This document shows, piece after piece, positions 1 to 64,000 of a stretch of 64,000 nucleotides of DNA. Origin of the DNA: Argonema antarcticum A004/B2 (GTDB taxonomy: Bacteria; Cyanobacteriota; Cyanobacteriia; Cyanobacteriales; Aerosakkonemataceae). A program made the translations under genes and the position numbers. The stretch spans positions 1 through 64,000 of the forward strand of contig NZ_JAIQZN010000004.1 in the NCBI RefSeq assembly GCF_023333585.1, written 5' to 3'. Under the pieces are notes generated by a model that had not been told where the DNA came from, did no database searches, and saw only the letters and a program-made list of their open reading frames with translations. Numbering within the stretch: position 1 is the stretch's first letter; every line of letters begins with the position of its first letter.

Positions 1-81
1 CCCTCTTCCCTCTTCCCTCTTCCCTCTTCCCTCTTCCCTCTTCCCTAGCCCCTAGCCCCTAGCCCCTAGCCCCTAGCTATA
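1..81. repeat. Heptamer array, right end of a TATAGC/GCTATA cassette cut by the window edge
   Basis: About six tandem CCCTCTT heptamers are followed by about five CCCTAGC heptamers, and the stretch ends in GCTATA at 76-81. The same order of heptamers and the same GCTATA end close the cassettes at 33439-33575 and 60626-60763, so this is read as the 3′ part of another copy whose left end lies outside the window. Confidence 0.75.
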
Positions 82-157
82 AGTACTAAAATTTTTCGAT
101 TGTTGAAAGACCGTTTAGTATAAAAAAGTCCATTTTTAAAGAAAAAAATTAAGCTAC

Positions 158-3139
158 TTACTTAGCAAAAGTTAATATTTTGAAATAATTCCAAGCTGCT
201 ACCACATTGCCCTGCATGAGTGCGGCAACACCACTGAGTGCTTGGAGTTCTGGTAGATTGGGGTTGAGAGCTAGAGCGGGCTTGAGGGCGTTTTGGGCTG
301 CTTTGGGATGCCAGTCGTACAGGTGGACAAAGGCGAGATAGGCGTAGGCGTAGGGGTTCTGGGAGTCCAGTTTGGTGATTCGTGACAAGGCGGCGATCGC
401 ACCTGCTGGCTGTCGCCGCAACACCTTCGCAAGGGCCAAAGCATAAGCCAAGTCTAGGTTTTGCGGTGACTGCTGCAATCGATAATTTAGTGTCTTGCTA
501 GCTTGAATCAGATAATCTTGAGTCGGATCGTACTGGTTGATTCGCCCAGTTTGGTCAAAGACGGGATCGAGTGCTGTTGGCCCTTGGGGTAATTTAACTG
601 CTAAAGTCCGTAATTGAGTGAGTAAATCTAATTCCGGTGCGGGTGTTGGCTTCGCAGTTGGGTCAATTTTCAAGGTGACAGGCGGTACTGGGATAGGATA
701 ACTTTCACCAGTTTGTCGATTTAGGTAAGTTGCCTCTAAAGTGTAAATTCCAGGGACGAGATTGGCGGGCGGAAGCATCGCCGTTCGTTCGATTACTTGA
801 AAAGGCTGACTGTCTGTTGGGACGCGCTTACCCGGATGCAAATTTCCCATCGCGATAGCATGGTCATGCAACCACTGTTTTTGCTTCGTTGCTTGTGCAG
901 GCGAAACACCTAAGTTGCGCCAAGTTAACACTACCAGGCCCGATCGCAATTGATTCCAGGGGCCAGACCAATCGTAGACGACGGGAACTGGAACTCCTGG
1001 TGGCGATCGATCTGGTACTATAACTCGATTCAATTTTAGATTTTGGATTTGGGACTCAGAAATTCTCTCCTGCTTTACTTGTACCGGGGGAATTCGGCTG
1101 TGGTAAAGCTTCAAAGTACTCTCATCTGGCAAATTCCAAGTTTTCTGTAATTGGAAATCTCCGCCTTGTTCTACAATTTGGACGATCGCAGATTGCGCCT
1201 CGCTGGGAACTGACCCTTGATTGCCAGTTTTGGTGAGAAACCAGGAGAGACTGCGTGCATCTTGCTGTAGGTGTTTTTTTCGCGTCCCCACCTGACGCCC
1301 ATAAACCTGAAAATTGCTTAAAGCTCCGTAATAATTGAAGTTGTGCTGGTTTAGTTCTGGTGTCGAGGGTAGGACACCTAAAGTCGATCGCAGATAAGGT
1401 TCAGTTTTGATGATTTCCCCAATTACCTGCTGATGCGGCCACCCAGCACCAAAATATGGATAATGCTGAAAGCGAGGACTGAGAATCTGCGTTATCGAGC
1501 TACCTCCGATCGGATAAATATTTGCCAACATTAATAAGATGGCTAGACCGATAGTATTGCGGCGGATATGTTGCGCCCACCGCCCAGACCAAAGCGTTAA
1601 CCAGTAAGCTAATAACAGCGACAGCACTGGCAAATATGGCAAAACATAACGAGTATCTTTATTAATATTTATAGAACAAAGCAGATAGGCACTCACCAAA
1701 AATATAACTAACCATTTAATAGGCGATCGACGAAAGTTATTACTCTCTGCACCTATGCGCTCCCGATCCTCTGCTTTTATGCCAAGTGGCTTACTTATAT
1801 AATACATACAACAGAAAATTAACAATATAACTTTGTGCCATAATTTGATCTGCAAAACTGGCTGTTGTTCGATCTCCGCTGCTGTTTTTCTAAATTCGGG
1901 CGGCCAAGCTGACATTTGTTTTTCGATCTCCGCCGCTGCTTTCCTAAATTCGGGCGGCATCTTGCCAGTTTTCCTAAATTCGGCCTGCCAAGCTGACATT
2001 TGTTTATTTTCCGCTGCTATTTTCCGTAGCGGCTCTGCTTCCTCAGCTGTTTTCCTACGTAGCTGCTCTACCCCTCTAATGGCTAACTTACCCAGATAAA
2101 GTAGTAAACCGACGATGGGTACTAGCAACAGAGGCCAAGAAACTATGTATGGTAAATCTTTCCAATAAAAAATCCAGGCATCGAGGGTATTGAGGGCTGG
2201 GTCGCCTTCTGCGATCGCCGAATCTATAGTAGCTCGTTTCCCAGCTGTCAGCATTAGAAGCCAATTCGTGCGATACCAAGGGCCAAATACTAACACTGAC
2301 AACAACAAAGCACCTAATAGCTGAGCTAATCTTTCAATTGCATTAAAAATAGAAGAAGGCTGATTTTTAATTCTTAATCCTAAGTTTTTCCAGAAATTAC
2401 TAAAATCGTCATTTATTACCAAAACTATTGGTATTAGCAGGAAAAATAGGGCTGTTTGCTTCACCATTAAAGCGACGCCCAAAGAAATACCAAATGCAGC
2501 TGCCCAAAACCATTTTTGAGTGCTGAGTGCTTCGGCTTTAGTGCTGAGTGGGAGAGTGGGAGAGTGGGAGAGGGGGAGAGTGGGGGAAGTAGTATTTTGT
2601 TCCTCTGCTTTTCTGGCTATTCCCTTCCAAACACTAAGGCAATAGAAACTTAAAGTGACAACGGATGTCAGGGGATAATCCAATAAAAAATCTATGCGAA
2701 ATCTATATAATCCCGGCAAAACCTGACATATCGCCGCCGCCAATAACCCGACTTCAACGCTGAACAATTCTACGCCCAAACCATAAACGGAGACTAATAG
2801 AATAGCGCTAAAGAAGAGGTTGACAAGTGTAGCTTTATCTGCACCAGTGCCAAATATATTTTGGATAATACCTGCGGCAATATAGGTAAAAGGCGGGACT
2901 TTGGAGGTGAGTTGCCAAAAACTCGTCCACCATTCACCGGAAAACCACTGGGGATGTTGTAAGGCTTGCCAGTAGTTTAACGAACCTGTGAGGTAGTCTG
3001 CCTGATCCCAAGCTGGGATAGAATGGTCGATGGCGAACCAGATGCGATCGCACACCGCACCCGCCAGCCAAATTATACCCAGGACTAGCAGACCCTTCTT
3101 GAACTGGTTGTCTTTCTCGCTCTGAGTCACCGATCGCAC
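158..3139 (-). CDS. Membrane glycosyltransferase (GT39/ArnT-like) with TPR-like C-terminus
   Basis: 993 residues from a GTG start; a second GTG three codons downstream is also possible. The N-terminal half is strongly hydrophobic with many predicted membrane spans, and an acidic DQADY motif follows the first helix, as in lipid-linked-sugar glycosyltransferases of the GT39/ArnT/PMT type. Such enzymes transfer a sugar from a polyprenyl-phosphate donor on the outer face of the membrane. The last 120 residues (AYAYLAFVHLYDWHPKAAQNAL region) look like TPR helices. Two low-complexity inserts lie inside the gene: a heptamer-derived stretch at about residues 183-207 and a tandem repeat at about residues 365-430. 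Acceptor and sugar cannot be told from the sequence. The gene stands alone. Confidence 0.7.
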   Translation of the reverse strand: MRSVTQSEKDNQFKKGLLVLGIIWLAGAVCDRIWFAIDHSIPAWDQADYLTGSLNYWQALQHPQWFSGEWWTSFWQLTSKVPPFTYIAAGIIQNIFGTGADKATLVNLFFSAILLVSVYGLGVELFSVEVGLLAAAICQVLPGLYRFRIDFLLDYPLTSVVTLSFYCLSVWKGIARKAEEQNTTSPTLPLSHSPTLPLSTKAEALSTQKWFWAAAFGISLGVALMVKQTALFFLLIPIVLVINDDFSNFWKNLGLRIKNQPSSIFNAIERLAQLLGALLLSVLVFGPWYRTNWLLMLTAGKRATIDSAIAEGDPALNTLDAWIFYWKDLPYIVSWPLLLVPIVGLLLYLGKLAIRGVEQLRRKTAEEAEPLRKIAAENKQMSAWQAEFRKTGKMPPEFRKAAAEIEKQMSAWPPEFRKTAAEIEQQPVLQIKLWHKVILLIFCCMYYISKPLGIKAEDRERIGAESNNFRRSPIKWLVIFLVSAYLLCSININKDTRYVLPYLPVLSLLLAYWLTLWSGRWAQHIRRNTIGLAILLMLANIYPIGGSSITQILSPRFQHYPYFGAGWPHQQVIGEIIKTEPYLRSTLGVLPSTPELNQHNFNYYGALSNFQVYGRQVGTRKKHLQQDARSLSWFLTKTGNQGSVPSEAQSAIVQIVEQGGDFQLQKTWNLPDESTLKLYHSRIPPVQVKQERISESQIQNLKLNRVIVPDRSPPGVPVPVVYDWSGPWNQLRSGLVVLTWRNLGVSPAQATKQKQWLHDHAIAMGNLHPGKRVPTDSQPFQVIERTAMLPPANLVPGIYTLEATYLNRQTGESYPIPVPPVTLKIDPTAKPTPAPELDLLTQLRTLAVKLPQGPTALDPVFDQTGRINQYDPTQDYLIQASKTLNYRLQQSPQNLDLAYALALAKVLRRQPAGAIAALSRITKLDSQNPYAYAYLAFVHLYDWHPKAAQNALKPALALNPNLPELQALSGVAALMQGNVVAAWNYFKILTFAK
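1850..2040 (-). repeat. Internal tandem repeat within the glycosyltransferase gene
   Basis: The coding strand contains about three degenerate copies of a unit encoding a phrase like MSAWPPEFRKTAAEIEKQ. The copies differ in length and are charged and probably helical, in a loop between hydrophobic segments. This is a copy-number-variable insertion in an otherwise ordinary membrane protein. Confidence 0.7.
2518..2592. repeat. Heptamer repeat read in frame inside the glycosyltransferase gene
   Basis: Tandem GAGTGGG/GAGAGTG-type heptamers lie beside a segment reading agtgcttcggctttagtgc. The same segment recurs outside genes at about 55748-55765, and the heptamer recurs in the pntA-pntB spacer. 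It is translated as a Ser/Thr/Pro/Leu-rich loop ([15 protein letters not shown]) and keeps the frame open. Confidence 0.8.
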
Positions 3140-3248
3140 CAGATTAGGTTAACCTTTCGACCATTTTCATTTAATAATACCAGTTTCTTGATGGGATAAT
3201 TTCATTTATAACTTCAAAAACTGAGCCAGCCCTCAGACGAACTACAAG

Positions 3249-3467
3249 CTACGTATTACCATTCCCCACTCGTCTTTCAATCAGTTGTTCTAGTTGATTA
3301 AAATCTTCTTCATTTAACCCTCCCGTATGTCGGATTATGCCTGACTCATTGTGCAGGCGATCCATATAGATTCGTAAAGCTTCATCATCTTCCCGGTGAG
3401 CCAGGACATAAGTTCTGAGTTCTTTTCGACTCATCTGTTGAAAGTTAGGCTTCAGCGTCATCATCAA
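3249..3467 (-). CDS. DUF6887-like small protein
   Basis: 72 residues, beginning with several Met codons and then KPNFQQMSRKELRTYVLAHR, which resembles the small cyanobacterial DUF6887 family. It is probably an all-helical acidic/basic protein without membrane segments. Its start lies inside the 3′ end of the upstream DUF6888-like gene (23-bp overlap), so the two are probably translationally coupled. Function is unknown. A TA-like or regulatory role is possible from the overlapping two-gene layout, but nothing in the sequence shows it. The family name is from memory of the motif. Confidence 0.6.
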   Translation of the reverse strand: MMMTLKPNFQQMSRKELRTYVLAHREDDEALRIYMDRLHNESGIIRHTGGLNEEDFNQLEQLIERRVGNGNT

Positions 3468-3636
3468 ACTCCCAGTGTCCGTTTCTAAATATTGTGATAC
3501 CTATTGTATCACCAGCTAGAATGTAAATCTCCTCCCGCTTTTCGTCATAACGGAATAAGTGGATGTCACTATAGAAGTTAGACAAAGTTTGGCAGACTCG
3601 CACACAGGCAAGCATTTGTTCTACAGTTGGTATCAT
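3445..3636 (-). CDS. DUF6888-like small protein
   Basis: 63 residues; the motif VRVCQTLSNFYSDIHLFRYD followed by EEIYILAGDTIGI matches the pattern I know as DUF6888, a small cyanobacterial family commonly found just upstream of DUF6887. It is predicted to be mostly beta after one helix. It overlaps the downstream gene by 23 bp, forming a two-gene unit transcribed on the minus strand. Function is unknown. Confidence 0.6.
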   Translation of the reverse strand: MIPTVEQMLACVRVCQTLSNFYSDIHLFRYDEKREEIYILAGDTIGITIFRNGHWEFDDDAEA

Positions 3637-3751
3637 CTTTCAGCTACTTTCTATTCTCACTTATATTCCGACTCTACTTTTACTGACACTCTAATCACAA
3701 ACAAATAGGGCCTTGATTGGCTGACAAAACTTCTCTTTATTAATCAGATCG

Positions 3752-3859
3752 GGACTTACGCAATTGGCACATTCAGAAGTACGTTGTCGCGCTTTAGCGC
3801 TAAAGCGCAACAACGTACCTTAAAAATCAGCCCTTCTTTTATGACACTTGCGTAAGTCC
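3752..3859. mobile_element. MITE-like inverted repeat element (108 bp)
   Basis: The 11-bp ends GGACTTACGCA (3752-3762) and TGCGTAAGTCC (3849-3859) are perfect inverted repeats. Inside is a 36-base near-perfect palindrome (3781-3816) built on gctttagcgctaaagc. The same left end occurs once more at 60516-60526. No transposase and no clear target duplication are seen. It lies between the DUF6888 gene and putA. Confidence 0.6.
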
Positions 3860-3907
3860 TACAGATATTTTGTAGATTTGTCAGCAAATCTACTTTTTAT
3901 CCTACTC

Positions 3908-6900
3908 TTATTCTGCACCTTCAATCGGTGCAAAACCTTGACGTTGAATATTCTCCGTCACCGCACGAGGTTCCAAGAATTGTAGCAGATAATCCGGGCC
4001 ACCCGCTTTAGAACCAACACCAGAAAGTTTAAATCCGCCAAAAGGTTGACGCGACACAATCGCACCAGTAATCCCCCGATTGATATACAAATTCCCCACT
4101 TCAAATTCAGCTTGCGCCTTTTCAATGTGGGAAGGAGTACGCGAATACAAACCACCAGTTAAGGCGAAATTCGTACCATTAGCAACATCAATTGCTGACT
4201 GAAAATCCTTCACCCGAATTACAGACAATACTGGGCCAAAAATCTCCTCCTGGGCAATTATCCCCGTCGGAGATACTTCCGAAAAAATTACCGGCCCAAT
4301 AAAATAGCCGTTTTCCGGTGCAGACATTTCCAGCGCAACTTTTGCTTCCTGACGCCCTTTCTCGATATATTCTTTGATGCGTTTATGGGCATTCGCATCT
4401 ATCACAGGGCCTACTTTTGTGCTAGGGTTTTCTGCTGCACCAACGTTCAGACTGCGAGTAGCTTCAACTAAACGCGGTACAAACACATCATAGATAGATT
4501 CCAACACAATTACTCGCGAACAAGCAGAACATTTTTGACCGCTATAACCAAAAGCCGATTGCACTACACCCGCAACTGCTTGATCTAAATCTGCACTTTC
4601 ATCAACGACGATCGCATTCTTGCCACCCATCTCAGCAATCACTCGTTTCAGATGTTTTTGTCCGGGTTGTAAAATCGCCGCATCTGCGTAAATTTGGCAA
4701 CCAACTTCTTGAGATCCAGTGAAGGTAATCATGTGAACATCGGGATGTTTCACCATGTAAGAACCGACAGTGGAACCTTTGCCAGGTACGTATTGGAATA
4801 CGCCACTAGGAACCCCAGCTTCGATCAAAATTTCCGTTAATTTGGCTGTAATTACAGAGGAAACTTCCGCTGGTTTCAGAAGCGTACAATTTCCCGCCAC
4901 TAAGGAAGCAACTGTCATCCCCGTAGGAATAGCCAAGGGAAAATTCCAAGGCGAAATAATCAGGGAAATTCCACGCGGTTGATAGTTATAGCGGTTATTT
5001 TCGCCAGGAATATCGTAGTTATATCCCTGTTCCAAACGTTCCATCTCATCGGCGTAGTAGCGGCAGAAATCGATCGCTTCCGAAACTTCGCCATCGCCTT
5101 CGCGCACTGGTTTTCCTGTTTCCAAAACCATCCAAGCAGTTAATTCAGCGCGGCGTTTTTCCATTAATTCTCCTGCTTTCCGCAATACGCCTGCACGTTC
5201 GCGTACAGGGGTTTTTCGCCAAGCGGGAAATGCTGCTTTTGCTGCTTTAATTGCTTGTTCTGCTTGTTCGACGCTAAGCAATCCGATTTTGCCAACTATT
5301 TCGCTGGGATTGGAAGGATTGACAGAATCAACAGTTTGTGATGTGTTTACATATTCACCATTAATTAAAGGTGAATATGTTTTACCGAGTTGTTGACGAA
5401 CGGTTTGGATTGCTTGCTGCGATCGGACCCTCTCTTCCTTATCGGCATAATCGGTATCGGCTACATTAGGGAAGACTTTAGTAAATTCTGCTTGAGAATC
5501 AATTTTCCCATTTTTTAGCGTTGGTGGCGCTAATAATTCCTCGATTGGTCGTTCTTCCAAACTTTGTCGCAAGAAAGAACTATTCGCAGTATTTTCTAAC
5601 AGTCGGCGAATCAAATATGCCATACCGGGAATTAAATCCCCATAAGGACAGTAAACTCGCACGCGATAACCGCGATCCACGATTGATTTTGCCAGTTTAT
5701 CTGCCATCCCGTAAAGGACTTGCATTTCAAAGCGGCGACGAGGTACATTTAAAGTTTCGGCAATTGCCATCGCCCGCGCTTGACTGCGAACATTATGGCT
5801 ACCAATTGCCGAATAAATATACTCGTGATTCTCCAACATCAACTGAGTTATTTTCTCATAGTTGATATCGGTTGCCGCTTTATCATTGTAAACTGGTTGA
5901 GGCCAATCTCTCTGGGCTGATTTGATAGTTTCCTGATCCCAATAAGCACCCTTCACCAAACGGATAGTTACCGGATTACCGCGCAATTTCGCCCAAGCAA
6001 TCAAATCACGCAAATCTTTTTCGCTGTCGCGTAAATAAGCTTGAATTGTGATTCCAATATCCGTGCGAGAACGAAATTCATCTTCCAACAAAACCTGTTT
6101 GAGGATACTCAAAGTTAGGTCTTTGTAGGCATATTGTTCCATGTCAAAGTGAACGGCGGCACCTAATTCTTTAGCGCGGCGTAATAGAATGCGAATGCGA
6201 TCGCTCACTTTTTCCTGACTGCCTTTCTCATCCAACGGATCGAACTGGGAATAAAAGGCAGTTATTTTAACAGATACTTGCACTTTTGGCAATGGTTCGC
6301 CATCAGCAGAGTCGATCGCCTCAACAGTTGACCAACTTTTCGCGGCTTCTGTTAGCTGTTCCATCAGTTCCAAATAGCGATCGAGATAAGATTGCGCTTC
6401 CTCCTCCGTAATCACCGCCTCTCCCAAGAGGTCGATCGTGAAAGCCATTTTATCCTTACGCAATCGTTCAACCGTCTTAATTACCTGCCTAATATTTTCC
6501 CCAGAAATGTACTTATGAGCTAAAGTTTCCACAGCCGTCGAAACCGTCGTTGCTGCCAATTGTCCCGGCATTGAGTCCGCGTTAGCAAAGTTTAGCAACC
6601 CTTTGAGTGCGGCGGGGAGTTCCACCGACTCATCCCCCAGGTATTCCTGCAAGTGACGCGCAATTTCCGGTTTACTACGTAGCGAAGGCAGACAATCGAT
6701 GAAGCGGAACAACTGCACCCGCAAACCAGGGTTAGACATTGCCCATCCCAGCAATTTATCATCCCAGCGCATCTGATCGCGCATTTGGGCAAAAAATGAG
6801 CGATTTTCCTTAGTTGCAGCCAGAAGTTGTTTGGCAATCTCCTGGGTCTTAGTTTCGTAAATTGTATTATTTGATACTTGTGCGACCACAGCTAACGGAC

Positions 6901-6922
6901 TCCTAATTGACGGTAAGGGCAA
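3908..6922 (-). CDS. putA: Bifunctional proline dehydrogenase / L-glutamate-γ-semialdehyde dehydrogenase
   Basis: 1004 residues. It oxidises proline to pyrroline-5-carboxylate with FAD and then to glutamate with NAD+. The N-terminal half (about residues 100-480) has proline dehydrogenase signatures including LVKGAYWD, the YGMADKL segment and RVYCPYGDLIPGMAY. The C-terminal half (about 510-1000) is an aldehyde dehydrogenase with SPWNFPLAIPTG, FTGSQEVG, the EMGGKN glutamate and the catalytic cysteine in GQKCSACSR. It lacks the extra N-terminal DNA-binding domain of enterobacterial PutA, so it should be purely enzymatic. Single-gene unit; no linked proline transporter in the window. Confidence 0.95.
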   Translation of the reverse strand: MPLPSIRSPLAVVAQVSNNTIYETKTQEIAKQLLAATKENRSFFAQMRDQMRWDDKLLGWAMSNPGLRVQLFRFIDCLPSLRSKPEIARHLQEYLGDESVELPAALKGLLNFANADSMPGQLAATTVSTAVETLAHKYISGENIRQVIKTVERLRKDKMAFTIDLLGEAVITEEEAQSYLDRYLELMEQLTEAAKSWSTVEAIDSADGEPLPKVQVSVKITAFYSQFDPLDEKGSQEKVSDRIRILLRRAKELGAAVHFDMEQYAYKDLTLSILKQVLLEDEFRSRTDIGITIQAYLRDSEKDLRDLIAWAKLRGNPVTIRLVKGAYWDQETIKSAQRDWPQPVYNDKAATDINYEKITQLMLENHEYIYSAIGSHNVRSQARAMAIAETLNVPRRRFEMQVLYGMADKLAKSIVDRGYRVRVYCPYGDLIPGMAYLIRRLLENTANSSFLRQSLEERPIEELLAPPTLKNGKIDSQAEFTKVFPNVADTDYADKEERVRSQQAIQTVRQQLGKTYSPLINGEYVNTSQTVDSVNPSNPSEIVGKIGLLSVEQAEQAIKAAKAAFPAWRKTPVRERAGVLRKAGELMEKRRAELTAWMVLETGKPVREGDGEVSEAIDFCRYYADEMERLEQGYNYDIPGENNRYNYQPRGISLIISPWNFPLAIPTGMTVASLVAGNCTLLKPAEVSSVITAKLTEILIEAGVPSGVFQYVPGKGSTVGSYMVKHPDVHMITFTGSQEVGCQIYADAAILQPGQKHLKRVIAEMGGKNAIVVDESADLDQAVAGVVQSAFGYSGQKCSACSRVIVLESIYDVFVPRLVEATRSLNVGAAENPSTKVGPVIDANAHKRIKEYIEKGRQEAKVALEMSAPENGYFIGPVIFSEVSPTGIIAQEEIFGPVLSVIRVKDFQSAIDVANGTNFALTGGLYSRTPSHIEKAQAEFEVGNLYINRGITGAIVSRQPFGGFKLSGVGSKAGGPDYLLQFLEPRAVTENIQRQGFAPIEGAE

Positions 6923-7108
6923 AAGTGCTAGAACCCTTTATTTTCTATTTTCTCGCTTTATTACGCCATTAGACAGGCCGCGTTATGATAAATTTGCATA
7001 TTTGTTGTCAAAGACGAAGTTGCGAGGTTGGTTTTGCCTTGCCATTAGTGCGAACCGTCTTAAGTGTTATATTAAACTTAAAAGCACTGCTTCGTGAAAA
7101 CAACTTTT

Positions 7109-7627
7109 ATGACTCAGGAACTAACAGATTTAAGAGCTAGCATCCTAGAGGGAAGATACACAGATGCTTTGGGACTTGTAGATGAATTAGAGTGGATGAG
7201 TAAACAAGCAAACCTGCGTAATATCGAATCCTTTTTAATCAGGATGCTGGTTCACTTCATTAAAAACCAAGTTGAACAGAGGTTAACTAATTCTTGGGCT
7301 GCTTCAATAGGTGATTCTGTTCAACAAATTCAAAAGCTAAATCTCAAAGACAATAAAACCTCTTACTACTTCAAATCAGATGAATGGCAGCCTTTACTGG
7401 AAGAGATACTGAAAACAGCAATTCGTACTGCAAGTGTGGAAGTGATGAATGGAACCTACAGTCCGTTTCAACTTTCAGAATTAGTCAATCGAGACGAGAT
7501 ATTACTAACTGCTCAGAAGTTCATAGCTCTCACTTATGTCCATAAGTCAATCGATTTACCTGACATTATAGATGAAAAATTAACACAATTACCCGGTGGG
7601 CAAGATTGGAAAGAAGGCAGACGATAA
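7109..7627 (+). CDS. DUF29-like protein
   Basis: 172 residues from the ATG at 7109; a GTG at 7094 would add five residues, but related proteins begin MTQEL. The pattern LRASILEGRYTDALGLVDELE, then FLIRMLVHFIKNQVEQR and LTNSWAASI, is typical of DUF29, a small helical family abundant and often multicopy in cyanobacteria. No membrane segment or catalytic motif is apparent. Function is unknown; the gene is isolated between putA and a convergent pair of small genes. Confidence 0.65.
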   Translation: MTQELTDLRASILEGRYTDALGLVDELEWMSKQANLRNIESFLIRMLVHFIKNQVEQRLTNSWAASIGDSVQQIQKLNLKDNKTSYYFKSDEWQPLLEEILKTAIRTASVEVMNGTYSPFQLSELVNRDEILLTAQKFIALTYVHKSIDLPDIIDEKLTQLPGGQDWKEGRR

Positions 7628-7722
7628 ATCTGACACAAGGGTTTTGATTGACGCGGTGACGCGGAGAGGTTTTGATTGATATTATCCTATCACTTCACGC
7701 CAACCCTTACAAAATCGATGTG

Positions 7723-7926
7723 CTAAGTATTTTGAGCCAGCTTCTCTTCTTGTAATTTTCTTGCCTCTTCAACTTCAAGTCTTGCCAGCGTTGTAGCCGC
7801 ATCTGCCAGATACATTGCTAAAGTAGCTCTTATTTGCGGATCTTTTTCCCGCCAAAGGTCATGGGCAAACACCATAACTGTGTTGCGGTATGCTCTAATT
7901 GATTCTGGGTCTAATGCGTAACCCAT
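7723..7926 (-). CDS. Hypothetical small helical protein
   Basis: 67 residues beginning MGYALDPESIRAYR. I chose this ATG because GGGGAGG stands just in front of it, overlapping the last codons of the upstream gene; a longer reading frame to 7968 would overlap that gene by 38 bp. The product is helical and charged (AMYLADAATTLARLEVEEARKLQEEK) with no recognised domain. It lies 4 bp after the stop of the 7931-8266 gene and is surely cotranscribed with it. Function unknown. Confidence 0.6.
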   Translation of the reverse strand: MGYALDPESIRAYRNTVMVFAHDLWREKDPQIRATLAMYLADAATTLARLEVEEARKLQEEKLAQNT

Positions 7927-7930
7927 AGTT

Positions 7931-8266
7931 TTAGAACCTCCCCATATCGAATGGATAACGTTGGACAAAGATTCTGAGAAGTTGCCTTTCCGGTTCCAGG
8001 TAAATAAATCTTACTTGCAATAGTTCATCGGCTGCAAGTGTCACCTTTTGAGTTGCTTCCGGCGGATTGACCGATTCGTGGAAAGCTGCTGCTATGTATT
8101 CACCGGGGGAAAGGTCGGCAAACTGTGCAATAGCGTATCGCAAACTAACTGTCTGTCGGTCAACAGTAGTTCCATCTTGCCTCAGAATCGCGACGAATGC
8201 CACCCCTTCAACAGAAGTCATGGCATTGCCGTTTTGGTTGCGGATAGAAATGAAAATATCTGACAT
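7931..8266 (-). CDS. Hypothetical protein, probable small beta domain
   Basis: 111 residues with alternating strands (VEGVAFVAILRQDGTTVDRQTVSLR, then LSPGEYIAAAFHESVNPPEATQKVTLAADE), suggesting an Ig-like or carboxypeptidase-regulatory-like beta sandwich. There is no signal peptide or membrane segment. It is first in a two-gene unit with the 67-residue protein downstream. I do not recognise a named family. Confidence 0.55.
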   Translation of the reverse strand: MSDIFISIRNQNGNAMTSVEGVAFVAILRQDGTTVDRQTVSLRYAIAQFADLSPGEYIAAAFHESVNPPEATQKVTLAADELLQVRFIYLEPERQLLRIFVQRYPFDMGRF

Positions 8267-8310
8267 TGCACTATTTTAAGGGAAAAGGTTGATGAATTGA
8301 AGTTGCGAGC

Positions 8311-8338
8311 TGTTTTCATCTGTATAAAGACTTCCCAC
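8311..8338 (-). pseudogene. Residual 5′ end of a DUF5615 toxin gene (module 1)
   Basis: Directly after the DUF433 stop a GTG opens a frame reading xGSLYTDEN, the same N-terminus as in module 2 (GTG GCA CGT CTT TAT ACA GAT GAA AAC). Similarity stops after nine codons and a stop follows at about 8277. Nearly the whole toxin gene has been deleted, leaving its antitoxin partner. Confidence 0.7.
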
Positions 8339-8341
8339 TTT

Positions 8342-8692
8342 TCAAACTACCTCATCTTCTTGCATTACTTCATTATTTTCTCTTATTGCCTGTTCAATTT
8401 CGTCTGGATAGGCATCGGCATAAGCCCAAGCATTCACCAAATCGGCTGCGGTTAGATGGGGGAATGCTTCTAAGATAATGGCATCACTTGCATCTAAACG
8501 ACGATAACTCACCAGCGACCAAACTGGTATCCGAGTTCTGCCGATACAAGCATCACCACCCACAACGCCGGGAGTTTTTTGAATCGCTGGCGAACCGCTG
8601 GTTAAATTCTCGGTCAAAATCTGGATAGCTTCAGCTTTTTCAACCGGAGTTAAAACAAGGAGTTTTGTTTGTAATTCTTCTTTGACAAACAT
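8342..8692 (-). CDS. DUF433-family protein, putative antitoxin (module 1)
   Basis: 116 residues. The C-terminal half carries the DUF433 pattern TPGVVGGDACIGRTRIPVWSLV, then ILEAFPHLTAADLVNAWAYADAYPDEIE, a helix-turn-helix-like fold. The N-terminus MFVKEELQTKLLVLTPVEKAEAIQIL is a helical extension. DUF433 proteins usually sit in front of a DUF5615 PIN-like gene and are regarded as antitoxins. It is nearly identical to the copy at 9215-9565, differing chiefly around residues 60-75 and 95-110. Its partner toxin is reduced to a few codons, so it may be an orphan or may act in trans on module 2. Confidence 0.85.
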   Translation of the reverse strand: MFVKEELQTKLLVLTPVEKAEAIQILTENLTSGSPAIQKTPGVVGGDACIGRTRIPVWSLVSYRRLDASDAIILEAFPHLTAADLVNAWAYADAYPDEIEQAIRENNEVMQEDEVV

Positions 8693-8813
8693 AGATGTGT
8701 TCTGATTTGTGCTAAAGAAATATCTAATTTATAGTTTAGCCTGTATCTGCTTGCCCTTATTTGATTTTCCCAATCCCATTGCAGAGGTGCAACAGCAGCC
8801 GATCGCCTCATCC

Positions 8814-9218
8814 TCATCTTTGGGGACGGTTCACTCGAATCAATTTCTCTCTCAAAGTTTCTTCAGCAGAAATAGCTTCATTAATGCGTCTGGCTTGTCT
8901 TTCAAAATTATCGTCTTGCTTGCAGACAATGATACCAGCATGACCTACTTGTAAACGGTGCAATTGGATGAAATCACCGCGATTGCGTGTTAAAACTACT
9001 CGCTCATTACTTACCGCAAAAGCTAACACATCCTCATCAGGAATCCTAAGATTTGCATTTCCCGCTTCTTGGGCTGTTAAGACATCGTGACCAAAAGCGC
9101 GTAGCAATTCGACGACTGGCAGTGGGAAGTTTTCATCTGTATAACTGGAGTTTAGACTAACCGCGCTTGAGGGCGCGGTTAGTCTAAACTCCAGGTATAA
9201 AGACGTGCCACTTTTCAA
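8814..9218 (-). CDS. DUF5615 PIN-like protein, 5′ end interrupted by a hairpin insertion (module 2 toxin)
   Basis: The core reads YTDENFPLPVVELLRAFGHDVLTAQEAGN, then DEDVLAFAVSNERVVLTRNRGDFIQLHR, which is DUF5615 with the acidic residues of PIN-type RNases. The ancestral start was GTG at 9211 (ARLYTDEN). A 56-bp insertion (hairpin plus 6-bp duplication) now ends that frame with TAG-flanking TAA after ten codons. A different frame, open from a TTG at 9218 overlapping the antitoxin stop, runs through the hairpin and rejoins the core, giving about 134 residues with a foreign N-terminus. Whether it is still made is uncertain. Confidence 0.75.
   Translation of the reverse strand: MKSGTSLYLEFRLTAPSSAVSLNSSYTDENFPLPVVELLRAFGHDVLTAQEAGNANLRIPDEDVLAFAVSNERVVLTRNRGDFIQLHRLQVGHAGIIVCKQDDNFERQARRINEAISAEETLREKLIRVNRPQR
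9139..9200. mobile_element. 50-bp perfect hairpin flanked by 6-bp direct repeats
   Basis: Two 22-base arms (9145-9166 and 9173-9194, beginning CTGGAGTTTAGAC) are perfectly complementary around the loop TTGAGG. GTATAA stands directly on both sides (9139-9144 and 9195-9200). The paralogous site near 8319 has a single uninterrupted ctgtataaag, so the pre-insertion state is visible. This is a clean recent insertion into the toxin gene. Confidence 0.85.
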
Positions 9219-9565
9219 ACTTCCTCATCTTCTTGCATTGCTTCATCATTTTCTCGTATTGCCTGTTCAATTTCTTCTGGGTAAGCATCAGCATACGCCC
9301 AAGCATTTACCAAATCGGCAGCAGTAAGTTGGGGAAATGCCTCTAAAATACGGGCATCACTCATACCCAAACGGCGATCGATTACTAACGACCAAACTGG
9401 AATGCGAGTTCTGCCGATACAAGCATCACCACCCACAACGCCAGGAGTTTTTTGAATCGCTGGCGAACCGCTGGTTAAATTCTCGGTCAAAATCTGGATA
9501 GCTTCAGCTTTTTCAACCGGAGTTAAGACAAGGAGTTGTGTTTGTAATTCTTCTTTGACAAACAT
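9215..9565 (-). CDS. DUF433-family protein, putative antitoxin (module 2)
   Basis: 116 residues, closely similar to the module 1 copy: MFVKEELQTQLLVLTPVEKAEAIQIL, TPGVVGGDACIGRTRIPVWSLV and FPQLTAADLVNAWAYADAYPEEIEQ. Its stop overlaps the TTG that opens the present toxin frame. The pair has the usual antitoxin-first order. Its 5′ flank (9566-9681) is repeated in front of modules 1 and 3, suggesting that promoter and gene were duplicated together. Role inferred from family context: binds DNA and the DUF5615 partner. Confidence 0.85.
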   Translation of the reverse strand: MFVKEELQTQLLVLTPVEKAEAIQILTENLTSGSPAIQKTPGVVGGDACIGRTRIPVWSLVIDRRLGMSDARILEAFPQLTAADLVNAWAYADAYPEEIEQAIRENDEAMQEDEEV

Positions 9566-9683
9566 AGATGTGTTCTGATTTTTACTAAGGAAATATCTAA
9601 TTTATAGTTTAGTCTGTATCTGCTTGCCCTTACTTGATTTTCCCAATCGCATTGTAGAGGTGCAACAGCAGGGGATCGCCTCC

Positions 9684-9785
9684 AGCGTTTCCTGCTTCTT
9701 GAACTGTGAGTACATCGTGACCAAAACTTCGGAGTAATTCCACTACTGGCAGTGGGAATTGTTCATCAGCCTAAAGATTTCTCAT
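9684..9785 (-). pseudogene. Truncated DUF5615 toxin remnant (module 3)
   Basis: Translation gives MRNL, a stop (TAG in place of the Tyr codon), then ADEQFPLPVVELLRSFGHDVLTVQEAGNA. It is clearly homologous to the first 40 residues of the module 2 toxin. After GNA the sequence jumps to module flank DNA, so about the last 80 residues are missing. Confidence 0.85.
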
Positions 9786-9788
9786 AAC

Positions 9789-10133
9789 TTATACTTCATC
9801 TTCCATTGCTTCATCTTGATCTCGCAGTGCTTGTTCAATTTCCTCTGGGTGTGCATCAGCATAAGCCCAAATATTCACCAAGTCAGCAGCACTAATATGG
9901 GGATAAAACTGTAGAAGTTCAGCATCACTCGCACCTTGACGATGCAAACTCACGAACAACCAAACCGGAAGCCTAGTTTTGGCGATACAAGCCTCACCAC
10001 CCATAACACCTGGAGTTTTTGTAATCCCTAGCGAACCCTTGTTTAAAGTTTTGGTCAAAATTTGGATAGCTTCAGCTTTTTCAGCGGGAGCTAAGACAAG
10101 TAGTTGTGTTTATAATTCTTCTTTGACAAACAT
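9789..10133 (-). pseudogene. DUF433 antitoxin copy with nonsense codon (module 3)
   Basis: Aligned with the other two copies the gene should start at 10133 (MFVKEEL), but codon 8 is TAA (10110-10112) where the others have CAA. Downstream the frame is intact to 9789: TPGVMGGEACIAKTRLPVWLFV, then HISAADLVNIWAYADAHPEEIEQ. An internal TTG at 10058 could give an 89-residue protein lacking the N-terminal helix. Divergence from the other copies is greater, so this is the oldest or least constrained module. Confidence 0.75.
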
Positions 10134-10217
10134 AGATCTGTTCTGATTTGTATTAAAGAAATATCTAAGTTATAGTTTAGCCTATAGTAAAATATAATAG
10201 TACCCAGCGGTGAGACT

Positions 10218-10424
10218 ATGCGGCAAGTACTGATATATACAGATGAAGATGGCTATTGGATAGCTGAATGCCCCAGCCTACCAGGTTGTAACAGCCAGGG
10301 TAAGACAAAACAAGAAGCTCTTGCCAACATTAAAGAAGCGATCGAACTATACATCGAAGTGTTGCAGGAAAAAGGTCGGCCTGTACCAGAAGACCGTTTT
10401 GACATTATGTTGGTGGCGGTATGA
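10218..10424 (+). CDS. hicB: HicB-family antitoxin
   Basis: 68 residues: a degenerate RNase H-like fold with the signature YTDEDGYWIAECPSLPGCNSQGKTKQEALANIKEAIELYI found in HicB proteins. It lacks an added C-terminal DNA-binding domain. It is the first gene of a two-gene unit and its stop overlaps the hicA start (ATGA). HicB neutralises the HicA mRNA interferase by direct binding. Here the antitoxin precedes the toxin, a layout common in cyanobacteria though reversed from the classic hicAB order. Confidence 0.9.
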   Translation: MRQVLIYTDEDGYWIAECPSLPGCNSQGKTKQEALANIKEAIELYIEVLQEKGRPVPEDRFDIMLVAV

Positions 10425-10642
10425 GTCGATTACCTCGTATTTCCGGCAGAGAATGTGTTAAAGCGCTGGAAAAGGTAGGTTTCTATTTCCTGCGTCAGAG
10501 AGCAAGTCATATCTCTCTGTGTCGGGACGAGCCATTTGCTCAGGTAGTTGTCCCAGATCATCGTGAAATAGCCAAAGGAACTCTCCGAAATATTATCCGA
10601 GATGCCGGACTCAGTGTTGATGAGTTTATTGAGTTGCTGTAA
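10421..10642 (+). CDS. hicA: HicA-family mRNA interferase toxin
   Basis: 73 residues of double-stranded-RNA-binding-like fold: ISGRECVKALEKVGFYFLRQRASHISL, then VVVPDHREIAKGTLRNIIRDAGLSVDEF. The catalytic histidine of the family is present (His30 in ASHIS). HicA enzymes cleave mRNA and arrest growth until HicB is resupplied. The start overlaps hicB by 4 bp, implying coupled synthesis. The reading frame is intact, unlike the neighbouring DUF433/DUF5615 modules. Confidence 0.9.
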   Translation: MSRLPRISGRECVKALEKVGFYFLRQRASHISLCRDEPFAQVVVPDHREIAKGTLRNIIRDAGLSVDEFIELL

Positions 10643-11051
10643 GCGGGCAACTGGCTTCGCCAGATTTGGTTTCACTAGCTAACGCAAGTTGCTAGTTAGT
10701 AGTAGATCCGTTGGGCTCTCCTGTACTTATGGGGATAAGCTGAGTTTATCATTTCCATAATCCTTGCTCGGCAAGGATTATGGAAATAGATTTTCAAGGA
10801 AGCTATCAAAAATCACGGGTTTTCCCCCAAAGGTACGGGAGAGCCTTTTCTAATATTCGCAACCTTTATTTACGAATAATTTTTCAAATCTTGATAAACT
10901 AAGCTTTAGAAAAAAACAGCCATTAAAGCTCTCAATGCTAAAATTTTGAAACAGAAAAGGCCCGATCGCACACAAAGTTACAGAAAAAGAGCGATCTGGG
11001 CAATAACTCCCAATACATAAGATTCTTGACGCACGCTGGGAACTCATTTGA
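10643..11051. other. Intergenic leader before pntA
   Basis: 409 bp without a gene. The first 200 bp hold the MITE-like element at 10714-10845. The remaining 200 bp should hold the pntA promoter; I see no convincing sigma box or riboswitch. Confidence 0.5.
10714..10845. mobile_element. MITE-like element with imperfect 21-bp ends and internal palindrome
   Basis: The ends begin GGCTCTCC (10714) and finish GGAGAGCC (10845). Over 21 bp they match as inverted repeats at 18 positions. A perfect palindrome with 17-bp arms and a 3-bp loop (10751-10787, core ccataatccttgc) lies within. A single GGCTCTCCCGTA end also lies at 26531-26542. There is no coding capacity, and no target duplication is evident. 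Confidence 0.6.
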
Positions 11052-12632
11052 ATGGAAACAAAAACACCTATAAAGGTTGGAATCCCCAAGGAAATCCACC
11101 CCGGCGAATGTCGCGTAGCAGCAACGCCAGACACAGCCAAGCGGCTTATGAAGCTAGGTTTTGAAGTACTTATAGAGTCTGGGGCAGGCGAATTAGCCAA
11201 CTTCCCCGATGAAGCCTACAAGCAAGTTGAATGTAAAATCCTCCCTGATGCCCCCTCCCTTTGGGCTGAGTCGGATATCGTCCTCAAAGTCCGTCCACCC
11301 GAAATTGCACCAGACGGCAAGCACGAAGCCGAATTGCTTACTCTTGGCGGTACACTGATCAGCTTCATCTGGCCTGCCCAAAACCAGGATTTGGTAGAGC
11401 GTCTGGTTTTGCGGAAAGCCACGGTGCTAGCAATGGAAGCCATTCCGCGTATTAGCCGCGCCCAAAAGATGGACGCCCTCAGCTCGATGGCAAATATCGC
11501 CGGTTACCGCGCTGTCGTCGAAGCTGCGAGCAATTTTGGTCGCTTCTTTACCGGACAGATTACCGCCGCAGGGAAAGTACCGCCAGCGAAGGTACTGGTG
11601 ATCGGTGCTGGAGTCGCGGGACTGGCAGCTATCGGCACGGCAAAGGGCCTGGGTGCGATCGTCCGCGCTTTCGATACCCGTCCTGTGGTTAAAGAGCAAG
11701 TTCAAAGCTTGGGCGGAGAGTTTTTGGAACTCGATTTCGCAGAAGACGGCACAGGTCAAGGCGGCTACGCCAAGGTGATGAGCGAAGAGTTTATCAAGGC
11801 GGAGATGGCCCTCTTTGCTGACCAAGCTAAGGAAGTTGACATTATCATCACAACGGCTGTTATCCCTGGCAGAAAAGCACCAGTCCTAATTACCAAAGAG
11901 ATGGTCGAGAGCATGAAAGAAGGCTCTGTAATCGTCGATTTGGCAGCAGAACAGGGCGGTAACTGCGAGGTTACTAAGCCGAAAGAAATTTACTCTCACA
12001 ATGGTGTAACGATCGTTGGCTTAACAGATCTGCCTAGCCGTCTGGCCCAACAGTCGAGTCAGCTTTATGGCAGCAATCTTTGGCACTTGCTCGACGACAT
12101 GACCAAATCCGGTCAGTACAAAATCGATATGGACGATGAGGTGGTTCGCGGTGCCCTCCTAATCTACCAAGGCGAACAATTACCTCCGCCGCCGCCAAAA
12201 GCAGCACCTTCACCCACCCAACCCGCTACTACACCCGCAAAAGCAGTCGAAGCAGGGGTAAAAGCACCAGCAAAACCAACAACCACCTTTAGCACCAACG
12301 ATTTAGTCGTACTGGGACTAACTGGCTTAGCCCTCTTGGGCGTCGGTATCGCGGCCCCTACCTCGTTCCTGTCTCACTTCACCGTATTTGTGCTGGCTTG
12401 CTTCGTTGGCTGGCAAGTGATTTGGAACGTCAAACCCGCTCTGCACACGCCATTGATGAGCGTCACCAATGCAATCAGCGGCATTATTATCATTGGCGGC
12501 ATTCTCCAGATATCCAGTTCGCTAACTTCTCCCAGTACCATCTTGGGCGCGATCGCAATTCTCATCGGTACAATCAACATTTCCGGCGGCTTTCTCGTCA
12601 CCCAACGGATGCTCAAGATGTTCCGCAGATGA
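11052..12632 (+). CDS. pntA: NAD(P) transhydrogenase, alpha subunit
   Basis: 526 residues. The proton-translocating transhydrogenase transfers hydride between NADH and NADP+, drawing on the proton gradient. Residues 1-375 form the NAD-binding domain I, with [23 protein letters not shown] and the dinucleotide motif GAGVAG (185-190). A Pro/Ala-rich linker (about 378-410) follows, then three or four membrane helices of domain II (about 420-526). The undivided alpha subunit corresponds to enterobacterial PntA. It is followed by pntB after a repeat-filled 186-bp spacer. The start is the first ATG. Confidence 0.95.
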
Positions 12633-12818
12633 AGGGGCTAGGGAAGAGTGGGGGAGTGGGGGAGTGGGGGAGTGGGAGAGTGGGAGAGTGGGAGAGTGGG
12701 GGAGAATTCCCAATTACCCAATCACCAATCACTAATTACCCAATCACCAATCACTAATTCCCTAATTCCCCAATTACCCAATTCCCAATTTCCAATCACC
12801 AATCACCAATTCCTCAAA
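12633..12818. repeat. Heptamer-type repeats filling the pntA-pntB spacer
   Basis: Directly after pntA come about eight GAGTGGG-type heptamers (12648-12700). These are followed by a C/A/T-rich run of degenerate units built on cccaatcaccaatcactaatt. The stretch happens to stay open in the pntB frame, but the residues bear no relation to PntB, whose proper start is 12819. Confidence 0.85.
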
Positions 12819-14225
12819 ATGACAAGTAGTGTATTGACAGTTTCTTACATTGGTGCAAGCGCCCTGTTTATCCTCAGTCTGGGTGGTTTGTCCAATCAAG
12901 AAAACGCAACCAAGGGCAACCTCTACGGCATTATCGGGATGCTGCTAGCGATCGTCGCCACCATGTTGGGCCTCGGCGCTGGCATCACCGAATATGGCAC
13001 CTTGGCAGCAGTGATAGTTCCCGGCGCAATCATCGGTGCGATCGTGGCAGCAAACGTCGCCATGACTTCCATGCCAGAATTAGTGGCGATCCTGCATAGC
13101 TTTGTCGGTGCAGCCGCAGTTTTGGTGGGTGTCGCCAACTACCTACAACCGAATCAATCCCTAATTGGTGTCGAAGCTACCATCCACGAAATCGAGATTT
13201 TTATCGGCGTGTTTATCGGTGCTGTCACCTTCACCGGATCGATCGTCGCATTTGGAAAACTGCGCGGCATCATCAGCGGCAAACCGTTACTTCTGCCGGG
13301 ACGCCATTTAATTAATCTCAGCATCATCGGTGCTTCCGTCGGACTCGGCACCACCTTTATCGGTGCCGAAGACTACACCGGACTGCAACCGCTGTTGATT
13401 ATGACCGCCATCGCCGGAGTTCTGGGCTTTAATCTGGTCATGGGGATCGGCGGTGCGGATATGCCAGTCGTCGTCTCCATGCTCAACAGCTACTCTGGAT
13501 GGGCAGCAGCAGCCGCTGGCTTCATGCTATCCAACGACCTCCTGATCGTCACTGGTGCGCTTGTCGGCAGTAGCGGCGCGATCCTCAGCTACATCATGTG
13601 CAAAGCCATGAACCGATCGTTTATCAGCGTCATCCTGGGTGGCTTTGGCACCGGATCGGGAACAGTCTCAGCAGCCACCGAAATGGTGGGCGAAGTAATC
13701 TCAACCACAGTTGATGATACCGTCGAACTCTTGCGCGATGCCAAGCACGTGATCATCGTTCCCGGCTACGGTATGGCAGTAGCTCAAGCTCAACACTCTC
13801 TCTCAGAAGTTACCAAGATATTGCGGGAAAAGGGCGTACAAGTTCGGTTTGGCATCCATCCCGTAGCGGGTCGGCTACCCGGACACATGAACGTACTACT
13901 GGCAGAGGCGAATGTGCCTTACGACATCGTTCTGGAAATGGAAGAAATCAATGAAGATTTCCCCGAAACCGATGCGGTACTTGTGATCGGTGCCAACGAT
14001 ACCGTTAATCCAGCGGCGATGGAAGATCCAAATAGTGCGATCGCCGGAATGCCAGTATTGGAAGTGTGGAAATCCAAGAAAGTTATCGTCATGAAACGCA
14101 GCATGGCTAGCGGCTACGCCGGAGTGGAAAATCCTCTGTTCTACAAGGAAAACTCCCGAATGCTGTTTGGCGATGCCAAGAAAAATGTCGATGCCATCCT
14201 CAACCAGCTGCGCTTACCAGCTTGA
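12819..14225 (+). CDS. pntB: NAD(P) transhydrogenase, beta subunit
   Basis: 468 residues from the ATG at 12819 ([12 protein letters not shown]). An upstream in-frame extension from 12648 would only translate repeats. About nine membrane helices (residues 5-270) form the proton channel part. The C-terminal domain III (about 290-468) binds NADP(H) and shows [52 protein letters not shown] and [16 protein letters not shown], all diagnostic. It works with PntA to set the NADPH/NADH balance. No separate promoter can be recognised in the repeat-filled spacer. Confidence 0.95.
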
Positions 14226-14234
14226 TGAGGTCAG

Positions 14235-14336
14235 AGAAACCCGGTTTCTTGAACAATACCTTCGCCAAATCGAAAAATGCCGAAGGTATTGTTGAAGAAA
14301 CCAGGTTTCTGGGGTTCTTGAAGAAACCCGGTTTCT
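14235..14336. repeat. Cluster of AGAAACCnGGTTTCT palindromes with an intervening hairpin
   Basis: Three copies lie at 14235-14249, 14296-14310 (one changed base) and 14322-14336. Between the first two is a hairpin with arms aacaataccttcg and cgaaggtattgtt (about 14252-14292). The group lies 10 bp after the pntB stop and could also act as a transcription end. Confidence 0.8.
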
Positions 14337-14408
14337 GGTGCAGATTTAATTTCTACTCTTAAATCTAAAATCTAAAATTTAAAATTACCCCCGCCTGATG
14401 GTTGACAA

Positions 14409-14441
14409 ATGACTAATGACTAATGACTAATGACTAATTAG
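14409..14441. repeat. TGACTAA heptamer array
   Basis: Four tandem TGACTAA-type heptamers stand about 20 bp in front of the DUF2808 gene. This is a typical cyanobacterial short tandem repeat. Confidence 0.8.
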
Positions 14442-14460
14442 CGCTTTCAATTAAGAGTCT

Positions 14461-14979
14461 ATGTCTTTCAAACGAAGTTTACTGGCAGCCTTTGCTTGTA
14501 CTGCTGTACTAACTGGGGTTCCCACCATCAGCTGGGCTGACAGCTTACCCGGATTCACCCTGTTTGGTGGCCCTCCCCGCGAAAACCAACTACCCTTCCG
14601 GTTGGATTTTGGCGGCGCACCCAATTCTTGGGATCGTTACCGACTGAGGATTCCCGCTAAAAAAATGCAGTTGGCAGTCGCTCAATTTTCTATTTCCTAT
14701 CCGAATTATTACAGAGGGGAATTTGATAGCAAAGAGGTTGAGGTGCGGGTAAGAGGCAAATCTGTGCCCCTGCAAGAGGTGGTCTGGGATAAAGAAAACC
14801 GCGTCATTCAAATTTACCCCCAAGAGCCAGTACCAGCGGGTTATCAGGTCGAATTAGTCTTGTCTAACGTGAAAAACCCAAATTTTGGCGGGATGTTCTA
14901 CTTCAACTGTCAGATTCTTTCTCCCGGCGATGTGCCTTTACTGCGTTATATTGGCACTTGGCTCTTGAGCATTAATTAG
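14461..14979 (+). CDS. DUF2808 domain-containing secreted protein
   Basis: 172 residues. A Sec signal peptide is visible: basic MSFKR, a hydrophobic core, then a cut after ISWA. The mature part has the DUF2808 pattern of a beta-rich domain: RLRIPAKKMQLAVAQFSISYP, FDSKEVEVRVRGKSVPL, IQIYPQEPVPAGYQVELVLSNVKNPNFGGMFYFNC. The protein is probably exported to the periplasm or cell surface. The family is common in cyanobacteria, often in several copies, and has no settled function. It precedes the rpmH-rnpA cluster but has its own leader. Confidence 0.85.
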   Translation: MSFKRSLLAAFACTAVLTGVPTISWADSLPGFTLFGGPPRENQLPFRLDFGGAPNSWDRYRLRIPAKKMQLAVAQFSISYPNYYRGEFDSKEVEVRVRGKSVPLQEVVWDKENRVIQIYPQEPVPAGYQVELVLSNVKNPNFGGMFYFNCQILSPGDVPLLRYIGTWLLSIN

Positions 14980-15052
14980 TTGCCAAATAGCTGATAAAAT
15001 AGTAGATTGTAGCTTTTTTATCCAGTAAACTCGCCAGATAGGAGAAAAAATA

Positions 15053-15196
15053 ATGACGAAACGCACGTTACACGGCACCAGCCGTAAAAGAAGAAGAACT
15101 TCCGGTTTTCGCGCCAGGATGCGAACCAAAAATGGTCAGGCAGTGATTAAAGCCCGCCGCAAAAAAGGACGTTATCGTCTGAGTGTAAGCGGTTAG
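15053..15196 (+). CDS. rpmH: 50S ribosomal protein L34
   Basis: 47 residues: [19 protein letters not shown], then [20 protein letters not shown], the invariant L34 pattern, ending in LSVSG. A good ribosome-binding site (ataggagaa) lies 8 bp before the ATG. L34 is an essential small 23S-binding protein of the large subunit. It heads the conserved rpmH-rnpA-yidC neighbourhood, 35 bp before rnpA. Confidence 0.97.
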
Positions 15197-15231
15197 CCAA
15201 CTTCGGTTAGAGGGAGGAATGCACGACGCCT

Positions 15232-15639
15232 GTGGCTTTGCGTAAAGCAAATCGACTCAAGCACCGACAACATTTTAGTGCCGTATTCCGCAAAGGAATT
15301 CGTCGCCAAAGTGCTAATTTGACCTTGCGAGCCTTGAAGCAGTCAGCCGACTCGGAGGGAGGTAGATCGCCAGCCACAGGGCCAGAAATTCCCTCTCGCA
15401 TTGGCATTTCTGTCAGCCTAAAAGTGAGCAAGCGGGCGGTGACCCGCAATCGAATTAAGCGGCAAATCAGGGCGGCTTTTCGTCATCTACTGCCCCAGCT
15501 TAAGTATGGCTGGTGGCTGGTAGTTGTCGTGAAACCGAAAGCCGAGCAGTGCGAATATCAACAATTTCTGCAAGAATTAGAGCAGTTGTTGGCAGAAGCT
15601 GAGGTACTCAATGGGCATTCGCGAGGAAGTTTATTATGA
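15232..15639 (+). CDS. rnpA: Ribonuclease P protein component
   Basis: 135 residues from a GTG (VALRKANRLKHRQHFSAVFRKG). A strong gagggagga lies 13 bp upstream. The RNase P signature ISVSLKVSKRAVTRNRIKRQIRAAFR is present. The protein binds the RNase P RNA and helps process tRNA 5′ ends. A short insertion between residues 35 and 58 (SADSEGGRSPATGPEIPS) lengthens the loop before the RNR motif. The 3′ end overlaps the next gene by 29 bp. Confidence 0.95.
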   Translation: MALRKANRLKHRQHFSAVFRKGIRRQSANLTLRALKQSADSEGGRSPATGPEIPSRIGISVSLKVSKRAVTRNRIKRQIRAAFRHLLPQLKYGWWLVVVVKPKAEQCEYQQFLQELEQLLAEAEVLNGHSRGSLL

Positions 15640-15988
15640 AGGCGGCCCTCATATCGGGGATCTGATTATTAACATCCTGATAGGACTGACGGTGATTGGC
15701 TTACCGTTAGCGGTAGGAGCGATCGTCAGAGCCATCTGGTTGCGCTACCGAATTACCAATCGTCGCATTTCCGTGACTGGAGGTTGGATGGGACGCGATC
15801 GCAGCGACATCATCTACTCAGAAATAGTAGACATCAAAAAGGTGCCTCGTGGCCTTGGCTTCTGGGGAGATATGGTGGTGACTCTCAGAGACGGTAGCCG
15901 CCTAGAGCTGCGAGCAATCCCCAAGTTTCGCGAAATTTATGACTACATCAGTGAAAAAGTGGCAGTCAAATCCGCCAAAACAAATTGA
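15611..15988 (+). CDS. PH-domain (YdbS/DUF304-like) membrane protein
   Basis: 125 residues: a hydrophobic segment at about 17-44 (IINILIGLTVIGLPLAVGAIVRAIW), then the bacterial PH-like core YRITNRRISVTGGWMGRDRSDIIYSEIVDIKKV and GDMVVTLRDGSRLELRAIPKFREI. It probably sits at the membrane with the PH domain in the cytoplasm. Genes of this kind regularly lie between rnpA and yidC in cyanobacteria, suggesting a link to membrane-protein insertion, but no activity is known. It starts inside rnpA. Confidence 0.85.
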   Translation: MGIREEVYYEGGPHIGDLIINILIGLTVIGLPLAVGAIVRAIWLRYRITNRRISVTGGWMGRDRSDIIYSEIVDIKKVPRGLGFWGDMVVTLRDGSRLELRAIPKFREIYDYISEKVAVKSAKTN

Positions 15989-16185
15989 ACGCCGAGTCGC
16001 TAAAAAAAACAGCACCACAGGCGTTCCCCTCCGTAGTAGTTTGTGGCAGCTAGATTTCGGTTCGGACTAGAGTCCCCTTCGATCTGCTGGCGTGCCATTT
16101 ACCCCTACCTCAGCCGCAGATTCCTGCCTCTTAGCTAGTAGATTAGATTTAAACAATACAGCGCTTGTAGGTTGACTTCACACGC

Positions 16186-17328
16186 ATGGATTTTGGTATC
16201 GGTTTTCTATCCAACAACGTAATGCTGCCGATCCTGGATTTCTTTTACGGGATCGTCCCCAGCTATGGGCTGGCTATCGTCGCGCTAACACTGGTAGTTC
16301 GCTTTGCACTCTATCCCTTGAGTGCTAACTCGATTCGCAGTATGCGACGCACGCGGGTCACCCAACCAGTAATGCAAAAGCGGGTAAAGGAAATTCAGGA
16401 GCGCTACAAAGAGGAACCTGCCAAGCAGCAGGAAGAAATGTCCAAACTCTACAAAGAATTTGGCAACCCTTTGGCAGGATGTTTTCCCATCCTGGTGCAA
16501 ATGCCGGTGCTATTGGCATTGTTTGCTACCTTGCGGGGCTCCCCCTTTTCGGATGTTAATTACACCGTCAACCTGGAAATTTTTCCCAAAGAACAAATTG
16601 AGCAGATTCAACCCCAAGTCTTTGCGACAGCACCGCAAAACATATATATTGCCGATGGCGTTCACTATCCCGTTACAGCGCTAGTCCCCAGCGGTAACCG
16701 CTTAATTGTAGGCCAGACAACCAAACTGGAATTTCAGACTGTAGACGGAAAACCGTTAAATCAGATTAAATCTGAGTCTGCTGAAAGTAAAACTCCTCAT
16801 TGGAAGGTTACTAAAGGAGAAGATCGGGTAAGAATTGATGAAAACGGCAACATAGAAGCCTTACAGCCTGGAGAAGTAACAATTCAAGGCACAATTCCAG
16901 GGCTAGCAACTGATAAAGGCTTCCTCTTCATCGATGCCCTCGGTCGTGTTGGGGCTATGGATGAGAAGGGAACCATACACTGGGATATTGTTGGCATGGT
17001 GGTGTTCTTTGGTCTGAGTTTATACGTAAACCAGCTACTTTCAGGCCAGCAGGGTTCCACCTCGAACCCGCAGCAGGAGACAGTCAACAAAATTACCCCG
17101 ATTATATTTTCCGGGATGTTTTTGTTCTTCCCACTGCCTGCTGGGGTATTGATGTATATGGTGATCGCTAACATTTTTCAGACGGCTCAGACCTTTATTC
17201 TGTCACGGGAACCTTTGCCGGAAAACCTCCAAAAATTAGTGGAGGAGCAGGAAAAAGAAGCCGATGCAAAGGGAAGAGAGGCCCTCCCCTTTGAACCGGG
17301 TCGTTCTAAGAAAAAAGCCTCAGGGTAA
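16186..17328 (+). CDS. yidC: Membrane protein insertase YidC/Oxa1/Alb3
   Basis: 380 residues. Membrane helices occur at about 10-45, 95-115, 265-285 and 305-340. The cytoplasmic hairpin carries [37 protein letters not shown], and the insertion groove is marked by the conserved positively charged residue of the first core helix ([11 protein letters not shown]). Between helices two and three is a lumenal or periplasmic insert (about 130-255) with an Ig-like segment ([33 protein letters not shown]), longer than in most YidC proteins. It helps insert membrane and photosystem proteins. It overlaps jag by one base. Confidence 0.95.
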
Positions 17329-17846
17329 TGTTCATGACTGATAGTCGAATGCAGCGGGGTCAAAAGTGGCTGGAAGAACTGCTGCGGTTGATGAAAATTC
17401 CTGCCAAAGTTAAGCCAGAAAGGCAAGCAACGCTAGGAGAACAGGAGGATGTTTCCGAACCCGAACCAGATAGCTACTGGTTGACGATCGATCATACACA
17501 CTTGACGCCAGCGCAAGTCCAGATTTTGGTCGGTGCAGAAGGTGGGACGTTAGATGCCATTCAGTATTTAGCTAATGCTATTCTCAACCTTGGTCAAGAG
17601 CAGGAGGAGCAAGCTACTTATACTGTTGAGCTAAATGGCTACCGCGTCCGCAGAGAAGCAGAACTCCGCGCCTTGGCAGAGTATGCGGTTCAGCAGGTGC
17701 GAGCTAACGGTCAAGAGTTTGAAATGGAATATCTTTCTTCAGCTGAACGGCGTCAAATCCATACCTTTTTGAAGGAATTTACCGATTTAGAAAGCTACAG
17801 TCGGGGCAAAGAACCAGACCGCCGTCTTGTCGTGCGGCGGCGCTGA
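17328..17846 (+). CDS. jag: Jag/KhpB-like RNA-binding protein (KH-like + R3H)
   Basis: 172 residues; the ATG uses the last base of the yidC stop, indicating coupling. Residues 1-60 form a short N-terminal helix plus acidic linker. About 60-120 resembles a KH domain (ILVGAEGGTLDAIQYLANAI). The R3H domain at about 110-170 has RREAELRALAEYAVQQV, then SSAERRQIHTFLKEF. It binds RNA and, in other bacteria, acts with KhpA in cell-envelope and division control. The yidC-jag pairing is conserved across bacteria. Confidence 0.9.
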   Translation: MFMTDSRMQRGQKWLEELLRLMKIPAKVKPERQATLGEQEDVSEPEPDSYWLTIDHTHLTPAQVQILVGAEGGTLDAIQYLANAILNLGQEQEEQATYTVELNGYRVRREAELRALAEYAVQQVRANGQEFEMEYLSSAERRQIHTFLKEFTDLESYSRGKEPDRRLVVRRR

Positions 17847-17938
17847 GTCAATTTTGGATTTTAGATTTCAAATTTTAGATTTCAAAGAGGAACTTTGAAA
17901 TTTGAAATTTGAAATCTGGAATTTAAAATCAAAGAAGG

Positions 17939-18457
17939 ATGACTCAAAATATGGAACCAATTTACATTCCCCAACTGCTCAAAGCTGTCGAAAAGACAGA
18001 GGCAATTCAACTCCAGGAATTTATAGCTGGTTTGGAAACCTTAACGCCAATTCGAGGGCTGATGCGAGTTACCCATCAAGGAAATTACCTTGAGGTTTGG
18101 GTTAAAGCAGAAGCAATTATGACTTTAACCTGCCACCGATGTCTGCAACAGTACAACCATCGCCTGGTGATAAAAACTTCCGAACTCATTTGGTTAGATG
18201 AAGCAGCTAATCAATTGGATGATGGCCCGTTGGAACGGGAAGTTGCTTTGGAAGATTTGCTGGAAATGCTACCTCCAAAGGGTTATTTTAATCCCAGCGA
18301 TTGGCTATACCAACAAGTGTCTCTGGCTATTCCTCAACGGCAACTGTGCGATTCTAAGTGTCCGGGAATTCCACTAAAATCTGATTTTACCGAGTTAGAA
18401 TCTTTGGCTGACCGACGCTGGGCTACTCTAGAAGCACTTAAAAAACAACTACCCTAA
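17939..18457 (+). CDS. yceD: YceD-family protein (DUF177)
   Basis: 172 residues. DUF177 proteins support 23S rRNA and ribosome large-subunit accumulation. The cysteine pairs C-H-R-C (residues 62-65 region, LTCHRCLQQY) and CDSKCPG near the C-terminus probably bind zinc, and DGPLEREVALEDLLEMLPPKGYF is the family's acidic loop. In many bacteria yceD is joined to rpmF, but rpmF does not follow here. A gaagg stands close before the ATG. It is separated from jag by an AT-rich palindromic repeat. Confidence 0.85.
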   Translation: MTQNMEPIYIPQLLKAVEKTEAIQLQEFIAGLETLTPIRGLMRVTHQGNYLEVWVKAEAIMTLTCHRCLQQYNHRLVIKTSELIWLDEAANQLDDGPLEREVALEDLLEMLPPKGYFNPSDWLYQQVSLAIPQRQLCDSKCPGIPLKSDFTELESLADRRWATLEALKKQLP

Positions 18458-18459
18458 GA

Positions 18460-18575
18460 ATTTTAGATTTTAGATTTTGGATTTTATATTGGAGGTGATG
18501 GGACACAATGAAAAACCGTCGATGCTATCTGTTACTCTCTTAATTCTAAAATCCAAAATCTAAAATCCAAAATAG
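18460..18575. repeat. AT-rich inverted repeat around a short leader-like frame
   Basis: Arms of ttttagattttagattttgg type (18462-18487) and their complement (18546-18572) enclose 60 bp. Inside, GGAGGTG is followed 10 bp later by ATG and an 11-codon frame (MKNRRCYLLLS). A related palindromic stretch fills 17850-17935. The frame could be fortuitous. Confidence 0.5.
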
Positions 18576-18577
18576 CC

Positions 18578-20092
18578 ATGAGTTTCAGTGAAGATTTTGA
18601 ACTGCTGCTGCGAGCCCGCTACCCTTTGATATATATTCCAACTTGCGAAGAAGAAAGAGTGGAAGTTGCGATCGCAGCCTGTGCGAAAAAACAGGGCAAT
18701 CGCGGCATCTACATTTGGGATTTTGTCGATGGCTACCAGGGTAACCCTAATGATGCTGGATTTGGACGTCGCAATCCCCTGCAAGCGTTGGAATTAGTAG
18801 AAAAAATAGCGGCGTCGGCGAAGGCTATTTTCATTCTGCGAGACTTCCACCGATTTTTGGAAGATGCCGGTGTTTCCCGCAAACTCAAAAATCTGGCGCG
18901 GTTGCTAAAATCTCAGCCCAAGAATTTGGTAATCTTGTCACCCAGAATCGCTATTCCAGAGGAGCTGAGCGAAGTAATCACTGTCTTGGAATTCCATCTA
19001 CCTACGGCACCTGAGATTAAAGCGGAAGTTGAACGTTTGTCAGCAGCTACCGGAAAATCGCTGGAAGGCAAAGTTTTAGATGAAGTTGTCCGTTCGTGCC
19101 TGGGACTTTCGATGGAGCGAATTCGCCGGGTGCTGGCAAGGGCGATCGCTACTCACGGCGAACTGCGTCCTGAAGACGTGGAACTGGTTTTGGAAGAAAA
19201 ACGCCAAACCATCCGCCAAACCCAAATCTTAGAGTTCTACCCCGCCACTGAGAACATTTCTGATGTTGGTGGTTTGGATAATTTAAAAGATTGGTTGCTG
19301 CTGCGAGGCGGTGCGTTTTCGGAACGAGCTAGGCAATATGGCTTACCGCATCCCAGAGGCTTGCTGTTGGTGGGAATTCAGGGAACTGGCAAATCTCTGA
19401 TGGCAAAAGCGATCGCCCACCACTGGCACCTACCCTTACTCCGCCTGGATGTCGGGCGTCTGTTTGGTGGTTTGGTGGGCGAATCAGAATCCCGCACCCG
19501 TCAAATGATTCAGCTGGCAGAAGCTTTATCTCCCTGCGTGTTGTGGATTGATGAAATTGATAAAGCTTTTTCTGGCGTTGATGGTAAAGGCGATGCTGGC
19601 ACCAGCAACCGCGTGTTTGGCACTTTTATCACCTGGTTGGCTGAAAAAACTTCGCCTGTGTTTGTTGTCGCCACCGCCAATAACATCCAAACGTTACCCG
19701 CAGAAATGCTCCGCAAAGGCAGATTTGATGAAATTTTCTTTGTCGGTTTGCCCACCCAGGAGGAACGTAAAGCAATTTTTGCCGTCCATTTATCCCGGTT
19801 GCGCCCTCACAACATCAAAAATTACGATCTCGATCGCCTTGCCTATGAAACCCCCGATTTTTCTGGCGCAGAAATAGAACAGTCTTTGATTGAAGCGATG
19901 CACATTGGCTTTAGTCAAAACCGAGACTTTACGATCGATGACATTTTGGAAGCCGCCAGCCAAATAGTCCCCCTAGCGCGAACGGCTCAAGAGCAAATCC
20001 AGTTTTTACAGGAATGGGCAGCAGCCGGTAAAGCTCGTCTAGCTTCTAAGCATAGCAGTCTGAGCTGTATAATTCAGAGCCAATTTCGATAG
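18578..20092 (+). CDS. ycf46: Ycf46-like AAA+ ATPase
   Basis: 504 residues. The N-terminal third (FELLLRARYPLIYIPTCEEERV, then ILRDFHRFLEDAGVSRKLKNLAR) is the Ycf46-specific domain. The AAA+ module has Walker A GIQGTGKS (about 263-270), Walker B VLWIDEID (about 320), sensor FVVATANN and the arginine-finger region LRKGRFDEIFFVGLP. The family is conserved in cyanobacteria and plastids; work in cyanobacteria has tied it to photosynthesis and inorganic-carbon use, but the substrate is not fixed. It is the last gene of the rpmH to ycf46 run. Confidence 0.9.
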   Translation: MSFSEDFELLLRARYPLIYIPTCEEERVEVAIAACAKKQGNRGIYIWDFVDGYQGNPNDAGFGRRNPLQALELVEKIAASAKAIFILRDFHRFLEDAGVSRKLKNLARLLKSQPKNLVILSPRIAIPEELSEVITVLEFHLPTAPEIKAEVERLSAATGKSLEGKVLDEVVRSCLGLSMERIRRVLARAIATHGELRPEDVELVLEEKRQTIRQTQILEFYPATENISDVGGLDNLKDWLLLRGGAFSERARQYGLPHPRGLLLVGIQGTGKSLMAKAIAHHWHLPLLRLDVGRLFGGLVGESESRTRQMIQLAEALSPCVLWIDEIDKAFSGVDGKGDAGTSNRVFGTFITWLAEKTSPVFVVATANNIQTLPAEMLRKGRFDEIFFVGLPTQEERKAIFAVHLSRLRPHNIKNYDLDRLAYETPDFSGAEIEQSLIEAMHIGFSQNRDFTIDDILEAASQIVPLARTAQEQIQFLQEWAAAGKARLASKHSSLSCIIQSQFR

Positions 20093-20486
20093 CCCAGTCC
20101 CTTGATTTGTGGTAACAAAAAATACCCAGATCCAAACACTCCTTCATTAGGCAGAAATGTCCTGATTTACACAACAAAAGTCATCCGTAAAGAATGGCTC
20201 AATCAAGGAATAATCAATCTCTCTAAGACTTCGGTAAAAACGATAAGCGAATTAAGCGTGATTTGTTTAGTGCGGGTGATGGCAGACTGATTAATGCGGA
20301 TGTGAATGGCAGTGCTAACATTGTGAGAAAAGCATTTCCCAACGCAAAAGCACAAGGGAATACAGGGCGTGGTAGTACGTCCGGTGAGGTTCACACCTTA
20401 CAAAATGGTTGTTCGAGGCAAGTGTAATATTTGCCAATAAAGCCTGTAACTATTATGGTATAATTATCGATTGACTGGGAGTGGGC
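20093..20486. other. Intergenic region holding the tnpB relic
   Basis: 394 bp without an intact gene. The only recognisable content is the tnpB tail; 20093-20230 shows nothing I can identify. Confidence 0.5.
20231..20410 (+). pseudogene. TnpB C-terminal remnant (IS200/IS605 type)
   Basis: One frame reads KRIKRDLFSAGDGRLINADVNGSANIVRKAFPNA, the well-known RuvC-end and tail of TnpB (INADVNGAxNI...). A shift of one base near 20365 then brings in VVVRPVRFTP, the usual TnpB terminus. Everything upstream of about 20231 is unrecognisable. It is a broken relic downstream of ycf46 with no matching TnpA. Confidence 0.8.
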
Positions 20487-21023
20487 ATGAGTTTTTCTGG
20501 ACTTGTAAAATTTTTGATCGGTTTTGTGATCGCGATCGCCTTAATGATTGGCGCAGGTGTCGCGGCGGCACTCTACTTTGTCACAAAATTAACTGCACCT
20601 CCTGACAAACCCATCTTTGCCAATGACAAACCAATAGTCAAAGCCCAGGCAACAATAGCCAAGAGCCTGCCAAAACCGACACCTACCCCTACCAACCTCG
20701 CCGCTACCACTCCCACACCTGCAACTCCAAGCAACACTCCCTCTGCTGAACAAGCTATTGCTACCCCAACACCGAGCGATACTCCTTCTCCAAAACAACT
20801 AGAGCCGGGAGCCTACAAAGGCCGCGTCACTTGGTCGAAGGGCCTCAGTCTTCGGGGTGGGCCAAACTTGGAGTCGGATCGGATTGGAGGTGTAGCTTAT
20901 AACCAAAACATCGTTGTTTTGGCCGAAAGCGATGACAAAAGGTGGCTGAAAATTCGAGTGGAAGATGGAGATACCGAAGGTTGGGTCAAAGCAGGGAATA
21001 TAGAGCGAGTGGAATCACAGTAG
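20487..21023 (+). CDS. SH3-domain membrane-anchored protein
   Basis: 178 residues from the ATG at 20487, which has GGGAG 5-6 bp ahead; a GTG at 20481 would lie on that site and is less likely. Residues 6-35 are a membrane anchor. Residues 45-112 are a Thr/Pro/Ser-rich linker (repeated TPTP, TPSNTPS). Residues 118-176 are a bacterial SH3 domain (VTWSKGLSLRGGPNLESDRIGGV, then GWVKAGNIERV). It is probably periplasmic and binds cell wall or peptide. Function is unknown beyond that. Confidence 0.8.
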   Translation: MSFSGLVKFLIGFVIAIALMIGAGVAAALYFVTKLTAPPDKPIFANDKPIVKAQATIAKSLPKPTPTPTNLAATTPTPATPSNTPSAEQAIATPTPSDTPSPKQLEPGAYKGRVTWSKGLSLRGGPNLESDRIGGVAYNQNIVVLAESDDKRWLKIRVEDGDTEGWVKAGNIERVESQ

Positions 21024-21280
21024 ACGAAGTAAGCCTACCTTAAAATCCCCTCGATCGCTTCGCCCACAAAAATCCTGATTCATGACTATTGCTTGCGAAA
21101 ATTGAGCTAGGGAGTATAAACGGATTTATTATGGCAATATGAATTTTTAGCTGCTAATATGTTTGCCTAGATGAATGATTAGGTTAAATTCTTGTTCAAG
21201 GAAGAATATCTGTCAGCTAAAATCAAAAATGTACAACCCTCTGTAAGTAGAGTGGCTAGTAAAAGTTTTACAGGACAATT

Positions 21281-22384
21281 ATGGAAACCCTTGTCTATAT
21301 ACATCTTGCAAGTGCCTATGAGGCATCTGGGGCAACGGACAATCCCGCCAGTCCCAGCGTGCTAAAAGTTTCCCAGCACAAAGTAAACTGGAAAACACTT
21401 TCGAGAAAAGTCGGCGTTCATTTACTAAGTTTTGCGATCGGATCTCTGGGCTTGGGAATGGCAGATCAGGCGATGGCCGCCCTGCGCCAAGGCTCTAAAG
21501 GCCCAGAAGTATCACAACTCCAGCAACAATTGCGACAACTAGGCTACTTTAATCGCCGTGCGACTGGGAGTTTTGGCCCTCTGACCAAGACAGCCGTCAT
21601 CAAGTTCCAGCAAGATCGAGGGCTGAGGCCAAATGGCGTTGTAGAAGCAGAAACTCAACAAGCTTTACAGAATAAAATTGGCGGTAGCGAAAATGCCGTC
21701 CCAGGTAGTGATGAAAGCCGCCCCACCCTGCGAAAAGGGTCAAAGGGTTCCCAAGTTAGCTACCTCCAGCAACTGTTGACAGATGCAGGTGTTTATGACG
21801 GACAAGTTAATGGCGTCTTTGATTCGCAAACGAATACCGCTGTTAAGCAGTTCCAGCGCTCTAGCGGCTTAGCCGTTGATGGAATTGTCGGCAAGCGAAC
21901 CTGGACAACCTTGACATCGGGCGACGCGCCAACTGCCAATCAGCCCTTTGACAGTTCTCCTTTTACCAATCAAACCAGCCCACAGCAAGGCTTTAGCGAA
22001 CCAGTAACCACACCTGTACTGCGGGTGGGGGACAGAGGAACAGCAGTTAGTACTCTCCAGGAGCGTTTGCGAGATTTAGGCTATTTCAAGAGCCGTCCCA
22101 CAGGAGGTTTTGGCTCGGTAACTAAAGCTGCGGTGATCCGCTTTCAGCGAGATAATGGACTCAGACCTAATGGAATTGTGGAGCAAAAAACCCAAGCAGC
22201 ATTACAAAACACTGCTTCGCCCAGTAATTTTAATGTGAGCGAGTTACAAAAGCGCCTCCAAGAAAAGGGCTTCTATCGAGGGCCGATAGATGGTAATTTT
22301 AACGCTCAAACCAAAGCAGCGGTAAAAGCAGCCCAGCGTTCCTACGGTATTGATGAAAGGGACATTCTGAAAGTGAATTTCTAA
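21281..22384 (+). CDS. Peptidoglycan-binding protein with four PG-binding repeats
   Basis: 367 residues. A late signal-like hydrophobic segment (about 45-68, ending DQAMA) is followed by four PG_binding_1 repeats: about 70-128, 150-210, 245-305, and a last shorter one at 317-367. Each has the form LRxGSKGxxVxxLQxxLxxLGYF...FxxxTxxAVxxFQxxxGLxxNGIV. Repeats 1 and 3 are especially alike, suggesting duplication. No enzymatic domain is attached, so it probably anchors or organises wall material in the periplasm. AGGA stands 5 bp before the ATG. Confidence 0.85.
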   Translation: METLVYIHLASAYEASGATDNPASPSVLKVSQHKVNWKTLSRKVGVHLLSFAIGSLGLGMADQAMAALRQGSKGPEVSQLQQQLRQLGYFNRRATGSFGPLTKTAVIKFQQDRGLRPNGVVEAETQQALQNKIGGSENAVPGSDESRPTLRKGSKGSQVSYLQQLLTDAGVYDGQVNGVFDSQTNTAVKQFQRSSGLAVDGIVGKRTWTTLTSGDAPTANQPFDSSPFTNQTSPQQGFSEPVTTPVLRVGDRGTAVSTLQERLRDLGYFKSRPTGGFGSVTKAAVIRFQRDNGLRPNGIVEQKTQAALQNTASPSNFNVSELQKRLQEKGFYRGPIDGNFNAQTKAAVKAAQRSYGIDERDILKVNF

Positions 22385-22449
22385 GGATTTTGCAAAGGGA
22401 ATAGCTCTCAGATATCCGAGGATCTGGGAGCTAAAAAAATACTCTAGTT

Positions 22450-22905
22450 TTAAACTGGTAATAAAGCCCGTTGGCAGGTAGGACAAATGGCATGGATGGT
22501 TAGCTGGCAATCAAGCAGGTGATATCCTTCTTTTTCTGCTGTCTTGGTTCCTATTTTTAGAATCGAATCGTTTTTGAATTCGATCGTCTTATTGCAGCGA
22601 ACGCAAATAAGATGATCGTGGTGATGCGGATAAGGCTGATTGAGTTCGTAGTGTTTGTGTCCTTCCCCTAGTTCGAGTTCACGCAGAATGCCCATGCGGG
22701 CCATTAACTTCAGGCTCCGATAGATGGTGGACAGGCTGATCGGTTCTCCTTGATTCTCTAGCAGATTATAAAGATCTTCTGCACTGAGATGCTTACCTTT
22801 AGGAAGCTCTTGAAAAACATTCAGTATGGTCTGGCGTTGGGGAGTCAAACGCCAACCTCTGTCATTAAGTTCCGCTTTTAGTACGGATGTCGTGTAGACA
22901 GTCAT
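22450..22905 (-). CDS. furA: Ferric uptake regulator, FurA type
   Basis: 151 residues from the ATG at 22905 (MTVYTTSVLKAELNDRGWRLTPQRQTIL), with AAGG a suitable distance before it; an ATG two codons earlier is less likely. The winged-helix part has SLSTIYRSLKLMARMGILREL. The metal and dimer part has ELNQPYPHHHDHLICVRC, DCQLTIHAICPTC and the FurA redox cysteine pairs CVRC and CPTC. In Anabaena, FurA represses iron-uptake genes and itself. A FurA-like box lies about 70 bp upstream (22976). Confidence 0.9.
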   Translation of the reverse strand: MTVYTTSVLKAELNDRGWRLTPQRQTILNVFQELPKGKHLSAEDLYNLLENQGEPISLSTIYRSLKLMARMGILRELELGEGHKHYELNQPYPHHHDHLICVRCNKTIEFKNDSILKIGTKTAEKEGYHLLDCQLTIHAICPTCQRALLPV

Positions 22906-22975
22906 CTTCACCTTCTCAACAAAGGTACTCTATTGAAAATCATACACAATTAACGAGTTATTTTCAACAAACATT

Positions 22976-22994
22976 ACTTATTGAGAATAAGTCT
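22976..22994. promoter_or_regulatory. Candidate FurA box before furA
   Basis: ACTTATTGAGAATAAGTCT is close to the reverse complement of the published Anabaena FurA box AAATAAATTCTCAATAAAT. It also contains a perfect 7-3-7 palindrome ACTTATT-gag-AATAAGT. It lies about 70 bp before furA. Confidence 0.6.
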
Positions 22995-23032
22995 TAATTA
23001 ACCAATTTAGCTGGCTCATACCAGGACTCTAA

Positions 23033-23551
23033 TTAAGTTGAAGGTGAAGAACCTGTTTGCGAGAAGGTTCTGAGGCATGACCAATTGCTAGGGAGCAAGG
23101 AAGGCCATCCCTGACGCAAAGCTTCGGGACAGATGGTATGAATGGTCAACTGGCAGTCCAGCAGATGTAATCCCGTTTTTTCAGATTGCTTGAGGCCAAT
23201 TTTCAAAATTGAGTCATTTTTAAATTCGATCGTCTTGTTGCATTGAATGCAGACTAAATGATGATGGTGATGGGGATAGGGCTGATTTAGTTCGTAATGC
23301 TTGTGTCCTTCTGCCAGCTCCAGTTCTCGCAAGAGGCCCATCCTCACCATTAATTTAAGAGTTCGGTAAATAGTAGACAGGCTGATCTGTTCTCCTCTAC
23401 TCTGTAGCACATTGTGCAGGTCTTCAGCGCTGAGATGGTCGCCTTTGGGAAGATGTTGAAAAACTTGCAAAATCGTCTCCCTCTGGGGAGTCATACGCCA
23501 GCCTTTCTCATTGAGTTCGGCTTTAAACGAGGTCGCTGTGTATTTAGTCAT
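23033..23551 (-). CDS. Fur-family paralogue with altered C-terminus
   Basis: 172 residues from the ATG at 23551 (MTKYTATSFKAELNEKGWRMTPQRETIL); an ATG five codons earlier is possible. It is about as similar to the neighbouring FurA as tandem paralogues would be: SLSTIYRTLKLMVRMGLLREL, PYPHHHHHLVCIQCNKTIEFKNDSILKIG, DCQLTIHTICP. After ICP it leaves FurA. The second CxxC is missing and a 30-residue tail follows (EALRQGWPSLLPSNWSC region). One CxxC (CIQC) remains. It could respond to a different metal or redox state. Two FurA-like boxes lie upstream. Confidence 0.85.
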   Translation of the reverse strand: MTKYTATSFKAELNEKGWRMTPQRETILQVFQHLPKGDHLSAEDLHNVLQSRGEQISLSTIYRTLKLMVRMGLLRELELAEGHKHYELNQPYPHHHHHLVCIQCNKTIEFKNDSILKIGLKQSEKTGLHLLDCQLTIHTICPEALRQGWPSLLPSNWSCLRTFSQTGSSPST

Positions 23552-23624
23552 AATTGACTTTCTCAAAAAGTCTTCTATATCAGGTAAGGATACACAATTT
23601 AGTAACTAATTTTCAAGAAATCTG

Positions 23625-23643
23625 GCTTATTGAGAATTAATAT
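23625..23643. promoter_or_regulatory. Candidate FurA box 1 before the fur paralogue
   Basis: GCTTATTGAGAATTAATAT shares the TTATTGAGAA core with the box at 22976 and lies about 75 bp before the paralogue start. Confidence 0.55.
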
Positions 23644-23666
23644 CTAAAAGAATTTTAAGCAATTAA

Positions 23667-23685
23667 GTTTATTGAGAAAATATAT
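23667..23685. promoter_or_regulatory. Candidate FurA box 2 before the fur paralogue
   Basis: GTTTATTGAGAAAATATAT is a third copy of the TTATTGAGAA core, 42 bp from box 1 (four helical turns). The paired spacing supports cooperative binding. Confidence 0.5.
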
Positions 23686-23804
23686 AATTAGTTCAATAAT
23701 TAATAAAAATTGGCATCAAAAAAGATGGGTGATAGGCGATCGACAAAAAGTTAGGGACTAAAGAAAACTTCTCTAGTCCCCAGTTCCAAGTTCCTCTCTA
23801 GCGA

Positions 23805-25046
23805 TCAGCTGAAAGATTCTAAATAATCCCGCACGCGATTGCGACGCTTAGGTTGCCGCAACTTTTGCAAAGCTTTCGATTCAATTTGGCGGACTCGTTC
23901 GCGAGATAGATCTAAGGCCCGACCAATTTCTGCCAGGGAATAAGGATGACCGTCTTCTAAACCAAACCGCATGAGGATGACATCGCGCTCCCGGCTGGTT
24001 AAATCGGCTAACAGGTGCTGCAAGTCGCGAGAGAGAGCTTCTCGCATTAAGGTTTCTTCGGGAGATACATCCTCGGTTTCCAAAAGATCGCCCAGCTCGG
24101 TGTCTTTTTCTTTACCCACTTTGGTTTCCAAAGAAACAGAGCGGGGCACTCGGAATAACACTTCCCGCACTTGTAGGGGTGTCATCTCCAATTCCTTGGC
24201 AAGATCTTCCAGAGTCGCGGTGCGGCCTTTTTCTTGGGAAATTTTCCGCTGGGCTTTCTTGATTTTGTTGAGTTTTTCGGTGATGTGGACTGGCAGGCGA
24301 ATTGTGCGGCTTTGAGTTGCGATCGCGCGCGTGATGCCCTGGCGAATCCACCAATAGGCATAAGTGCTAAAGCGGTAACCTTTAGTAGGATCGAACTTCT
24401 CGACAGCTCGCTCCAAACCCATCGTTCCTTCTTGGATTAAATCCAATAATTCTAGGCCGCGATTTTGATACTTCTTAGCAACCGACACTACCAAGCGCAG
24501 GTTTGCCTTGATCATGTGTTCCTTTGCCCGCACGCCTTCTGCTTGGATCTCATCTAGTTCTTCAATATCCAAACCAGTCAGGGAAGCCCAGCGTCTTTTG
24601 CCGGTAGCCAAAGTTTGCTTGAGTTCGGGAACTGTCACGCTGGCGGTGGCAGCCCACCGTTCCCAAGACGGACGGTGCCCCAGATTAGCAGCCAAACGAT
24701 CGTGGATCTCAATCAATCGGACATAGAGCCGAATCGTTTCATCTTCCTCCTGGGCGGCGAGTTCTCGTAATTCCAGCAACCGCATATAGCGCTGGACTTG
24801 TTGTGCTTCGGAAACTTCTTCATCTCGCCCTAGCAAGCGCACGCGACCGATGTCTTGAAGGTACAAACGAACTAGATCGGTAGTGCGACGACTGGCGCTT
24901 TGCTGAGGGTTGGCAGCGTCTGCCTCCTCCAAATCCAGATCGACCAGATCCCTGGCTATTTGTTCAGCGGTGTCTTCTAGCTCAAAGCTAGCGGCATCTA
25001 GTTGACTCTCGTAGGTGGCATCGGCGGAATAAAAGGTTGCTGGCAT
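23805..25046 (-). CDS. sigC: Group 2 RNA polymerase sigma factor, SigC type
   Basis: 413 residues starting MPATFYSADATYE; the start ten codons upstream is less like relatives. A Sigma-70 layout is complete. Region 1.2 reads TTDLVRLYLQDIGRVRLLGRDEEV. A linker typical of SigC (WERWAATASVTVPELK) follows. Region 2 is HMIKANLRLVVSVAKKYQNRGLELLDLIQEG and RFSTYAYWWIRQGITRAI. Region 3 follows, and region 4 has RERDVILMRFGL and RERVRQIESKALQKLR. It has no long region 1.1. SigC-type factors in cyanobacteria respond to stress, nitrogen or carbon status. It is a single-gene unit with a long leader. Confidence 0.9.
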   Translation of the reverse strand: MPATFYSADATYESQLDAASFELEDTAEQIARDLVDLDLEEADAANPQQSASRRTTDLVRLYLQDIGRVRLLGRDEEVSEAQQVQRYMRLLELRELAAQEEDETIRLYVRLIEIHDRLAANLGHRPSWERWAATASVTVPELKQTLATGKRRWASLTGLDIEELDEIQAEGVRAKEHMIKANLRLVVSVAKKYQNRGLELLDLIQEGTMGLERAVEKFDPTKGYRFSTYAYWWIRQGITRAIATQSRTIRLPVHITEKLNKIKKAQRKISQEKGRTATLEDLAKELEMTPLQVREVLFRVPRSVSLETKVGKEKDTELGDLLETEDVSPEETLMREALSRDLQHLLADLTSRERDVILMRFGLEDGHPYSLAEIGRALDLSRERVRQIESKALQKLRQPKRRNRVRDYLESFS

Positions 25047-25467
25047 ACTGATTGCCTCAACTGCTCCAGGTGACAAAGGGGCTTTCTTGAAAAGCCTACT
25101 TGTTTCTAGTTCTGGTATTTTCCAAGACTAGAAACACGGCTTGGTTTTGCCTAGTCGGCTTAATTACTGGTGATGCACTCTTGTGTTAGAGACTGGCGAT
25201 CGTCTTAGCTTGCTCGTACTCTACGGATCGAGAGTTACTCGAATCGATAGAAATGCTGGCATTGAGCAGCTAGGCGGTCAGCAAGAAAGTTTTTTGACTT
25301 TCTGCATTCGTCAGCTAGTATAAGGAAAAGATCGATGGGTCAAGGGTGACCTCTGTCAAAGGCTTAGTTAATCTACATCACTAGATAGATGCTTTCCCGA
25401 TCACTGTTAAAATGGCATCGGTTGTATTCCCCTCATACCCACTGCCAAATGTCTTTGGGTGCGACGT
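25047..25467. other. Long leader/promoter region of sigC and gpsA tail spacer
   Basis: About 420 bp without a gene. A hairpin with arms gtttctagt and actagaaac occurs at about 25110-25135. No clear terminator or sigma boxes are seen. Confidence 0.4.
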
Positions 25468-26505
25468 TCAACTCTCTGACCGACTGTACTCTGGCTTAAC
25501 GTCTCGCAGCATTAGCGCTTCCAAGGCGACTTGGGGAGTCACTTCTCCTTTGAGCAAGCGATACACCTGATAAGAAATTGGTACAGAAATTTCCTGTCGA
25601 TCGGCCAGATGAACTAGCACTTCGGTTGTATTCACACCTTCGGCGGTTCCCTCTAAGGAAGCCAAAATTTCTGGTAAGGTTTCGCCTTGGGCGAGTTTGT
25701 AACCAACTTGGTAGTTGCGACTGAGGGCGCTGTTGCAAGTTGCGAGTAGATCGCCTAATCCTGATAAGCCATAAAATGTGTCGGTATTAGCACCCCAACG
25801 ATCGCCAATGCGGATGATTTCAGCTAAGGCACGGGTAACCAGAGCGGCTTTGGCATTTGTTCCCAGTTGCAAACCATCACAGGCACCAGCTGCGATCGCT
25901 ATTACATTTTTTAGTGTACCACCTAGTTCTACACCCAAGGGATCGGCATTGGTATAGACGCGAAACCGATTTGAGTTGAACACCCCTTGCACCACAACTG
26001 CTGCATCTGCGTCTTTACTGGCAACAACGGTAGCAGCTGGCAATCGGGCCTGAATTTCTTTGGATAAGTTTGGCCCTGCTAGAATGACGACGGGATGAGA
26101 TGGAAATGCCGCTTGCCAAATTTGAGACGGTGTGCAAGTTGTAGACGGGTCTAATCCTTTGGTCGCAGTAACAAAAATCGTGGTAGGGGAAATCGGTAAG
26201 CAAGAAACTTGCTCTACCACTGGTCTGACGCCTTTCATTGAGACGGCTGAGAGGATAATATCAGCACCTGCTATGATATCATCTAGGCTTTCAGAACATT
26301 GACGAGACCACAAACCCACGCGATGACCGTTCGCCGCTGCTAGGGTCGCCAAAGTCTTACCCCAAGCACCCGATCCCAGAATAGAGATCGATTTTGGATT
26401 TTGCGCGAAGTGGGCGTCTTGGCGGTTCCCGTCACGATGCCCACCTTCGCAAGAGAGGATTTTGGATTTTGGATTATTCGTTTCTTCGTTAGTTTCCATT
26501 ACCAT
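25468..26505 (-). CDS. gpsA: Glycerol-3-phosphate dehydrogenase (NAD(P)+), with repeat-derived N-terminus
   Basis: 345 residues from ATG at 26505 (ATG at 26499 equally possible). It reduces dihydroxyacetone phosphate to sn-glycerol-3-phosphate for membrane lipids. The core begins ISILGSGAWGKTLATLAAANGH (Rossmann GxGxxG), then AGPNLSKEI, GTLKNVIAIAAGACDGLQLG (catalytic lysine) and YGLSGLGDLLATC. Relatives start right at that Rossmann strand. Here about 37 extra residues precede it, encoded by a palindromic repeat (26403-26452) and its gattttgg flanks. No start codon exists nearer the core, so the repeat is apparently translated. It lies downstream of lipA on the same strand. Confidence 0.9.
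   Translation of the reverse strand: MVMETNEETNNPKSKILSCEGGHRDGNRQDAHFAQNPKSISILGSGAWGKTLATLAAANGHRVGLWSRQCSESLDDIIAGADIILSAVSMKGVRPVVEQVSCLPISPTTIFVTATKGLDPSTTCTPSQIWQAAFPSHPVVILAGPNLSKEIQARLPAATVVASKDADAAVVVQGVFNSNRFRVYTNADPLGVELGGTLKNVIAIAAGACDGLQLGTNAKAALVTRALAEIIRIGDRWGANTDTFYGLSGLGDLLATCNSALSRNYQVGYKLAQGETLPEILASLEGTAEGVNTTEVLVHLADRQEISVPISYQVYRLLKGEVTPQVALEALMLRDVKPEYSRSES
26403..26452. repeat. Palindromic repeat inside the gpsA 5′ coding region (copy 1)
   Basis: It begins gcgcgaagtgggcgtcttgg and ends gcccaccttcgc, forming a hairpin with one bulged base. It differs from the copy at 27598-27647 by only two bases over about 50 and is flanked on both sides by gattttgga-type words. In the gpsA frame it encodes EGGHRDGNRQDAHFAQ. 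Confidence 0.85.
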
Positions 26506-26577
26506 TAGCCAATAAAAGCCTATAAGAGTAGGCTCTCCCGTAAATGTGGCGATCGTCAAATATTATCTAACTAAAAT

Positions 26578-27456
26578 CTAAAATTTCTGGCGCGGGTAAC
26601 GTTCCATCAACGCTCTCACTTGTTCAGCATGATATGAACTGCGTGTCAAGGGTGAAGCAACAACTTGTAAAAATCCGATTGATGCGCCAAACTCTTGCCA
26701 TGCAGCGAACTGTTCTGGCGGCACAAAGTTATCGACTTTTAAATGTTTTTGACTAGGTTGGAGATATTGTCCGATGGTGAGGATATCGCAATCGACGTTT
26801 CGCAGATCCTGCATGACTTCTCGGATTTCAGCGTCAGTTTCTCCCAGTCCTACCATAATGCCTGATTTGGTATAAACCCAAGGAGCTAATTGGCGCGATC
26901 GCTTCATTAATTCCATTGTCCGCTGATATTCCCCTTGCGGACGCACTCGCCGATACAAACGCGCTATTGTTTCGGTATTGTGATTTAGCACTTCTGGTTC
27001 TGCTTGCAAAATACCTGCCAGCGCTTCCCAATTACCGCATAAGTCAGGAATCAGCACTTCAATTGTCGTACCGGGGGAACTAGCGCGAATTGCTTCAATG
27101 CAGCGCACAAACTGAGATGCGCCGCCATCTGGTAAATCATCCCGGTTTACCGAGGTGATGACAACGTGATTTAATTTTAGCCGCCGCACCGCTTCTGCCA
27201 AACGTTCCGGTTCCGTGGCGTCTAGGGGTTTCGGCTTTTTCTCAAAATCGATATCGCAGTAAGGACACGCTCGCGTGCAGGCAGGCCCCATAATTAAAAA
27301 TGTAGCCGTGCCATTGTGGAAGCACTCGCCAATATTCGGGCAAGAAGCTTCTTCGCAAACGGTATTCAGGGATAAATCCCGCAAAATATCCTTAACAGCA
27401 CCGACGCGCTCCCACTGAGGCGCTTTTACTCGCAACCACTCCGGTTTTACTACCAC
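26578..27456 (-). CDS. lipA: Lipoyl synthase
   Basis: 292 residues from GTG ([18 protein letters not shown]). This radical-SAM enzyme inserts two sulphurs into octanoyl-lipoyl domains. Both iron-sulphur sites are visible: auxiliary cluster [12 protein letters not shown] (about 34-45) and the SAM cluster CTRACPYC (about 60-67, CxxxCxxC). Other family marks are [33 protein letters not shown] and the terminal [10 protein letters not shown] (third-cluster serine RSSYHA). Length is normal. It lies 73 bp before gpsA in the same direction. Confidence 0.95.
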
Positions 27457-27490
27457 GCCTGCCTCTAACTCCTGAACTTCGATCGATCGT

Positions 27491-27562
27491 TTGTAGGGGC
27501 GGGTTTAGCAATTATTTGCGATCGAAGCAATCATTATCTCGCTCCAAAACCCGCCCCTACAA
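27491..27562. repeat. Inverted repeat, GTAGGGGCGGGTTT type
   Basis: TTGTAGGGGCGGGTTT (27491) and AAACCCGCCCCTACAA (to 27562) are perfect 16-bp inverted arms with 40 bp between them. Such GGGGCGGGTTT palindromes are frequent in cyanobacterial intergenic DNA. It lies in front of lipA. Confidence 0.7.
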
Positions 27563-27597
27563 GTCTCTATGATAACAGCCATTCGATTTTGGATTTG

Positions 27598-27647
27598 GCG
27601 CGAAGTGGGCGTCTTGGCGGTGACCGTCACGATGCCCACCTTCGCAA
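27598..27647. repeat. Palindromic repeat, copy 2 (intergenic)
   Basis: It has the same 50-bp hairpin as at 26403-26452, again within gattttgga-type flanks. The central tgaccgtca makes this copy more symmetric than the coding copy (tcccgtca). Confidence 0.85.
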
Positions 27648-27726
27648 GACAGGATTTTAGATTTTGGATTGTCAGTAGGTATTCACGCTAAAATGTGATA
27701 CTATAAAAAAAACTGGTGTTTTAATC

Positions 27727-27800
27727 CGGGATGTAGCGCAGCTTGGTAGCGCACCTCGTTCGGGACGAGGGGGTCGCAGGTTCAAATCCTGTCATCCCGA
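27727..27800 (+). tRNA. tRNA-Pro (CGG)
   Basis: 74 nt: the acceptor stem CGGGATG/CATCCCG closes perfectly, with discriminator A. The D-arm is GCGCAGCTTGGTAGCGC, and the anticodon stem is CCTCG/CGAGG around TTCGGGA, giving anticodon CGG. The T-arm GCAGGTTCAAATCCTGT is present, and CCA is not encoded. It reads Pro codon CCG. Confidence 0.95.
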
Positions 27801-27807
27801 TATTTAA

Positions 27808-27853
27808 GAATCCTTATCTCTACTAGCTTTCAAGCCAGTAGAGATAAGGATTC
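27808..27853. terminator. 17-bp perfect hairpin between convergent tRNA genes
   Basis: GAATCCTTATCTCTACT (27808-27824) pairs perfectly with 27837-27853 around a 12-base loop. It lies between two genes transcribed towards each other, 8 bp from each. There is no long T-run on the plus side (a cagaaaaa follows), so it may serve the minus-strand tRNA or both. Confidence 0.5.
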
Positions 27854-27860
27854 AGAAAAA

Positions 27861-27933
27861 CGAGCGCGGAGGGATTTGAACCCCCGACCCTCAGGACCGG
27901 AACCTGATGCTCTATCCACTGAGCCACGCGCCC
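27861..27933 (-). tRNA. tRNA-Arg (CCG)
   Basis: 73 nt on the minus strand: acceptor GGGCGCG pairs with CGCGCTC (one G-U pair). The D-arm is GGCTCAGTGGATAGAGC, and the anticodon stem is TCAGG/CCTGA around TTCCGGT, giving anticodon CCG. The T-arm is GGGGGTTCAAATCCCTC. It reads Arg codon CGG. CCA is not encoded. Confidence 0.95.
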
Positions 27934-27964
27934 TTATATTCCAAATTATAGCATATCTAAACGC

Positions 27965-29470
27965 TCACATATTCAACAGATGGATCAGAAAACTGGGAGC
28001 GGGCAAGATGACGATCAGCAAGAGGCCCAGGGACGCTAAACCCCAGAAGTCCCTTTGGTTGTCGAGTTCGCTGACATCGTTCAAAGCCGGTTCATCGTTT
28101 ATGGGGATTAAGAAGAGGAAAATTGCCCAATATAAATAGTAGGGCGGAATTAGAGAAACTCCTACCAACCAAGGCATCAGAGCAGCTATCAGCAGTAGGA
28201 ATCGAGCAATTTGGGCAATGGTAGCAGCTTGTCGTTGCCCAAAGATGGCATGGACAATATGACCGCCGTCGAGTTGGCCGACGGGCATCAGGTTGAACGC
28301 GGTGACGATTACGCCCAAAAATCCTGCTACTGCGACGGGATGAAGATCGATCGCTTTATCTGCCGTTAAAGCAGTGCCTAGCGCCAATTTACTCAGCAAA
28401 GTTAGCAATAGGGAAAACGTGGGGTTGAAGGCGTCGAAGTTCAATATGACCGCCTTGTTAGAGAGAGGAACTACAGTAGAATGGGCTAGACCCCAAATCA
28501 GCAAGGGCAAACTCACCACGAAGCCTGCTAATGGCCCAGCAATTCCCACATCAAACAAAGCTTTGCGATCGGGTAGTAGACTACGCAGCTGAATAAACGC
28601 CCCAAAAGTACCTGGAAAAAACGGCACGGGGATAAAATAGGGCAGAGTCGTGCGAAGTTTATAGAACCGAGCCGTCAGGTAGTGACCCATTTCGTGGATG
28701 CCCAGAATAGCCATCAGCGCCAAAGCATAGGGAAGTCCTTTGAGGAGAACGGCTGAGTTGGATTCCACTGCTTGCGGGGTCACCCCTGCTATTTGGGCCC
28801 CAACTAGGAGTGTAGTGAATAAGGTTGCCGCCAACAGTCCTAAAGCCAAACCGGGTCGCGTTAAGACTTCCTTGTTACGCTTAGCATCTGGATGGGCTTG
28901 GGGATTGGGAACTAGGGCAAAAAAGGGATTGGAGTTGAAACCTTGTTGAAAGATAATTAAGAAGCGATCGCCAAATTTTGCTTCAATATTCTCCCGGATA
29001 GTTTTGTATGCCACTTCCGGTTTGGTTCGCAGGTGTCCCCGGCAAATCACCGCTTGGGGTCGGAACTCCAGATTTTGCAGGTAGTAGACTCCCCAAGGGA
29101 AACACTCCCGCAGCTGGGTTTCTTCCTCCTTATTGATGGGACGTACCTTAGCTGCCCCATTATCTGAGTTAGCAGTCTCTTGTGAAGCTGCGGGATCGGA
29201 ACTCTGAGGTGCTGGGGGTTTAATGTCTTTACGCCCTAATTGAATTAACCAGCAGTACAAAAATATGCTGATTGCGAATACCCCAATCATCAAAGCGACT
29301 GGCATAGGCTTATTTCTGCCATATACCAAGATCCACCCAGTCCACGCAAAGGGCGGTGCCATCATGGCCAGCCACAATATCCAGACAGGGGTTTTAGTGA
29401 TATCGGCCACGCTGCGCTTCACAATGAAGTAGGTAGCCAGTCCCAGCAGTACAAGTAAAAATATATTCAT
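27965..29470 (-). CDS. Site-2 protease-like M50 metallopeptidase
   Basis: 501 residues from ATG at 29470 (MNIFLLVLLGLATYFIV); longer frames would run into the divergent gene. It has multiple membrane helices. The zinc site is GIHEMGHYLTARF (HExxH, about residue 248), with the distal ligand in NLMPVGQLDGGH. An N-terminal two-helix part and a soluble region (about 110-200) precede the protease domain, as in the cyanobacterial/plastid EGY-type S2P group. It probably cleaves membrane proteins within the bilayer. The tRNA-Arg gene ends 30 bp beyond its stop. Confidence 0.9.
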   Translation of the reverse strand: MNIFLLVLLGLATYFIVKRSVADITKTPVWILWLAMMAPPFAWTGWILVYGRNKPMPVALMIGVFAISIFLYCWLIQLGRKDIKPPAPQSSDPAASQETANSDNGAAKVRPINKEEETQLRECFPWGVYYLQNLEFRPQAVICRGHLRTKPEVAYKTIRENIEAKFGDRFLIIFQQGFNSNPFFALVPNPQAHPDAKRNKEVLTRPGLALGLLAATLFTTLLVGAQIAGVTPQAVESNSAVLLKGLPYALALMAILGIHEMGHYLTARFYKLRTTLPYFIPVPFFPGTFGAFIQLRSLLPDRKALFDVGIAGPLAGFVVSLPLLIWGLAHSTVVPLSNKAVILNFDAFNPTFSLLLTLLSKLALGTALTADKAIDLHPVAVAGFLGVIVTAFNLMPVGQLDGGHIVHAIFGQRQAATIAQIARFLLLIAALMPWLVGVSLIPPYYLYWAIFLFLIPINDEPALNDVSELDNQRDFWGLASLGLLLIVILPAPSFLIHLLNM

Positions 29471-29473
29471 CTT

Positions 29474-30130
29474 ATGCCCAAACAACCACGGGCTGTCTTG
29501 GACACCATTATTGCCTTTCCACCCAATCGAGATACGTTGGGAGCAACAGCCTATCTTATTGTAGAAAATGAAACTAAGATTCTGGTTGATTGTCCCGCCT
29601 GGGATGAGCAAAATCAGAAATTTTTACGCGATCGAGGTGGTGTATCTTGGTTAGTTGTCACCCACCGAGGCGGTATTGGCAAGGTGGAGGAGATTCAGCA
29701 AGCTTTTGGCTGCAAGGTTTTGATTCAAGAACAGGAAGCTTATTTGTTGCCGAAACTGGAAGTCAATACGTTTCGGTCAGAATTCCGCCTTACCCCCCAC
29801 AGCCAAGTTATTTGGACTCCAGGCCATTCTCCCGGTTCTTCTTGCCTTTATTACAGTGCTTTTGGTGGCGTGTTGTTCTCTGGACGTCACTTATTGCCTA
29901 ATCTGGAAGGCTTACCCGTACCGTTGCAGACATCGAAAACTTTTCATTGGCCGCGACAAATTCGCAGTATTGAGTTATTGTTAGCACGGTTTTCACCAGA
30001 AACTCTCAAATATATCTGTCCTGGTGCCAATACGGGATTTCTGCGGGGGAAGAGGGCGATCGATCGAGCTTATCAGCACTTGGTTAGTTTGGATTTAGAT
30101 GCTTTACTTTTGGCGAAACCTGTGCTTTGA
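29474..30130 (+). CDS. MBL-fold protein with degenerate metal site
   Basis: 218 residues starting 3 bp from the divergent M50 start codon. Fold marks are LGATAYLIVENETKILVDCP, then LVVTHRGGIG in the place of the usual THxHxDH, TPGHSPGSSCLYY with its conserved histidine, and VLFSGRHLL. The first metal motif keeps only one histidine, so zinc binding and hydrolysis are doubtful. Such degenerate MBL proteins occur across cyanobacteria with no known role. Divergence from the S2P gene suggests shared promoter control. Confidence 0.75.
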   Translation: MPKQPRAVLDTIIAFPPNRDTLGATAYLIVENETKILVDCPAWDEQNQKFLRDRGGVSWLVVTHRGGIGKVEEIQQAFGCKVLIQEQEAYLLPKLEVNTFRSEFRLTPHSQVIWTPGHSPGSSCLYYSAFGGVLFSGRHLLPNLEGLPVPLQTSKTFHWPRQIRSIELLLARFSPETLKYICPGANTGFLRGKRAIDRAYQHLVSLDLDALLLAKPVL

Positions 30131-30138
30131 GGTGCTTC

Positions 30139-30171
30139 AGAAACCGGGTTTCTTGGAGAAACCGGGTTTCT
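30139..30171. repeat. Two AGAAACCGGGTTTCT palindromes
   Basis: Copies lie at 30139-30153 and 30157-30171, directly behind the MBL gene. They belong to the same family as at 14235, 30861, 31639, 32415, 63702 and 63720. Confidence 0.85.
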
Positions 30172-30235
30172 GGGAGGGTTTCTCGCTCAATGATGCGATC
30201 GCTCATAATAAAACTAACCTCGTTGCCAAAAACCG

Positions 30236-30829
30236 ATGGAAACACTCACTCTCAATGTACCACCCGCAGTAGGTCTGACAGACGAGCAATTTTATCAGCT
30301 ATGTCTGGCTAATCAAGAATGGCGCTTAGAACTAACTTCTGAAGGAGAATTGATTATCATGTCCCCAACTGGTGGCGAAAGTGGTATTAGAAATTCTGGC
30401 CTGAACGCTGAACTTGTTATTTGGAATCGTCAAACTGGTTTGGGATATGTCTTTGACTCCTCTACTGAGTTCAGATTACCTAATGGTGCTTATCGTTCTC
30501 CCGATGTTTCTTGGGTAACAAAACAACGTTGGGAAGCATTATCTCGTGAGGAAAGGCGACGCTTTCCTCCCCTGTGTCCCGACTTTATAATTGAATTGCG
30601 TTCTGAAACTGATTCCTTATCCAAATTACGCACAAAAATGCGCGATTACCTCGCTAACGGGATGCGTTTTGGTTGGTTAATTGACCCTCAAACACCGTTA
30701 GTGGAAATTTATCGACCTGGTACAGATGTAGAAACTATCAATTTTTCTTTAGAACAACCACCGACGCTTTCTGGCGAAGATATTTTACCTGGATTTATTT
30801 TAGATTTAGGGCTAATTTTAAATATTTAA
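30236..30829 (+). CDS. Uma2-family (DUF820) putative endonuclease
   Basis: 197 residues. The Uma2 fold is a PD-(D/E)xK nuclease type: LTDEQFYQLCLANQEWRLELTSEGELIIMSPTGGESG, then the acidic residue in YRSPDVSWV, and DFIIELRSETDSLSKLRTKMRDYLANG with a downstream GWLIDP. The family is greatly expanded in cyanobacteria, and its substrate is unknown. It is a single gene with its own start behind a repeat. The reading frame is complete. Confidence 0.9.
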   Translation: METLTLNVPPAVGLTDEQFYQLCLANQEWRLELTSEGELIIMSPTGGESGIRNSGLNAELVIWNRQTGLGYVFDSSTEFRLPNGAYRSPDVSWVTKQRWEALSREERRRFPPLCPDFIIELRSETDSLSKLRTKMRDYLANGMRFGWLIDPQTPLVEIYRPGTDVETINFSLEQPPTLSGEDILPGFILDLGLILNI

Positions 30830-30874
30830 ACTTATTCCATAGTCAGCACTTGCAACGCTTAGAAACCGGGTTTC

Positions 30875-31243
30875 TTATCCCAGTGTCAGCACTCCCAGTG
30901 GCGAATCTACCACTAATCTCATATTTGTAAGCCATTGCAAACCGAGCAAAGGTTCGGGAATTCCCGCACCAACATGAACGGGAATAGTGTATTCAATTCC
31001 ATCTAGTAATATCTTTCCTTCATAGATAGTAAAAGTGTCCTCCCCCTGTGCTGTTCGCATAGTTCGATCGCGGACTATCACAGGCCAACCTAAACTTTGT
31101 GCGTCTTGGGTGTCTATGGCTAGATAGCCAGTAGTAAATCCAGTATCTACTAATACATCAACTGGAAGCACATCTCCATCGGCAGCAATCAAATCAATCT
31201 CAAAAAATAGTTCGCCAATCTCACCAAATTTACCAGAAATCAT
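30875..31243 (-). CDS. Retropepsin-like aspartic protease (array unit 1)
   Basis: 122 residues. A single-lobe clan AA aspartic protease: a beta hairpin, then VDVLVDTGFTTGYL with the catalytic Asp33-Thr-Gly, a variable middle, and the closing LLDGIEYTIPVHVGAG and EPLLGLQWL (the LLG that supports the fold). One lobe implies that the active form is a dimer, as in retroviral enzymes. It overlaps its partner gene by 4 bp (ATGA-type coupling). An AGAAACCGGGTTTCT palindrome begins at the stop. Substrate unknown. Confidence 0.85.
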   Translation of the reverse strand: MISGKFGEIGELFFEIDLIAADGDVLPVDVLVDTGFTTGYLAIDTQDAQSLGWPVIVRDRTMRTAQGEDTFTIYEGKILLDGIEYTIPVHVGAGIPEPLLGLQWLTNMRLVVDSPLGVLTLG

Positions 31244-31560
31244 ATCATGCCGCAGGCTCCTGTCTCGTTAATGCGAAAAGTAACAAGCCAGTCTGAAGGA
31301 TACTTTTGACGAGCTTTTTCGACGGCAAGATTTTCATCGGGATCGATGAAATAATCGCCACTATTTGGTTCTATAATCATAAACCAGTTATAATGGTCTG
31401 CTATTAACTCATCGCGCCATCGTTCAAAAACTGGACGAGTTCGCTGATAGCGTGCTTTTCGTTCGGCTTCGCTTCGTGCTAATTCTTCCGGCGGTATAGT
31501 ATATTCTGGGAAAATTCTGCCGCGACGGATAGGACGTTTGGTGGGTTGTTGAGTCGTCAT
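31240..31560 (-). CDS. Small partner protein of retropepsin (array unit 1)
   Basis: 106 residues: a basic start TKRPIRRGRIFPEYTIPPEELA, a helical Arg/Glu-rich stretch (about 28-50), then HYNWFMIIEPNSGDYFIDPDENLAVEKARQKYP and FRINETGACG at the end. No catalytic motif. It is cotranslated with the protease. It may be a substrate, inhibitor or chaperone of that enzyme; this is inference from coupling alone. Family name not recognised. Confidence 0.75.
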   Translation of the reverse strand: MTTQQPTKRPIRRGRIFPEYTIPPEELARSEAERKARYQRTRPVFERWRDELIADHYNWFMIIEPNSGDYFIDPDENLAVEKARQKYPSDWLVTFRINETGACGMI

Positions 31561-31651
31561 TTTTGTTGTCCCTGTTTAAGATAAAAGGATATTTTAATTA
31601 TATCAAGTAGAAGGTTTAAAAAAGGCATTTGCCACTCATAAACCCGGTTTC

Positions 31652-32020
31652 TTATCCCAGGGTCAACATTCCCTGTAGGGAATCTACCACTAATCTCATA
31701 TTTGTAAGCCATTGCAAACCGAGCAAAGGTTCGGGAATTCCCGCACCAACATGAACGGGAATAGTGTATTTAATTCCATCTAGTAATATCTTTCCTTCAT
31801 AGATATCAAAAAATTTCTCTCCTTCGGCTGTTTGCATAGTTCGATCGAGTTCAACTACAGACCAACCTAATCCTTCTAAGTCTTGAATATTTATCGCTAA
31901 ATATCCAGTTGTAAACCCTGTATCCAGTAAGGCATCAACTGTAAATATTTCTTCGCTAGCTGCAATTAAATCTATTTCAAAAAATAGCTCTCCTATCTCG
32001 CCAAATTTACCAGAAATCAT
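31652..32020 (-). CDS. Retropepsin-like aspartic protease (array unit 2)
   Basis: 122 residues with the catalytic DTG at 33-35 (DALLDTGFTTGYL). Residues 1-20 and about 78-115 equal those of units 1 and 3, while the middle (ASEEIFTVDA and NIQDLEGLGWSVVELDRTMQTAEGEKF) is distinct. It lies exactly 777 bp from the corresponding genes of units 1 and 3. Overlap with its partner is 4 bp. Confidence 0.85.
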   Translation of the reverse strand: MISGKFGEIGELFFEIDLIAASEEIFTVDALLDTGFTTGYLAINIQDLEGLGWSVVELDRTMQTAEGEKFFDIYEGKILLDGIKYTIPVHVGAGIPEPLLGLQWLTNMRLVVDSLQGMLTLG

Positions 32021-32337
32021 ATCTTACCGCAGGCTCCTGTTTCATTGATTCGGAAAACAGCGAGCCTGCCAGAAGAGTACTTTTGACGAGCTTTTTTGAT
32101 GGCGGTATCTTCATCAGAATCGATGAAATAATCACCACTATTTGGTTCGATAATCATAAACCAGTTGTAATGATCGTTTATCAACTCATCGCGCACTCTT
32201 TCAAAAACTGGGCGACAGCGTTGATATCGTGCTTGTTGTTCGGCTTCGCGTCGTGCTAGTTCTTCCGGCGGTATAGTATATTCTGGGAAAATTCTGCCGC
32301 GACGGATAGGACGTTTGGTGGGTTGTTGAGTCGTCAT
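32017..32337 (-). CDS. Small partner protein of retropepsin (array unit 2)
   Basis: 106 residues. Identical at the N-terminus to the other units (TTQQPTKRPIRRGRIFPEYT), then it differs in the helical part (RREAEQQARYQRCRPVFERVRDEL) and in DSDEDTAIKKARQKYSSGRLAVF. It keeps HYNWFMIIEPNSGDYFID and the FRINETGACG end. It is the most divergent of the three partners. Confidence 0.75.
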   Translation of the reverse strand: MTTQQPTKRPIRRGRIFPEYTIPPEELARREAEQQARYQRCRPVFERVRDELINDHYNWFMIIEPNSGDYFIDSDEDTAIKKARQKYSSGRLAVFRINETGACGKI

Positions 32338-32428
32338 TTTTGTTGTCCCTGTTGAAGATAAAAGGATATTTTAATTATATCAAGTAGAAGGTTTAAAAAA
32401 GGCATTTGCCACTCAGAAACCCGGTTTC

Positions 32429-32797
32429 TTATCCCAGGGTCAACATTCCCTGTAGGGAATCTACCACTAATCTCATATTTGTAAGCCATTGCAAACCGAG
32501 CAAAGGTTCGGGAATTCCCGCACCAACATGAACGGGAATAGTGTATTCAATTCCATCTAGTAATATCTTTCCTTCATACAAATCAAAAAGTGACTCGCCT
32601 TGTGCCGTTCTCATCGTTCTATTCAAGTCGATAAAAGACCAACCCAAACCCTCTAAGTCTTGAGTATTAATGGCTAACCAGCCAGTTGTAAAGCCTGTAT
32701 CCAGTAGTGCATCTACTGAGAATACTTCTCCATTAGCTGCAATCAAATCAATCTCAAAAAATAGTTCGCCAATCTCACCAAATTTGCCAGAAATCAT
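32429..32797 (-). CDS. Retropepsin-like aspartic protease (array unit 3)
   Basis: 122 residues from ATG at 32797, which restores the 4-bp overlap seen in the other units; a start four codons earlier is possible. DTG at 33-35 in VDALLDTGFTTGWL. The middle region (NGEVFSVDA; DLNRTMRTAQGESLFDLYEG) partly resembles unit 1 and partly unit 2, a mosaic pattern. The C-terminal block is the same in all three. Confidence 0.85.
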   Translation of the reverse strand: MISGKFGEIGELFFEIDLIAANGEVFSVDALLDTGFTTGWLAINTQDLEGLGWSFIDLNRTMRTAQGESLFDLYEGKILLDGIEYTIPVHVGAGIPEPLLGLQWLTNMRLVVDSLQGMLTLG

Positions 32798-33117
32798 ATC
32801 ATGCCACAAGCTCCACTTTCATTAATTCGGAAAGAGACAAGTATGTTACCACGGGGGTACTTTTGACGAGCTTTTTCGACGGCAAGATTTTCATCGGGAT
32901 CGATGAAATAATCGCCACTATTTGGTTCTATAATCATAAACCAGTTATAATGGTCTGCTATTAACTCATCGCGCCATCGTTCAAAAACTGGACGAGTTCG
33001 CTGATAGCGTGCTTTTCGTTCGGCTTCGCTTCGTGCTAGTTCTTCCGGCGGTATAGTATATTCTGGGAAAATTCTGCCGCGACGGATAGGACGTTTGGTG
33101 GGTTGTTGAGTCGTCAT
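32794..33117 (-). CDS. Small partner protein of retropepsin (array unit 3)
   Basis: 107 residues. The first 88 residues equal unit 1 exactly; the end differs (RGNILVSFRINESGACG), with one extra codon. It is first gene of the array in transcription order. Its 5′ flank departs from those of units 1 and 2 about 15 bp before the start, so unit 3 probably carries the original promoter. Confidence 0.75.
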   Translation of the reverse strand: MTTQQPTKRPIRRGRIFPEYTIPPEELARSEAERKARYQRTRPVFERWRDELIADHYNWFMIIEPNSGDYFIDPDENLAVEKARQKYPRGNILVSFRINESGACGMI

Positions 33118-33438
33118 TTTTGTTGTCTCCGTTCAAGCTCGAAGGATATTTTAATTATACAGCGGGAACCGCTGTAATACAGTACATTTTAAGTAGTAGC
33201 TCCGCATTCCGGTAATTAACCTCTGCATATAACCAATAAGTTATTTGCCGGAATGCTAATGAACTGGGCACGCTGAGCGAACGCCCTTATGTTTGTACCT
33301 CATAACAGCGGAAACCGCTGTATCAAATAGAAGATTTAAACCTGTATTTTAGGGTAGATAAGCTGCTACGCATCTAATTTTACAGTCAACTGATATTCTT
33401 GTGGGATGGACATACAAGCCCCGTCTTTTTATTCGATT
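33118..33438. other. Non-coding stretch with paired ACAGCGGnAACCGCTGT palindromes
   Basis: About 320 bp with no gene. Palindromes ACAGCGGGAACCGCTGT (33159-33175) and ACAGCGGAAACCGCTGT (33305-33321) enclose an inverted repeat with arms GCATTCCGG (33204) and CCGGAATGC (to 33256). This looks like a decayed small repeat element. Confidence 0.55.
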
Positions 33439-33575
33439 TATAGCAACCGCTCTCGTCGGTTAGGGCAACTCCAACTCTTACCTCTGGTTCATAATCTTTT
33501 ACGGAGTAAGCTTTTCCCTCTTCCCTCTTCCCTAGCCCCTTTGCCCCCTCCCCTAGCCCCTAGTCCCTAGCTATA
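33439..33575. mobile_element. TATAGC/GCTATA cassette with heptamer arrays
   Basis: 137 bp from TATAGC to GCTATA. The first 58 bp, including the hairpin aaccg-ctctcgt-cggtt, equal those of the copy at 60626. Then come a short variable segment and degenerate CCCTCTT and CCCTAGC heptamers. It ends 16 bp before the chemoreceptor stop. Confidence 0.8.
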
Positions 33576-33591
33576 AATGCGGAGTAGCTTA

Positions 33592-35763
33592 TCAACTACC
33601 AGCGACTTTAAAACGAGAGATTTCGTGGCGTAAGCCTTGTGTAGCATTTTTCAATTCTCCCAGCGAACTGTTAATTTCGAGCAAAGACTCGGCAGTTTGC
33701 GAGGAATCTTCGCTCAATTGCACCATCGCATCGTTAATTTCCTCTGCGCTTTGCGACTGAGCTTCCATGCTGTTACTCACCGCTTGAAAGCGGGGAGTTA
33801 AGGATTGCACTTGTTCAATAATCAACTCTAATTTAGTACTGATATTATGTACAACTTCAAAGCTCTGTTTCACTTGATTGGTGAAATTATCCATTTCTGT
33901 CATCCCAGAAGAAACCGCCGCTTGCATCTGTTCAACCATATTTTCGATTTCGAGGGCGGCAACGCCTGTTTGATCTGCTAGGCGGCGAATTTCTCTGGCT
34001 ACCACAGCAAAGCCCAGCCCATACTGACCAGCTTTTTCCGCTTCAATTGCCGCATTGAGGGAAATTAAATTAGTTTGGTCAGCTACTTTAGCGATCGTGG
34101 TGAGGATTTTGTTGATGTTATTGGCTTTTTCGTTAATCGTTCCCAGTTTCGTAGAAATGGTATCCGTTGCATCCACCAATTTATACATAGTTGTTTCCAT
34201 GTACATCAAGTCTTTTTTGCTCTCACCAGCTGCCTGCGCTGTTGTTTGCTGAACTTCATCCATCGTCTCAATCAGCGATCCGGAGGTGGCAACAATTACC
34301 TTAGCCGTAGCGGCTACCCGATTGGTGGAAGCTATTTGTTCTGTCATTGTAGCTTCCAGTTGTTTACCCTCAGCAGCGATTTCGGTGGTGGTAGCAGTAA
34401 TTTGAATTATGGATTTCTGCACGTGAAGGATTAAGGAATTTAGATTATCAGTCATATTTTGAAAGGAAATCAGTAACATCCCAATTTCATCTTGGGCATT
34501 TGTGAGTGGCACTACGGTTGTGAGATCGCCCTCACCAACTTTTTGGGCACAATTAGCTAACCGCTGTAGGGAATTTGAGAACGTTGCCGCGACGGGAATA
34601 GCGACTAAACCAGCTAATAAGGCAATTCCTGCGCCGATTCCCCACCCAGCGAACCTCAGTATATTCAAGGTTTTTTCCACTTCAGTTGTGGGTTCCCCTA
34701 CATAAGCAATTCCCACAGGTTCTGCTTTGATCGAATTGAGTTGTTCTTGATGGTCGTAAATGGGACTGTAGCCAGTGATATAGTCAATGCCAATGATATT
34801 TGCAGCGCCGATAAAAACTTTTTTCTGATTCAAAACTGTTGTTGCGACCTCGCGAGAAACTCGTGTTCCGATCGCTCTAGTTGTTCGATCGGTATAAGGA
34901 ACATTAGTGCTGATTCGCCAATCTTTGGCAAACAGGGTAGCAGTACTTACTCCTACTTCTTGTTTGAGGCGATCGACTATTTCAAAATTTCGATTTAGCA
35001 ATGTACCAACAACGATCGTTCCTACAAGCTTTTCTTGAACTTGTATCGGGTGAACCGCTACGATCGCTAAGCCAACTTTTCCTTCGTCAATCTCATAAGT
35101 TCCTTTGGCAAAAGGTTGTTTGGCTTCAGGCAATCCTTCAATTTTCTGCGCTCTTATCCCAATATTTGCTTGTTGTTCTAAACCTAAACGTTTTAGCCAC
35201 TCACTCTTGAACAATTCAGCGCCAGAGAGAGAACGTCGAGAATTTATAGCATTTTGTAAGATGGGAATATCCCCCAAATTAATACCGATGGGTAAGGAGA
35301 CGGGACTAAATTCCGGTTTCTTGAGATCCTGTTTCGGTAGAGACGGATAGCTGGAAAAATTATCTCGAACCTGTTGTATATACTGAGCAACAGTCCGACC
35401 TTGGGCATCTGTAATCAAGTAAAAACTATTATCTGTACCAACGCGAACATAATTAGACAATAGTTTGCTAAGTGCCGTAAGCTCTTGGGGGTCGCTCAAA
35501 TCCCCTCCCTGAGACTCTACAAAAATAGCTAAATTTCTAGCTTCTAGAGCCACCTTTCCTTCAGTGTCATTAAGTTGGGTTTCTAGGGTGTTTAACTGGA
35601 TTTTTAACGTTACTTGTAAATCTTGAAGCAGCCTCGTTTGTCCAAGGCTGATAATACCTTGAGTAGCAACAAAAGTAGGCACTATAGCTCCTGTCATCAA
35701 CAGTATGCTCATTTTCCTACGGAAACTGAAGTTATTCCAAGCCCGATCCAGTTTCTGAAGCAT
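33592..35763 (-). CDS. Methyl-accepting chemotaxis protein
   Basis: 723 residues. Membrane segment one is at about 17-40, followed by a large periplasmic Cache-type sensor (about 45-365) and membrane segment two at about 368-392. A HAMP domain lies at about 393-450 (LANCAQKVGEGDLTTVVPLTNAQDEIGMLL). The signalling coiled coil has the hairpin tip DQTNLISLNAAIEAEKAGQYGLGFAVVAREIRRLADQT. It would sense a small extracellular ligand and signal to CheA, steering type IV pilus motility or phototaxis. No che genes are nearby. ATG start, normal length. Confidence 0.93.
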   Translation of the reverse strand: MLQKLDRAWNNFSFRRKMSILLMTGAIVPTFVATQGIISLGQTRLLQDLQVTLKIQLNTLETQLNDTEGKVALEARNLAIFVESQGGDLSDPQELTALSKLLSNYVRVGTDNSFYLITDAQGRTVAQYIQQVRDNFSSYPSLPKQDLKKPEFSPVSLPIGINLGDIPILQNAINSRRSLSGAELFKSEWLKRLGLEQQANIGIRAQKIEGLPEAKQPFAKGTYEIDEGKVGLAIVAVHPIQVQEKLVGTIVVGTLLNRNFEIVDRLKQEVGVSTATLFAKDWRISTNVPYTDRTTRAIGTRVSREVATTVLNQKKVFIGAANIIGIDYITGYSPIYDHQEQLNSIKAEPVGIAYVGEPTTEVEKTLNILRFAGWGIGAGIALLAGLVAIPVAATFSNSLQRLANCAQKVGEGDLTTVVPLTNAQDEIGMLLISFQNMTDNLNSLILHVQKSIIQITATTTEIAAEGKQLEATMTEQIASTNRVAATAKVIVATSGSLIETMDEVQQTTAQAAGESKKDLMYMETTMYKLVDATDTISTKLGTINEKANNINKILTTIAKVADQTNLISLNAAIEAEKAGQYGLGFAVVAREIRRLADQTGVAALEIENMVEQMQAAVSSGMTEMDNFTNQVKQSFEVVHNISTKLELIIEQVQSLTPRFQAVSNSMEAQSQSAEEINDAMVQLSEDSSQTAESLLEINSSLGELKNATQGLRHEISRFKVAGS

Positions 35764-35972
35764 AAATCAACGTTGGCCTCTAAAACGATATAGTAAAGTG
35801 CTGAGTACTTTGATAGCTCTATATTGTCCTAACATATACGACTATGGCTATAGAACTTATATCAAAATAGTCATAAGTCATTAGTCATTAGTTATTAGAT
35901 TTTTGGCCTACGCTTGGGCGGGTATGTACCGGAAAACTAATGACTTTTGATTAATGACTGATGACCAATTAA

Positions 35973-37169
35973 TCAACTTGGATTGATTAATTCCAATATA
36001 GGATTAGCTATCCAGTTTACGCCGACTCTTAACTGATGTTCTGAATTTGGCATCCGATACAGATAGGCGAGGCGACGGGCAAGATAAGCTAACTGACCGT
36101 CTAATTGCACTCCCATGCCGCTGATAGTGGCGCTGTCAGTTCCCAGAGTGAGCATTTCTCCTAAATTCTGATATTGGAAGGAAAGCAACGGACGATCGCA
36201 CAGGGAAGCCCAAACATTCCAAGCTGCAAAGTCGGATTGCTGGTAAGCTGCTTGTGCTGAGTCGGGTACTTGTTGACCTTCTCCATCGCGACAATCTGCT
36301 AAATCTCCCAAAACAAAGATTTCTGGATGGTCGATCGCTTGCAGGGTAGGTGTGGTGGTTAGCTGTGAACGCTGATTTTGTTTGAGGGGGAGATTACGGA
36401 CGACAGCAGAACCTTGCATTCCTACCGTCCACAGTATCAGTTCGGCTGGGATGGTGTCTAACTGTGATTTATACAGCAGGGAGATGGTGTCTGGCCCGAT
36501 CGAGTCAACGGTGGTTTCCAAATCTATCCAGATACCCCGCGCCTCTATGGCTTTGCGTGCTGTTTCTCGGTTAAATTCGGGCGATGTTCGCAGAATGCGA
36601 TCGCTTTGTTCGATCAACCGCAAGCGTCCTCTCTCCCCCAGTCTATCTGCCAGTTTGCACGCTAACTCGACGCCGCAATAACCAGCCCCGACGATCGCAA
36701 CTCGAATTTTATCTGCTTCTGATGCTTCTAAAACTCGCAGTCTTTCTTCCAGACGATAAGCATCGCTGAGGGTACGGAAGGAAAAAGCGTAGGAACTAGC
36801 ACCAGGAACGATATCTAGGGGAGATTCTCCACCCAAGGCTAAGACTAACTTGTCGTAGGGTATTTCGGGGCCATCCTGCAAATAAACCCGGTGCTGTTCT
36901 ACATCAATCCCTGCCACTACGCCTTGACAAAAACGAACTTCTGTGTTATTTAAAATTTCTGCAAAGGGTGGGGCTATTTCCCAGGTTTGCAGTTCGCCGG
37001 TGAGGAGTTCGTAGAGGAGGGGGGTGAATACGAAGCGATCGCTTTTATCCACCAGCACAATTTCGGGTTTAGACGCCTTTTCCCAAGGTAGCTGGCTCAA
37101 TCGCAGAGCGGTATACAGACCGCCAAAGCCTCCGCCGAGTATACAGATGCGTGCAGGTTGTTGGGTCAT
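35973..37169 (-). CDS. ndbB: NDH-2-type NAD(P)H:quinone oxidoreductase, NdbB-like
   Basis: 398 residues. Two dinucleotide folds are visible: FAD at the N-terminus (ICILGGGFGGLYTALRL) and NAD(P)H in the middle (VAIVGAGYCGVELACKLADRL). Family marks are FTPLLYELLTGEL, LALGG and the FAD-closing VLGDLADC, with AAYQQSDFAAWN. Length fits the short cyanobacterial NdbB class, reported to act as demethylphylloquinone reductase, rather than the longer NdbA/NdbC; the assignment rests on length and general likeness. A monotopic membrane enzyme feeding electrons to quinone without pumping protons. Confidence 0.8.
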   Translation of the reverse strand: MTQQPARICILGGGFGGLYTALRLSQLPWEKASKPEIVLVDKSDRFVFTPLLYELLTGELQTWEIAPPFAEILNNTEVRFCQGVVAGIDVEQHRVYLQDGPEIPYDKLVLALGGESPLDIVPGASSYAFSFRTLSDAYRLEERLRVLEASEADKIRVAIVGAGYCGVELACKLADRLGERGRLRLIEQSDRILRTSPEFNRETARKAIEARGIWIDLETTVDSIGPDTISLLYKSQLDTIPAELILWTVGMQGSAVVRNLPLKQNQRSQLTTTPTLQAIDHPEIFVLGDLADCRDGEGQQVPDSAQAAYQQSDFAAWNVWASLCDRPLLSFQYQNLGEMLTLGTDSATISGMGVQLDGQLAYLARRLAYLYRMPNSEHQLRVGVNWIANPILELINPS

Positions 37170-37431
37170 GGTTGATTGTGCGGTCGTGGTCGCAGGGGAA
37201 CTTTCTTCAGGATAACAAGCTGTAGTAGTCTGTATTCAATGCTAAGGAGTTTTCTGATCTCCCCGACAACTTCTGAAATTTCGTTTAAATTCCTCTTTGT
37301 AGAGAATGGTACAGCCCAAGGACTTTGGGCTCAAAAAGCGATCGCCAACGAACGAGAAATAATCTTAGGAAAAGATACCAGTTTGCTCTGCTAGGATAGC
37401 TAAAGAAGCGTCTGCTTAAGGAGCTTACGCC

Positions 37432-38019
37432 ATGATTAAAACACCCAACCCCACCTTGACCTTTGAGGAGTATCTAACCTACGATGACGGAACCGATAAC
37501 CGTTACGAACTTGTTAATGGGGAGTTAGTAATGGTTCCCCTACCAACTGCCGACCACTCAGATGTAATTGATTTATTATCTGACACTTTTAGGGCAGAAA
37601 TCAGAACAAAGTCCCACCCTTGGATTGTTAAACGCGATGTAGGGGTGTATGTAGGCACCGCTCCAGATACTGGAAAAGACCGCTCTCGTACCCCAGACTT
37701 GTGTGTTATAACTCAAGCGCAGTGGAATGGACTTAAAGCCGACAAGAAAGTAGCAGCTGTTTTGAGAACCCCGCCGTTGCTGGTGGTTGAAGTAGTTAGT
37801 CCTGGCTCCAAGAAGACAGACTACGAAACCAAAGAATCTGAATATAAAACTATTGGAATTCCCCAATATTGGATTGTAGACCTCCGCAAGTTCAAGGTTT
37901 CAGTTTTGTTTCTGGTGAATGGGAACTATCAGATAGCAGAGTTTACAGGAAATCAGCGAATTGTCTCTCAGGCTTTCTCAGAATTCCCTCTGACGGCTGA
38001 ACAAATGTTGGCAGATTAG
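37432..38019 (+). CDS. Uma2-family (DUF820) putative endonuclease
   Basis: 195 residues: TFEEYLTYDDGTDNRYELVNGELVMVP, then RTPDLCVITQAQW and PPLLVVEVVSPGSKKTDYETKESEYKTIGIPQYWIVD, the classic Uma2 pattern with the acidic residues and lysines of a PD-(D/E)xK fold. It is only distantly like the copy at 30236, so they are not recent duplicates. A stretch at 37170-37431 in front has no supportable gene. Confidence 0.92.
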   Translation: MIKTPNPTLTFEEYLTYDDGTDNRYELVNGELVMVPLPTADHSDVIDLLSDTFRAEIRTKSHPWIVKRDVGVYVGTAPDTGKDRSRTPDLCVITQAQWNGLKADKKVAAVLRTPPLLVVEVVSPGSKKTDYETKESEYKTIGIPQYWIVDLRKFKVSVLFLVNGNYQIAEFTGNQRIVSQAFSEFPLTAEQMLAD

Positions 38020-38487
38020 ATATTTCACCCCTACTATCTGATGAATAAAAAAACGAGGAAGACAATTGCAGCAATAATTAAAATCGGGATGGCGATGATA
38101 ATGGCGAGACGATACCAAATAATATGGATTACCTAAATGTTTGCTACAGATGTAGAGTCAATTCATGAATTGACTCTACACCAGAGAGTGTTCATATCAT
38201 ATCCTTACGCATCGGTTATGCTATACCTAAAAAATTCGTATTCTTATTCTTATAGCTACCGCCAAGGCGGTCAAGGCATTCTTAATTCCTGAAACCCTTG
38301 ATAATAAAGCTTTCTTACCCTAGCCCCTAGTCTCTAGTCCCTAGCTATATCTGCGTTTATCGTTCGACTGAGCGCTCACGCCGAAGTCTGCGTTCATCAG
38401 TCCTTCCTTATCTGCGGTAAAAATTTAACCAACGATGACAACAGTGCAATATCCAGAACATCCTTCATTGATAATGACATAGAGTTT
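38020..38487. other. Gene-free stretch with inverted repeat and cassette
   Basis: 468 bp. It contains a hairpin at about 38149-38182 with arms tagagtcaattcat and atgaattgactcta, and the TATAGC/GCTATA cassette at 38251-38349. No gene seen. Confidence 0.6.
38251..38349. mobile_element. TATAGC/GCTATA cassette (99 bp)
   Basis: It begins TATAGCTACCGCCAAGGCGG (hairpin accgcc-aa-ggcggt), passes through a unique middle, then CCCTAGC-type heptamers, and ends GCTATA. Its left end resembles the copy at 55811 and its right end those at 33439 and 60626. Confidence 0.75.
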
Positions 38488-40158
38488 CTACCAAGTAACT
38501 CTGTCTTTCAACTTATCCAACAAACTCGGCCCGACTCCCGGCACATTGTCCAAATCTTGTAAAGAAGTGAAAGGTTTCTTTTGACGTGACTGAATAATTT
38601 CCTGCGCCAATTTCGGCCCGACTCCTGGTAAAGCTTCCAATTCTTGTTGGCTAGCAGTATTGAGATTAACTTTCTGACTAATGTTTTCACTAACTTTAGG
38701 TGTAGCTGAACTTGTCGGCGAAGAAGATGGAGAAGCTGTTTTTATTTGCGAACATTGTTGCTGCTGATTCTTAATTTTTTGCTTAATTCCATCTGGTAAA
38801 CCGAGTATAGAATCGGCATAAAGGCGATCGAACTCGCGCTCAAAATGGGCTGCAACGGTGGTACTTTGAATTACTAAAACTGTTTCGTCATTATTAGTGT
38901 TTGCTGCTGCTGACCAGTTGTGGGAACCAGTAATAACAATTTGTTTGTCCACAACACCAAATTTGTGATGCAACAGATCGCCTTTTTTTAGTTGGGGAAT
39001 GCCTACAGTGGTAATCGGATTTTGCCAAGGACGGTTATCAACTTCGTATTTGCAATTATTAAGCAAAGCAACTCCCATCATATCCAACGCTTCGCTATAG
39101 CTGCGATAGGCAAAGTCGGCATCGATTAAAGCTCGTATTTGCACACCGCGTTGATTGTCAGTTTCTAAGATATTGGCTAGACGCTGTTCTGAAAATACAA
39201 ATAAGGCCATATTTACAGATTGGGTAGCGGTATTTAAGGTTTTACCGATCAAACCGTTGCTGCTTTGTTCCCAAGGCTGCGTTGATGATGTTGGAGAGAA
39301 ATGAACTGCAATGGTAGTAGTTCCTAGAGTGATTTGCTGAACTGGTCGAAACGGCTTTTTTATCCCAAATTTGCTATCTGGATTACCCCCAAGGCCATCG
39401 CCCCATAGAATGTTAAATTCTTCTGTGAAAAGAGTGGCTAATTCGGAATTATCAATTCTGAGAAGATTGTTGGCATTTCCCAAACTGCTGGGAGATATGA
39501 AGTCACCGTGAATGTCGCTAGTTGTAAAATTTGCCGATGTAATAATGAGAGTGCGATCGTCAACGACGACAAATTTATGGTGCATTAAACCACTGCCTTT
39601 TGAACCATCAGCGGTATCATCAATTATGGGAATACCGGCATTTTGCAACATGACGATCGCATCCCCTCGATCGATCTCATCTTTGCTGAGCTGATTATCG
39701 CCATTTTGGTCTGCTAACTTGACAAATTCGTTGTAGCGTCCGCGTTCCCGTTCCGGTAGTTTCGCTACCTCATCTGGTGTAAATTTACTCCAAGGACGGC
39801 TGTAAGTATTTTCCAGAATAACTCTTACCTTAACCCCAGCTTTTTTGCGATCGACCAAAGCCTTGGCAATATGAGGTAAGCGCAACTCCTGAACCGCCAC
39901 ATCCACAGTAGACTTAGCGGTTGCGATCGCATCGACTATAAGTTGTTCGAGGTCATCTCCCGATCGCGTTTGCTTGCGGTAGGGTTCCCTGTACGAACCC
40001 GACTCAGCATGATTGAAATAAACTTTAACAAAAGGATCTTGGGGCAGAGGAGTCGGTCGCTGGGTTTGCGGCCTAGCCCTTTGACAAGCAGCTAGGGTCA
40101 GCGCTAAAAGAATCGTTGCTACTTGCCTCCCGATTGCACGTTTCAGATTAATGTCCAT
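38488..40158 (-). CDS. Phospholipase D-like lipoprotein with EF-hand-like loop and helix-hairpin-helix tail
   Basis: 556 residues. A lipoprotein signal is visible (ILLALTLAAC, Cys25 as lipid site). Two PLD catalytic motifs occur: HHKFVVVDDRTLIITSANFT (His194) and HHKFGVVDKQIVITGSHNWS (about 392), so both HxK(x4)D halves are intact. Between the start and motif one lies DQNGDNQLSKDE (150-161), which fits the EF-hand calcium loop. The C-terminus (about 490-556) is a ComEA-type tandem helix-hairpin-helix (LNTASQQELEALPGVGPKLAQEI; LDNVPGVGPSLLDKL), a DNA-binding fold. It is probably a surface-bound nuclease acting on extracellular DNA. Single gene. Confidence 0.85.
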   Translation of the reverse strand: MDINLKRAIGRQVATILLALTLAACQRARPQTQRPTPLPQDPFVKVYFNHAESGSYREPYRKQTRSGDDLEQLIVDAIATAKSTVDVAVQELRLPHIAKALVDRKKAGVKVRVILENTYSRPWSKFTPDEVAKLPERERGRYNEFVKLADQNGDNQLSKDEIDRGDAIVMLQNAGIPIIDDTADGSKGSGLMHHKFVVVDDRTLIITSANFTTSDIHGDFISPSSLGNANNLLRIDNSELATLFTEEFNILWGDGLGGNPDSKFGIKKPFRPVQQITLGTTTIAVHFSPTSSTQPWEQSSNGLIGKTLNTATQSVNMALFVFSEQRLANILETDNQRGVQIRALIDADFAYRSYSEALDMMGVALLNNCKYEVDNRPWQNPITTVGIPQLKKGDLLHHKFGVVDKQIVITGSHNWSAAANTNNDETVLVIQSTTVAAHFEREFDRLYADSILGLPDGIKQKIKNQQQQCSQIKTASPSSSPTSSATPKVSENISQKVNLNTASQQELEALPGVGPKLAQEIIQSRQKKPFTSLQDLDNVPGVGPSLLDKLKDRVTW

Positions 40159-40586
40159 AAGTCAATAGGTTACAGCAGTCTATTTTTACCCATTTAGCGG
40201 CAAGCAACTTATCCCACAGCTAGAAGCGGTGAGCTTTCTTGCTAAAATTCTGTAATCTAAAGTTTATTATTTTGACAGCCGCTTTCAAGCAGTTGTCAAA
40301 AACTACCGTGTGGCCCACGGAAAGTGACGCCTGTGGAGAGAAAGACCTCAACGCAGAGGTCTTTTCATCTGTGTGTAAGCCTACTCGTGGAAGCAGGATG
40401 TCAAACCTTGATATCTTTTGGCGCTGAAATAAATTCCGCGTCTGCCTAAGTAAAAAATGGCACATAATATATGGCTACGGCTTTTGCGAGCTGGCAGCAA
40501 TTAAAACTGTCGCAAACCCTGGCGGGTACATGGCCAACCTTGCCGCATTTAAAGTGGATGTATTAGTATCAATCCACACTTATGTT
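40159..40586. other. Intergenic region with tnpB relic
   Basis: 428 bp lacking an intact gene. A hairpin ttttgacagc/gcagttgtcaaaa lies at about 40271-40302, then the tnpB relic, then nothing recognisable. Confidence 0.45.
40290..40430 (+). pseudogene. Probable TnpB C-terminal relic
   Basis: The frame reads TVWPTESDACGEKDLNAEV, then CKPTRGSRMS, which resembles the extended tails of cyanobacterial IS200/IS605 TnpB proteins (DACGExDL...KPTRGSRKS). No earlier part of the protein is left. Assigned from memory of that tail, so tentative. Confidence 0.45.
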
Positions 40587-40967
40587 ATGCCTAGAAGAAA
40601 AAAGCAATTTCCGTGCGGTCACAAGGGCTATGGTCAACTGTGCCATCAGTGTGCCCAAAAAAAAGCCGTACTGGAACAAAAAAGACAGCTAAAAAACGAG
40701 TGGGAGTCCACTTTTGCCGATGATCCCATAGATTTAAGGGATCTACCCATCCATGTGGTGGTCAAGGCACGCACTGTGATTGCTGCTTTACAGCAGCACA
40801 AAAATTACACAGAATTTGGCGGCAAGCGATTGCGGCACGATCGCTTTGTGATCAGCATTCCCATCACCCGCAACTACCGAATGCTCTGCCGGGACTGCGG
40901 TACTATACTAATTCCTCAAGCTGTCTTGTCCCATGAGGACTACAATGTCCGCAAGCCGGGAAGTTAA
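40587..40967 (+). CDS. Small zinc-binding-motif protein
   Basis: 126 residues from ATG at 40587 (MPRRKKQFPCGHKGYGQLCHQC); a start 19 codons earlier would add unrelated residues. Ligands CGH, CHQC and CRDC suggest one or two zinc sites. The basic N-terminus and helical middle (RQLKNEWESTFADDP) are followed by a compact beta part ending in CGTILIPQAVLSHEDYN. It resembles small cyanobacterial proteins labelled DUF7682, but I am not sure. It lies before the cysteine desulfurase, same strand, 73 bp away. Function unknown. Confidence 0.6.
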   Translation: MPRRKKQFPCGHKGYGQLCHQCAQKKAVLEQKRQLKNEWESTFADDPIDLRDLPIHVVVKARTVIAALQQHKNYTEFGGKRLRHDRFVISIPITRNYRMLCRDCGTILIPQAVLSHEDYNVRKPGS

Positions 40968-41040
40968 TTGTTAGACGTTGGCGGTATATGCTGAAATTAG
41001 AGAGCCAGTCGGTCGCAGCGACCCCTAACGCTTAAGGATT

Positions 41041-42207
41041 ATGCAAATTTATCTAGATTACAGCGCTACAACACCGACCCGCCCAGAGGCTCTAGCAGCT
41101 ATGCAAGAAGTCCTCACCGTTTCTTGGGGCAACCCCTCCAGCTTGCATGAGTGGGGACAACGGGCAGCAATGATATTAGAACAAGCCAGAATGCAGGTAG
41201 CTGGGCTAATTAAGGCACCCGCAGAGTCGATTGTATTTACATCTGGCGGCACTGAGGCAGACAATCTGGCAATTATGGGTGTGGCTCGATGTTACACCAA
41301 ACCACAACACATCATTATTTCCAGCGTTGAGCATTCGGCTGTGGCAGAACCAGTACAATTGCTGGAACAATGGGGCTGGGAAGTGACGCGCTTGCCGGTG
41401 GATAGGTGGGGACGAGTCAACGAAAATGACTTGGAAAATGCGCTGCAACCCAATACAGTTTTAGTTTCGATTATCTACGGTCAGAGTGAAGTCGGGACAC
41501 TACAACCGATCGAAGCTTTGGGAAATATTGTCCGCGATCGCGGAGTGCTGTTCCATACAGATGCAGTCCAAGTAGCTGGGCGTTTGCCGATCGATGTGCA
41601 AAAATTGCCGGTAGATTTACTTTCCCTTTCCAGTCACAAAATTTATGGCCCTCAAGGGTCTGGGGCGCTTTATGTCCGTCCCGGCGTGGAATTAGTTCCT
41701 TTGTTGGGTGGTGGAGGACAAGAAATGCGCTTGCGTTCTGGAACTCAAGCTGTGCCAATTATTGCCGGTTTTGGAGTAGCTGCGGAACTGGCGGCGCAAG
41801 AAATGGCTACGGAAACGTCCAGGTTGATTGGGTTGCGCGATCGTCTTTTTGACTTACTTTCCGATACTCGCAGTTTGACACCCACGGGTCACCGTTGGCA
41901 CCGTTTGCCTCACCATGTCAGTTTCTGCTTGCAGGATGCCGATGGTAAAAAGCTTAGCGGCAAAACCATCGTGCGGCAAATGAACTTAGCTGGTATTGGT
42001 ATTAGTGCTGGTGCTGCTTGCAGTAGCGGCAAACTCAACCCCAGTCCTATCCTGCTGGCGATGGGATACAGTACGCAGATGGCAAAAGCGGGAATTCGCC
42101 TGACTTTGGGGCGTGACACGACGGAAGCTGATGTGGATTGGGTGGCGATCGTACTGAAGCAAGTGTTGCAAAGATTGATACCAAAGGTGGCATTAGCTGG
42201 GCGTTGA
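41041..42207 (+). CDS. Cysteine desulfurase (NifS/IscS type)
   Basis: 388 residues. The PLP enzyme removes sulphur from cysteine for Fe-S clusters and thio-modification. Marks: YLDYSATTPTRPEALAAM, FTSGGTEADNLAI, VEHSAVAEP, HTDAVQVAG, the PLP lysine in SLSSHKIYGPQGSGALYVR, and the active-site cysteine in SAGAACSSGKLNPS. The final part with LRLTLGRDTTEADVD is complete. It belongs to class I (NifS/IscS) rather than SufS. There is no iscU neighbour, so its acceptor may be IscU, TusA-like or ThiI-like proteins elsewhere. Confidence 0.93.
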   Translation: MQIYLDYSATTPTRPEALAAMQEVLTVSWGNPSSLHEWGQRAAMILEQARMQVAGLIKAPAESIVFTSGGTEADNLAIMGVARCYTKPQHIIISSVEHSAVAEPVQLLEQWGWEVTRLPVDRWGRVNENDLENALQPNTVLVSIIYGQSEVGTLQPIEALGNIVRDRGVLFHTDAVQVAGRLPIDVQKLPVDLLSLSSHKIYGPQGSGALYVRPGVELVPLLGGGGQEMRLRSGTQAVPIIAGFGVAAELAAQEMATETSRLIGLRDRLFDLLSDTRSLTPTGHRWHRLPHHVSFCLQDADGKKLSGKTIVRQMNLAGIGISAGAACSSGKLNPSPILLAMGYSTQMAKAGIRLTLGRDTTEADVDWVAIVLKQVLQRLIPKVALAGR

Positions 42208-42222
42208 ATTCAGGGGATACAT

Positions 42223-42456
42223 TTAACGCTCTCCTTGTGCCAACAACTCCTCAAACTCTTGCACCGAATTTACAGTAATAGCGCGTTTATGCAGTCGTTT
42301 CAGTAGCGCTAAATCTTCGATCGCAAAAATGCTACTCCTTAAGGCATCTGGCACAGTTAAAAACCGCGTTTCCAGAACATCAATAACATTTTCGCGAGAC
42401 ATTTGCAGGCGACCCTGCTGTATACCATCCCGCTCAAAACTGGTAATGTATGGCAT
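42223..42456 (-). CDS. Truncated Rpn-type C-terminal domain, duplicate 1
   Basis: 77 residues from MPYITSFERDG, preceded by gaggaggaaaggcga, an excellent ribosome-binding site. The sequence equals the C-terminal quarter of the full-length gene at 42747-43679 (VIDVLETRFLTVPDALRSSIFAIEDLALLKRLHKRAITVNSVQEFEELL). It arose by tandem duplication of the 3′ end; whether it is made or used is unknown. Confidence 0.6.
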   Translation of the reverse strand: MPYITSFERDGIQQGRLQMSRENVIDVLETRFLTVPDALRSSIFAIEDLALLKRLHKRAITVNSVQEFEELLAQGER

Positions 42457-42478
42457 TCGCCTTTCCTCCTCTATCCCA

Positions 42479-42724
42479 TTAAAACTCTCCTTGTGCCAAC
42501 AACTCCTCAAACTCCTGCACAGAAGTAACAGTAATAGCGCGTTTAAGTAGTCGTTTCAGCATTGCTAAATCTTCGATCGCAAAAATGCGATTTCTTAAGG
42601 CATCTGGCAAAGTTAAAAACCGCGTTTCCAGAACATCAATAACATTTTCGCGAGACGTTTGCAGGCGACCCTGCTGTATCCCATCCTGTATCCCATCCCG
42701 CTCAAAACTGGTAATGTATGGCAT
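42479..42724 (-). CDS. Truncated Rpn-type C-terminal domain, duplicate 2
   Basis: 81 residues from MPYITSFERDGIQDGIQQG, again with gaggaggaaaggcga just before the ATG. It has a 4-residue internal duplication (GIQDGIQ) relative to duplicate 1. It lies 22 bp behind the full-length gene's stop, counted from its start, so a ribosome could pass from one to the next. Confidence 0.6.
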   Translation of the reverse strand: MPYITSFERDGIQDGIQQGRLQTSRENVIDVLETRFLTLPDALRNRIFAIEDLAMLKRLLKRAITVTSVQEFEELLAQGEF

Positions 42725-42746
42725 TCGCCTTTCCTCCTCTATCCCG

Positions 42747-43679
42747 TTACAACTCTCCTTGTACCAATAACTCCTCAAACTCCTGCACCGAAGTAACAGT
42801 AATAGCGCGTTTATGCAGCTGTTTCAGCATTGCTAAATCTTCGATCGCAAAAATGCGATTTCTTAAGGCATCTGGCACAGTTGAAAACCGCGTTTCCAGA
42901 ACGTCAATTACAGCCTCGTGAGACATTTCTAATTTCGCATCCCGCTCAAAACTGGTAATGTATGGCATTCGCCTTTCCTCCTCTATTCGCTTGATTTCAG
43001 TTTTAAACTCCTGCTGAACTGCCTCCGGTAATGCCATGATCCATTCAATGAACCGGAACAACTCCAAAATCCGATTTTTACTATAGCCGCGCTCGTACAG
43101 TCGTCGCACTAACCTCAATTTTAACTGGAAACGGCGCGGTAAATCACTGCGTGTTGCTTGGGTTTCCAGATGCGCGGCGATAATGGTAGCAAAGGGATTA
43201 GTGCTTTCCTCTAGGGTAGCTGCTGGATAGTCGAGCAGTTTCACTACCGGAAACTGCAAACTGCTCTCAAATCCCCATCGACTATAACTATAGCCTGTCG
43301 GTCGCCAATTGGTGTTTTCGTCTCCCAATACGGCAAAGCTGAAGACTTTTTGCCGATAGCGATCGAATAACCGATGATTGTAAATATACATCCGCTCGGC
43401 AAAATCTGACTGCTCTTGTCCTTGAATTTCGACATGAATTAACACAATCGCTTCTTCGCCGGAGTTCAGCCATACTTTTACTAGCTTATCTGCTAAACGC
43501 CTGCCTGTCTCGGCATCGCGAATCACTTCTTGCAATTCGGTGTCTAAAGTTTCATAACCTTTCTCCCAATCAATATCGCTGTGAGTATCTGCAAAACAAA
43601 AAGCCATAAATGGCTCAAAATAGACAGTTAGGGCTTCTTTCCAAGCGCTGTCGTAGTCGGCTCGCACTTCATCTTCCAT
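42747..43679 (-). CDS. Rpn-family recombination-promoting nuclease/putative transposase
   Basis: 310 residues. The PD-(D/E)xK nuclease core is seen in DSAWKEALTVYFEPFMAFCF, DIDWEKGYETLDTELQEV, DKLVKVWLNSGEEAIVLIHVEIQGQEQSDFAERMYIYNHRLFDRY (ExQ motif) and FPVVKLLDYP. Rpn proteins cleave DNA and have been linked to recA-independent recombination and phage defence. The C-terminal 80 residues are a helical domain that has been copied twice downstream. Complete from ATG to stop, monocistronic except for the duplicates. Confidence 0.85.
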   Translation of the reverse strand: MEDEVRADYDSAWKEALTVYFEPFMAFCFADTHSDIDWEKGYETLDTELQEVIRDAETGRRLADKLVKVWLNSGEEAIVLIHVEIQGQEQSDFAERMYIYNHRLFDRYRQKVFSFAVLGDENTNWRPTGYSYSRWGFESSLQFPVVKLLDYPAATLEESTNPFATIIAAHLETQATRSDLPRRFQLKLRLVRRLYERGYSKNRILELFRFIEWIMALPEAVQQEFKTEIKRIEEERRMPYITSFERDAKLEMSHEAVIDVLETRFSTVPDALRNRIFAIEDLAMLKQLHKRAITVTSVQEFEELLVQGEL

Positions 43680-43735
43680 TCAGTATATCCTCCTCTTAGA
43701 TAATCCACCCTTGGTAGAGTCCTCAAATTTAAAAT

Positions 43736-44548
43736 TTAAAACAAACTCAATTGCACAAATTCAGCCGATGAATTCGATTTAATTAAACGCGGGAAACCTC
43801 TACCTTCTTCCTTCAAACCTCCGAGACGGTTAATATTTTCAATAATTATCGGTAGACAATCCTCAGCCATTTTTTCTTGAATGTGATAAGTATTGAATCG
43901 CAAGATATCCCAACCTTCTGTTTGCAAGTCGTTATTTCGCTGATTATCTAAAGGAATGCGTTCTTTGTCAGCGTGCCAGGTATCGCCGTCAGTTTCAATA
44001 TTGATTTTACCGTAAGTACAGTAAATGGCAAAGTCAAGGGCGTAGTTATTGTTTCTAGCTGTCACAAACTCCTGACGTTCGGCATTAATTTCTAATTGTT
44101 TAAATTCAGCCCACAATTTATCTTCCAGAGGACTTTCATCATACAAATCGTTAATCTCACCTGCATTGGTGAATTTTTCCCAGGTAGTTTGGATGAAAAC
44201 AATCCGACGCGATCGACGGCTGAATATTGATGTTTCTAAACGTTGCAATGAGGATAACTCTAGTTTAGAATAACGCTGACGGCTTTTATTGTCTTGGGGT
44301 AATTCGGAGAATAATTCCCATCGAAAAACTTCGCTAATTTGCTCAATTTTAGCATAATATCTCACGGCATAAGCTTGTTTGCCAAAAGTTCCTGGTTGGT
44401 AAAAAGCAATCCATTGAGGAGGCCAACGCTTATTGAGAAATTTATGCACACTATCTACAGGAATGCGATACCAATGCCGATCGCGAGCAATTTCCAAATC
44501 TAGCCGATTAGGTAGGATGGCGACTAATACTTCTTCATTTAATGCCAT
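43736..44548 (-). CDS. DUF559-like endonuclease-domain protein
   Basis: 270 residues from ATG at 44548 (MALNEEVLVAILPNRLDLEIARDRHWYRIP); an upstream extension is possible but unlike a real N-terminus. The C-terminal half (about 170-245) looks like a Vsr/DUF559 nuclease: EDKLWAEFKQLEI, LDFAIYCTYGKINIETDGDTWH, then RNNDLQTEGWDILRFNTYHI. The N-terminal part (WYRIPVDSVHKFLNKRWPPQWIAFYQPGTFG) is a separate recognition domain. Such enzymes may act on damaged or foreign DNA. Divergent from the DUF1995 gene. Confidence 0.75.
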   Translation of the reverse strand: MALNEEVLVAILPNRLDLEIARDRHWYRIPVDSVHKFLNKRWPPQWIAFYQPGTFGKQAYAVRYYAKIEQISEVFRWELFSELPQDNKSRQRYSKLELSSLQRLETSIFSRRSRRIVFIQTTWEKFTNAGEINDLYDESPLEDKLWAEFKQLEINAERQEFVTARNNNYALDFAIYCTYGKINIETDGDTWHADKERIPLDNQRNNDLQTEGWDILRFNTYHIQEKMAEDCLPIIIENINRLGGLKEEGRGFPRLIKSNSSAEFVQLSLF

Positions 44549-44637
44549 TGAATTTTCTGGGGAAGCTGGATAGATAAATATCAATGTTTGTGCTGGTACT
44601 ATCACAGTACAATAACTTGTAAGCAAAAAAATACATT

Positions 44638-45381
44638 ATGGCAGAACTACCCCAAAGTCTTGAAGAAGCGATCGCACAATCTCGCGAAGCTACCCTGGCT
44701 GCGATCGCAAATGGCTACACTAGGCTGCAAATAGAGTTAAATTTCCCAGAAATCGCACTCCAAGCACAGTCCATCGCCCAGCAATTCATCCCCGTTTTTG
44801 AAGACCGCCTTTCCCACCTGAAAGTTTTTTTCCCAGATGCCGGTGCAGCCGCATTGGCCCGCCGCGACTGGGGAGAAGTTCCTTTTAAGATTCAAGACAT
44901 TGGCATGGGTAGAACTCCCATCCAAAACAAAATTGAGCCGGAAGACGAGGTATTCTTATTGGTTAACCTCAGTTCGGTGGAAGTGGGGGAAGTAGAAAAG
45001 CTGTGCAACGCAGTGGGCTCAAGGCCCGTTGTTTTACTCATTCCCCACTTGGAAGATGCCGCTACTGTCGGTATAGGCTATGCTGGTCGTCAGTTGCGGG
45101 AACGATTACTCAATACCTTGGAATCTTGCTACTATGTCAAACCCGTAGAAGGGGCAGCTTTGTTTCGCTACTATCCCTCTCCTTGGCAGGTTTGGCTCCA
45201 AAATAGCGAAAACTACAATTTAATTGCCGAATTGCCTAAAAAACCAGCTGGCGACGAACTCGATCAAATTTTATTTAAGGCAACTCAGCCTAACAGCCTT
45301 AATGCGGGTGACGCCCCGCGTCCCAAAAAACCCGGACTTTTCACTAATATGCAGCGCTTTTTACGAGCATTGAGCCGATAG
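44638..45381 (+). CDS. DUF1995 family protein
   Basis: 247 residues: LPQSLEEAIAQSREATLAAIANGYTRLQIELNFPEI and FIPVFEDRLSHLKVFFPDAGAAALARRDWG, then VNLSSVEVGEVEKLC and RPVVLLIPHLEDAATVGIG. These are marks of DUF1995, a family kept in cyanobacteria and plastids (plant LPA3 belongs here and aids photosystem II assembly). Soluble, no signal. It ends in a GGGTGCGTTA hairpin shared with the convergent acetyltransferase gene. Confidence 0.88.
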   Translation: MAELPQSLEEAIAQSREATLAAIANGYTRLQIELNFPEIALQAQSIAQQFIPVFEDRLSHLKVFFPDAGAAALARRDWGEVPFKIQDIGMGRTPIQNKIEPEDEVFLLVNLSSVEVGEVEKLCNAVGSRPVVLLIPHLEDAATVGIGYAGRQLRERLLNTLESCYYVKPVEGAALFRYYPSPWQVWLQNSENYNLIAELPKKPAGDELDQILFKATQPNSLNAGDAPRPKKPGLFTNMQRFLRALSR

Positions 45382-45387
45382 TGCGTA

Positions 45388-45416
45388 GGGTGCGTTAGCT
45401 TGAGCGTAACGCACCC
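45388..45416. terminator. GGGTGCGTTA...TAACGCACCC hairpin between convergent genes
   Basis: A perfect 10-bp stem with a 9-base loop. It overlaps the stop of the GNAT gene and directly follows DUF1995. This hairpin is a widespread intergenic repeat in cyanobacteria and is placed where a bidirectional end would be useful. No T-run is present. Confidence 0.55.
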
Positions 45417-45904
45417 TCCCAAACAGTCAGATATTTGACATAGACGAGATCGCATCTCGCCGTCTCTACTCCAGAAGCCGGTTGATACCCGCTGCTTTCA
45501 TATAGCTGGACTGCTTCTTTTAAAACAGTGGCAGTCTCAATCCAAATTTGTTGAAAACCTCTAGTTGCGATCGCACTTTCTAACTCTTTCAATAAAAATT
45601 TCCCCAGTCCTTTTCTCCTTGCAGATGGCAACAGATACATTTTGCGAATTTCTACTGCGTCTTGGGCCTTTTTGATGGGATAGTAAGCAGCTGTTCCTAC
45701 CACTTGTCCCTGCTGTTCCACCACCCAAAACTCTCCCCCAACTGCCAGATAACTTTCTTCGATCTCCAATACATCTCTGTCTGCCTTATCTGGTTCCCAA
45801 GGTAAACCGTATTCGGTTAATACGAAATGGATGACATCGGCAGCAAAGGCCCGATCGCCCTCCGACCAGGAACGAATCACAAAATCGCGATAGTGAGTTT
45901 TCAC
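45395..45904 (-). CDS. GNAT-family N-acetyltransferase
   Basis: 169 residues. The acetyl-CoA site reads IRKMYLLPSARRKGLGKFLLKELESAI (Q/RxxGxG/A), preceded by FWVVEQQGQVVGTAAYYPI and followed by IETATVLKEAVQLYESSGYQPA. The fold is complete. The last few residues (EGALRSS) are encoded by the hairpin at 45388-45416, so the repeat has replaced the natural end. Substrate not predictable. Confidence 0.88.
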   Translation of the reverse strand: MKTHYRDFVIRSWSEGDRAFAADVIHFVLTEYGLPWEPDKADRDVLEIEESYLAVGGEFWVVEQQGQVVGTAAYYPIKKAQDAVEIRKMYLLPSARRKGLGKFLLKELESAIATRGFQQIWIETATVLKEAVQLYESSGYQPASGVETARCDLVYVKYLTVWEGALRSS

Positions 45905-46171
45905 TTTAAATATAATTATTCTTCAATTATTTATTTTAATATAAACTTCCCAATAAATTATTGGTTTCCCTCCCCCCAGATTCATCCGTGTGGCTAATCC
46001 CAAATCCCAAATCCCAAATTGAATGGGTTACGCAAATCTACGTAGTTGTGAAATATAATGGATATGATAATATAGTGTGCATTAAAACATATCTTTAGGT
46101 AGATGATGAAGAAACTACCTATGAATCATCATAAAACTTGGTAATGCAAAATTGAGGAGAGATAAAATAAA

Positions 46172-48034
46172 ATGATTCAGATCGGCCTCAAGAAGCTATT
46201 ATCTAAAAAAGAAAGTTCATCGACGATCGCCAACCTTGTAAATACTGTTGATAATTGTATCAGCATTCGGGATGCAGAAGGCAATACGCTGATAGGGGTG
46301 GCAAGTGAGAATGAATTAAATAGATGTCCGATCGAAGTTTCAGGAAAAACGATCGGATGGGTAATTGGGTCAGAAAAAGCATCTTCCGTAGCTGCTTTTA
46401 TATCCTATTTAGCTCATAAAGAGCTAGAAAAGAAAGCACTTGCCAACGAATTATTAGATCGATATAGAGAAATCGCAGTTTTATATCAAATTTCCCAAAA
46501 GTTAACGGCAACTTTAGAACTAAAAGAAGTTGCCAAATTAGCGCTCGATGAAGCAAGGGAGCTAATCGAAGCAACCAGCGGCTCGATCGTGTTAGTTCAT
46601 CCAGTCACGGGCTGGCTTGAAGTCATCTCGGCATTTGGTAAAGAATGCCAGCCAAAAGCAACTTTAAAACTAGGTGAAGGCATCATCGGTAACGTAGTTA
46701 TAAGAGGAACGGGAGAAATAGTCAACGATGTATTATCCGATCCCAGATATGTAGAAAATCAAGAGCAAGTAAGCTCTTTAATTTGCGTTCCTTTGAAGAC
46801 GAAAGATAAAGTAATTGGTGCGATCGAAATCAGCAGCAAGACACCAGTCAATTACACAGCAGCAGATCTAAAACTGCTTACCATGCTAGCATTTCAAGCC
46901 GGATCGGCCATTGAAAATGCCCTTCTCCATGAAAACCAGCTGCGCGAAAGCCGCCGGGAAGCTTTGCTTTTTCGTTTGGCAACCCAAATCCGTCATTCCC
47001 TGAACCTCGATACAATTTTAGAAACATCTGTGAGCGAGATCCGCAGTCTCCTGCAAATCGATCGCTGCCAATTCATCTGGTATAGACCCGAAGCAGAGAA
47101 ATTAGTTCCCAGCCAGAACCAGGAAACAAGGTCAAAAGGCCAAAGTGAAGCAGAAAACTGCATTCATCCTTCGGAAATCCCTGCGAAGTACATCGATCGT
47201 TCTTCCGCTAGCTGGGAAGTTGTCAAAGAAGCCAAAAACCCAGATTTACCGAGCTTAATGGGTTACTACTCAGCTGTAGAGGTTGGTTCGTTTACGCAGA
47301 AGCTTCTAGACATGGAAGTAGTTTGGGCAGATAATGTCGTAAACCTCAGCGATCCGGTAATGAAAGATTTCTTCCTCGATCGCAAATTTAGCTCTTTATT
47401 CGCACTGCCGATTCAGACTCGCGCTGGCACAATTGGTGTAATTAGTTGCGGTCACAGTACAGAAGTGCGGAAGTGGAGCGACCATGAAGTAGAATTGTTG
47501 CAGGCTGTGGCTACTCAACTAGCGATCGCCCTCGACCAAGCAGAATTGTACCAAGAAACTGCGATCGCAGCCGCCACAGCCCAAGCCCAAGCCCGACAAT
47601 TACAGCAAACCCTGCACGAATTACAGCAAACCCAAGCACAGCTAATCCAAAGCGAAAAAATGTCCAGCCTTGGCTGTATGGTTGCTGGTGTAGCCCACGA
47701 AATCAACAACCCCGTCAATTTTATCTACGGAAACCTCTCCCACGCCCATCAATATTCCCACAGCTTACTCGATCTTGTCCAACTTTATGGCAAGCACTAT
47801 CCGCAACCAGTAGGGAAAGGTACAGGGCTAGGTTTATCCATTAGCTACCAGATTGTGGTAGAAAAACATGGAGGCAGCTTGAAGTGTATATCTGAACCAG
47901 GTCAGGGTGCAGAGTTTTTGATTCAGATTCCCGTCAAAGCGATCGCACTAAGTCGTCCTCAGAGTAACAATCACCATCTGGTTGATTTTACTCCTAATTT
48001 GCAGACATACCGCCATCAAACTCAATATTGTTAA
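46172..48034 (+). CDS. GAF-domain histidine kinase with most of its ATPase domain deleted
   Basis: 620 residues. An N-terminal cyanobacterial module (SIRDAEGNTLIGV) occupies 1-90. GAF one lies at about 100-250 and GAF two at about 265-460 (LDTILETSVSEIRSLLQIDRCQFIWY). A coiled coil is followed by the H-box GVAHEINNPVNF (His509) with its phospho-acceptor intact. Shortly after LYGKHYPQP the text jumps to VGKGTGLGLSISYQ, the G2 box. N-box, G1 and F-box (about 150 residues in relatives) are absent, at about 47805. The frame is kept. It probably cannot bind ATP, yet could still be phosphorylated by another kinase such as its downstream neighbour. Confidence 0.85.
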   Translation: MIQIGLKKLLSKKESSSTIANLVNTVDNCISIRDAEGNTLIGVASENELNRCPIEVSGKTIGWVIGSEKASSVAAFISYLAHKELEKKALANELLDRYREIAVLYQISQKLTATLELKEVAKLALDEARELIEATSGSIVLVHPVTGWLEVISAFGKECQPKATLKLGEGIIGNVVIRGTGEIVNDVLSDPRYVENQEQVSSLICVPLKTKDKVIGAIEISSKTPVNYTAADLKLLTMLAFQAGSAIENALLHENQLRESRREALLFRLATQIRHSLNLDTILETSVSEIRSLLQIDRCQFIWYRPEAEKLVPSQNQETRSKGQSEAENCIHPSEIPAKYIDRSSASWEVVKEAKNPDLPSLMGYYSAVEVGSFTQKLLDMEVVWADNVVNLSDPVMKDFFLDRKFSSLFALPIQTRAGTIGVISCGHSTEVRKWSDHEVELLQAVATQLAIALDQAELYQETAIAAATAQAQARQLQQTLHELQQTQAQLIQSEKMSSLGCMVAGVAHEINNPVNFIYGNLSHAHQYSHSLLDLVQLYGKHYPQPVGKGTGLGLSISYQIVVEKHGGSLKCISEPGQGAEFLIQIPVKAIALSRPQSNNHHLVDFTPNLQTYRHQTQYC

Positions 48035-48114
48035 CCACTTGTAGAACACTCTGCAAATTTTGGTTATTAATATACCAGACTAAAATAACCTCACAAAGCG
48101 ATAGGAGAACACGA

Positions 48115-51100
48115 ATGATTTCCATTCCAGGTTACATAATCACCGAACAAATTCAAGCCGGTTTCCATACTCTTATTTATCGGGGAGTTAGGGAACAGTC
48201 TCAAACATCGGTGATTATTAAAACACTCCTCGCCGATTATCCCACCCTCGAACAAATTACTCGACTCAGACATGAATATCAAATTCTGCAAAAATTAGAT
48301 ATTGAAGGAATTGTTAAAGCATACGCATTAGAAAACTATCATAACGGTCTAGCAATCATATTAGAAGACTTTTCAGGACAATCCCTCAAAAAAATTTTAG
48401 TGACTCAAAAAATCGAATTAATTCCCTTCCTAAAAATCAGCATTCAGCTAGCCATAACCCTAGAGCAGTTACATCAAAATCAGATTATACATAAAGACAT
48501 AAAACCCGATAACATCCTGGTCAACACTTCTACAGGGAAAGTTAAAATTATCGACTTTAGCATAGCATCACGCCTATCCAGAGAGACGACAGAAATTAGT
48601 AATACCAATTTACTAGAAGGAACCCTAGCCTATATATCACCAGAACAGACAGGCAGAATGAATCGGTCAATTGACTACCGCACAGACTTCTATTCATTAG
48701 GAATAACATTCTATGAAATCTTGACAGGACAGCTACCATTTAATGCCACCGAACCCCTAGAATTAGTTCACTGTCATATAGCCAAACAACCAATCCCACT
48801 CCATCAACTAAATCCAGAAATTCCCCACGCGATTTCTGATATCGTGATGAAGTTATTATCCAAAACCGCTGAAGACCGTTATCAAAGCGCTTTAGGACTA
48901 AAAGCAGATTTAGAAACCTGTCTAAATCAACTGCAATCAACTGGCAATATTTCTGACTTTTCAATCGGTAAGCGGGATAAATCCGGCTCTTTTTCCATCC
49001 CACAAAAACTCTATGGCCGCGACGAAGAAGTACTTACTTTGCTGTCAGCCTTTGACCGAGTTAGTCAAGGAAAAAGCGAGATGATGCTTGTGAGTGGCTA
49101 CTCAGGGATTGGTAAAACCTCAGTAGTCAATGAAGTTCATAAACCCATAGTTCGGCAAAGGGGTTATTTTATAGCAGGCAAATTTGACCAGTTCAAGCGG
49201 AATATTCCCTACGCTTCAATGATTCAAGCATTTCAAGAATTAATCCGACAACTGTTAACAGAAAATTCCGAAAAAATAGCTATTTGGCAAGAGAAACTAT
49301 TAGAAGCTGTGGGTATAAACGGGCAGGTAATTATAGATGTGATCCCCGAAGTAGAACTGATTATCGGCCCCCAAATAGATGTTCCTGCACTGGGGCCATC
49401 CGAATCACAAAATCGCTTTAATCGAGTATTTAAACAATTTATTCATGTATTTACAAAACCCGAACACCCCCTGGTAGTTTTCCTAGATGACTTACAGTGG
49501 GCAGATTCAGCTTCCTTGAAATTGATTGAGTTGCTAATAACTGATCCAGATAGCCAATATCTGTTGATGATCGGCGCGTATCGAGATAATGAAGTAACTT
49601 CAACTCATCCCTTAATGCTCACATTAGAGGATATTCAAAAAACTGGTGTCCGTATTGCTACTATCACACTCCAACCTTTAGATATCAGCAACGTCCGCTT
49701 ACTTGTTGCCGATACTCTTCACGATGAGACTTCCAAATCTCAGCCGTTAGCTGAGTTAGTTTTCAATAAAACTCAAGGCAATCCTTTCTTCTTGACTCAA
49801 ATGTTGCAAACTCTACATCAAGAAGAACTATTGACATTTAACTTTAGTACTGCCTGTTGGCAGTGGAATATTAAAAAAATTCAAGCTGTAGGTATTACTG
49901 ATTATAATATTGTCGAATTGATTGCCAGAAATATTCAAAAATTAGCGCTAGAAACCCAACAAGTATTAAAATTATCAGCTTGTATTGGAGATAAATTTAA
50001 TTTAGAAGTTCTCGCAATTGTCAATCAAAAATCTTCCTCAGAAACAGCATCTAATTTGTGGCCAGCACTTCAGTTGGGTTTGATTTTACCCCTGAGTGAT
50101 GCCTACAAGATTCCGCTAGTCGGAATGGGTAATTGGTTATCGACAATGGAAAATGAACAATCCTACCAATTACCAATTACTAAAATTTCCTACAAATTTC
50201 TCCATGACCGCGTGCAGCAGGCGGCTTATTCTCTGATTCCCGAAGATCAGAAAAAAGAAACTCACCTAAAAATTGGTCAACTGCTCCTGAAAAATACCCC
50301 AGAAACGGAGATTGAAGACAACATATTTGAGATTGTAAACCAACTGAATATTGGTGCTGAATTCATTATTGACCAGGTGGAAAAAGATCGGCTAGCTCAA
50401 TTAAATCTAATCGCATCTCGGAAAGCTAAAGCGGCGACTGCTTACGAACCTGCGCTCAATTATTTAACGGTAGGATTGAGACTTTTAGAGCAAGATAGTT
50501 GGCATTATCAGTATGATTTAACGCTGAATCTCTATGTCGAAGCAGTAGAAGTGGAATACTTAAATACTAACTTCGATCGGGCAGCTATTTTAGCGGAAGT
50601 CGTCCTGCAACAGGCTACAAATCTACTCGATCGAGTCAAAGTATATGAGACTCAAATCCAGTTTTATACTGCTCAAAATCAGATGCTCAAAGCAGTCAAT
50701 ACTGGACTACAAGCCCTAGAACTCCTCGGTTTTTCTCTGTTAAACACACCCAGCGACTCTCTGGAAATATTCCAGTTGCCCAAATTGGAACAACTAGAAG
50801 AAATTCCTGTAATGACAAATCCTGAGCAACTTGCGGCTGTACAACTCCTGATTACTGTCATTGGTCCAGCGATTATTGCAGATCCAACAATTTTTGTGCG
50901 TGTGAGCTTGACCCTAGTGAATCTCTGTATTCAAAATGGTCATTCAGCGTTGGCTGCGATCGCCTATACTAATTATGGCTGGTTGCTATGTGGAGCAGGA
51001 AAACTGGATTCTGGATATCATTCTGGTCAGGTGGCTTTGAGGTTGTTGGAGCAATTCAAAGCCAATTCACTAAAAAGTAAAGTTTATGCTCACTTTAATG

Positions 51101-54100
51101 GATTTATTAGACACTGGAAAGAGCATATCAAGGAAAGCATTAAGCCTTTATTGGAAGGAATTAAAAGTGGACTAGAAAGCGGAGATATGGAATATGTTGG
51201 CTATAATGCTTGCCACTATTGCAATCACATTTTTTGGATAGGAGAACCCCTGGAATTTGTAGAGCAGCAACAATTATCTTATATCAATTTAATGATGCAA
51301 TTACAACAAAAATTTACTATATACTATCTTCAAATATGGCATCAGTTTACGTTAAATCTACAGGGATTGGAAGTTGAAACAAATCGGTTGCTTGGCAAAA
51401 GTTTTAATGAGACCGCAATGTTACCATTGTTGCACGAAGCAAAAGATGGTATGTCACTGTTTGTTATCCATCTTTCCAAAATGATTCTCTCTTACTTATT
51501 TAAAGATGGAAAAATAGCTATCGAAAATGGATTTTTGGCAAACGAGCAAACAGCGAATGTGAATGGATTTGTATTTGTTGCTTTACACAATTTTTACTAT
51601 TCTCTGGCTTTACTCGCTGAATATCCTCAAGTCGAAAGCAGCATCCAAAAAGAATATCTCGCTCTGGTAGAAGAAAATCAAAATAAAATGCAATTATGGG
51701 CTCTTCATGCGCCGATAAATTATCAGCATAAATACGACTTAGTAGAAGCAGAGAAAGCGCGAATTTCGGGAGAAATTGGCAGAGCAATGGAATATTATGA
51801 ACGTGCTATTCAAGGAGCGAAAGAACAAGGATACATTCAGGAAGAAGCACTCGCCAATGAACTAACAGCAGAGTTTTATCTTTCTCGCACTAGAGATAAG
51901 GTTGCTCAAGTATATCTAACTGATGCTTACTATGGATATATTCGCTGGGGAGCGAAGGCAAAAGTTAGAGATTTGCAAGAAAGATATCCAGAATTTTTCT
52001 TGCGGCTCTTAGCTAGAGAAACTTCTGAGAACGAAGTAAGGCCGACGGCTAATCCGACGACGAGCGGAAGTTCAGCGATGCTGGATTTAAATACGGTGAT
52101 TAAAGCTTCACAAGCCATTTCGTCGGAAATCGTTTTCGACAAGTTGCTGGAGAAGTTAATGCACATTCTCATTGAGAATGCTGGCGCTCAAAAGGGTATT
52201 CTCCTCCTGGCAAAGGAAGGAAAATTATTAGTAGCAGCAGAAAAATCTGTAGATAAAGATCGGGTTTTGTTGCCTTCTATTTATCTGGAAACAAGCCAAA
52301 ATATTCCCGTGACGATTATCAATTATGTAGAAAGAACTCTGAGAAATGTGGTTTTAAATGATGCGACGAGCGAGGGAATGTTCGGGACGGATACTTATAT
52401 TACAAATAACCAAATTAAATCACTACTCTGTGCGCCGATTATTCATCAAGGAAAACTCGTTGGGATCCTTTACCTGGAAAACAATCTGACAAAAAGTGCT
52501 TTTACACCTGAAAGGCTGGAAATTTTAAAAATACTTTCTGCACAGGCGGCTATCTCGCTTGAGTTAGCACGAGCAGTAAACGAAGTTCGGGATACTGTGG
52601 CTTATCTGAGAGCGATCGTCAATAATATTGCTGATGGTTTGTTGGTGACAGATATCAATGGCAAAATTACTCATATTAATCCGGCTTTGTTAGCGATGTT
52701 TCATCTGGAAGGTGGGGATGCGATCGCAAAAGATTGCCAGGAAATTTTCAACAGTCAAATAGCAGCACTCGTAGCTGAAACTAGGGAACATCCAAATGAG
52801 GTTTTGACGGCAGAGATAGAACTAGCAGATGGTAGAATTGGCAAGGCTGTGGCGACTACCATTTCTAAAGGCACTTTTCTTTCTGAATCTGCTAAATCTG
52901 AGTGTCTCGGTTCGGTGAGCGTTATCCGCGATATCACGACGGAAAAAGAAATCGATCGGATGAAAACCGATTTTATCTCTACAGTTTCTCACGAATTGCG
53001 GACGCCTTTAACTTCTGTACTGGGCTTTGCCAAGCTGATTGTGAAAAAACTCGACGATGCGATTTTTCCTTCAATTCCAGAGTCGGATCGCAAAGCTCAA
53101 AAGGCATTCAAGCAGGTCAACGACAATGTCAACATTATTATATCTGAAGGCGAGCGACTGACGACGTTGATCAATGATGTCTTGGATATCGCCAAGATGG
53201 AGGCTGGTAAGGTGGAGTGGAATATGCAGCCTTCTTCGGTAGCGGAAATTGTCGATCGCGCGATCGCTGCCACATCTTCCCTGTTTCAAGCTAAAAGTAT
53301 TGCCCTGCTTAAGGATGTCCCAGAAGGACTGCCGGAAGTGCTGGGCGATCGCGATCGGTTGCTGCAAGTTTTAATTAATCTTATTTCCAATTCTATGAAA
53401 TTCACAGAAACAGGCTCTTGTACTGTGAAAGCAAGACAGGAAGGTAACCAAATTATCTTCAGCGTCATCGATACTGGCATTGGGATCGCTCCTGCCGATC
53501 GAGAGAAGGTATTTGAGAAATTTCAGCAGGTTGGTGATACCCTCACAGACAAACCCAAAGGAAGCGGTTTAGGTCTACCTATATGCAAACAAATTGTTGA
53601 ACATCATGGCGGCAGAATATGGGTAGAAAGTCAACCGACACAAGGAAGTAATTTCTCATTCAGTCTACCGATCGCTGACAGCAATAATGCGGAGACAGAC
53701 AAAATTTCTATTGATATCTTGGTTAGACAATTGAAGGAAAGCTTGGTACAAGCAGCACCCTCGACGTCACAGCATGAGAAAAGCATTCTCGTCGTCGATG
53801 ATGATGCGAACATTCGCCAATTGCTCAGACAGCAACTAGAACCGGAAGGTTATCAAGTCAGAGAAGCTAAAGATGGAATGGATGCGATTACCCAGGTAAA
53901 AACAGCTAGACCAGACTTAATTATCCTTGATGTGATGATGCCTCAGATGAATGGTTTTGATGTGGCAGCAGTGCTTAAAAACGATCCACAAACAATGGGT
54001 ATACCCATCGTCATATTGTCAATCATTGAAGATAAACAGAGGGAGTATCGACTGGGAATAGATGGCTATTTTACTAAGCCTGTTAACGCAGAAGAACTGC

Positions 54101-54402
54101 TTAATAATATTGGATTGTTGCTGTCTCAAAGAACATCGAAAAAGAAAATTCTAGTAGTAGATGAAGATGCCTCAGTCGTGAAAACTGTTTCTGATGTGTT
54201 GCAGGCGAAGGGATATAGCGTTACTGAAGCCTCCAACGGCCAGGAGTGCATCGATAAGGCGTTAACCGTGAAACCGGATATGATTATAGTCAACTCCATA
54301 CTTTCCGAACAGCACGATCTTGTCAAATTATTGCGATTTGAAAAGGGACTGGAAAATGTATTTTTTGTATTACTGGCAGATGGGGAGAAAATCAATCTTT
54401 AA
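48115..54402 (+). CDS. Giant hybrid kinase: Ser/Thr kinase, AAA ATPase, GAF, PAS, histidine kinase, two receivers
   Basis: 2095 residues from ATG at 48115 (MISIPGYIITEQI) with aggag 8 bp ahead. Domains: Ser/Thr kinase 1-265 (HKDIKPDN at about 126; DFS where DFG is usual); AAA/STAND ATPase from about 320 (GYSGIGKTS) with helical repeats to about 1310; GAF about 1340-1490; PAS about 1495-1610; HisKA with SHELRTPLT (His about 1626); ATPase with LINLISNSMKFT, DTGIGIAP, GSGLGLPI; receiver one about 1890-2000 with LIILDVMMPQ; receiver two about 2010-2090 with N for the phospho-Asp (MIIVNSI). This resembles HstK-type double kinases of filamentous cyanobacteria. It follows the deleted kinase by 80 bp. 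Confidence 0.92.
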   Translation: MISIPGYIITEQIQAGFHTLIYRGVREQSQTSVIIKTLLADYPTLEQITRLRHEYQILQKLDIEGIVKAYALENYHNGLAIILEDFSGQSLKKILVTQKIELIPFLKISIQLAITLEQLHQNQIIHKDIKPDNILVNTSTGKVKIIDFSIASRLSRETTEISNTNLLEGTLAYISPEQTGRMNRSIDYRTDFYSLGITFYEILTGQLPFNATEPLELVHCHIAKQPIPLHQLNPEIPHAISDIVMKLLSKTAEDRYQSALGLKADLETCLNQLQSTGNISDFSIGKRDKSGSFSIPQKLYGRDEEVLTLLSAFDRVSQGKSEMMLVSGYSGIGKTSVVNEVHKPIVRQRGYFIAGKFDQFKRNIPYASMIQAFQELIRQLLTENSEKIAIWQEKLLEAVGINGQVIIDVIPEVELIIGPQIDVPALGPSESQNRFNRVFKQFIHVFTKPEHPLVVFLDDLQWADSASLKLIELLITDPDSQYLLMIGAYRDNEVTSTHPLMLTLEDIQKTGVRIATITLQPLDISNVRLLVADTLHDETSKSQPLAELVFNKTQGNPFFLTQMLQTLHQEELLTFNFSTACWQWNIKKIQAVGITDYNIVELIARNIQKLALETQQVLKLSACIGDKFNLEVLAIVNQKSSSETASNLWPALQLGLILPLSDAYKIPLVGMGNWLSTMENEQSYQLPITKISYKFLHDRVQQAAYSLIPEDQKKETHLKIGQLLLKNTPETEIEDNIFEIVNQLNIGAEFIIDQVEKDRLAQLNLIASRKAKAATAYEPALNYLTVGLRLLEQDSWHYQYDLTLNLYVEAVEVEYLNTNFDRAAILAEVVLQQATNLLDRVKVYETQIQFYTAQNQMLKAVNTGLQALELLGFSLLNTPSDSLEIFQLPKLEQLEEIPVMTNPEQLAAVQLLITVIGPAIIADPTIFVRVSLTLVNLCIQNGHSALAAIAYTNYGWLLCGAGKLDSGYHSGQVALRLLEQFKANSLKSKVYAHFNGFIRHWKEHIKESIKPLLEGIKSGLESGDMEYVGYNACHYCNHIFWIGEPLEFVEQQQLSYINLMMQLQQKFTIYYLQIWHQFTLNLQGLEVETNRLLGKSFNETAMLPLLHEAKDGMSLFVIHLSKMILSYLFKDGKIAIENGFLANEQTANVNGFVFVALHNFYYSLALLAEYPQVESSIQKEYLALVEENQNKMQLWALHAPINYQHKYDLVEAEKARISGEIGRAMEYYERAIQGAKEQGYIQEEALANELTAEFYLSRTRDKVAQVYLTDAYYGYIRWGAKAKVRDLQERYPEFFLRLLARETSENEVRPTANPTTSGSSAMLDLNTVIKASQAISSEIVFDKLLEKLMHILIENAGAQKGILLLAKEGKLLVAAEKSVDKDRVLLPSIYLETSQNIPVTIINYVERTLRNVVLNDATSEGMFGTDTYITNNQIKSLLCAPIIHQGKLVGILYLENNLTKSAFTPERLEILKILSAQAAISLELARAVNEVRDTVAYLRAIVNNIADGLLVTDINGKITHINPALLAMFHLEGGDAIAKDCQEIFNSQIAALVAETREHPNEVLTAEIELADGRIGKAVATTISKGTFLSESAKSECLGSVSVIRDITTEKEIDRMKTDFISTVSHELRTPLTSVLGFAKLIVKKLDDAIFPSIPESDRKAQKAFKQVNDNVNIIISEGERLTTLINDVLDIAKMEAGKVEWNMQPSSVAEIVDRAIAATSSLFQAKSIALLKDVPEGLPEVLGDRDRLLQVLINLISNSMKFTETGSCTVKARQEGNQIIFSVIDTGIGIAPADREKVFEKFQQVGDTLTDKPKGSGLGLPICKQIVEHHGGRIWVESQPTQGSNFSFSLPIADSNNAETDKISIDILVRQLKESLVQAAPSTSQHEKSILVVDDDANIRQLLRQQLEPEGYQVREAKDGMDAITQVKTARPDLIILDVMMPQMNGFDVAAVLKNDPQTMGIPIVILSIIEDKQREYRLGIDGYFTKPVNAEELLNNIGLLLSQRTSKKKILVVDEDASVVKTVSDVLQAKGYSVTEASNGQECIDKALTVKPDMIIVNSILSEQHDLVKLLRFEKGLENVFFVLLADGEKINL

Positions 54403-54441
54403 AAAGGTATGCTAATTTTTTAAGATATACAGGTTAGATCG

Positions 54442-54564
54442 CAATACTGTTCGGAGCGGGGTAAGGGCGAAGCATTCGGACAGAAGATCTAGGGTTTTAG
54501 CGATAGATTATTGCCCGAATGCTTCGCCCCTTGTGACCACGAATATCTTAACCGAGCAGTATTG
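54442..54564. mobile_element. 123-bp MITE-like element with 10-bp target duplication
   Basis: Ends CAATACTGTTCGG (54442-54454) and CCGAGCAGTATTG (54552-54564) are 13-bp inverted repeats with one mismatch. A second inner pair has gggcgaagcattcgg and ccgaatgcttcgccc. GGTTAGATCG stands directly outside both ends (54432-54441 and 54565-54574). It lies between the giant kinase and the response regulator, its right duplication ending 5 bp before the regulator's ATG. Confidence 0.85.
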
Positions 54565-54579
54565 GGTTAGATCGGCTAT

Positions 54580-54960
54580 ATGACGAAAAAAGTCTTGATT
54601 GTTGATGATGAACCTCATATCAGAGTTCTGATGGAACAAACTCTAGAGGAACTGGAAGAGGAGGGTGTGGAATTACTGATGGCAGAAAACGGCGAAAAAG
54701 CTCTTGAGACTATAAAGAGAGAAAAACCTCAACTGGTTTTTTTGGATGTAATGATGCCTAAAATGAGCGGTTTTGAGGTTTGTAGTGCTGTCAAAAAAGA
54801 CCTGGGAATGCGGGATGTTTATATTATTATGCTGACAGCAAAAGGACAGGAGTTTGATAAACAAAAAGGGAATGATGTAGGTGCAGATTTATATATGACA
54901 AAGCCTTTCGATCCTGATGAAGTGCTGGAAAAATCTAAGGAGATTCTCGGTTTTAAGTAG
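54580..54960 (+). CDS. Single-domain response regulator
   Basis: 126 residues: KVLIVDDEPHIRVLMEQ, phospho-acceptor Asp56 in LVFLDVMMPKMSGFEV, switch residue in IIMLTAKGQ, and Lys in MTKPFDPDEVL. No output domain, like CheY/Spo0F-type regulators. Downstream of the hybrid kinase it is the obvious acceptor, perhaps in a phosphorelay. Its leader now consists mainly of the inserted MITE, which may have cut it off from the kinase transcript; no good ribosome-binding site lies in the 5 bp after the insertion. Confidence 0.93.
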   Translation: MTKKVLIVDDEPHIRVLMEQTLEELEEEGVELLMAENGEKALETIKREKPQLVFLDVMMPKMSGFEVCSAVKKDLGMRDVYIIMLTAKGQEFDKQKGNDVGADLYMTKPFDPDEVLEKSKEILGFK

Positions 54961-55019
54961 GATCGTAGTTCATTGTTCATGATTGAATGGCAATAAATTA
55001 CGAACAATGAACTATGAAC

Positions 55020-55610
55020 TTAGCTATGAATTCTCGGTTCGGGATGCAGAGTAGCCAGGATATTACTTTCTGCTCCTGCTAATTCTTCCAGCCGCGACCT
55101 CACCGCAGACCGATCGCAATAAGTATCCGCTAAGCTCCAATAAACGCCGTAATGCCGCGCCTCCGAAGCCATCAAGCTGCGATAAAATTGGGCTAACTCG
55201 CGATCGGGACAATGAGCGGCTAACAAGCCCAGGCGCTCGTGAGAGCGAGCCTCAATCAAACCGCAGACTAACAAAGTATCCAATAACCGCATCGGTTCAT
55301 CCCGGCGAATTTGCCCGTTAAGACTGGCACCGTAAGGAGGTGCTGCCAGAGGGCCAAGAGGAATACCGCGTCGTTCCAGCCACTGATTGACCAGATCGAA
55401 GTGTTCCAATTCCTCACGAGCGATCGCAGTCAGCATCCTTACCAGCTTAGTATTAGACGGGTAGCGAAACATCAAATTTAAAGCCACTCCAGCTGCTTTG
55501 CGTTCGCAGTGAGAGTGATCGAGCAAAATCGCGTCTAGATTAGCTAGAGCTTGCTCGACCCATTCCCATCTAGTCGGTTGTTTGAGCGCATTAATAATTG
55601 TTATCATCAA
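55020..55610 (-). CDS. miaE: tRNA-(ms2io6A37)-hydroxylase
   Basis: 196 residues. A ferritin-like di-iron helical bundle with ligands in LDHSHCERKAAGVALNL (ERK, ExxH-type), REELEHFDLV (EELEH), EARSHERL and SEARHYGVY. MiaE hydroxylates ms2i6A37 in tRNAs reading U-starting codons. Presence of MiaE implies miaA and miaB elsewhere. The two initial ATGs are adjacent; either may serve. Isolated gene between the regulator and cassette repeats. Confidence 0.93.
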   Translation of the reverse strand: MMITIINALKQPTRWEWVEQALANLDAILLDHSHCERKAAGVALNLMFRYPSNTKLVRMLTAIAREELEHFDLVNQWLERRGIPLGPLAAPPYGASLNGQIRRDEPMRLLDTLLVCGLIEARSHERLGLLAAHCPDRELAQFYRSLMASEARHYGVYWSLADTYCDRSAVRSRLEELAGAESNILATLHPEPRIHS

Positions 55611-55717
55611 AGATCACCATTAACCTATTTTTCGCCGATTGGGGGCATAATTAAATTAACGGGGTGCTTGCAACAGTAGCCGATCTCCCAGTTTATCAAA
55701 CCAGTCCCAGCAGGCTA

Positions 55718-55795
55718 CATAGCAAAGTGCTGAATGCTAAGTGCTAAGTGCTTCGGCTTTAGTGCAAAGGATGCCTTAAAAATACAGTCGCTATA
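55718..55795. mobile_element. Cassette (inverted), CATAGC...GCTATA
   Basis: Read on the minus strand it starts TATAGCGACTG, includes aaggcatcc, then cactaaagccgaagcactta-type heptamers, and ends TTTGCTATG, one base off the standard end. It lies head to head with the next cassette, 15 bp apart. Confidence 0.6.
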
Positions 55796-55810
55796 TCTGA
55801 CTGTGGCTAC

Positions 55811-55887
55811 TATAGCAACCGCCAGGGCGGTTACGGCATCCTAAAACGCCAGATCCAATTCACAGCAAGCATTTGACTTTTGCTATA
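55811..55887. mobile_element. TATAGC/GCTATA cassette (77 bp)
   Basis: It begins TATAGCAACCGCCAGGGCGG with the hairpin aaccgcc-ag-ggcggtt and tacggcatcct, then an interior without heptamers, and ends TTTTGCTATA. It lies 35 bp before the phosphatase start. Confidence 0.7.
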
Positions 55888-55922
55888 AATTCTTACCCAG
55901 TAATTTGGCAATAGAAATTCGG

Positions 55923-56666
55923 ATGAGGGAAACCACCCACCGTCGTATCGTTATCGGTGATGTACACGGCCACTATAACGGCCTCATGACCTTATTAGAG
56001 GCGATCGCTCCAGGATCGATGGATCGAGTCTATTTCTTAGGAGACTTAATCGATCGGGGGCCTCAAAGTTGTCAGGTTGTAGAGTTTGTCATCGCCAACT
56101 CCTATACCTGCCTGCTTGGCAACCATGAGCAGCTATTACTAGACAGCTTTGTCAACGGAAAAGGCCAAGCTCATATACTGCAAGTCTGGCTCTACAGCGG
56201 CGGTCATGCAACAGTGGCTAGTTACGCAGACTCCCGCATTTGTGCCGAACACCTCGACTGGATGCGGACACTACCCACCTATCTAGACTTAGGCGATATC
56301 TGGCTAGTTCATGCAGGCGTCGATCCCCAGATGCCGATTTCAGAGCAAACTGCCGACCAATTTTGTTGGATTCGCGATGAATTTCACAGTATTCAAAAGC
56401 CCTACTTCCCCGACAAACTGATTGTCACAGGTCACACCATCACCTTTACTTTACCCGGCGTCCACCCAGGAAAAATTGCCCAAGGAGAGGGTTGGCTGGA
56501 TATTGACACCGGCGCTTATCACCGCAAAAGCGGCTGGTTGACCGGATTGGACATCACCAACAATCTTGTGTATCAAGTTAATGTGTTTGAGAATTGCGTC
56601 CGCACCCTACCCCTTGAGAAAGCAGTGGTGCGGATTGAGCCAAACCTGATTTTCGCTCGTCGGTAG
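55923..56666 (+). CDS. PPP-type metallophosphoesterase
   Basis: 247 residues from ATG at 55923 (MRETTHRRIVIGDVHGHYNGL); a TTG six codons earlier is possible. The metal-site motifs are complete: GDVHGH, YFLGDLIDRGP, LLGNHEQL, HAG and VTGHT. This is the bacterial bis(5′-nucleosyl)-tetraphosphatase/Ser-Thr phosphatase group (PrpA/ApaH-like). It could counter Ser/Thr kinases such as the one encoded at 48115. Immediately followed, at the stop, by a cassette repeat. Confidence 0.9.
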   Translation: MRETTHRRIVIGDVHGHYNGLMTLLEAIAPGSMDRVYFLGDLIDRGPQSCQVVEFVIANSYTCLLGNHEQLLLDSFVNGKGQAHILQVWLYSGGHATVASYADSRICAEHLDWMRTLPTYLDLGDIWLVHAGVDPQMPISEQTADQFCWIRDEFHSIQKPYFPDKLIVTGHTITFTLPGVHPGKIAQGEGWLDIDTGAYHRKSGWLTGLDITNNLVYQVNVFENCVRTLPLEKAVVRIEPNLIFARR

Positions 56667-56869
56667 TATAGCTAGGGGCTATAAAAGTCAAAAGTCAAAA
56701 GTCAAAAGTCAAAAGTCAAAAGTCAAAAGTCAAAAGAAGAAACAAGAAACAAGAAAGGGGCTAGGGGCTAGGGAAGAGGGAAGAGGGAAGAGGAAAAAGG
56801 TTACGACCTAAGAGATTATGGACTTCATGTAACAGTTGGAGTTGCCCTCATCGCCCTAAAGTTGCTATA
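56667..56869. mobile_element. TATAGC/GCTATA cassette, inverted and expanded (203 bp)
   Basis: In reverse orientation it shows TATAGCAAC, gagggcaactccaact, gttacatgaagtccataatc-like text and CCCTCTT/CCCTAGC heptamers as in 33439 and 60626, with mutations in the hairpin. It also holds about seven AAAAGTC heptamers near the other end and closes with TATAGC at 56667, one base after the phosphatase stop. Confidence 0.7.
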
Positions 56870-56877
56870 TCTAGATG

Positions 56878-57741
56878 TCACGCACCGCCCGATCGCAAAA
56901 GCGATCGGATATTGGCTCTGTAGTCAGTCTCGTTTAACCCATCGCCAACGTTAGCGCCTGCTGGATCGATCGCACGTTCCAGGGCGACAATGCGATCCTT
57001 CGCAGCCGGATGAGTACTTAAAAAACTGGGAGGGGAAGATTCACCTAGAAGTTTTTCCATAAACGCAACCATTGCCGATTGAGCATAACCCGCCCGCGCT
57101 AGAGTCCGCAATCCGCTTTGATCCGCTTCCAATTCCGCCTTGCGGCTTTGCGGACGGTTGACTGCCAAATCCACGCCCAGGGCAATCATAGTATTGCGAT
57201 TTAGCCCCGCCGCTGTAGCTAATCCGCGCTCGATCGCTACCTGACGCATTTGTGCCACCGCATGACGGCTGACAATATGGCCGATTTCGTGACCCAAAAC
57301 ACTTGCCAGTTGAGCTTCGTTGTCTGCGGTTCTAAGCAACCCAGTGGTGATGTAAACAAATCCCCCCATCGTCGCAAAAGCATTGACGCTATCATTCCTG
57401 ACCACCTGAAAAGTATAGGGAATATTAGAGCGATCGCTCGCAGCCACCAACCGCTGGCCAACCTCATCCACGTAGTTAGCAATTTGCGGATTGCGGTAAA
57501 GCTGAAACTGCCTTCCTAATAGCTGAGCGTTAATCTGCTGCCCAATCTGGACTTCCTGCCGCTCCGACATATTAGACAGCTGGATGACTTGAATTCCCTG
57601 AAAAATCAAATCCCTCCAGGGAAGCGCCTGGGTGGGATGAGGTGATAGAGTACACAGGCTCAGCGTCACCATCAAAGAAAGCAACGGATAAAACCAGCGG
57701 TGACGAATGCGATCGAAAAAAATAGACTTGAGGTTCAACAT
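56878..57741 (-). CDS. M48-family metallopeptidase, exported
   Basis: 287 residues from ATG at 57741 (MLNLKSIFFDRIRHRWFYPLL). A signal or anchor segment lies at about 15-35, ending HPTQA. The zinc site is LGHEIGHIVSRHAVAQM (HExxH, about residue 145), with the third ligand in RKAELEADQSGLR. It ends THPAAKDRIVALERAI, as in BepA/LoiP-type proteases of the envelope. It probably takes part in periplasmic protein quality control. The stop lies about 9 bp beyond the neighbouring cassette. Confidence 0.92.
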   Translation of the reverse strand: MLNLKSIFFDRIRHRWFYPLLSLMVTLSLCTLSPHPTQALPWRDLIFQGIQVIQLSNMSERQEVQIGQQINAQLLGRQFQLYRNPQIANYVDEVGQRLVAASDRSNIPYTFQVVRNDSVNAFATMGGFVYITTGLLRTADNEAQLASVLGHEIGHIVSRHAVAQMRQVAIERGLATAAGLNRNTMIALGVDLAVNRPQSRKAELEADQSGLRTLARAGYAQSAMVAFMEKLLGESSPPSFLSTHPAAKDRIVALERAIDPAGANVGDGLNETDYRANIRSLLRSGGA

Positions 57742-58036
57742 ATCAGACCAGAGTGACAAAAAATTAAACTCACAACCTTTCCTGAGCAACCTTTGGTTCA
57801 ATAAGTTTATAAGACAGACGCATTCTCAGTAATTCATGTTGCATTATCGTTCATCCTTCATTGTTCATTTCTCCCACTCCCCCACTCTCCCCCTCCCCCC
57901 CTCCCCCGTGTGGTAATCTGGCAAATCAGAACCAGCATCTTCTAGCTGTGCAACTTCTCAGGAACTTTTTACAATAATTGGCTGGCAGGGATTTCTTGAC
58001 TAAATTTTTTTCTCGATTAGCAACGGACGATACTCC

Positions 58037-58567
58037 ATGAAGAAGATTTTGGACTCTCAAGGTCGCTTGTTCGGCAAACTCAGCATCCTCGATGTGGGCG
58101 CTGCTTTAGTGATTCTGCTCGTTGTAGTAGGCATCTTTTTCTTTCCAGGCACTTCCGGTTCCGTAGCTCAATTGGGAGTCACCACAAAACCCGTCGAGGT
58201 TGATGTCGTTGTCAGAGGTTTGAGCATACTTAACCCCCAAGAATTAATCAAGGAGTTTCAGACCAAAAAGAAAACCAATATTATTATCCGCAATCAACCC
58301 TACGGCCAGGTTGATATCAAATCGGTCAAAGAACTGTCCAGAAGCGTGGTAGTTCCCCAACCCGATGGTTCCGTCAAAGCGCTTCCCGATCCCAGAAAGG
58401 ATACTTTTAGCACCGATATGCTGATCACCTTAGCTGGTAAAGCCCAAATCACCGCTAATGGCCCTGTTCTCGGCAACAACAAAATCAAAGTCGGTATGCT
58501 GCTACAGCTGGAAGGCTTCGAGTATGATTTCAATGCCAGCGTTATCGACGTGCGGATTAAAAGCTAA
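58037..58567 (+). CDS. DUF4330 domain-containing protein
   Basis: 176 residues: a cytoplasmic start MKKILDSQGRLFGKLSILD, one membrane helix (about 19-38), then beta-rich extracytoplasmic DUF4330 with VEVDVVVRGLS, IIIRNQPYGQVDI and VGMLLQLEGFEYDFNASVIDVRI. The family is found mainly in cyanobacteria and some firmicutes, function unknown. Single gene, followed by a long hairpin at 58602. Confidence 0.88.
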   Translation: MKKILDSQGRLFGKLSILDVGAALVILLVVVGIFFFPGTSGSVAQLGVTTKPVEVDVVVRGLSILNPQELIKEFQTKKKTNIIIRNQPYGQVDIKSVKELSRSVVVPQPDGSVKALPDPRKDTFSTDMLITLAGKAQITANGPVLGNNKIKVGMLLQLEGFEYDFNASVIDVRIKS

Positions 58568-58966
58568 TTAGATGGTGCTTTAGCTCGCATAACACCAACA
58601 TGGGTAAACTTGCAACATCACTATGGATGATGGCAAGTTTACCCATGTTGTGGTAATAGATTGATTTCATCAATATTTCCCGTTGTCTTAATTGCAGATG
58701 AATGTGGGTTGAAGATAAACAGGTTTTCTGTAAAGATTAAGTGAATTTTTTAATACCAGTACAAAAGCATTTATAGCTTCAAAATGCTGACACCAGCCAA
58801 CTATAGCACTTGTGGATAGGCAATGGGGGGTTAGACCCCACAATCGCTTTTTCATGTTATTCTATGCAAAACGACCGTATATACACCGAATCAAATTTAG
58901 AGTCAAGCATACCAAGCCGAAAACTCTGAGGCGATTCAAAAAAAACGAGCAGATTTTTCTCGTTTT
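58568..58966. other. Gene-free stretch with a large hairpin
   Basis: 399 bp. A hairpin with arms caacatgggtaaacttgc and gcaagtttacccatgttg at about 58599-58651 may end DUF4330 transcription. The terminator-like structure at 58939 closes the stretch. No gene seen. Confidence 0.6.
58599..58651 (+). terminator. Large hairpin downstream of DUF4330 gene
   Basis: 18-bp arms (caacatgggtaaacttgc and its complement) with a 17-base loop, 30 bp behind the stop. Not followed by a T-run, so perhaps a repeat or RNA-stability element rather than an intrinsic terminator. Confidence 0.5.
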
Positions 58967-58968
58967 TT
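58939..58968 (+). terminator. Intrinsic terminator-like hairpin before gene 58967
   Basis: AAAAACGAG (58941) pairs with CTCGTTTTT (to 58967) and the right arm itself is T-rich. It sits at the 5′ edge of the following gene, so it may end a leader RNA or attenuate that gene. Confidence 0.5.
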
Positions 58969-59611
58969 GGAGTTCAAACAAGAGCATATAGTTAATCAGG
59001 TTGAGCGAGAAATGTACTCAGAATGCGTGATGTCCAAGCAGTTCAGCCCTCAATCGGATGAACTTGGCGCATTAGGAACACTGGGGCTGGCGATGGATAA
59101 GAAGATCGATGCACCGACTTTTTTGGCTTCTCCTGGCAGCAGTCAAACGACATCGGAATCTGACTTACTCGTTACCGTACCAGCCTGTGTTTACTTGAAT
59201 CTGGAAGACCTCAAGTGTTTTGAAGTGGTGGATCGGCAATTTCAACGCTGGGGAGTAATATTCCATAACTGTATAGCCATTCATCCTTCTAACCCAGCTT
59301 TTCCGGCGCATTCTGGCGCTACAGTACTGATGGGAGCGCCGAAGACAGGATGGCTGGAAGCCACTTTCCTGCAACCAGTTTCTTTTGTCAAAGCCTTTAT
59401 TACCAGTTCGCAGCGGCTGGTTCTATCAGCCTACGATCGCGATAACCACCGACTCACCCAAGTGGAAATGCCGGGGTCAAATCTAGCCGGATCTAACTCG
59501 GCAATTCCCCCGAACATACCGATGATGTTAAAAGCGCCAAATATCCACCGCATTACCTTCTGTGCTTTTGATGGTCAGTTTACCGTTGATGATTTGAATT
59601 TTGAGATGTAG
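58967..59611 (+). CDS. Hypothetical cyanobacterial protein
   Basis: Up to 214 residues from TTG; ATG at 59012 (MYSECVMSKQF) or 59030 (MSKQFSPQSDELG) may be the true start and would lie well clear of the hairpin at 58939. The conserved-looking core LLVTVPACVYLNLEDLKCFEVVDRQFQRWGVIFHNCIAIHPSNPAFPA and a final LMLKAPNIHRITFCAFDGQFTVDDLNF suggest a beta-sandwich (galactose-binding-like) fold. No signal or membrane segment. Not recognised. Confidence 0.65.
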   Translation: MEFKQEHIVNQVEREMYSECVMSKQFSPQSDELGALGTLGLAMDKKIDAPTFLASPGSSQTTSESDLLVTVPACVYLNLEDLKCFEVVDRQFQRWGVIFHNCIAIHPSNPAFPAHSGATVLMGAPKTGWLEATFLQPVSFVKAFITSSQRLVLSAYDRDNHRLTQVEMPGSNLAGSNSAIPPNIPMMLKAPNIHRITFCAFDGQFTVDDLNFEM

Positions 59612-59717
59612 GACTGGTAATAGCTTAGGTATCCTAGTAGGTGATATTGTTTCCATCTAGAGATGTGGATATTTATCCATATTTTTAGATACTATTCACC
59701 GTTAACAGGTAAGCAAC

Positions 59718-60500
59718 GTGGCACAGGCTTCGTCTTGGTGGCAGCAACTCGTCAACCAGATACCGGACTCGTCGCTTCCAGAATTCAAAAGTAGAGCCTT
59801 AAAATCGCTTTCGGGTAAGTATTTCGGGCATCTGGGACTCTGGCTTTCCGGCTTGACTGTAGCGATCGTCATGCTGTTTTGGAACTGGAAGCTTTTATTA
59901 GCTACTAGCGTCGGCGTGCTGGTAATGTGGTTGGTCTATCGGCTGCAAGTGTTGGACTGGCAGCTTTATTGGTCAAATCTGCGTCGTTTTTTTGGAGGAG
60001 CGAATCGCCAGTTAACTATAGCAGTCGGCAGTGGCGGACTTGCTACCCTCAGCACCTATACGGCAATCTCGATCGGAGTTGACACCGATAGTCCCTGGAT
60101 CGCTGGTGGTGCAATTCTGCAAGGCTTAGGTACGCTGGCAATCTTGGTATTGCTGATTTGGCAAATTGTGGGACGGCGGGTTTTTCGAGATGAGGCAAAG
60201 CTCGATCGAATGCTAGCTTCCCTGACGGATGCTGACCCCCTCAAGCGTTTGATTGCCGTTCGACATCTGACGCGATTTGGCACAAAATATGACTCTTCTC
60301 AGCAGCAAGCGATCGCTGAGTACTTTTGCTTGATGCTCTCTCAAGAGTCAGAAGCAGTGATTCGGGATGCGGTTCTCGATGGCTTACAGGCATTCGATCG
60401 TCTTCAACAGCTGCCTCTTGGCGAAGGGCCCTTATCAGTACCACCAGATTTAAAGCGAAAAGCCGCCTCCTCACGCCGCCGTGTTCCCTCAAATTTTTAA
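59718..60500 (+). CDS. Armadillo-type-fold membrane protein
   Basis: 260 residues from GTG (MAQASSWWQQLVNQIPDSSL). Four membrane helices lie at about 35-78 (two) and 100-155 (two). A cytoplasmic helical-repeat part follows (LASLTDADPLKRLIAVRHLTRFGTK; SEAVIRDAVLDGLQAFDRL), typical of the cyanobacterial armadillo-type-fold proteins of unknown role. The tail is basic. No operon partner. Confidence 0.75.
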   Translation: MAQASSWWQQLVNQIPDSSLPEFKSRALKSLSGKYFGHLGLWLSGLTVAIVMLFWNWKLLLATSVGVLVMWLVYRLQVLDWQLYWSNLRRFFGGANRQLTIAVGSGGLATLSTYTAISIGVDTDSPWIAGGAILQGLGTLAILVLLIWQIVGRRVFRDEAKLDRMLASLTDADPLKRLIAVRHLTRFGTKYDSSQQQAIAEYFCLMLSQESEAVIRDAVLDGLQAFDRLQQLPLGEGPLSVPPDLKRKAASSRRRVPSNF

Positions 60501-60515
60501 TTTTTAATCTGTACA

Positions 60516-60605
60516 GGACTTACGCAAAAACTAAGGTTTTGCCCCCTTGCCCCCTCCCCCCAAATCTGGGGCCTCAAGAGTCCTTTTCCCCCCAGATTTG
60601 GGGGG
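60516..60605. repeat. Composite repeat: GGACTTACGCA end plus CCCCCCAAATCTGGGG palindrome
   Basis: GGACTTACGCA (60516-60526) matches the end of the MITE at 3752. It is followed by ccccccaaatctgggg (60556) and its perfect complement ending at 60605, a 16-bp stem with about 18 bp between. A second GGACTTACGCA is not seen, so this copy is incomplete. Confidence 0.6.
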
Positions 60606-60625
60606 CTATTGTGTAAATTTATATG

Positions 60626-60763
60626 TATAGCAACCGCTCTCGTCGGTTAGGGCAACTCCAACTCTTACCTCTGGTTCATAATCCCTTACTCCGTAACCGT
60701 TTTCCCTCTTCCCTCTTCCCTCTTCCCTAGCCCCTAGCCCCTAGCCCCTAGTCCCTAGCTATA
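60626..60763. mobile_element. TATAGC/GCTATA cassette with heptamer arrays
   Basis: 138 bp. First 58 bp identical to the copy at 33439. Then about three CCCTCTT and four CCCTAGC heptamers, and GCTATA. It ends 10 bp before the deacetylase ATG, so the heptamers occupy the promoter and leader of that gene. Confidence 0.85.
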
Positions 60764-60772
60764 ATTTTGCTG

Positions 60773-61471
60773 ATGGAATTTGCCCCCCTTTATCCCATTG
60801 CATATCGAATTCTCAAACCCGCCTTTAAGAGCTGTCTTTGGGCTGGAACTATTACCCAACCCAGCGTAGCCCTCACTTTTGATGATGGCCCCCACCAAGA
60901 CTACACACCGCAACTATTAGAAGTTTTAGACCGCTACAACATCACAGCCAGTTTCTTTTGGTTGGGTGCCTGCGTCAACCGGGCACCAGATCTTGCTAAA
61001 GAGGTTTATCGCCGGGGACACTGGATTGGTTTGCACGGTTACGATCATCGCGTTTTTCCCAGTCTCTCTCCCGACGAATTCAGGTGGAGTTTACAACAAA
61101 CCCAAATTGCGATCGCCAACGCCTGCGAACTAGATTTACAAGATGTATACAAGTCTGTCCGAGATGTTCGACCTCCCAACGGCGTCTTTACGCCCCAGAC
61201 CTTGAAATACTTGCACCAGTGGAACTATCGTCCCGTTATGTGGAGTGTTGTACCCGAAGATTGGGTGCGACCTGGAGTCTCCGTAGTCGTGCAGCGCGTA
61301 CTGCGGCAGGTTCGCAACGGTTCGCTGATTGTGTTGCACGATGGCGCTTGCGGTGGGCAAGATGTCGCCCAAACCACTGCCCAGATTGTTGAGAGTCTGC
61401 TGCAACAAGGGCTGAAATTTGTTACAGTCGATCGGCTTTGGCAGCAAACCAACTACCCCCGCCCCGGATAA
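60773..61471 (+). CDS. Polysaccharide deacetylase family protein
   Basis: 232 residues from ATG at 60773 (MEFAPLYPIAYRILKPAF); a TTG two codons earlier is also open. The NodB fold is complete: LTFDDGPHQDYTPQLL with catalytic DD, FFWLGACVNRAPDLAKEVYRRGHWIGLHGYDHRVF with the metal HxxxH, RPPNGVFTP and LIVLHDG. It removes acetyl groups from a glycan such as peptidoglycan or exopolysaccharide. A weak N-terminal hydrophobic stretch leaves export uncertain. Confidence 0.9.
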   Translation: MEFAPLYPIAYRILKPAFKSCLWAGTITQPSVALTFDDGPHQDYTPQLLEVLDRYNITASFFWLGACVNRAPDLAKEVYRRGHWIGLHGYDHRVFPSLSPDEFRWSLQQTQIAIANACELDLQDVYKSVRDVRPPNGVFTPQTLKYLHQWNYRPVMWSVVPEDWVRPGVSVVVQRVLRQVRNGSLIVLHDGACGGQDVAQTTAQIVESLLQQGLKFVTVDRLWQQTNYPRPG

Positions 61472-62368
61472 GCTACGGACTTTAGTAGTAGAAATGTTAA
61501 TTTCTCAACCCCGATCGCTCCCATATCACAGATTAGTTCATTAGAATGTCAGATGAGTACTTCAGCAATTTGTCAAGTCAACCTGGACTGAAACGTATTA
61601 GTTTAACCTGAAATCTCTCCCCAAAGACTTGGTGGAATTGAAATTCATCCACGTCACTACTGCGATGCCAAAGCTTTTCAGGCGCGGGTTGAACCAGCTT
61701 GAGCCTGCTTACCAGGCAAATATCTAGTTCAACCAGCCGATACTAAGCAGCAGTCAACTGCAACGCAGTCAAAAAAGGGGAAAAATACCAGCAACCTGAA
61801 CTAACTTGACCGAAGGCGAATGATACTCACAATTAATTCAAGGAAATCGACAAAAGATGGGTGCAACAATCTTTTCAGCCTTACTCTCAATAAAACGGAC
61901 AACAACTAAGTCCAACCAATTCTCTGGCATTCGATCGGGACGGTTCGCCTGAACTTTCCCTTTCTTATCAACCGCAGGTCGCATTATCCAGCTTTTTTGA
62001 GATTATGCCACTGTTAAGCATCGCAAGCCAAAAGCCTGTGGTGCAAAAGCGGAATTTTTGATGATTTTCCAGCTTGATGCAGAGGATGAATTAATCGCGT
62101 GGATTATATGAAAAACTGCGTGCAATTTTTGTGAGAAAGGCTACAATCGGAAAGATCTTTGCAAGATGCAACGGCAAAGTTATCTACTGCGCTTCCACTT
62201 AAGCAATCTCTTTTGCTGCGAAGCTCAGTGTTTTTCCCCTAGCCAGTCAACCATCGATCGAGTATTAAATACTTGTCAGGTGTACCCCTGGCTAGAAAAT
62301 AGCGATGTCGATACATCACCATTTTTAGTTGTTGATTTGTTAACCCAAAGGAGCATGAGGAACGCGGC
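61472..62368. promoter_or_regulatory. Long sigA leader with a nested hairpin
   Basis: 897 bp without a convincing gene. A nested hairpin (GGTTGAAC/GTTCAACC outside, GCCTG/CAGGC inside) lies at 61687-61734. A 68-codon open frame at 62166-62372 has no ribosome-binding site or recognisable residues. The length suggests several promoters or an RNA leader, as often before cyanobacterial sigA. Confidence 0.5.
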
Positions 62369-63493
62369 ATGACCCAGGCTAGCAACGTATTGGAAACCCT
62401 CGATCAGCCTGTTAATGATTTTGAACTCTTATTGTTAGAGGACGAAACAGATCGAGACGATTTTTTAGAGGTTTCAACGGAAGAAGACGACGGGAAGCCT
62501 GGTAAGGTTCGCACTACCCGTCGTCGAGTTCAAGCCAAGAAGAAGCACTATACAGAAGACTCTATTCGTCTCTACTTGCAAGAAATTGGTCGGATTAGAC
62601 TCTTGCGGGCGGATGAAGAGATTGAACTGGCACGCAAAATAGCAGATTTACTGGAATTGGAACGCATACGGGAGCAACTTTCCAGCCAGCTAGAACGAGA
62701 TCCGCACGATAGCGAATGGGCCCAAGCGGTTAGTATGCCGTTACCAGCGTTTCGTCATCGCCTCCATCTGGGTAGGCGGGCGAAGGACAAAATGGTGCAA
62801 TCCAATCTTCGTTTGGTAGTTTCGATCGCGAAAAAATACATGAATCGGGGGCTGTCATTCCAGGATTTGATCCAGGAAGGCAGCCTCGGTTTAATTCGGG
62901 CGGCAGAAAAGTTCGATCACGAAAAAGGCTATAAATTTTCCACCTACGCAACTTGGTGGATTCGTCAGGCGATTACGCGGGCCATAGCCGATCAGTCTCG
63001 CACCATCCGCCTGCCTGTTCATCTCTACGAAACCATATCTCGGATTAAGAAAACTACCAAGTTACTTTCCCAAGAAATGGGTCGCAAACCCACTGAAGAA
63101 GAAATCGCTACTCGCATGGAAATGACCATTGAGAAGTTGCGGTTCATTGCTAAATCAGCTCAGCTGCCAATTTCTTTAGAAACGCCGATCGGAAAAGAGG
63201 AAGATTCCCGACTGGGCGACTTTATTGAATCCGATGGCGAAACACCAGAAGACCAAGTATCTAAAAATCTTCTCAGAGAAGATTTGGAAAGTGTCCTCGA
63301 CACCTTAAGCCCCCGCGAACGCGATGTTTTGCGTCTGCGCTATGGTTTGGATGATGGACGCATGAAAACTCTGGAGGAAATCGGCCAGATTTTCAACGTC
63401 ACTCGCGAACGAATTCGCCAAATCGAAGCTAAGGCTCTCCGCAAATTGCGCCATCCCAACCGCAATAGTATTCTCAAAGAATATATTCGGTAG
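62369..63493 (+). CDS. sigA: Principal RNA polymerase sigma factor SigA (RpoD)
   Basis: 374 residues. A short acidic region 1.1 ([18 protein letters not shown]) with a basic linker comes first. Then [25 protein letters not shown] (1.2), [43 protein letters not shown] and [17 protein letters not shown] (2.1-2.4), region 3, and [15 protein letters not shown] with [21 protein letters not shown] (4.2). This is the typical essential group 1 factor of cyanobacteria. It ends in a clear intrinsic terminator at 63519. Confidence 0.95.
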
Positions 63494-63518
63494 CAAGCAA
63501 TCTGCTGTCAATCTCAGG

Positions 63519-63550
63519 CTCCGATAAGTCGCTGTTATCGGAGTTTTTTT
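63519..63550 (+). terminator. Intrinsic terminator of sigA
   Basis: CTCCGATAA and TTATCGGAG form a perfect 9-bp stem with loop gtcgctg, followed directly by seven T. It lies 25 bp after the sigA stop. Confidence 0.92.
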
Positions 63551-63585
63551 ATTGTGTATTTTATCTGCGTTTATCTGCGTTTACA

Positions 63586-63697
63586 TATAGCGCTGCGCGA
63601 ATACATTAGGACAGTATTAAACGCTTAAAGCAAGGCGGGGACTGTGTTTGTACTCAGCACTCAGCACTCAGCACTCAGCACTCAGCACTTTGCTATA
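63586..63697. mobile_element. TATAGC/GCTATA cassette with ACTCAGC heptamers
   Basis: 112 bp: TATAGCGCTGCGCGA, a unique middle, then about five ACTCAGC heptamers and TTTGCTATA. It has the same overall plan as the other cassettes but a different heptamer. Confidence 0.75.
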
Positions 63698-63701
63698 CCT
63701 T

Positions 63702-63734
63702 AGAAACCGGGTTTCTTGGAGAAACCCGGTTTCT
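63702..63734. repeat. Two AGAAACCnGGTTTCT palindromes
   Basis: Copies at 63702-63716 and 63720-63734, 22 bp beyond the stop of the hli gene, where they may end its transcript. Confidence 0.85.
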
Positions 63735-63756
63735 GCGCGGCAAAAGAAATGGGAAA

Positions 63757-63909
63757 TTAGATGAGTCCTAAAAAGTGCAGCACACCTTGGCCGGTGACGA
63801 ATTCAGTAATCAATGCGGCGACAAAGCCAATCATGGCTAGACGACCGTTCAAATTTTCGGCTCCAGGAGTAAAGCCAAACTTTACATCGTTCCGATTTTG
63901 ACCTTGCAT
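63757..63909 (-). CDS. hli: High-light-inducible protein (one-helix Lhc-like)
   Basis: 50 residues from ATG at 63909 ([29 protein letters not shown]), with cggag 9 bp ahead; longer frames run into the leader. The single membrane helix carries the chlorophyll-binding ExxNxRxAMIGF motif ([12 protein letters not shown]) and ends [13 protein letters not shown]. Such proteins bind chlorophyll and carotenoid, protect photosystem assembly, and are induced by strong light. Confidence 0.95.
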
Positions 63910-64000
63910 AGTCCGATCTCCGTTTGGTAACTTTTTGTAACCTCTATGTAAATTAATATAACTAGAACTTGGCAAAAATGCAAGTATCTGCATAAGTCGG

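Follow-up and report, generated by a model that had tools for sequence, protein, structure and literature searches.

Gene pairs of a large and hitherto undescribed family encode a retropepsin-like protease and a small partner protein on cyanobacterial chromosomes and plasmids

A retropepsin-like aspartic protease and a small protein encoded directly upstream of it make up a large, previously undescribed gene pair family that occurs on the chromosomes as well as the plasmids of cyanobacteria. Intact proteases almost always come with the partner, which makes control of the protease the probable role of the small protein. The window, by which we mean the whole 64,000-nucleotide stretch of Argonema antarcticum A004/B2 contig NZ_JAIQZN010000004.1 that was analyzed, carries three tandem copies of this pair, and the structure of this array, the distribution of the family, and the pattern in which its genes are lost are described here together with what they suggest about the role of the partner.

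Results

A tandem array of partner-protease units

On the minus strand of the window lie three tandem two-gene units, each with the partner gene ahead of the protease gene. The features of the locus are the following:

30875..31243, minus strand: unit 1 protease, an ORF of 122 aa, single-lobe retropepsin-like (clan AA, DTGF)
31240..31560, minus strand: unit 1 partner, an ORF of 106 aa with a basic tail, a long helix and a beta-beta-alpha-beta domain, of no known family
31652..32020, minus strand: unit 2 protease, an ORF of 122 aa whose core is nearest to that of the one unit in congener G001
32017..32337, minus strand: unit 2 partner, an ORF of 106 aa in ATGA overlap with the unit 2 protease
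32429..32797, minus strand: unit 3 protease, an ORF of 122 aa with its ATG start within the ATGA overlap
32794..33117, minus strand: unit 3 partner, an ORF of 107 aa, one codon longer, with residues 1-88 the same as in the unit 1 partner
30139-30171, 30861-30875, 32415-32429 and elsewhere in the window: dispersed palindromic repeat AGAAACCSGGTTTCT

The protease starts inside the stop codon of its partner in all three units (ATGA), in agreement with the 4-bp overlap of the original prediction; for the unit 3 protease, the ATG in this overlap was taken as the start instead of the upstream TTG at which the listed 126-aa ORF begins. Steps of exactly 777 bp had been proposed for both genes, and this holds for the protease starts, which are spaced by 777 bp twice, but between partner starts the steps are 777 and 780 bp, owing to an additional codon in the third partner. 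With three 300-nt copies that are 83-97% identical, the array is far beyond chance. The neighbors of the protease are its partner, a Uma2 gene (PF05685), and a gene for a metallo-beta-lactamase-fold protein. An Rfam search of the array found no structured RNA at gathering thresholds, and a promoter and terminator scan gave nothing above chance.

The palindrome AGAAACCSGGTTTCT stands at the end of each unit and had been counted as part of it, but it is a dispersed repeat and not a component of the unit, since the 7.74-Mb genome contains 453 exact sites against 0 for the reversed control. Eight exact and 2 one-mismatch sites fall within the window, and copies are often paired with an 18-bp step. 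Other repeats of the window are a 268-bp unit in tandem at 42418-42912 (1.8 copies, 93% identical) and heptanucleotide short tandem repeats (CCCTCTT/CCCTAGC, AAAAGTC, ACTCAGC) at 1-77, 56683-56736, 60702-60759, and 63652-63689.

The protease and its partner

An AlphaFold model of the protease (pLDDT 89) matches Rickettsia APRc in Foldseek (5c9f_A, E 6.7e-7, TM 0.72) as well as viral retropepsins, and a profile search of the PDB finds APRc and Ddi1. Of the 109 distinct intact proteases, 106 have DTG as the catalytic motif and 1 has DSG, and the glycine of the hydrophobic-hydrophobic-Gly motif (G101 of LLG) is invariant in a 39-row alignment. With a retropepsin fold, a catalytic D-T/S-G motif, and a hydrophobic-hydrophobic-Gly motif, the protease belongs to clan AA, and it is predicted to form a homodimer because it is single-lobed and 122 aa long. 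APRc (PDB 5c9b/5c9d/5c9f) and the retroviral-like domain of Ddi1 have the same single-lobe retropepsin fold, APRc being about 23-26% identical to the window protease in structural alignment. We know of no coupled small partner described for APRc or Ddi1.

The window proteases resemble TIGR03698 (clan_AA_DTGF) in size, DTGF, the hydrophobic-hydrophobic-Gly motif, and gene order. By score they do not reach membership, however, with 34.1, 38.3, and 43.9 bits for units 1, 2, and 3 against a curated cut-off of 57.35 bits; the unit 1 protease is likewise under the cut-off of PF13975 (24.9 against 28.2 bits). TIGR03698 proteases above the cut-off have a homologous partner upstream, as in the window, and the family description does not include this partner. 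Matches to TIGR03698 occur in control genomes too, with Sulfolobus above the cut-off. In plasmid records, the protease is annotated as an aspartyl protease or retroviral-like aspartic protease and the partner as a hypothetical protein.

In the model of the partner (106-107 aa; pLDDT 84), an exposed basic N-terminal tail of low confidence precedes a long helix (residues 24-56), after which comes a beta-beta-alpha-beta domain. The description of the partner as a small helical protein therefore captures the long helix but not the beta-beta-alpha-beta domain. Sequence searches of Pfam, NCBIfam, PADLOC, and the PDB gave no significant match, nor did a fold search, and in profile and fold searches we found neither a recognizable DNA-binding domain nor a known antitoxin or inhibitor fold. 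DUF5678 (PF18929) was rejected as an identity for the partner: a Pfam match is absent, and the hhalign score of 11.6 lies below the maximum of 19.9 among shuffled controls.

Proteases are lost from pairs far more often than partners

The pairing is remarkably constant. Across all fetched cyanobacterial loci, which hold 182 instances of intact pairs (109 distinct), the ATGA overlap is present in 177. The 80 retained GTDB loci are all cyanobacterial, and in them a protease lies directly downstream of 79 of the 98 partner matches, 75 of these 79 with the 4-bp overlap. Both genes are under purifying selection, with dN/dS about 0.1, and at one locus (L280) they are fused into a single ORF. Distance correlations between the genes (0.48-0.62) equal those within them, at an effective number of about 65 and with phylogenetic confounding, and therefore show co-inheritance only.

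Losses were counted in 60 order-level relatives of the host, whose copies are not independent. An intact adjacent partner accompanies 58 of their 59 intact proteases, which bears out the original view of the pair as a coupled two-component system. The reverse does not hold: 35 intact partners have no intact protease, 15 of them with a broken protease and 20 with none. The single intact protease without an intact partner (G057:C69) is next to a broken one, and intact proteases without any partner match number zero in these relatives. Where both genes are detectable and only one is intact, a broken protease outnumbers a broken partner by 15 to 1, counted over copies that are not independent. Behind many solo partners, the terminal ATGAT and the protease-start codons after it (ATG-ATx) remain, so the protease was once present there and then decayed. 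In the host genome itself, there are 15 partners and, of the same branch, about nine proteases that are more or less whole. The one-way loss favors dependence of the protease on its partner.

Some partners are nevertheless maintained on their own. A clade of solo partners without protease (L014, L287, L288), spanning three genera, has dN/dS of about 0.15. In two genomes of one family, an M24 aminopeptidase P carries the partner domain at its C-terminal end (L087:2296-4044, L088:718-2355), and the domain is under purifying selection in these fusions as well (dN/dS about 0.2). Since both the fusion and the solo clade are conserved, the partner does more than neutralize a neighbor.

A sister branch and other clan AA proteases

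Classic DTGF proteases of the same genomes, one of which (L086) scores 63.1 bits against TIGR03698 and so exceeds the cut-off, have a 90-aa upstream partner of their own, joined by an ATGA or GTGA overlap. This partner is homologous to that of the window (hhalign 97.3%, E 2e-11, score 62.5, with no more than 15.9 in any of 20 shuffled controls) and lies immediately upstream of 30 of the 31 sister-branch proteases. In the exceptional locus (L085:1468-3244), a transposase-like insertion separates partner and protease. No such partner accompanies the DTGA/DSGA-type clan AA proteases that were inspected in these genomes, and they constitute an internal control for the pairing of the DTGF type.

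Clan AA proteases in these genomes show other arrangements also. The host has two near-identical tandem DTGA-type proteases without a partner (L238:985-1888), and at G032:C125:42403-44085 exact 472-bp steps lead through four equally scoring clan AA protease matches, which may be a further kind of protease tandem array. DUF5678 in relatives of the host is either fused N-terminally to a retropepsin-like domain or encoded directly ahead of one (L252, L253, L255, L257, L258, L261, L262, L265, L270, L273; L266, L274, L276), so that these loci, like the pair and in the same genomes, place a small domain N-terminal to a retropepsin, within one protein or as a gene of its own.

Distribution on chromosomes and plasmids

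The family is patchy, being present in 30 of the 60 relatives with 0-15 copies per genome. The partner occurs in 27 cyanobacterial plasmid records from several genera, most of which also have the protease. The pair stands directly beside ParA/ParAB genes on Nostoc sphaeroides p3, Nostoc sp. C057, Nostoc TCL26-01 pC, and Tolypothrix PCC 7601 unnamed10 and unnamed11, and such genes adjoin a partner without protease in Tolypothrix PCC 7910. This placement is suggestive, not conclusive, because by layout the plasmids reduce to about three types. Several other copies adjoin integrases, transposases, or Uma2, PIN, or RelE genes. A viral origin was considered and rejected: no relatives were found in viral contigs for the queries tried, nor relatives of the sister-branch protease in phage records; weak matches to PHROGs were disregarded.

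Recombination and purifying selection within the array

Codon comparison of the units supports the gene conversion or ectopic recombination that had been proposed for the array. Over residues 1-88, units 1 and 3 share an identical partner (dN 0, a few synonymous changes) while their proteases differ, as first noted, and the tract that diverges between these units starts at partner codon 89. Protease codons 78-122 are nearly identical in DNA between units (dS 0-0.09) and thus have been homogenized or recently shared. Residues 1-20 are the other end of the protease that was described as constant, and they are so in protein but not in DNA, which differs at up to 8 of about 12 synonymous sites (unit 2 versus the others), so this end is held by selection.

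Between these ends, codons 21-77 have dS of 0.74-1.22 and dN of 0.17-0.26 between units. The proposal that the protease has diversified around the DTG and the substrate-facing loops fails here, since dS is equally high and dN/dS along this core is about 0.2-0.35, with no sign of diversifying selection. The pattern of the array is one of recombination between units together with purifying selection, not of diversified substrate loops.

Two congeners have one unit each at the same chromosomal site. Over protease codons 21-77, the unit of G002 is the same as unit 1, with zero synonymous or amino-acid changes, and in G001 the unit comes closest to unit 2; this makes it likely that an older array underwent differential loss, or that units exchanged sequence. 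Arrays of 2-3 units are common in the family, with at least 2 partners in 14 of the 80 GTDB loci and another case at L244.

Discussion

What could the partner do for the protease?

We give about an even chance to the reading that the pair is a mobile two-component protease module, in which the partner is a dedicated controlling, and probably restraining (antitoxin- or inhibitor-like), subunit. With the partner gene first and the protease gene second, translational coupling through the ATGA would have the partner made first and at a fixed ratio to the protease. The protease, a putatively cytoplasmic enzyme that should act as a homodimer, may then be bound by the partner, which most probably would restrain a protease that is harmful or useless alone. 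Release of the protease from its partner, and a substrate for it to act on, are both presumed by such a mechanism. A controlling subunit that binds the protease is the best fit to a protease that is not kept without its partner, and the loss pattern together with the placement beside par loci favors restraint of the antitoxin kind. Against a restraining subunit, the partner has no known antitoxin or inhibitor fold and no recognizable DNA-binding domain, it is kept in the aminopeptidase P fusions and the solo clade, and both the intact protease beside a broken partner and the fused ORF fit restraint poorly. In addition, the one-way loss could stem from the protease gene lying downstream.

If the protease is indeed harmful by itself, then the pair could represent a novel type of module, serving plasmid maintenance or resembling toxin-antitoxin systems and expanded in cyanobacteria, in which a retropepsin-like protease of the HIV-protease fold is matched with a previously unrecognized family of antidote partners; we put this forward tentatively, as a possibility. 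Type II toxin-antitoxin modules share with the pair two small co-directional overlapping genes with the putative regulator first, mobility and presence on plasmids, sometimes beside par genes, and a pattern in which the putatively harmful gene is lost first (compare the 58/59 and 35 above). The difference is that neither gene belongs to a known toxin or antitoxin family. By term search, an aspartic protease pair is absent from a 2009 survey of toxin-antitoxin systems (PMC2701414).

Rather less probable, in our estimation, is that the partner is an adaptor or targeting subunit that delivers substrates to the protease, or binds it as it is made, so that a protease without its adaptor would be useless rather than toxic. 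Such a function is favored by the fusion of the partner domain to another peptidase and by the parallel layout in which DUF5678, unrelated by profile, is fused to or just upstream of retropepsins, and the conservation of solo partners fits it as well. An adaptor alone does not explain the placement beside plasmid partition genes, however, and the identical partner bodies of units 1 and 3 serve different protease cores, so no fine specificity is visible.

It is improbable that this is an ordinary housekeeping pair whose array and mosaic reflect tandem duplication and gene conversion with no special regulatory logic. The single units of the congeners, the frequency of short arrays in the family, and the adequacy of recombination and purifying selection to account for the mosaic all accord with such a pair, but patchy multi-copy spread, carriage on plasmids, and strongly one-way loss are atypical of housekeeping genes. 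Least of all do we expect the partner to be the substrate, cleaved as a switch or maturation step: fixed 1:1 coding and the exposed, poorly modeled basic tail would suit this, but a private substrate should be dispensable without its protease, yet solo partners persist under purifying selection, and a conserved cleavage-like motif is not established.

Relation to known systems and significance

Two bacterial retropepsin-like proteases of Pseudomonas, RimB (of rimABK) and RloA, work with operon partners (PMC11957791, PMC12239564). The partners of RimB are the ATP-grasp ligase RimK and the phosphodiesterase RimA (PMC11957791), and RloA, which is secreted, works with an ATP-grasp protein and with a membrane protein that is an inactive transglutaminase (PMC12239564). 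These are of different kinds from the partner of the window protease, and no RimK-like ATP-grasp gene was recognized at the window locus, which is not a RimABK-type operon. In our literature searches, which covered papers outside subscription journals and leave an earlier mention possible, nothing relevant was returned and no description of a retropepsin with a coupled small partner was found, in keeping with the original view of a system not known to be described.

Small retropepsin-like proteases are annotated throughout the cyanobacteria, but to our knowledge a substrate or regulator is known for few of those in bacteria. That the DTGF class is essentially always encoded with a dedicated, unnamed partner offers a direct handle on how such enzymes are controlled, and the survival of the partner without the protease, but not the reverse, is part of this handle. 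It also makes the pair a candidate protease-based addiction module on cyanobacterial plasmids.
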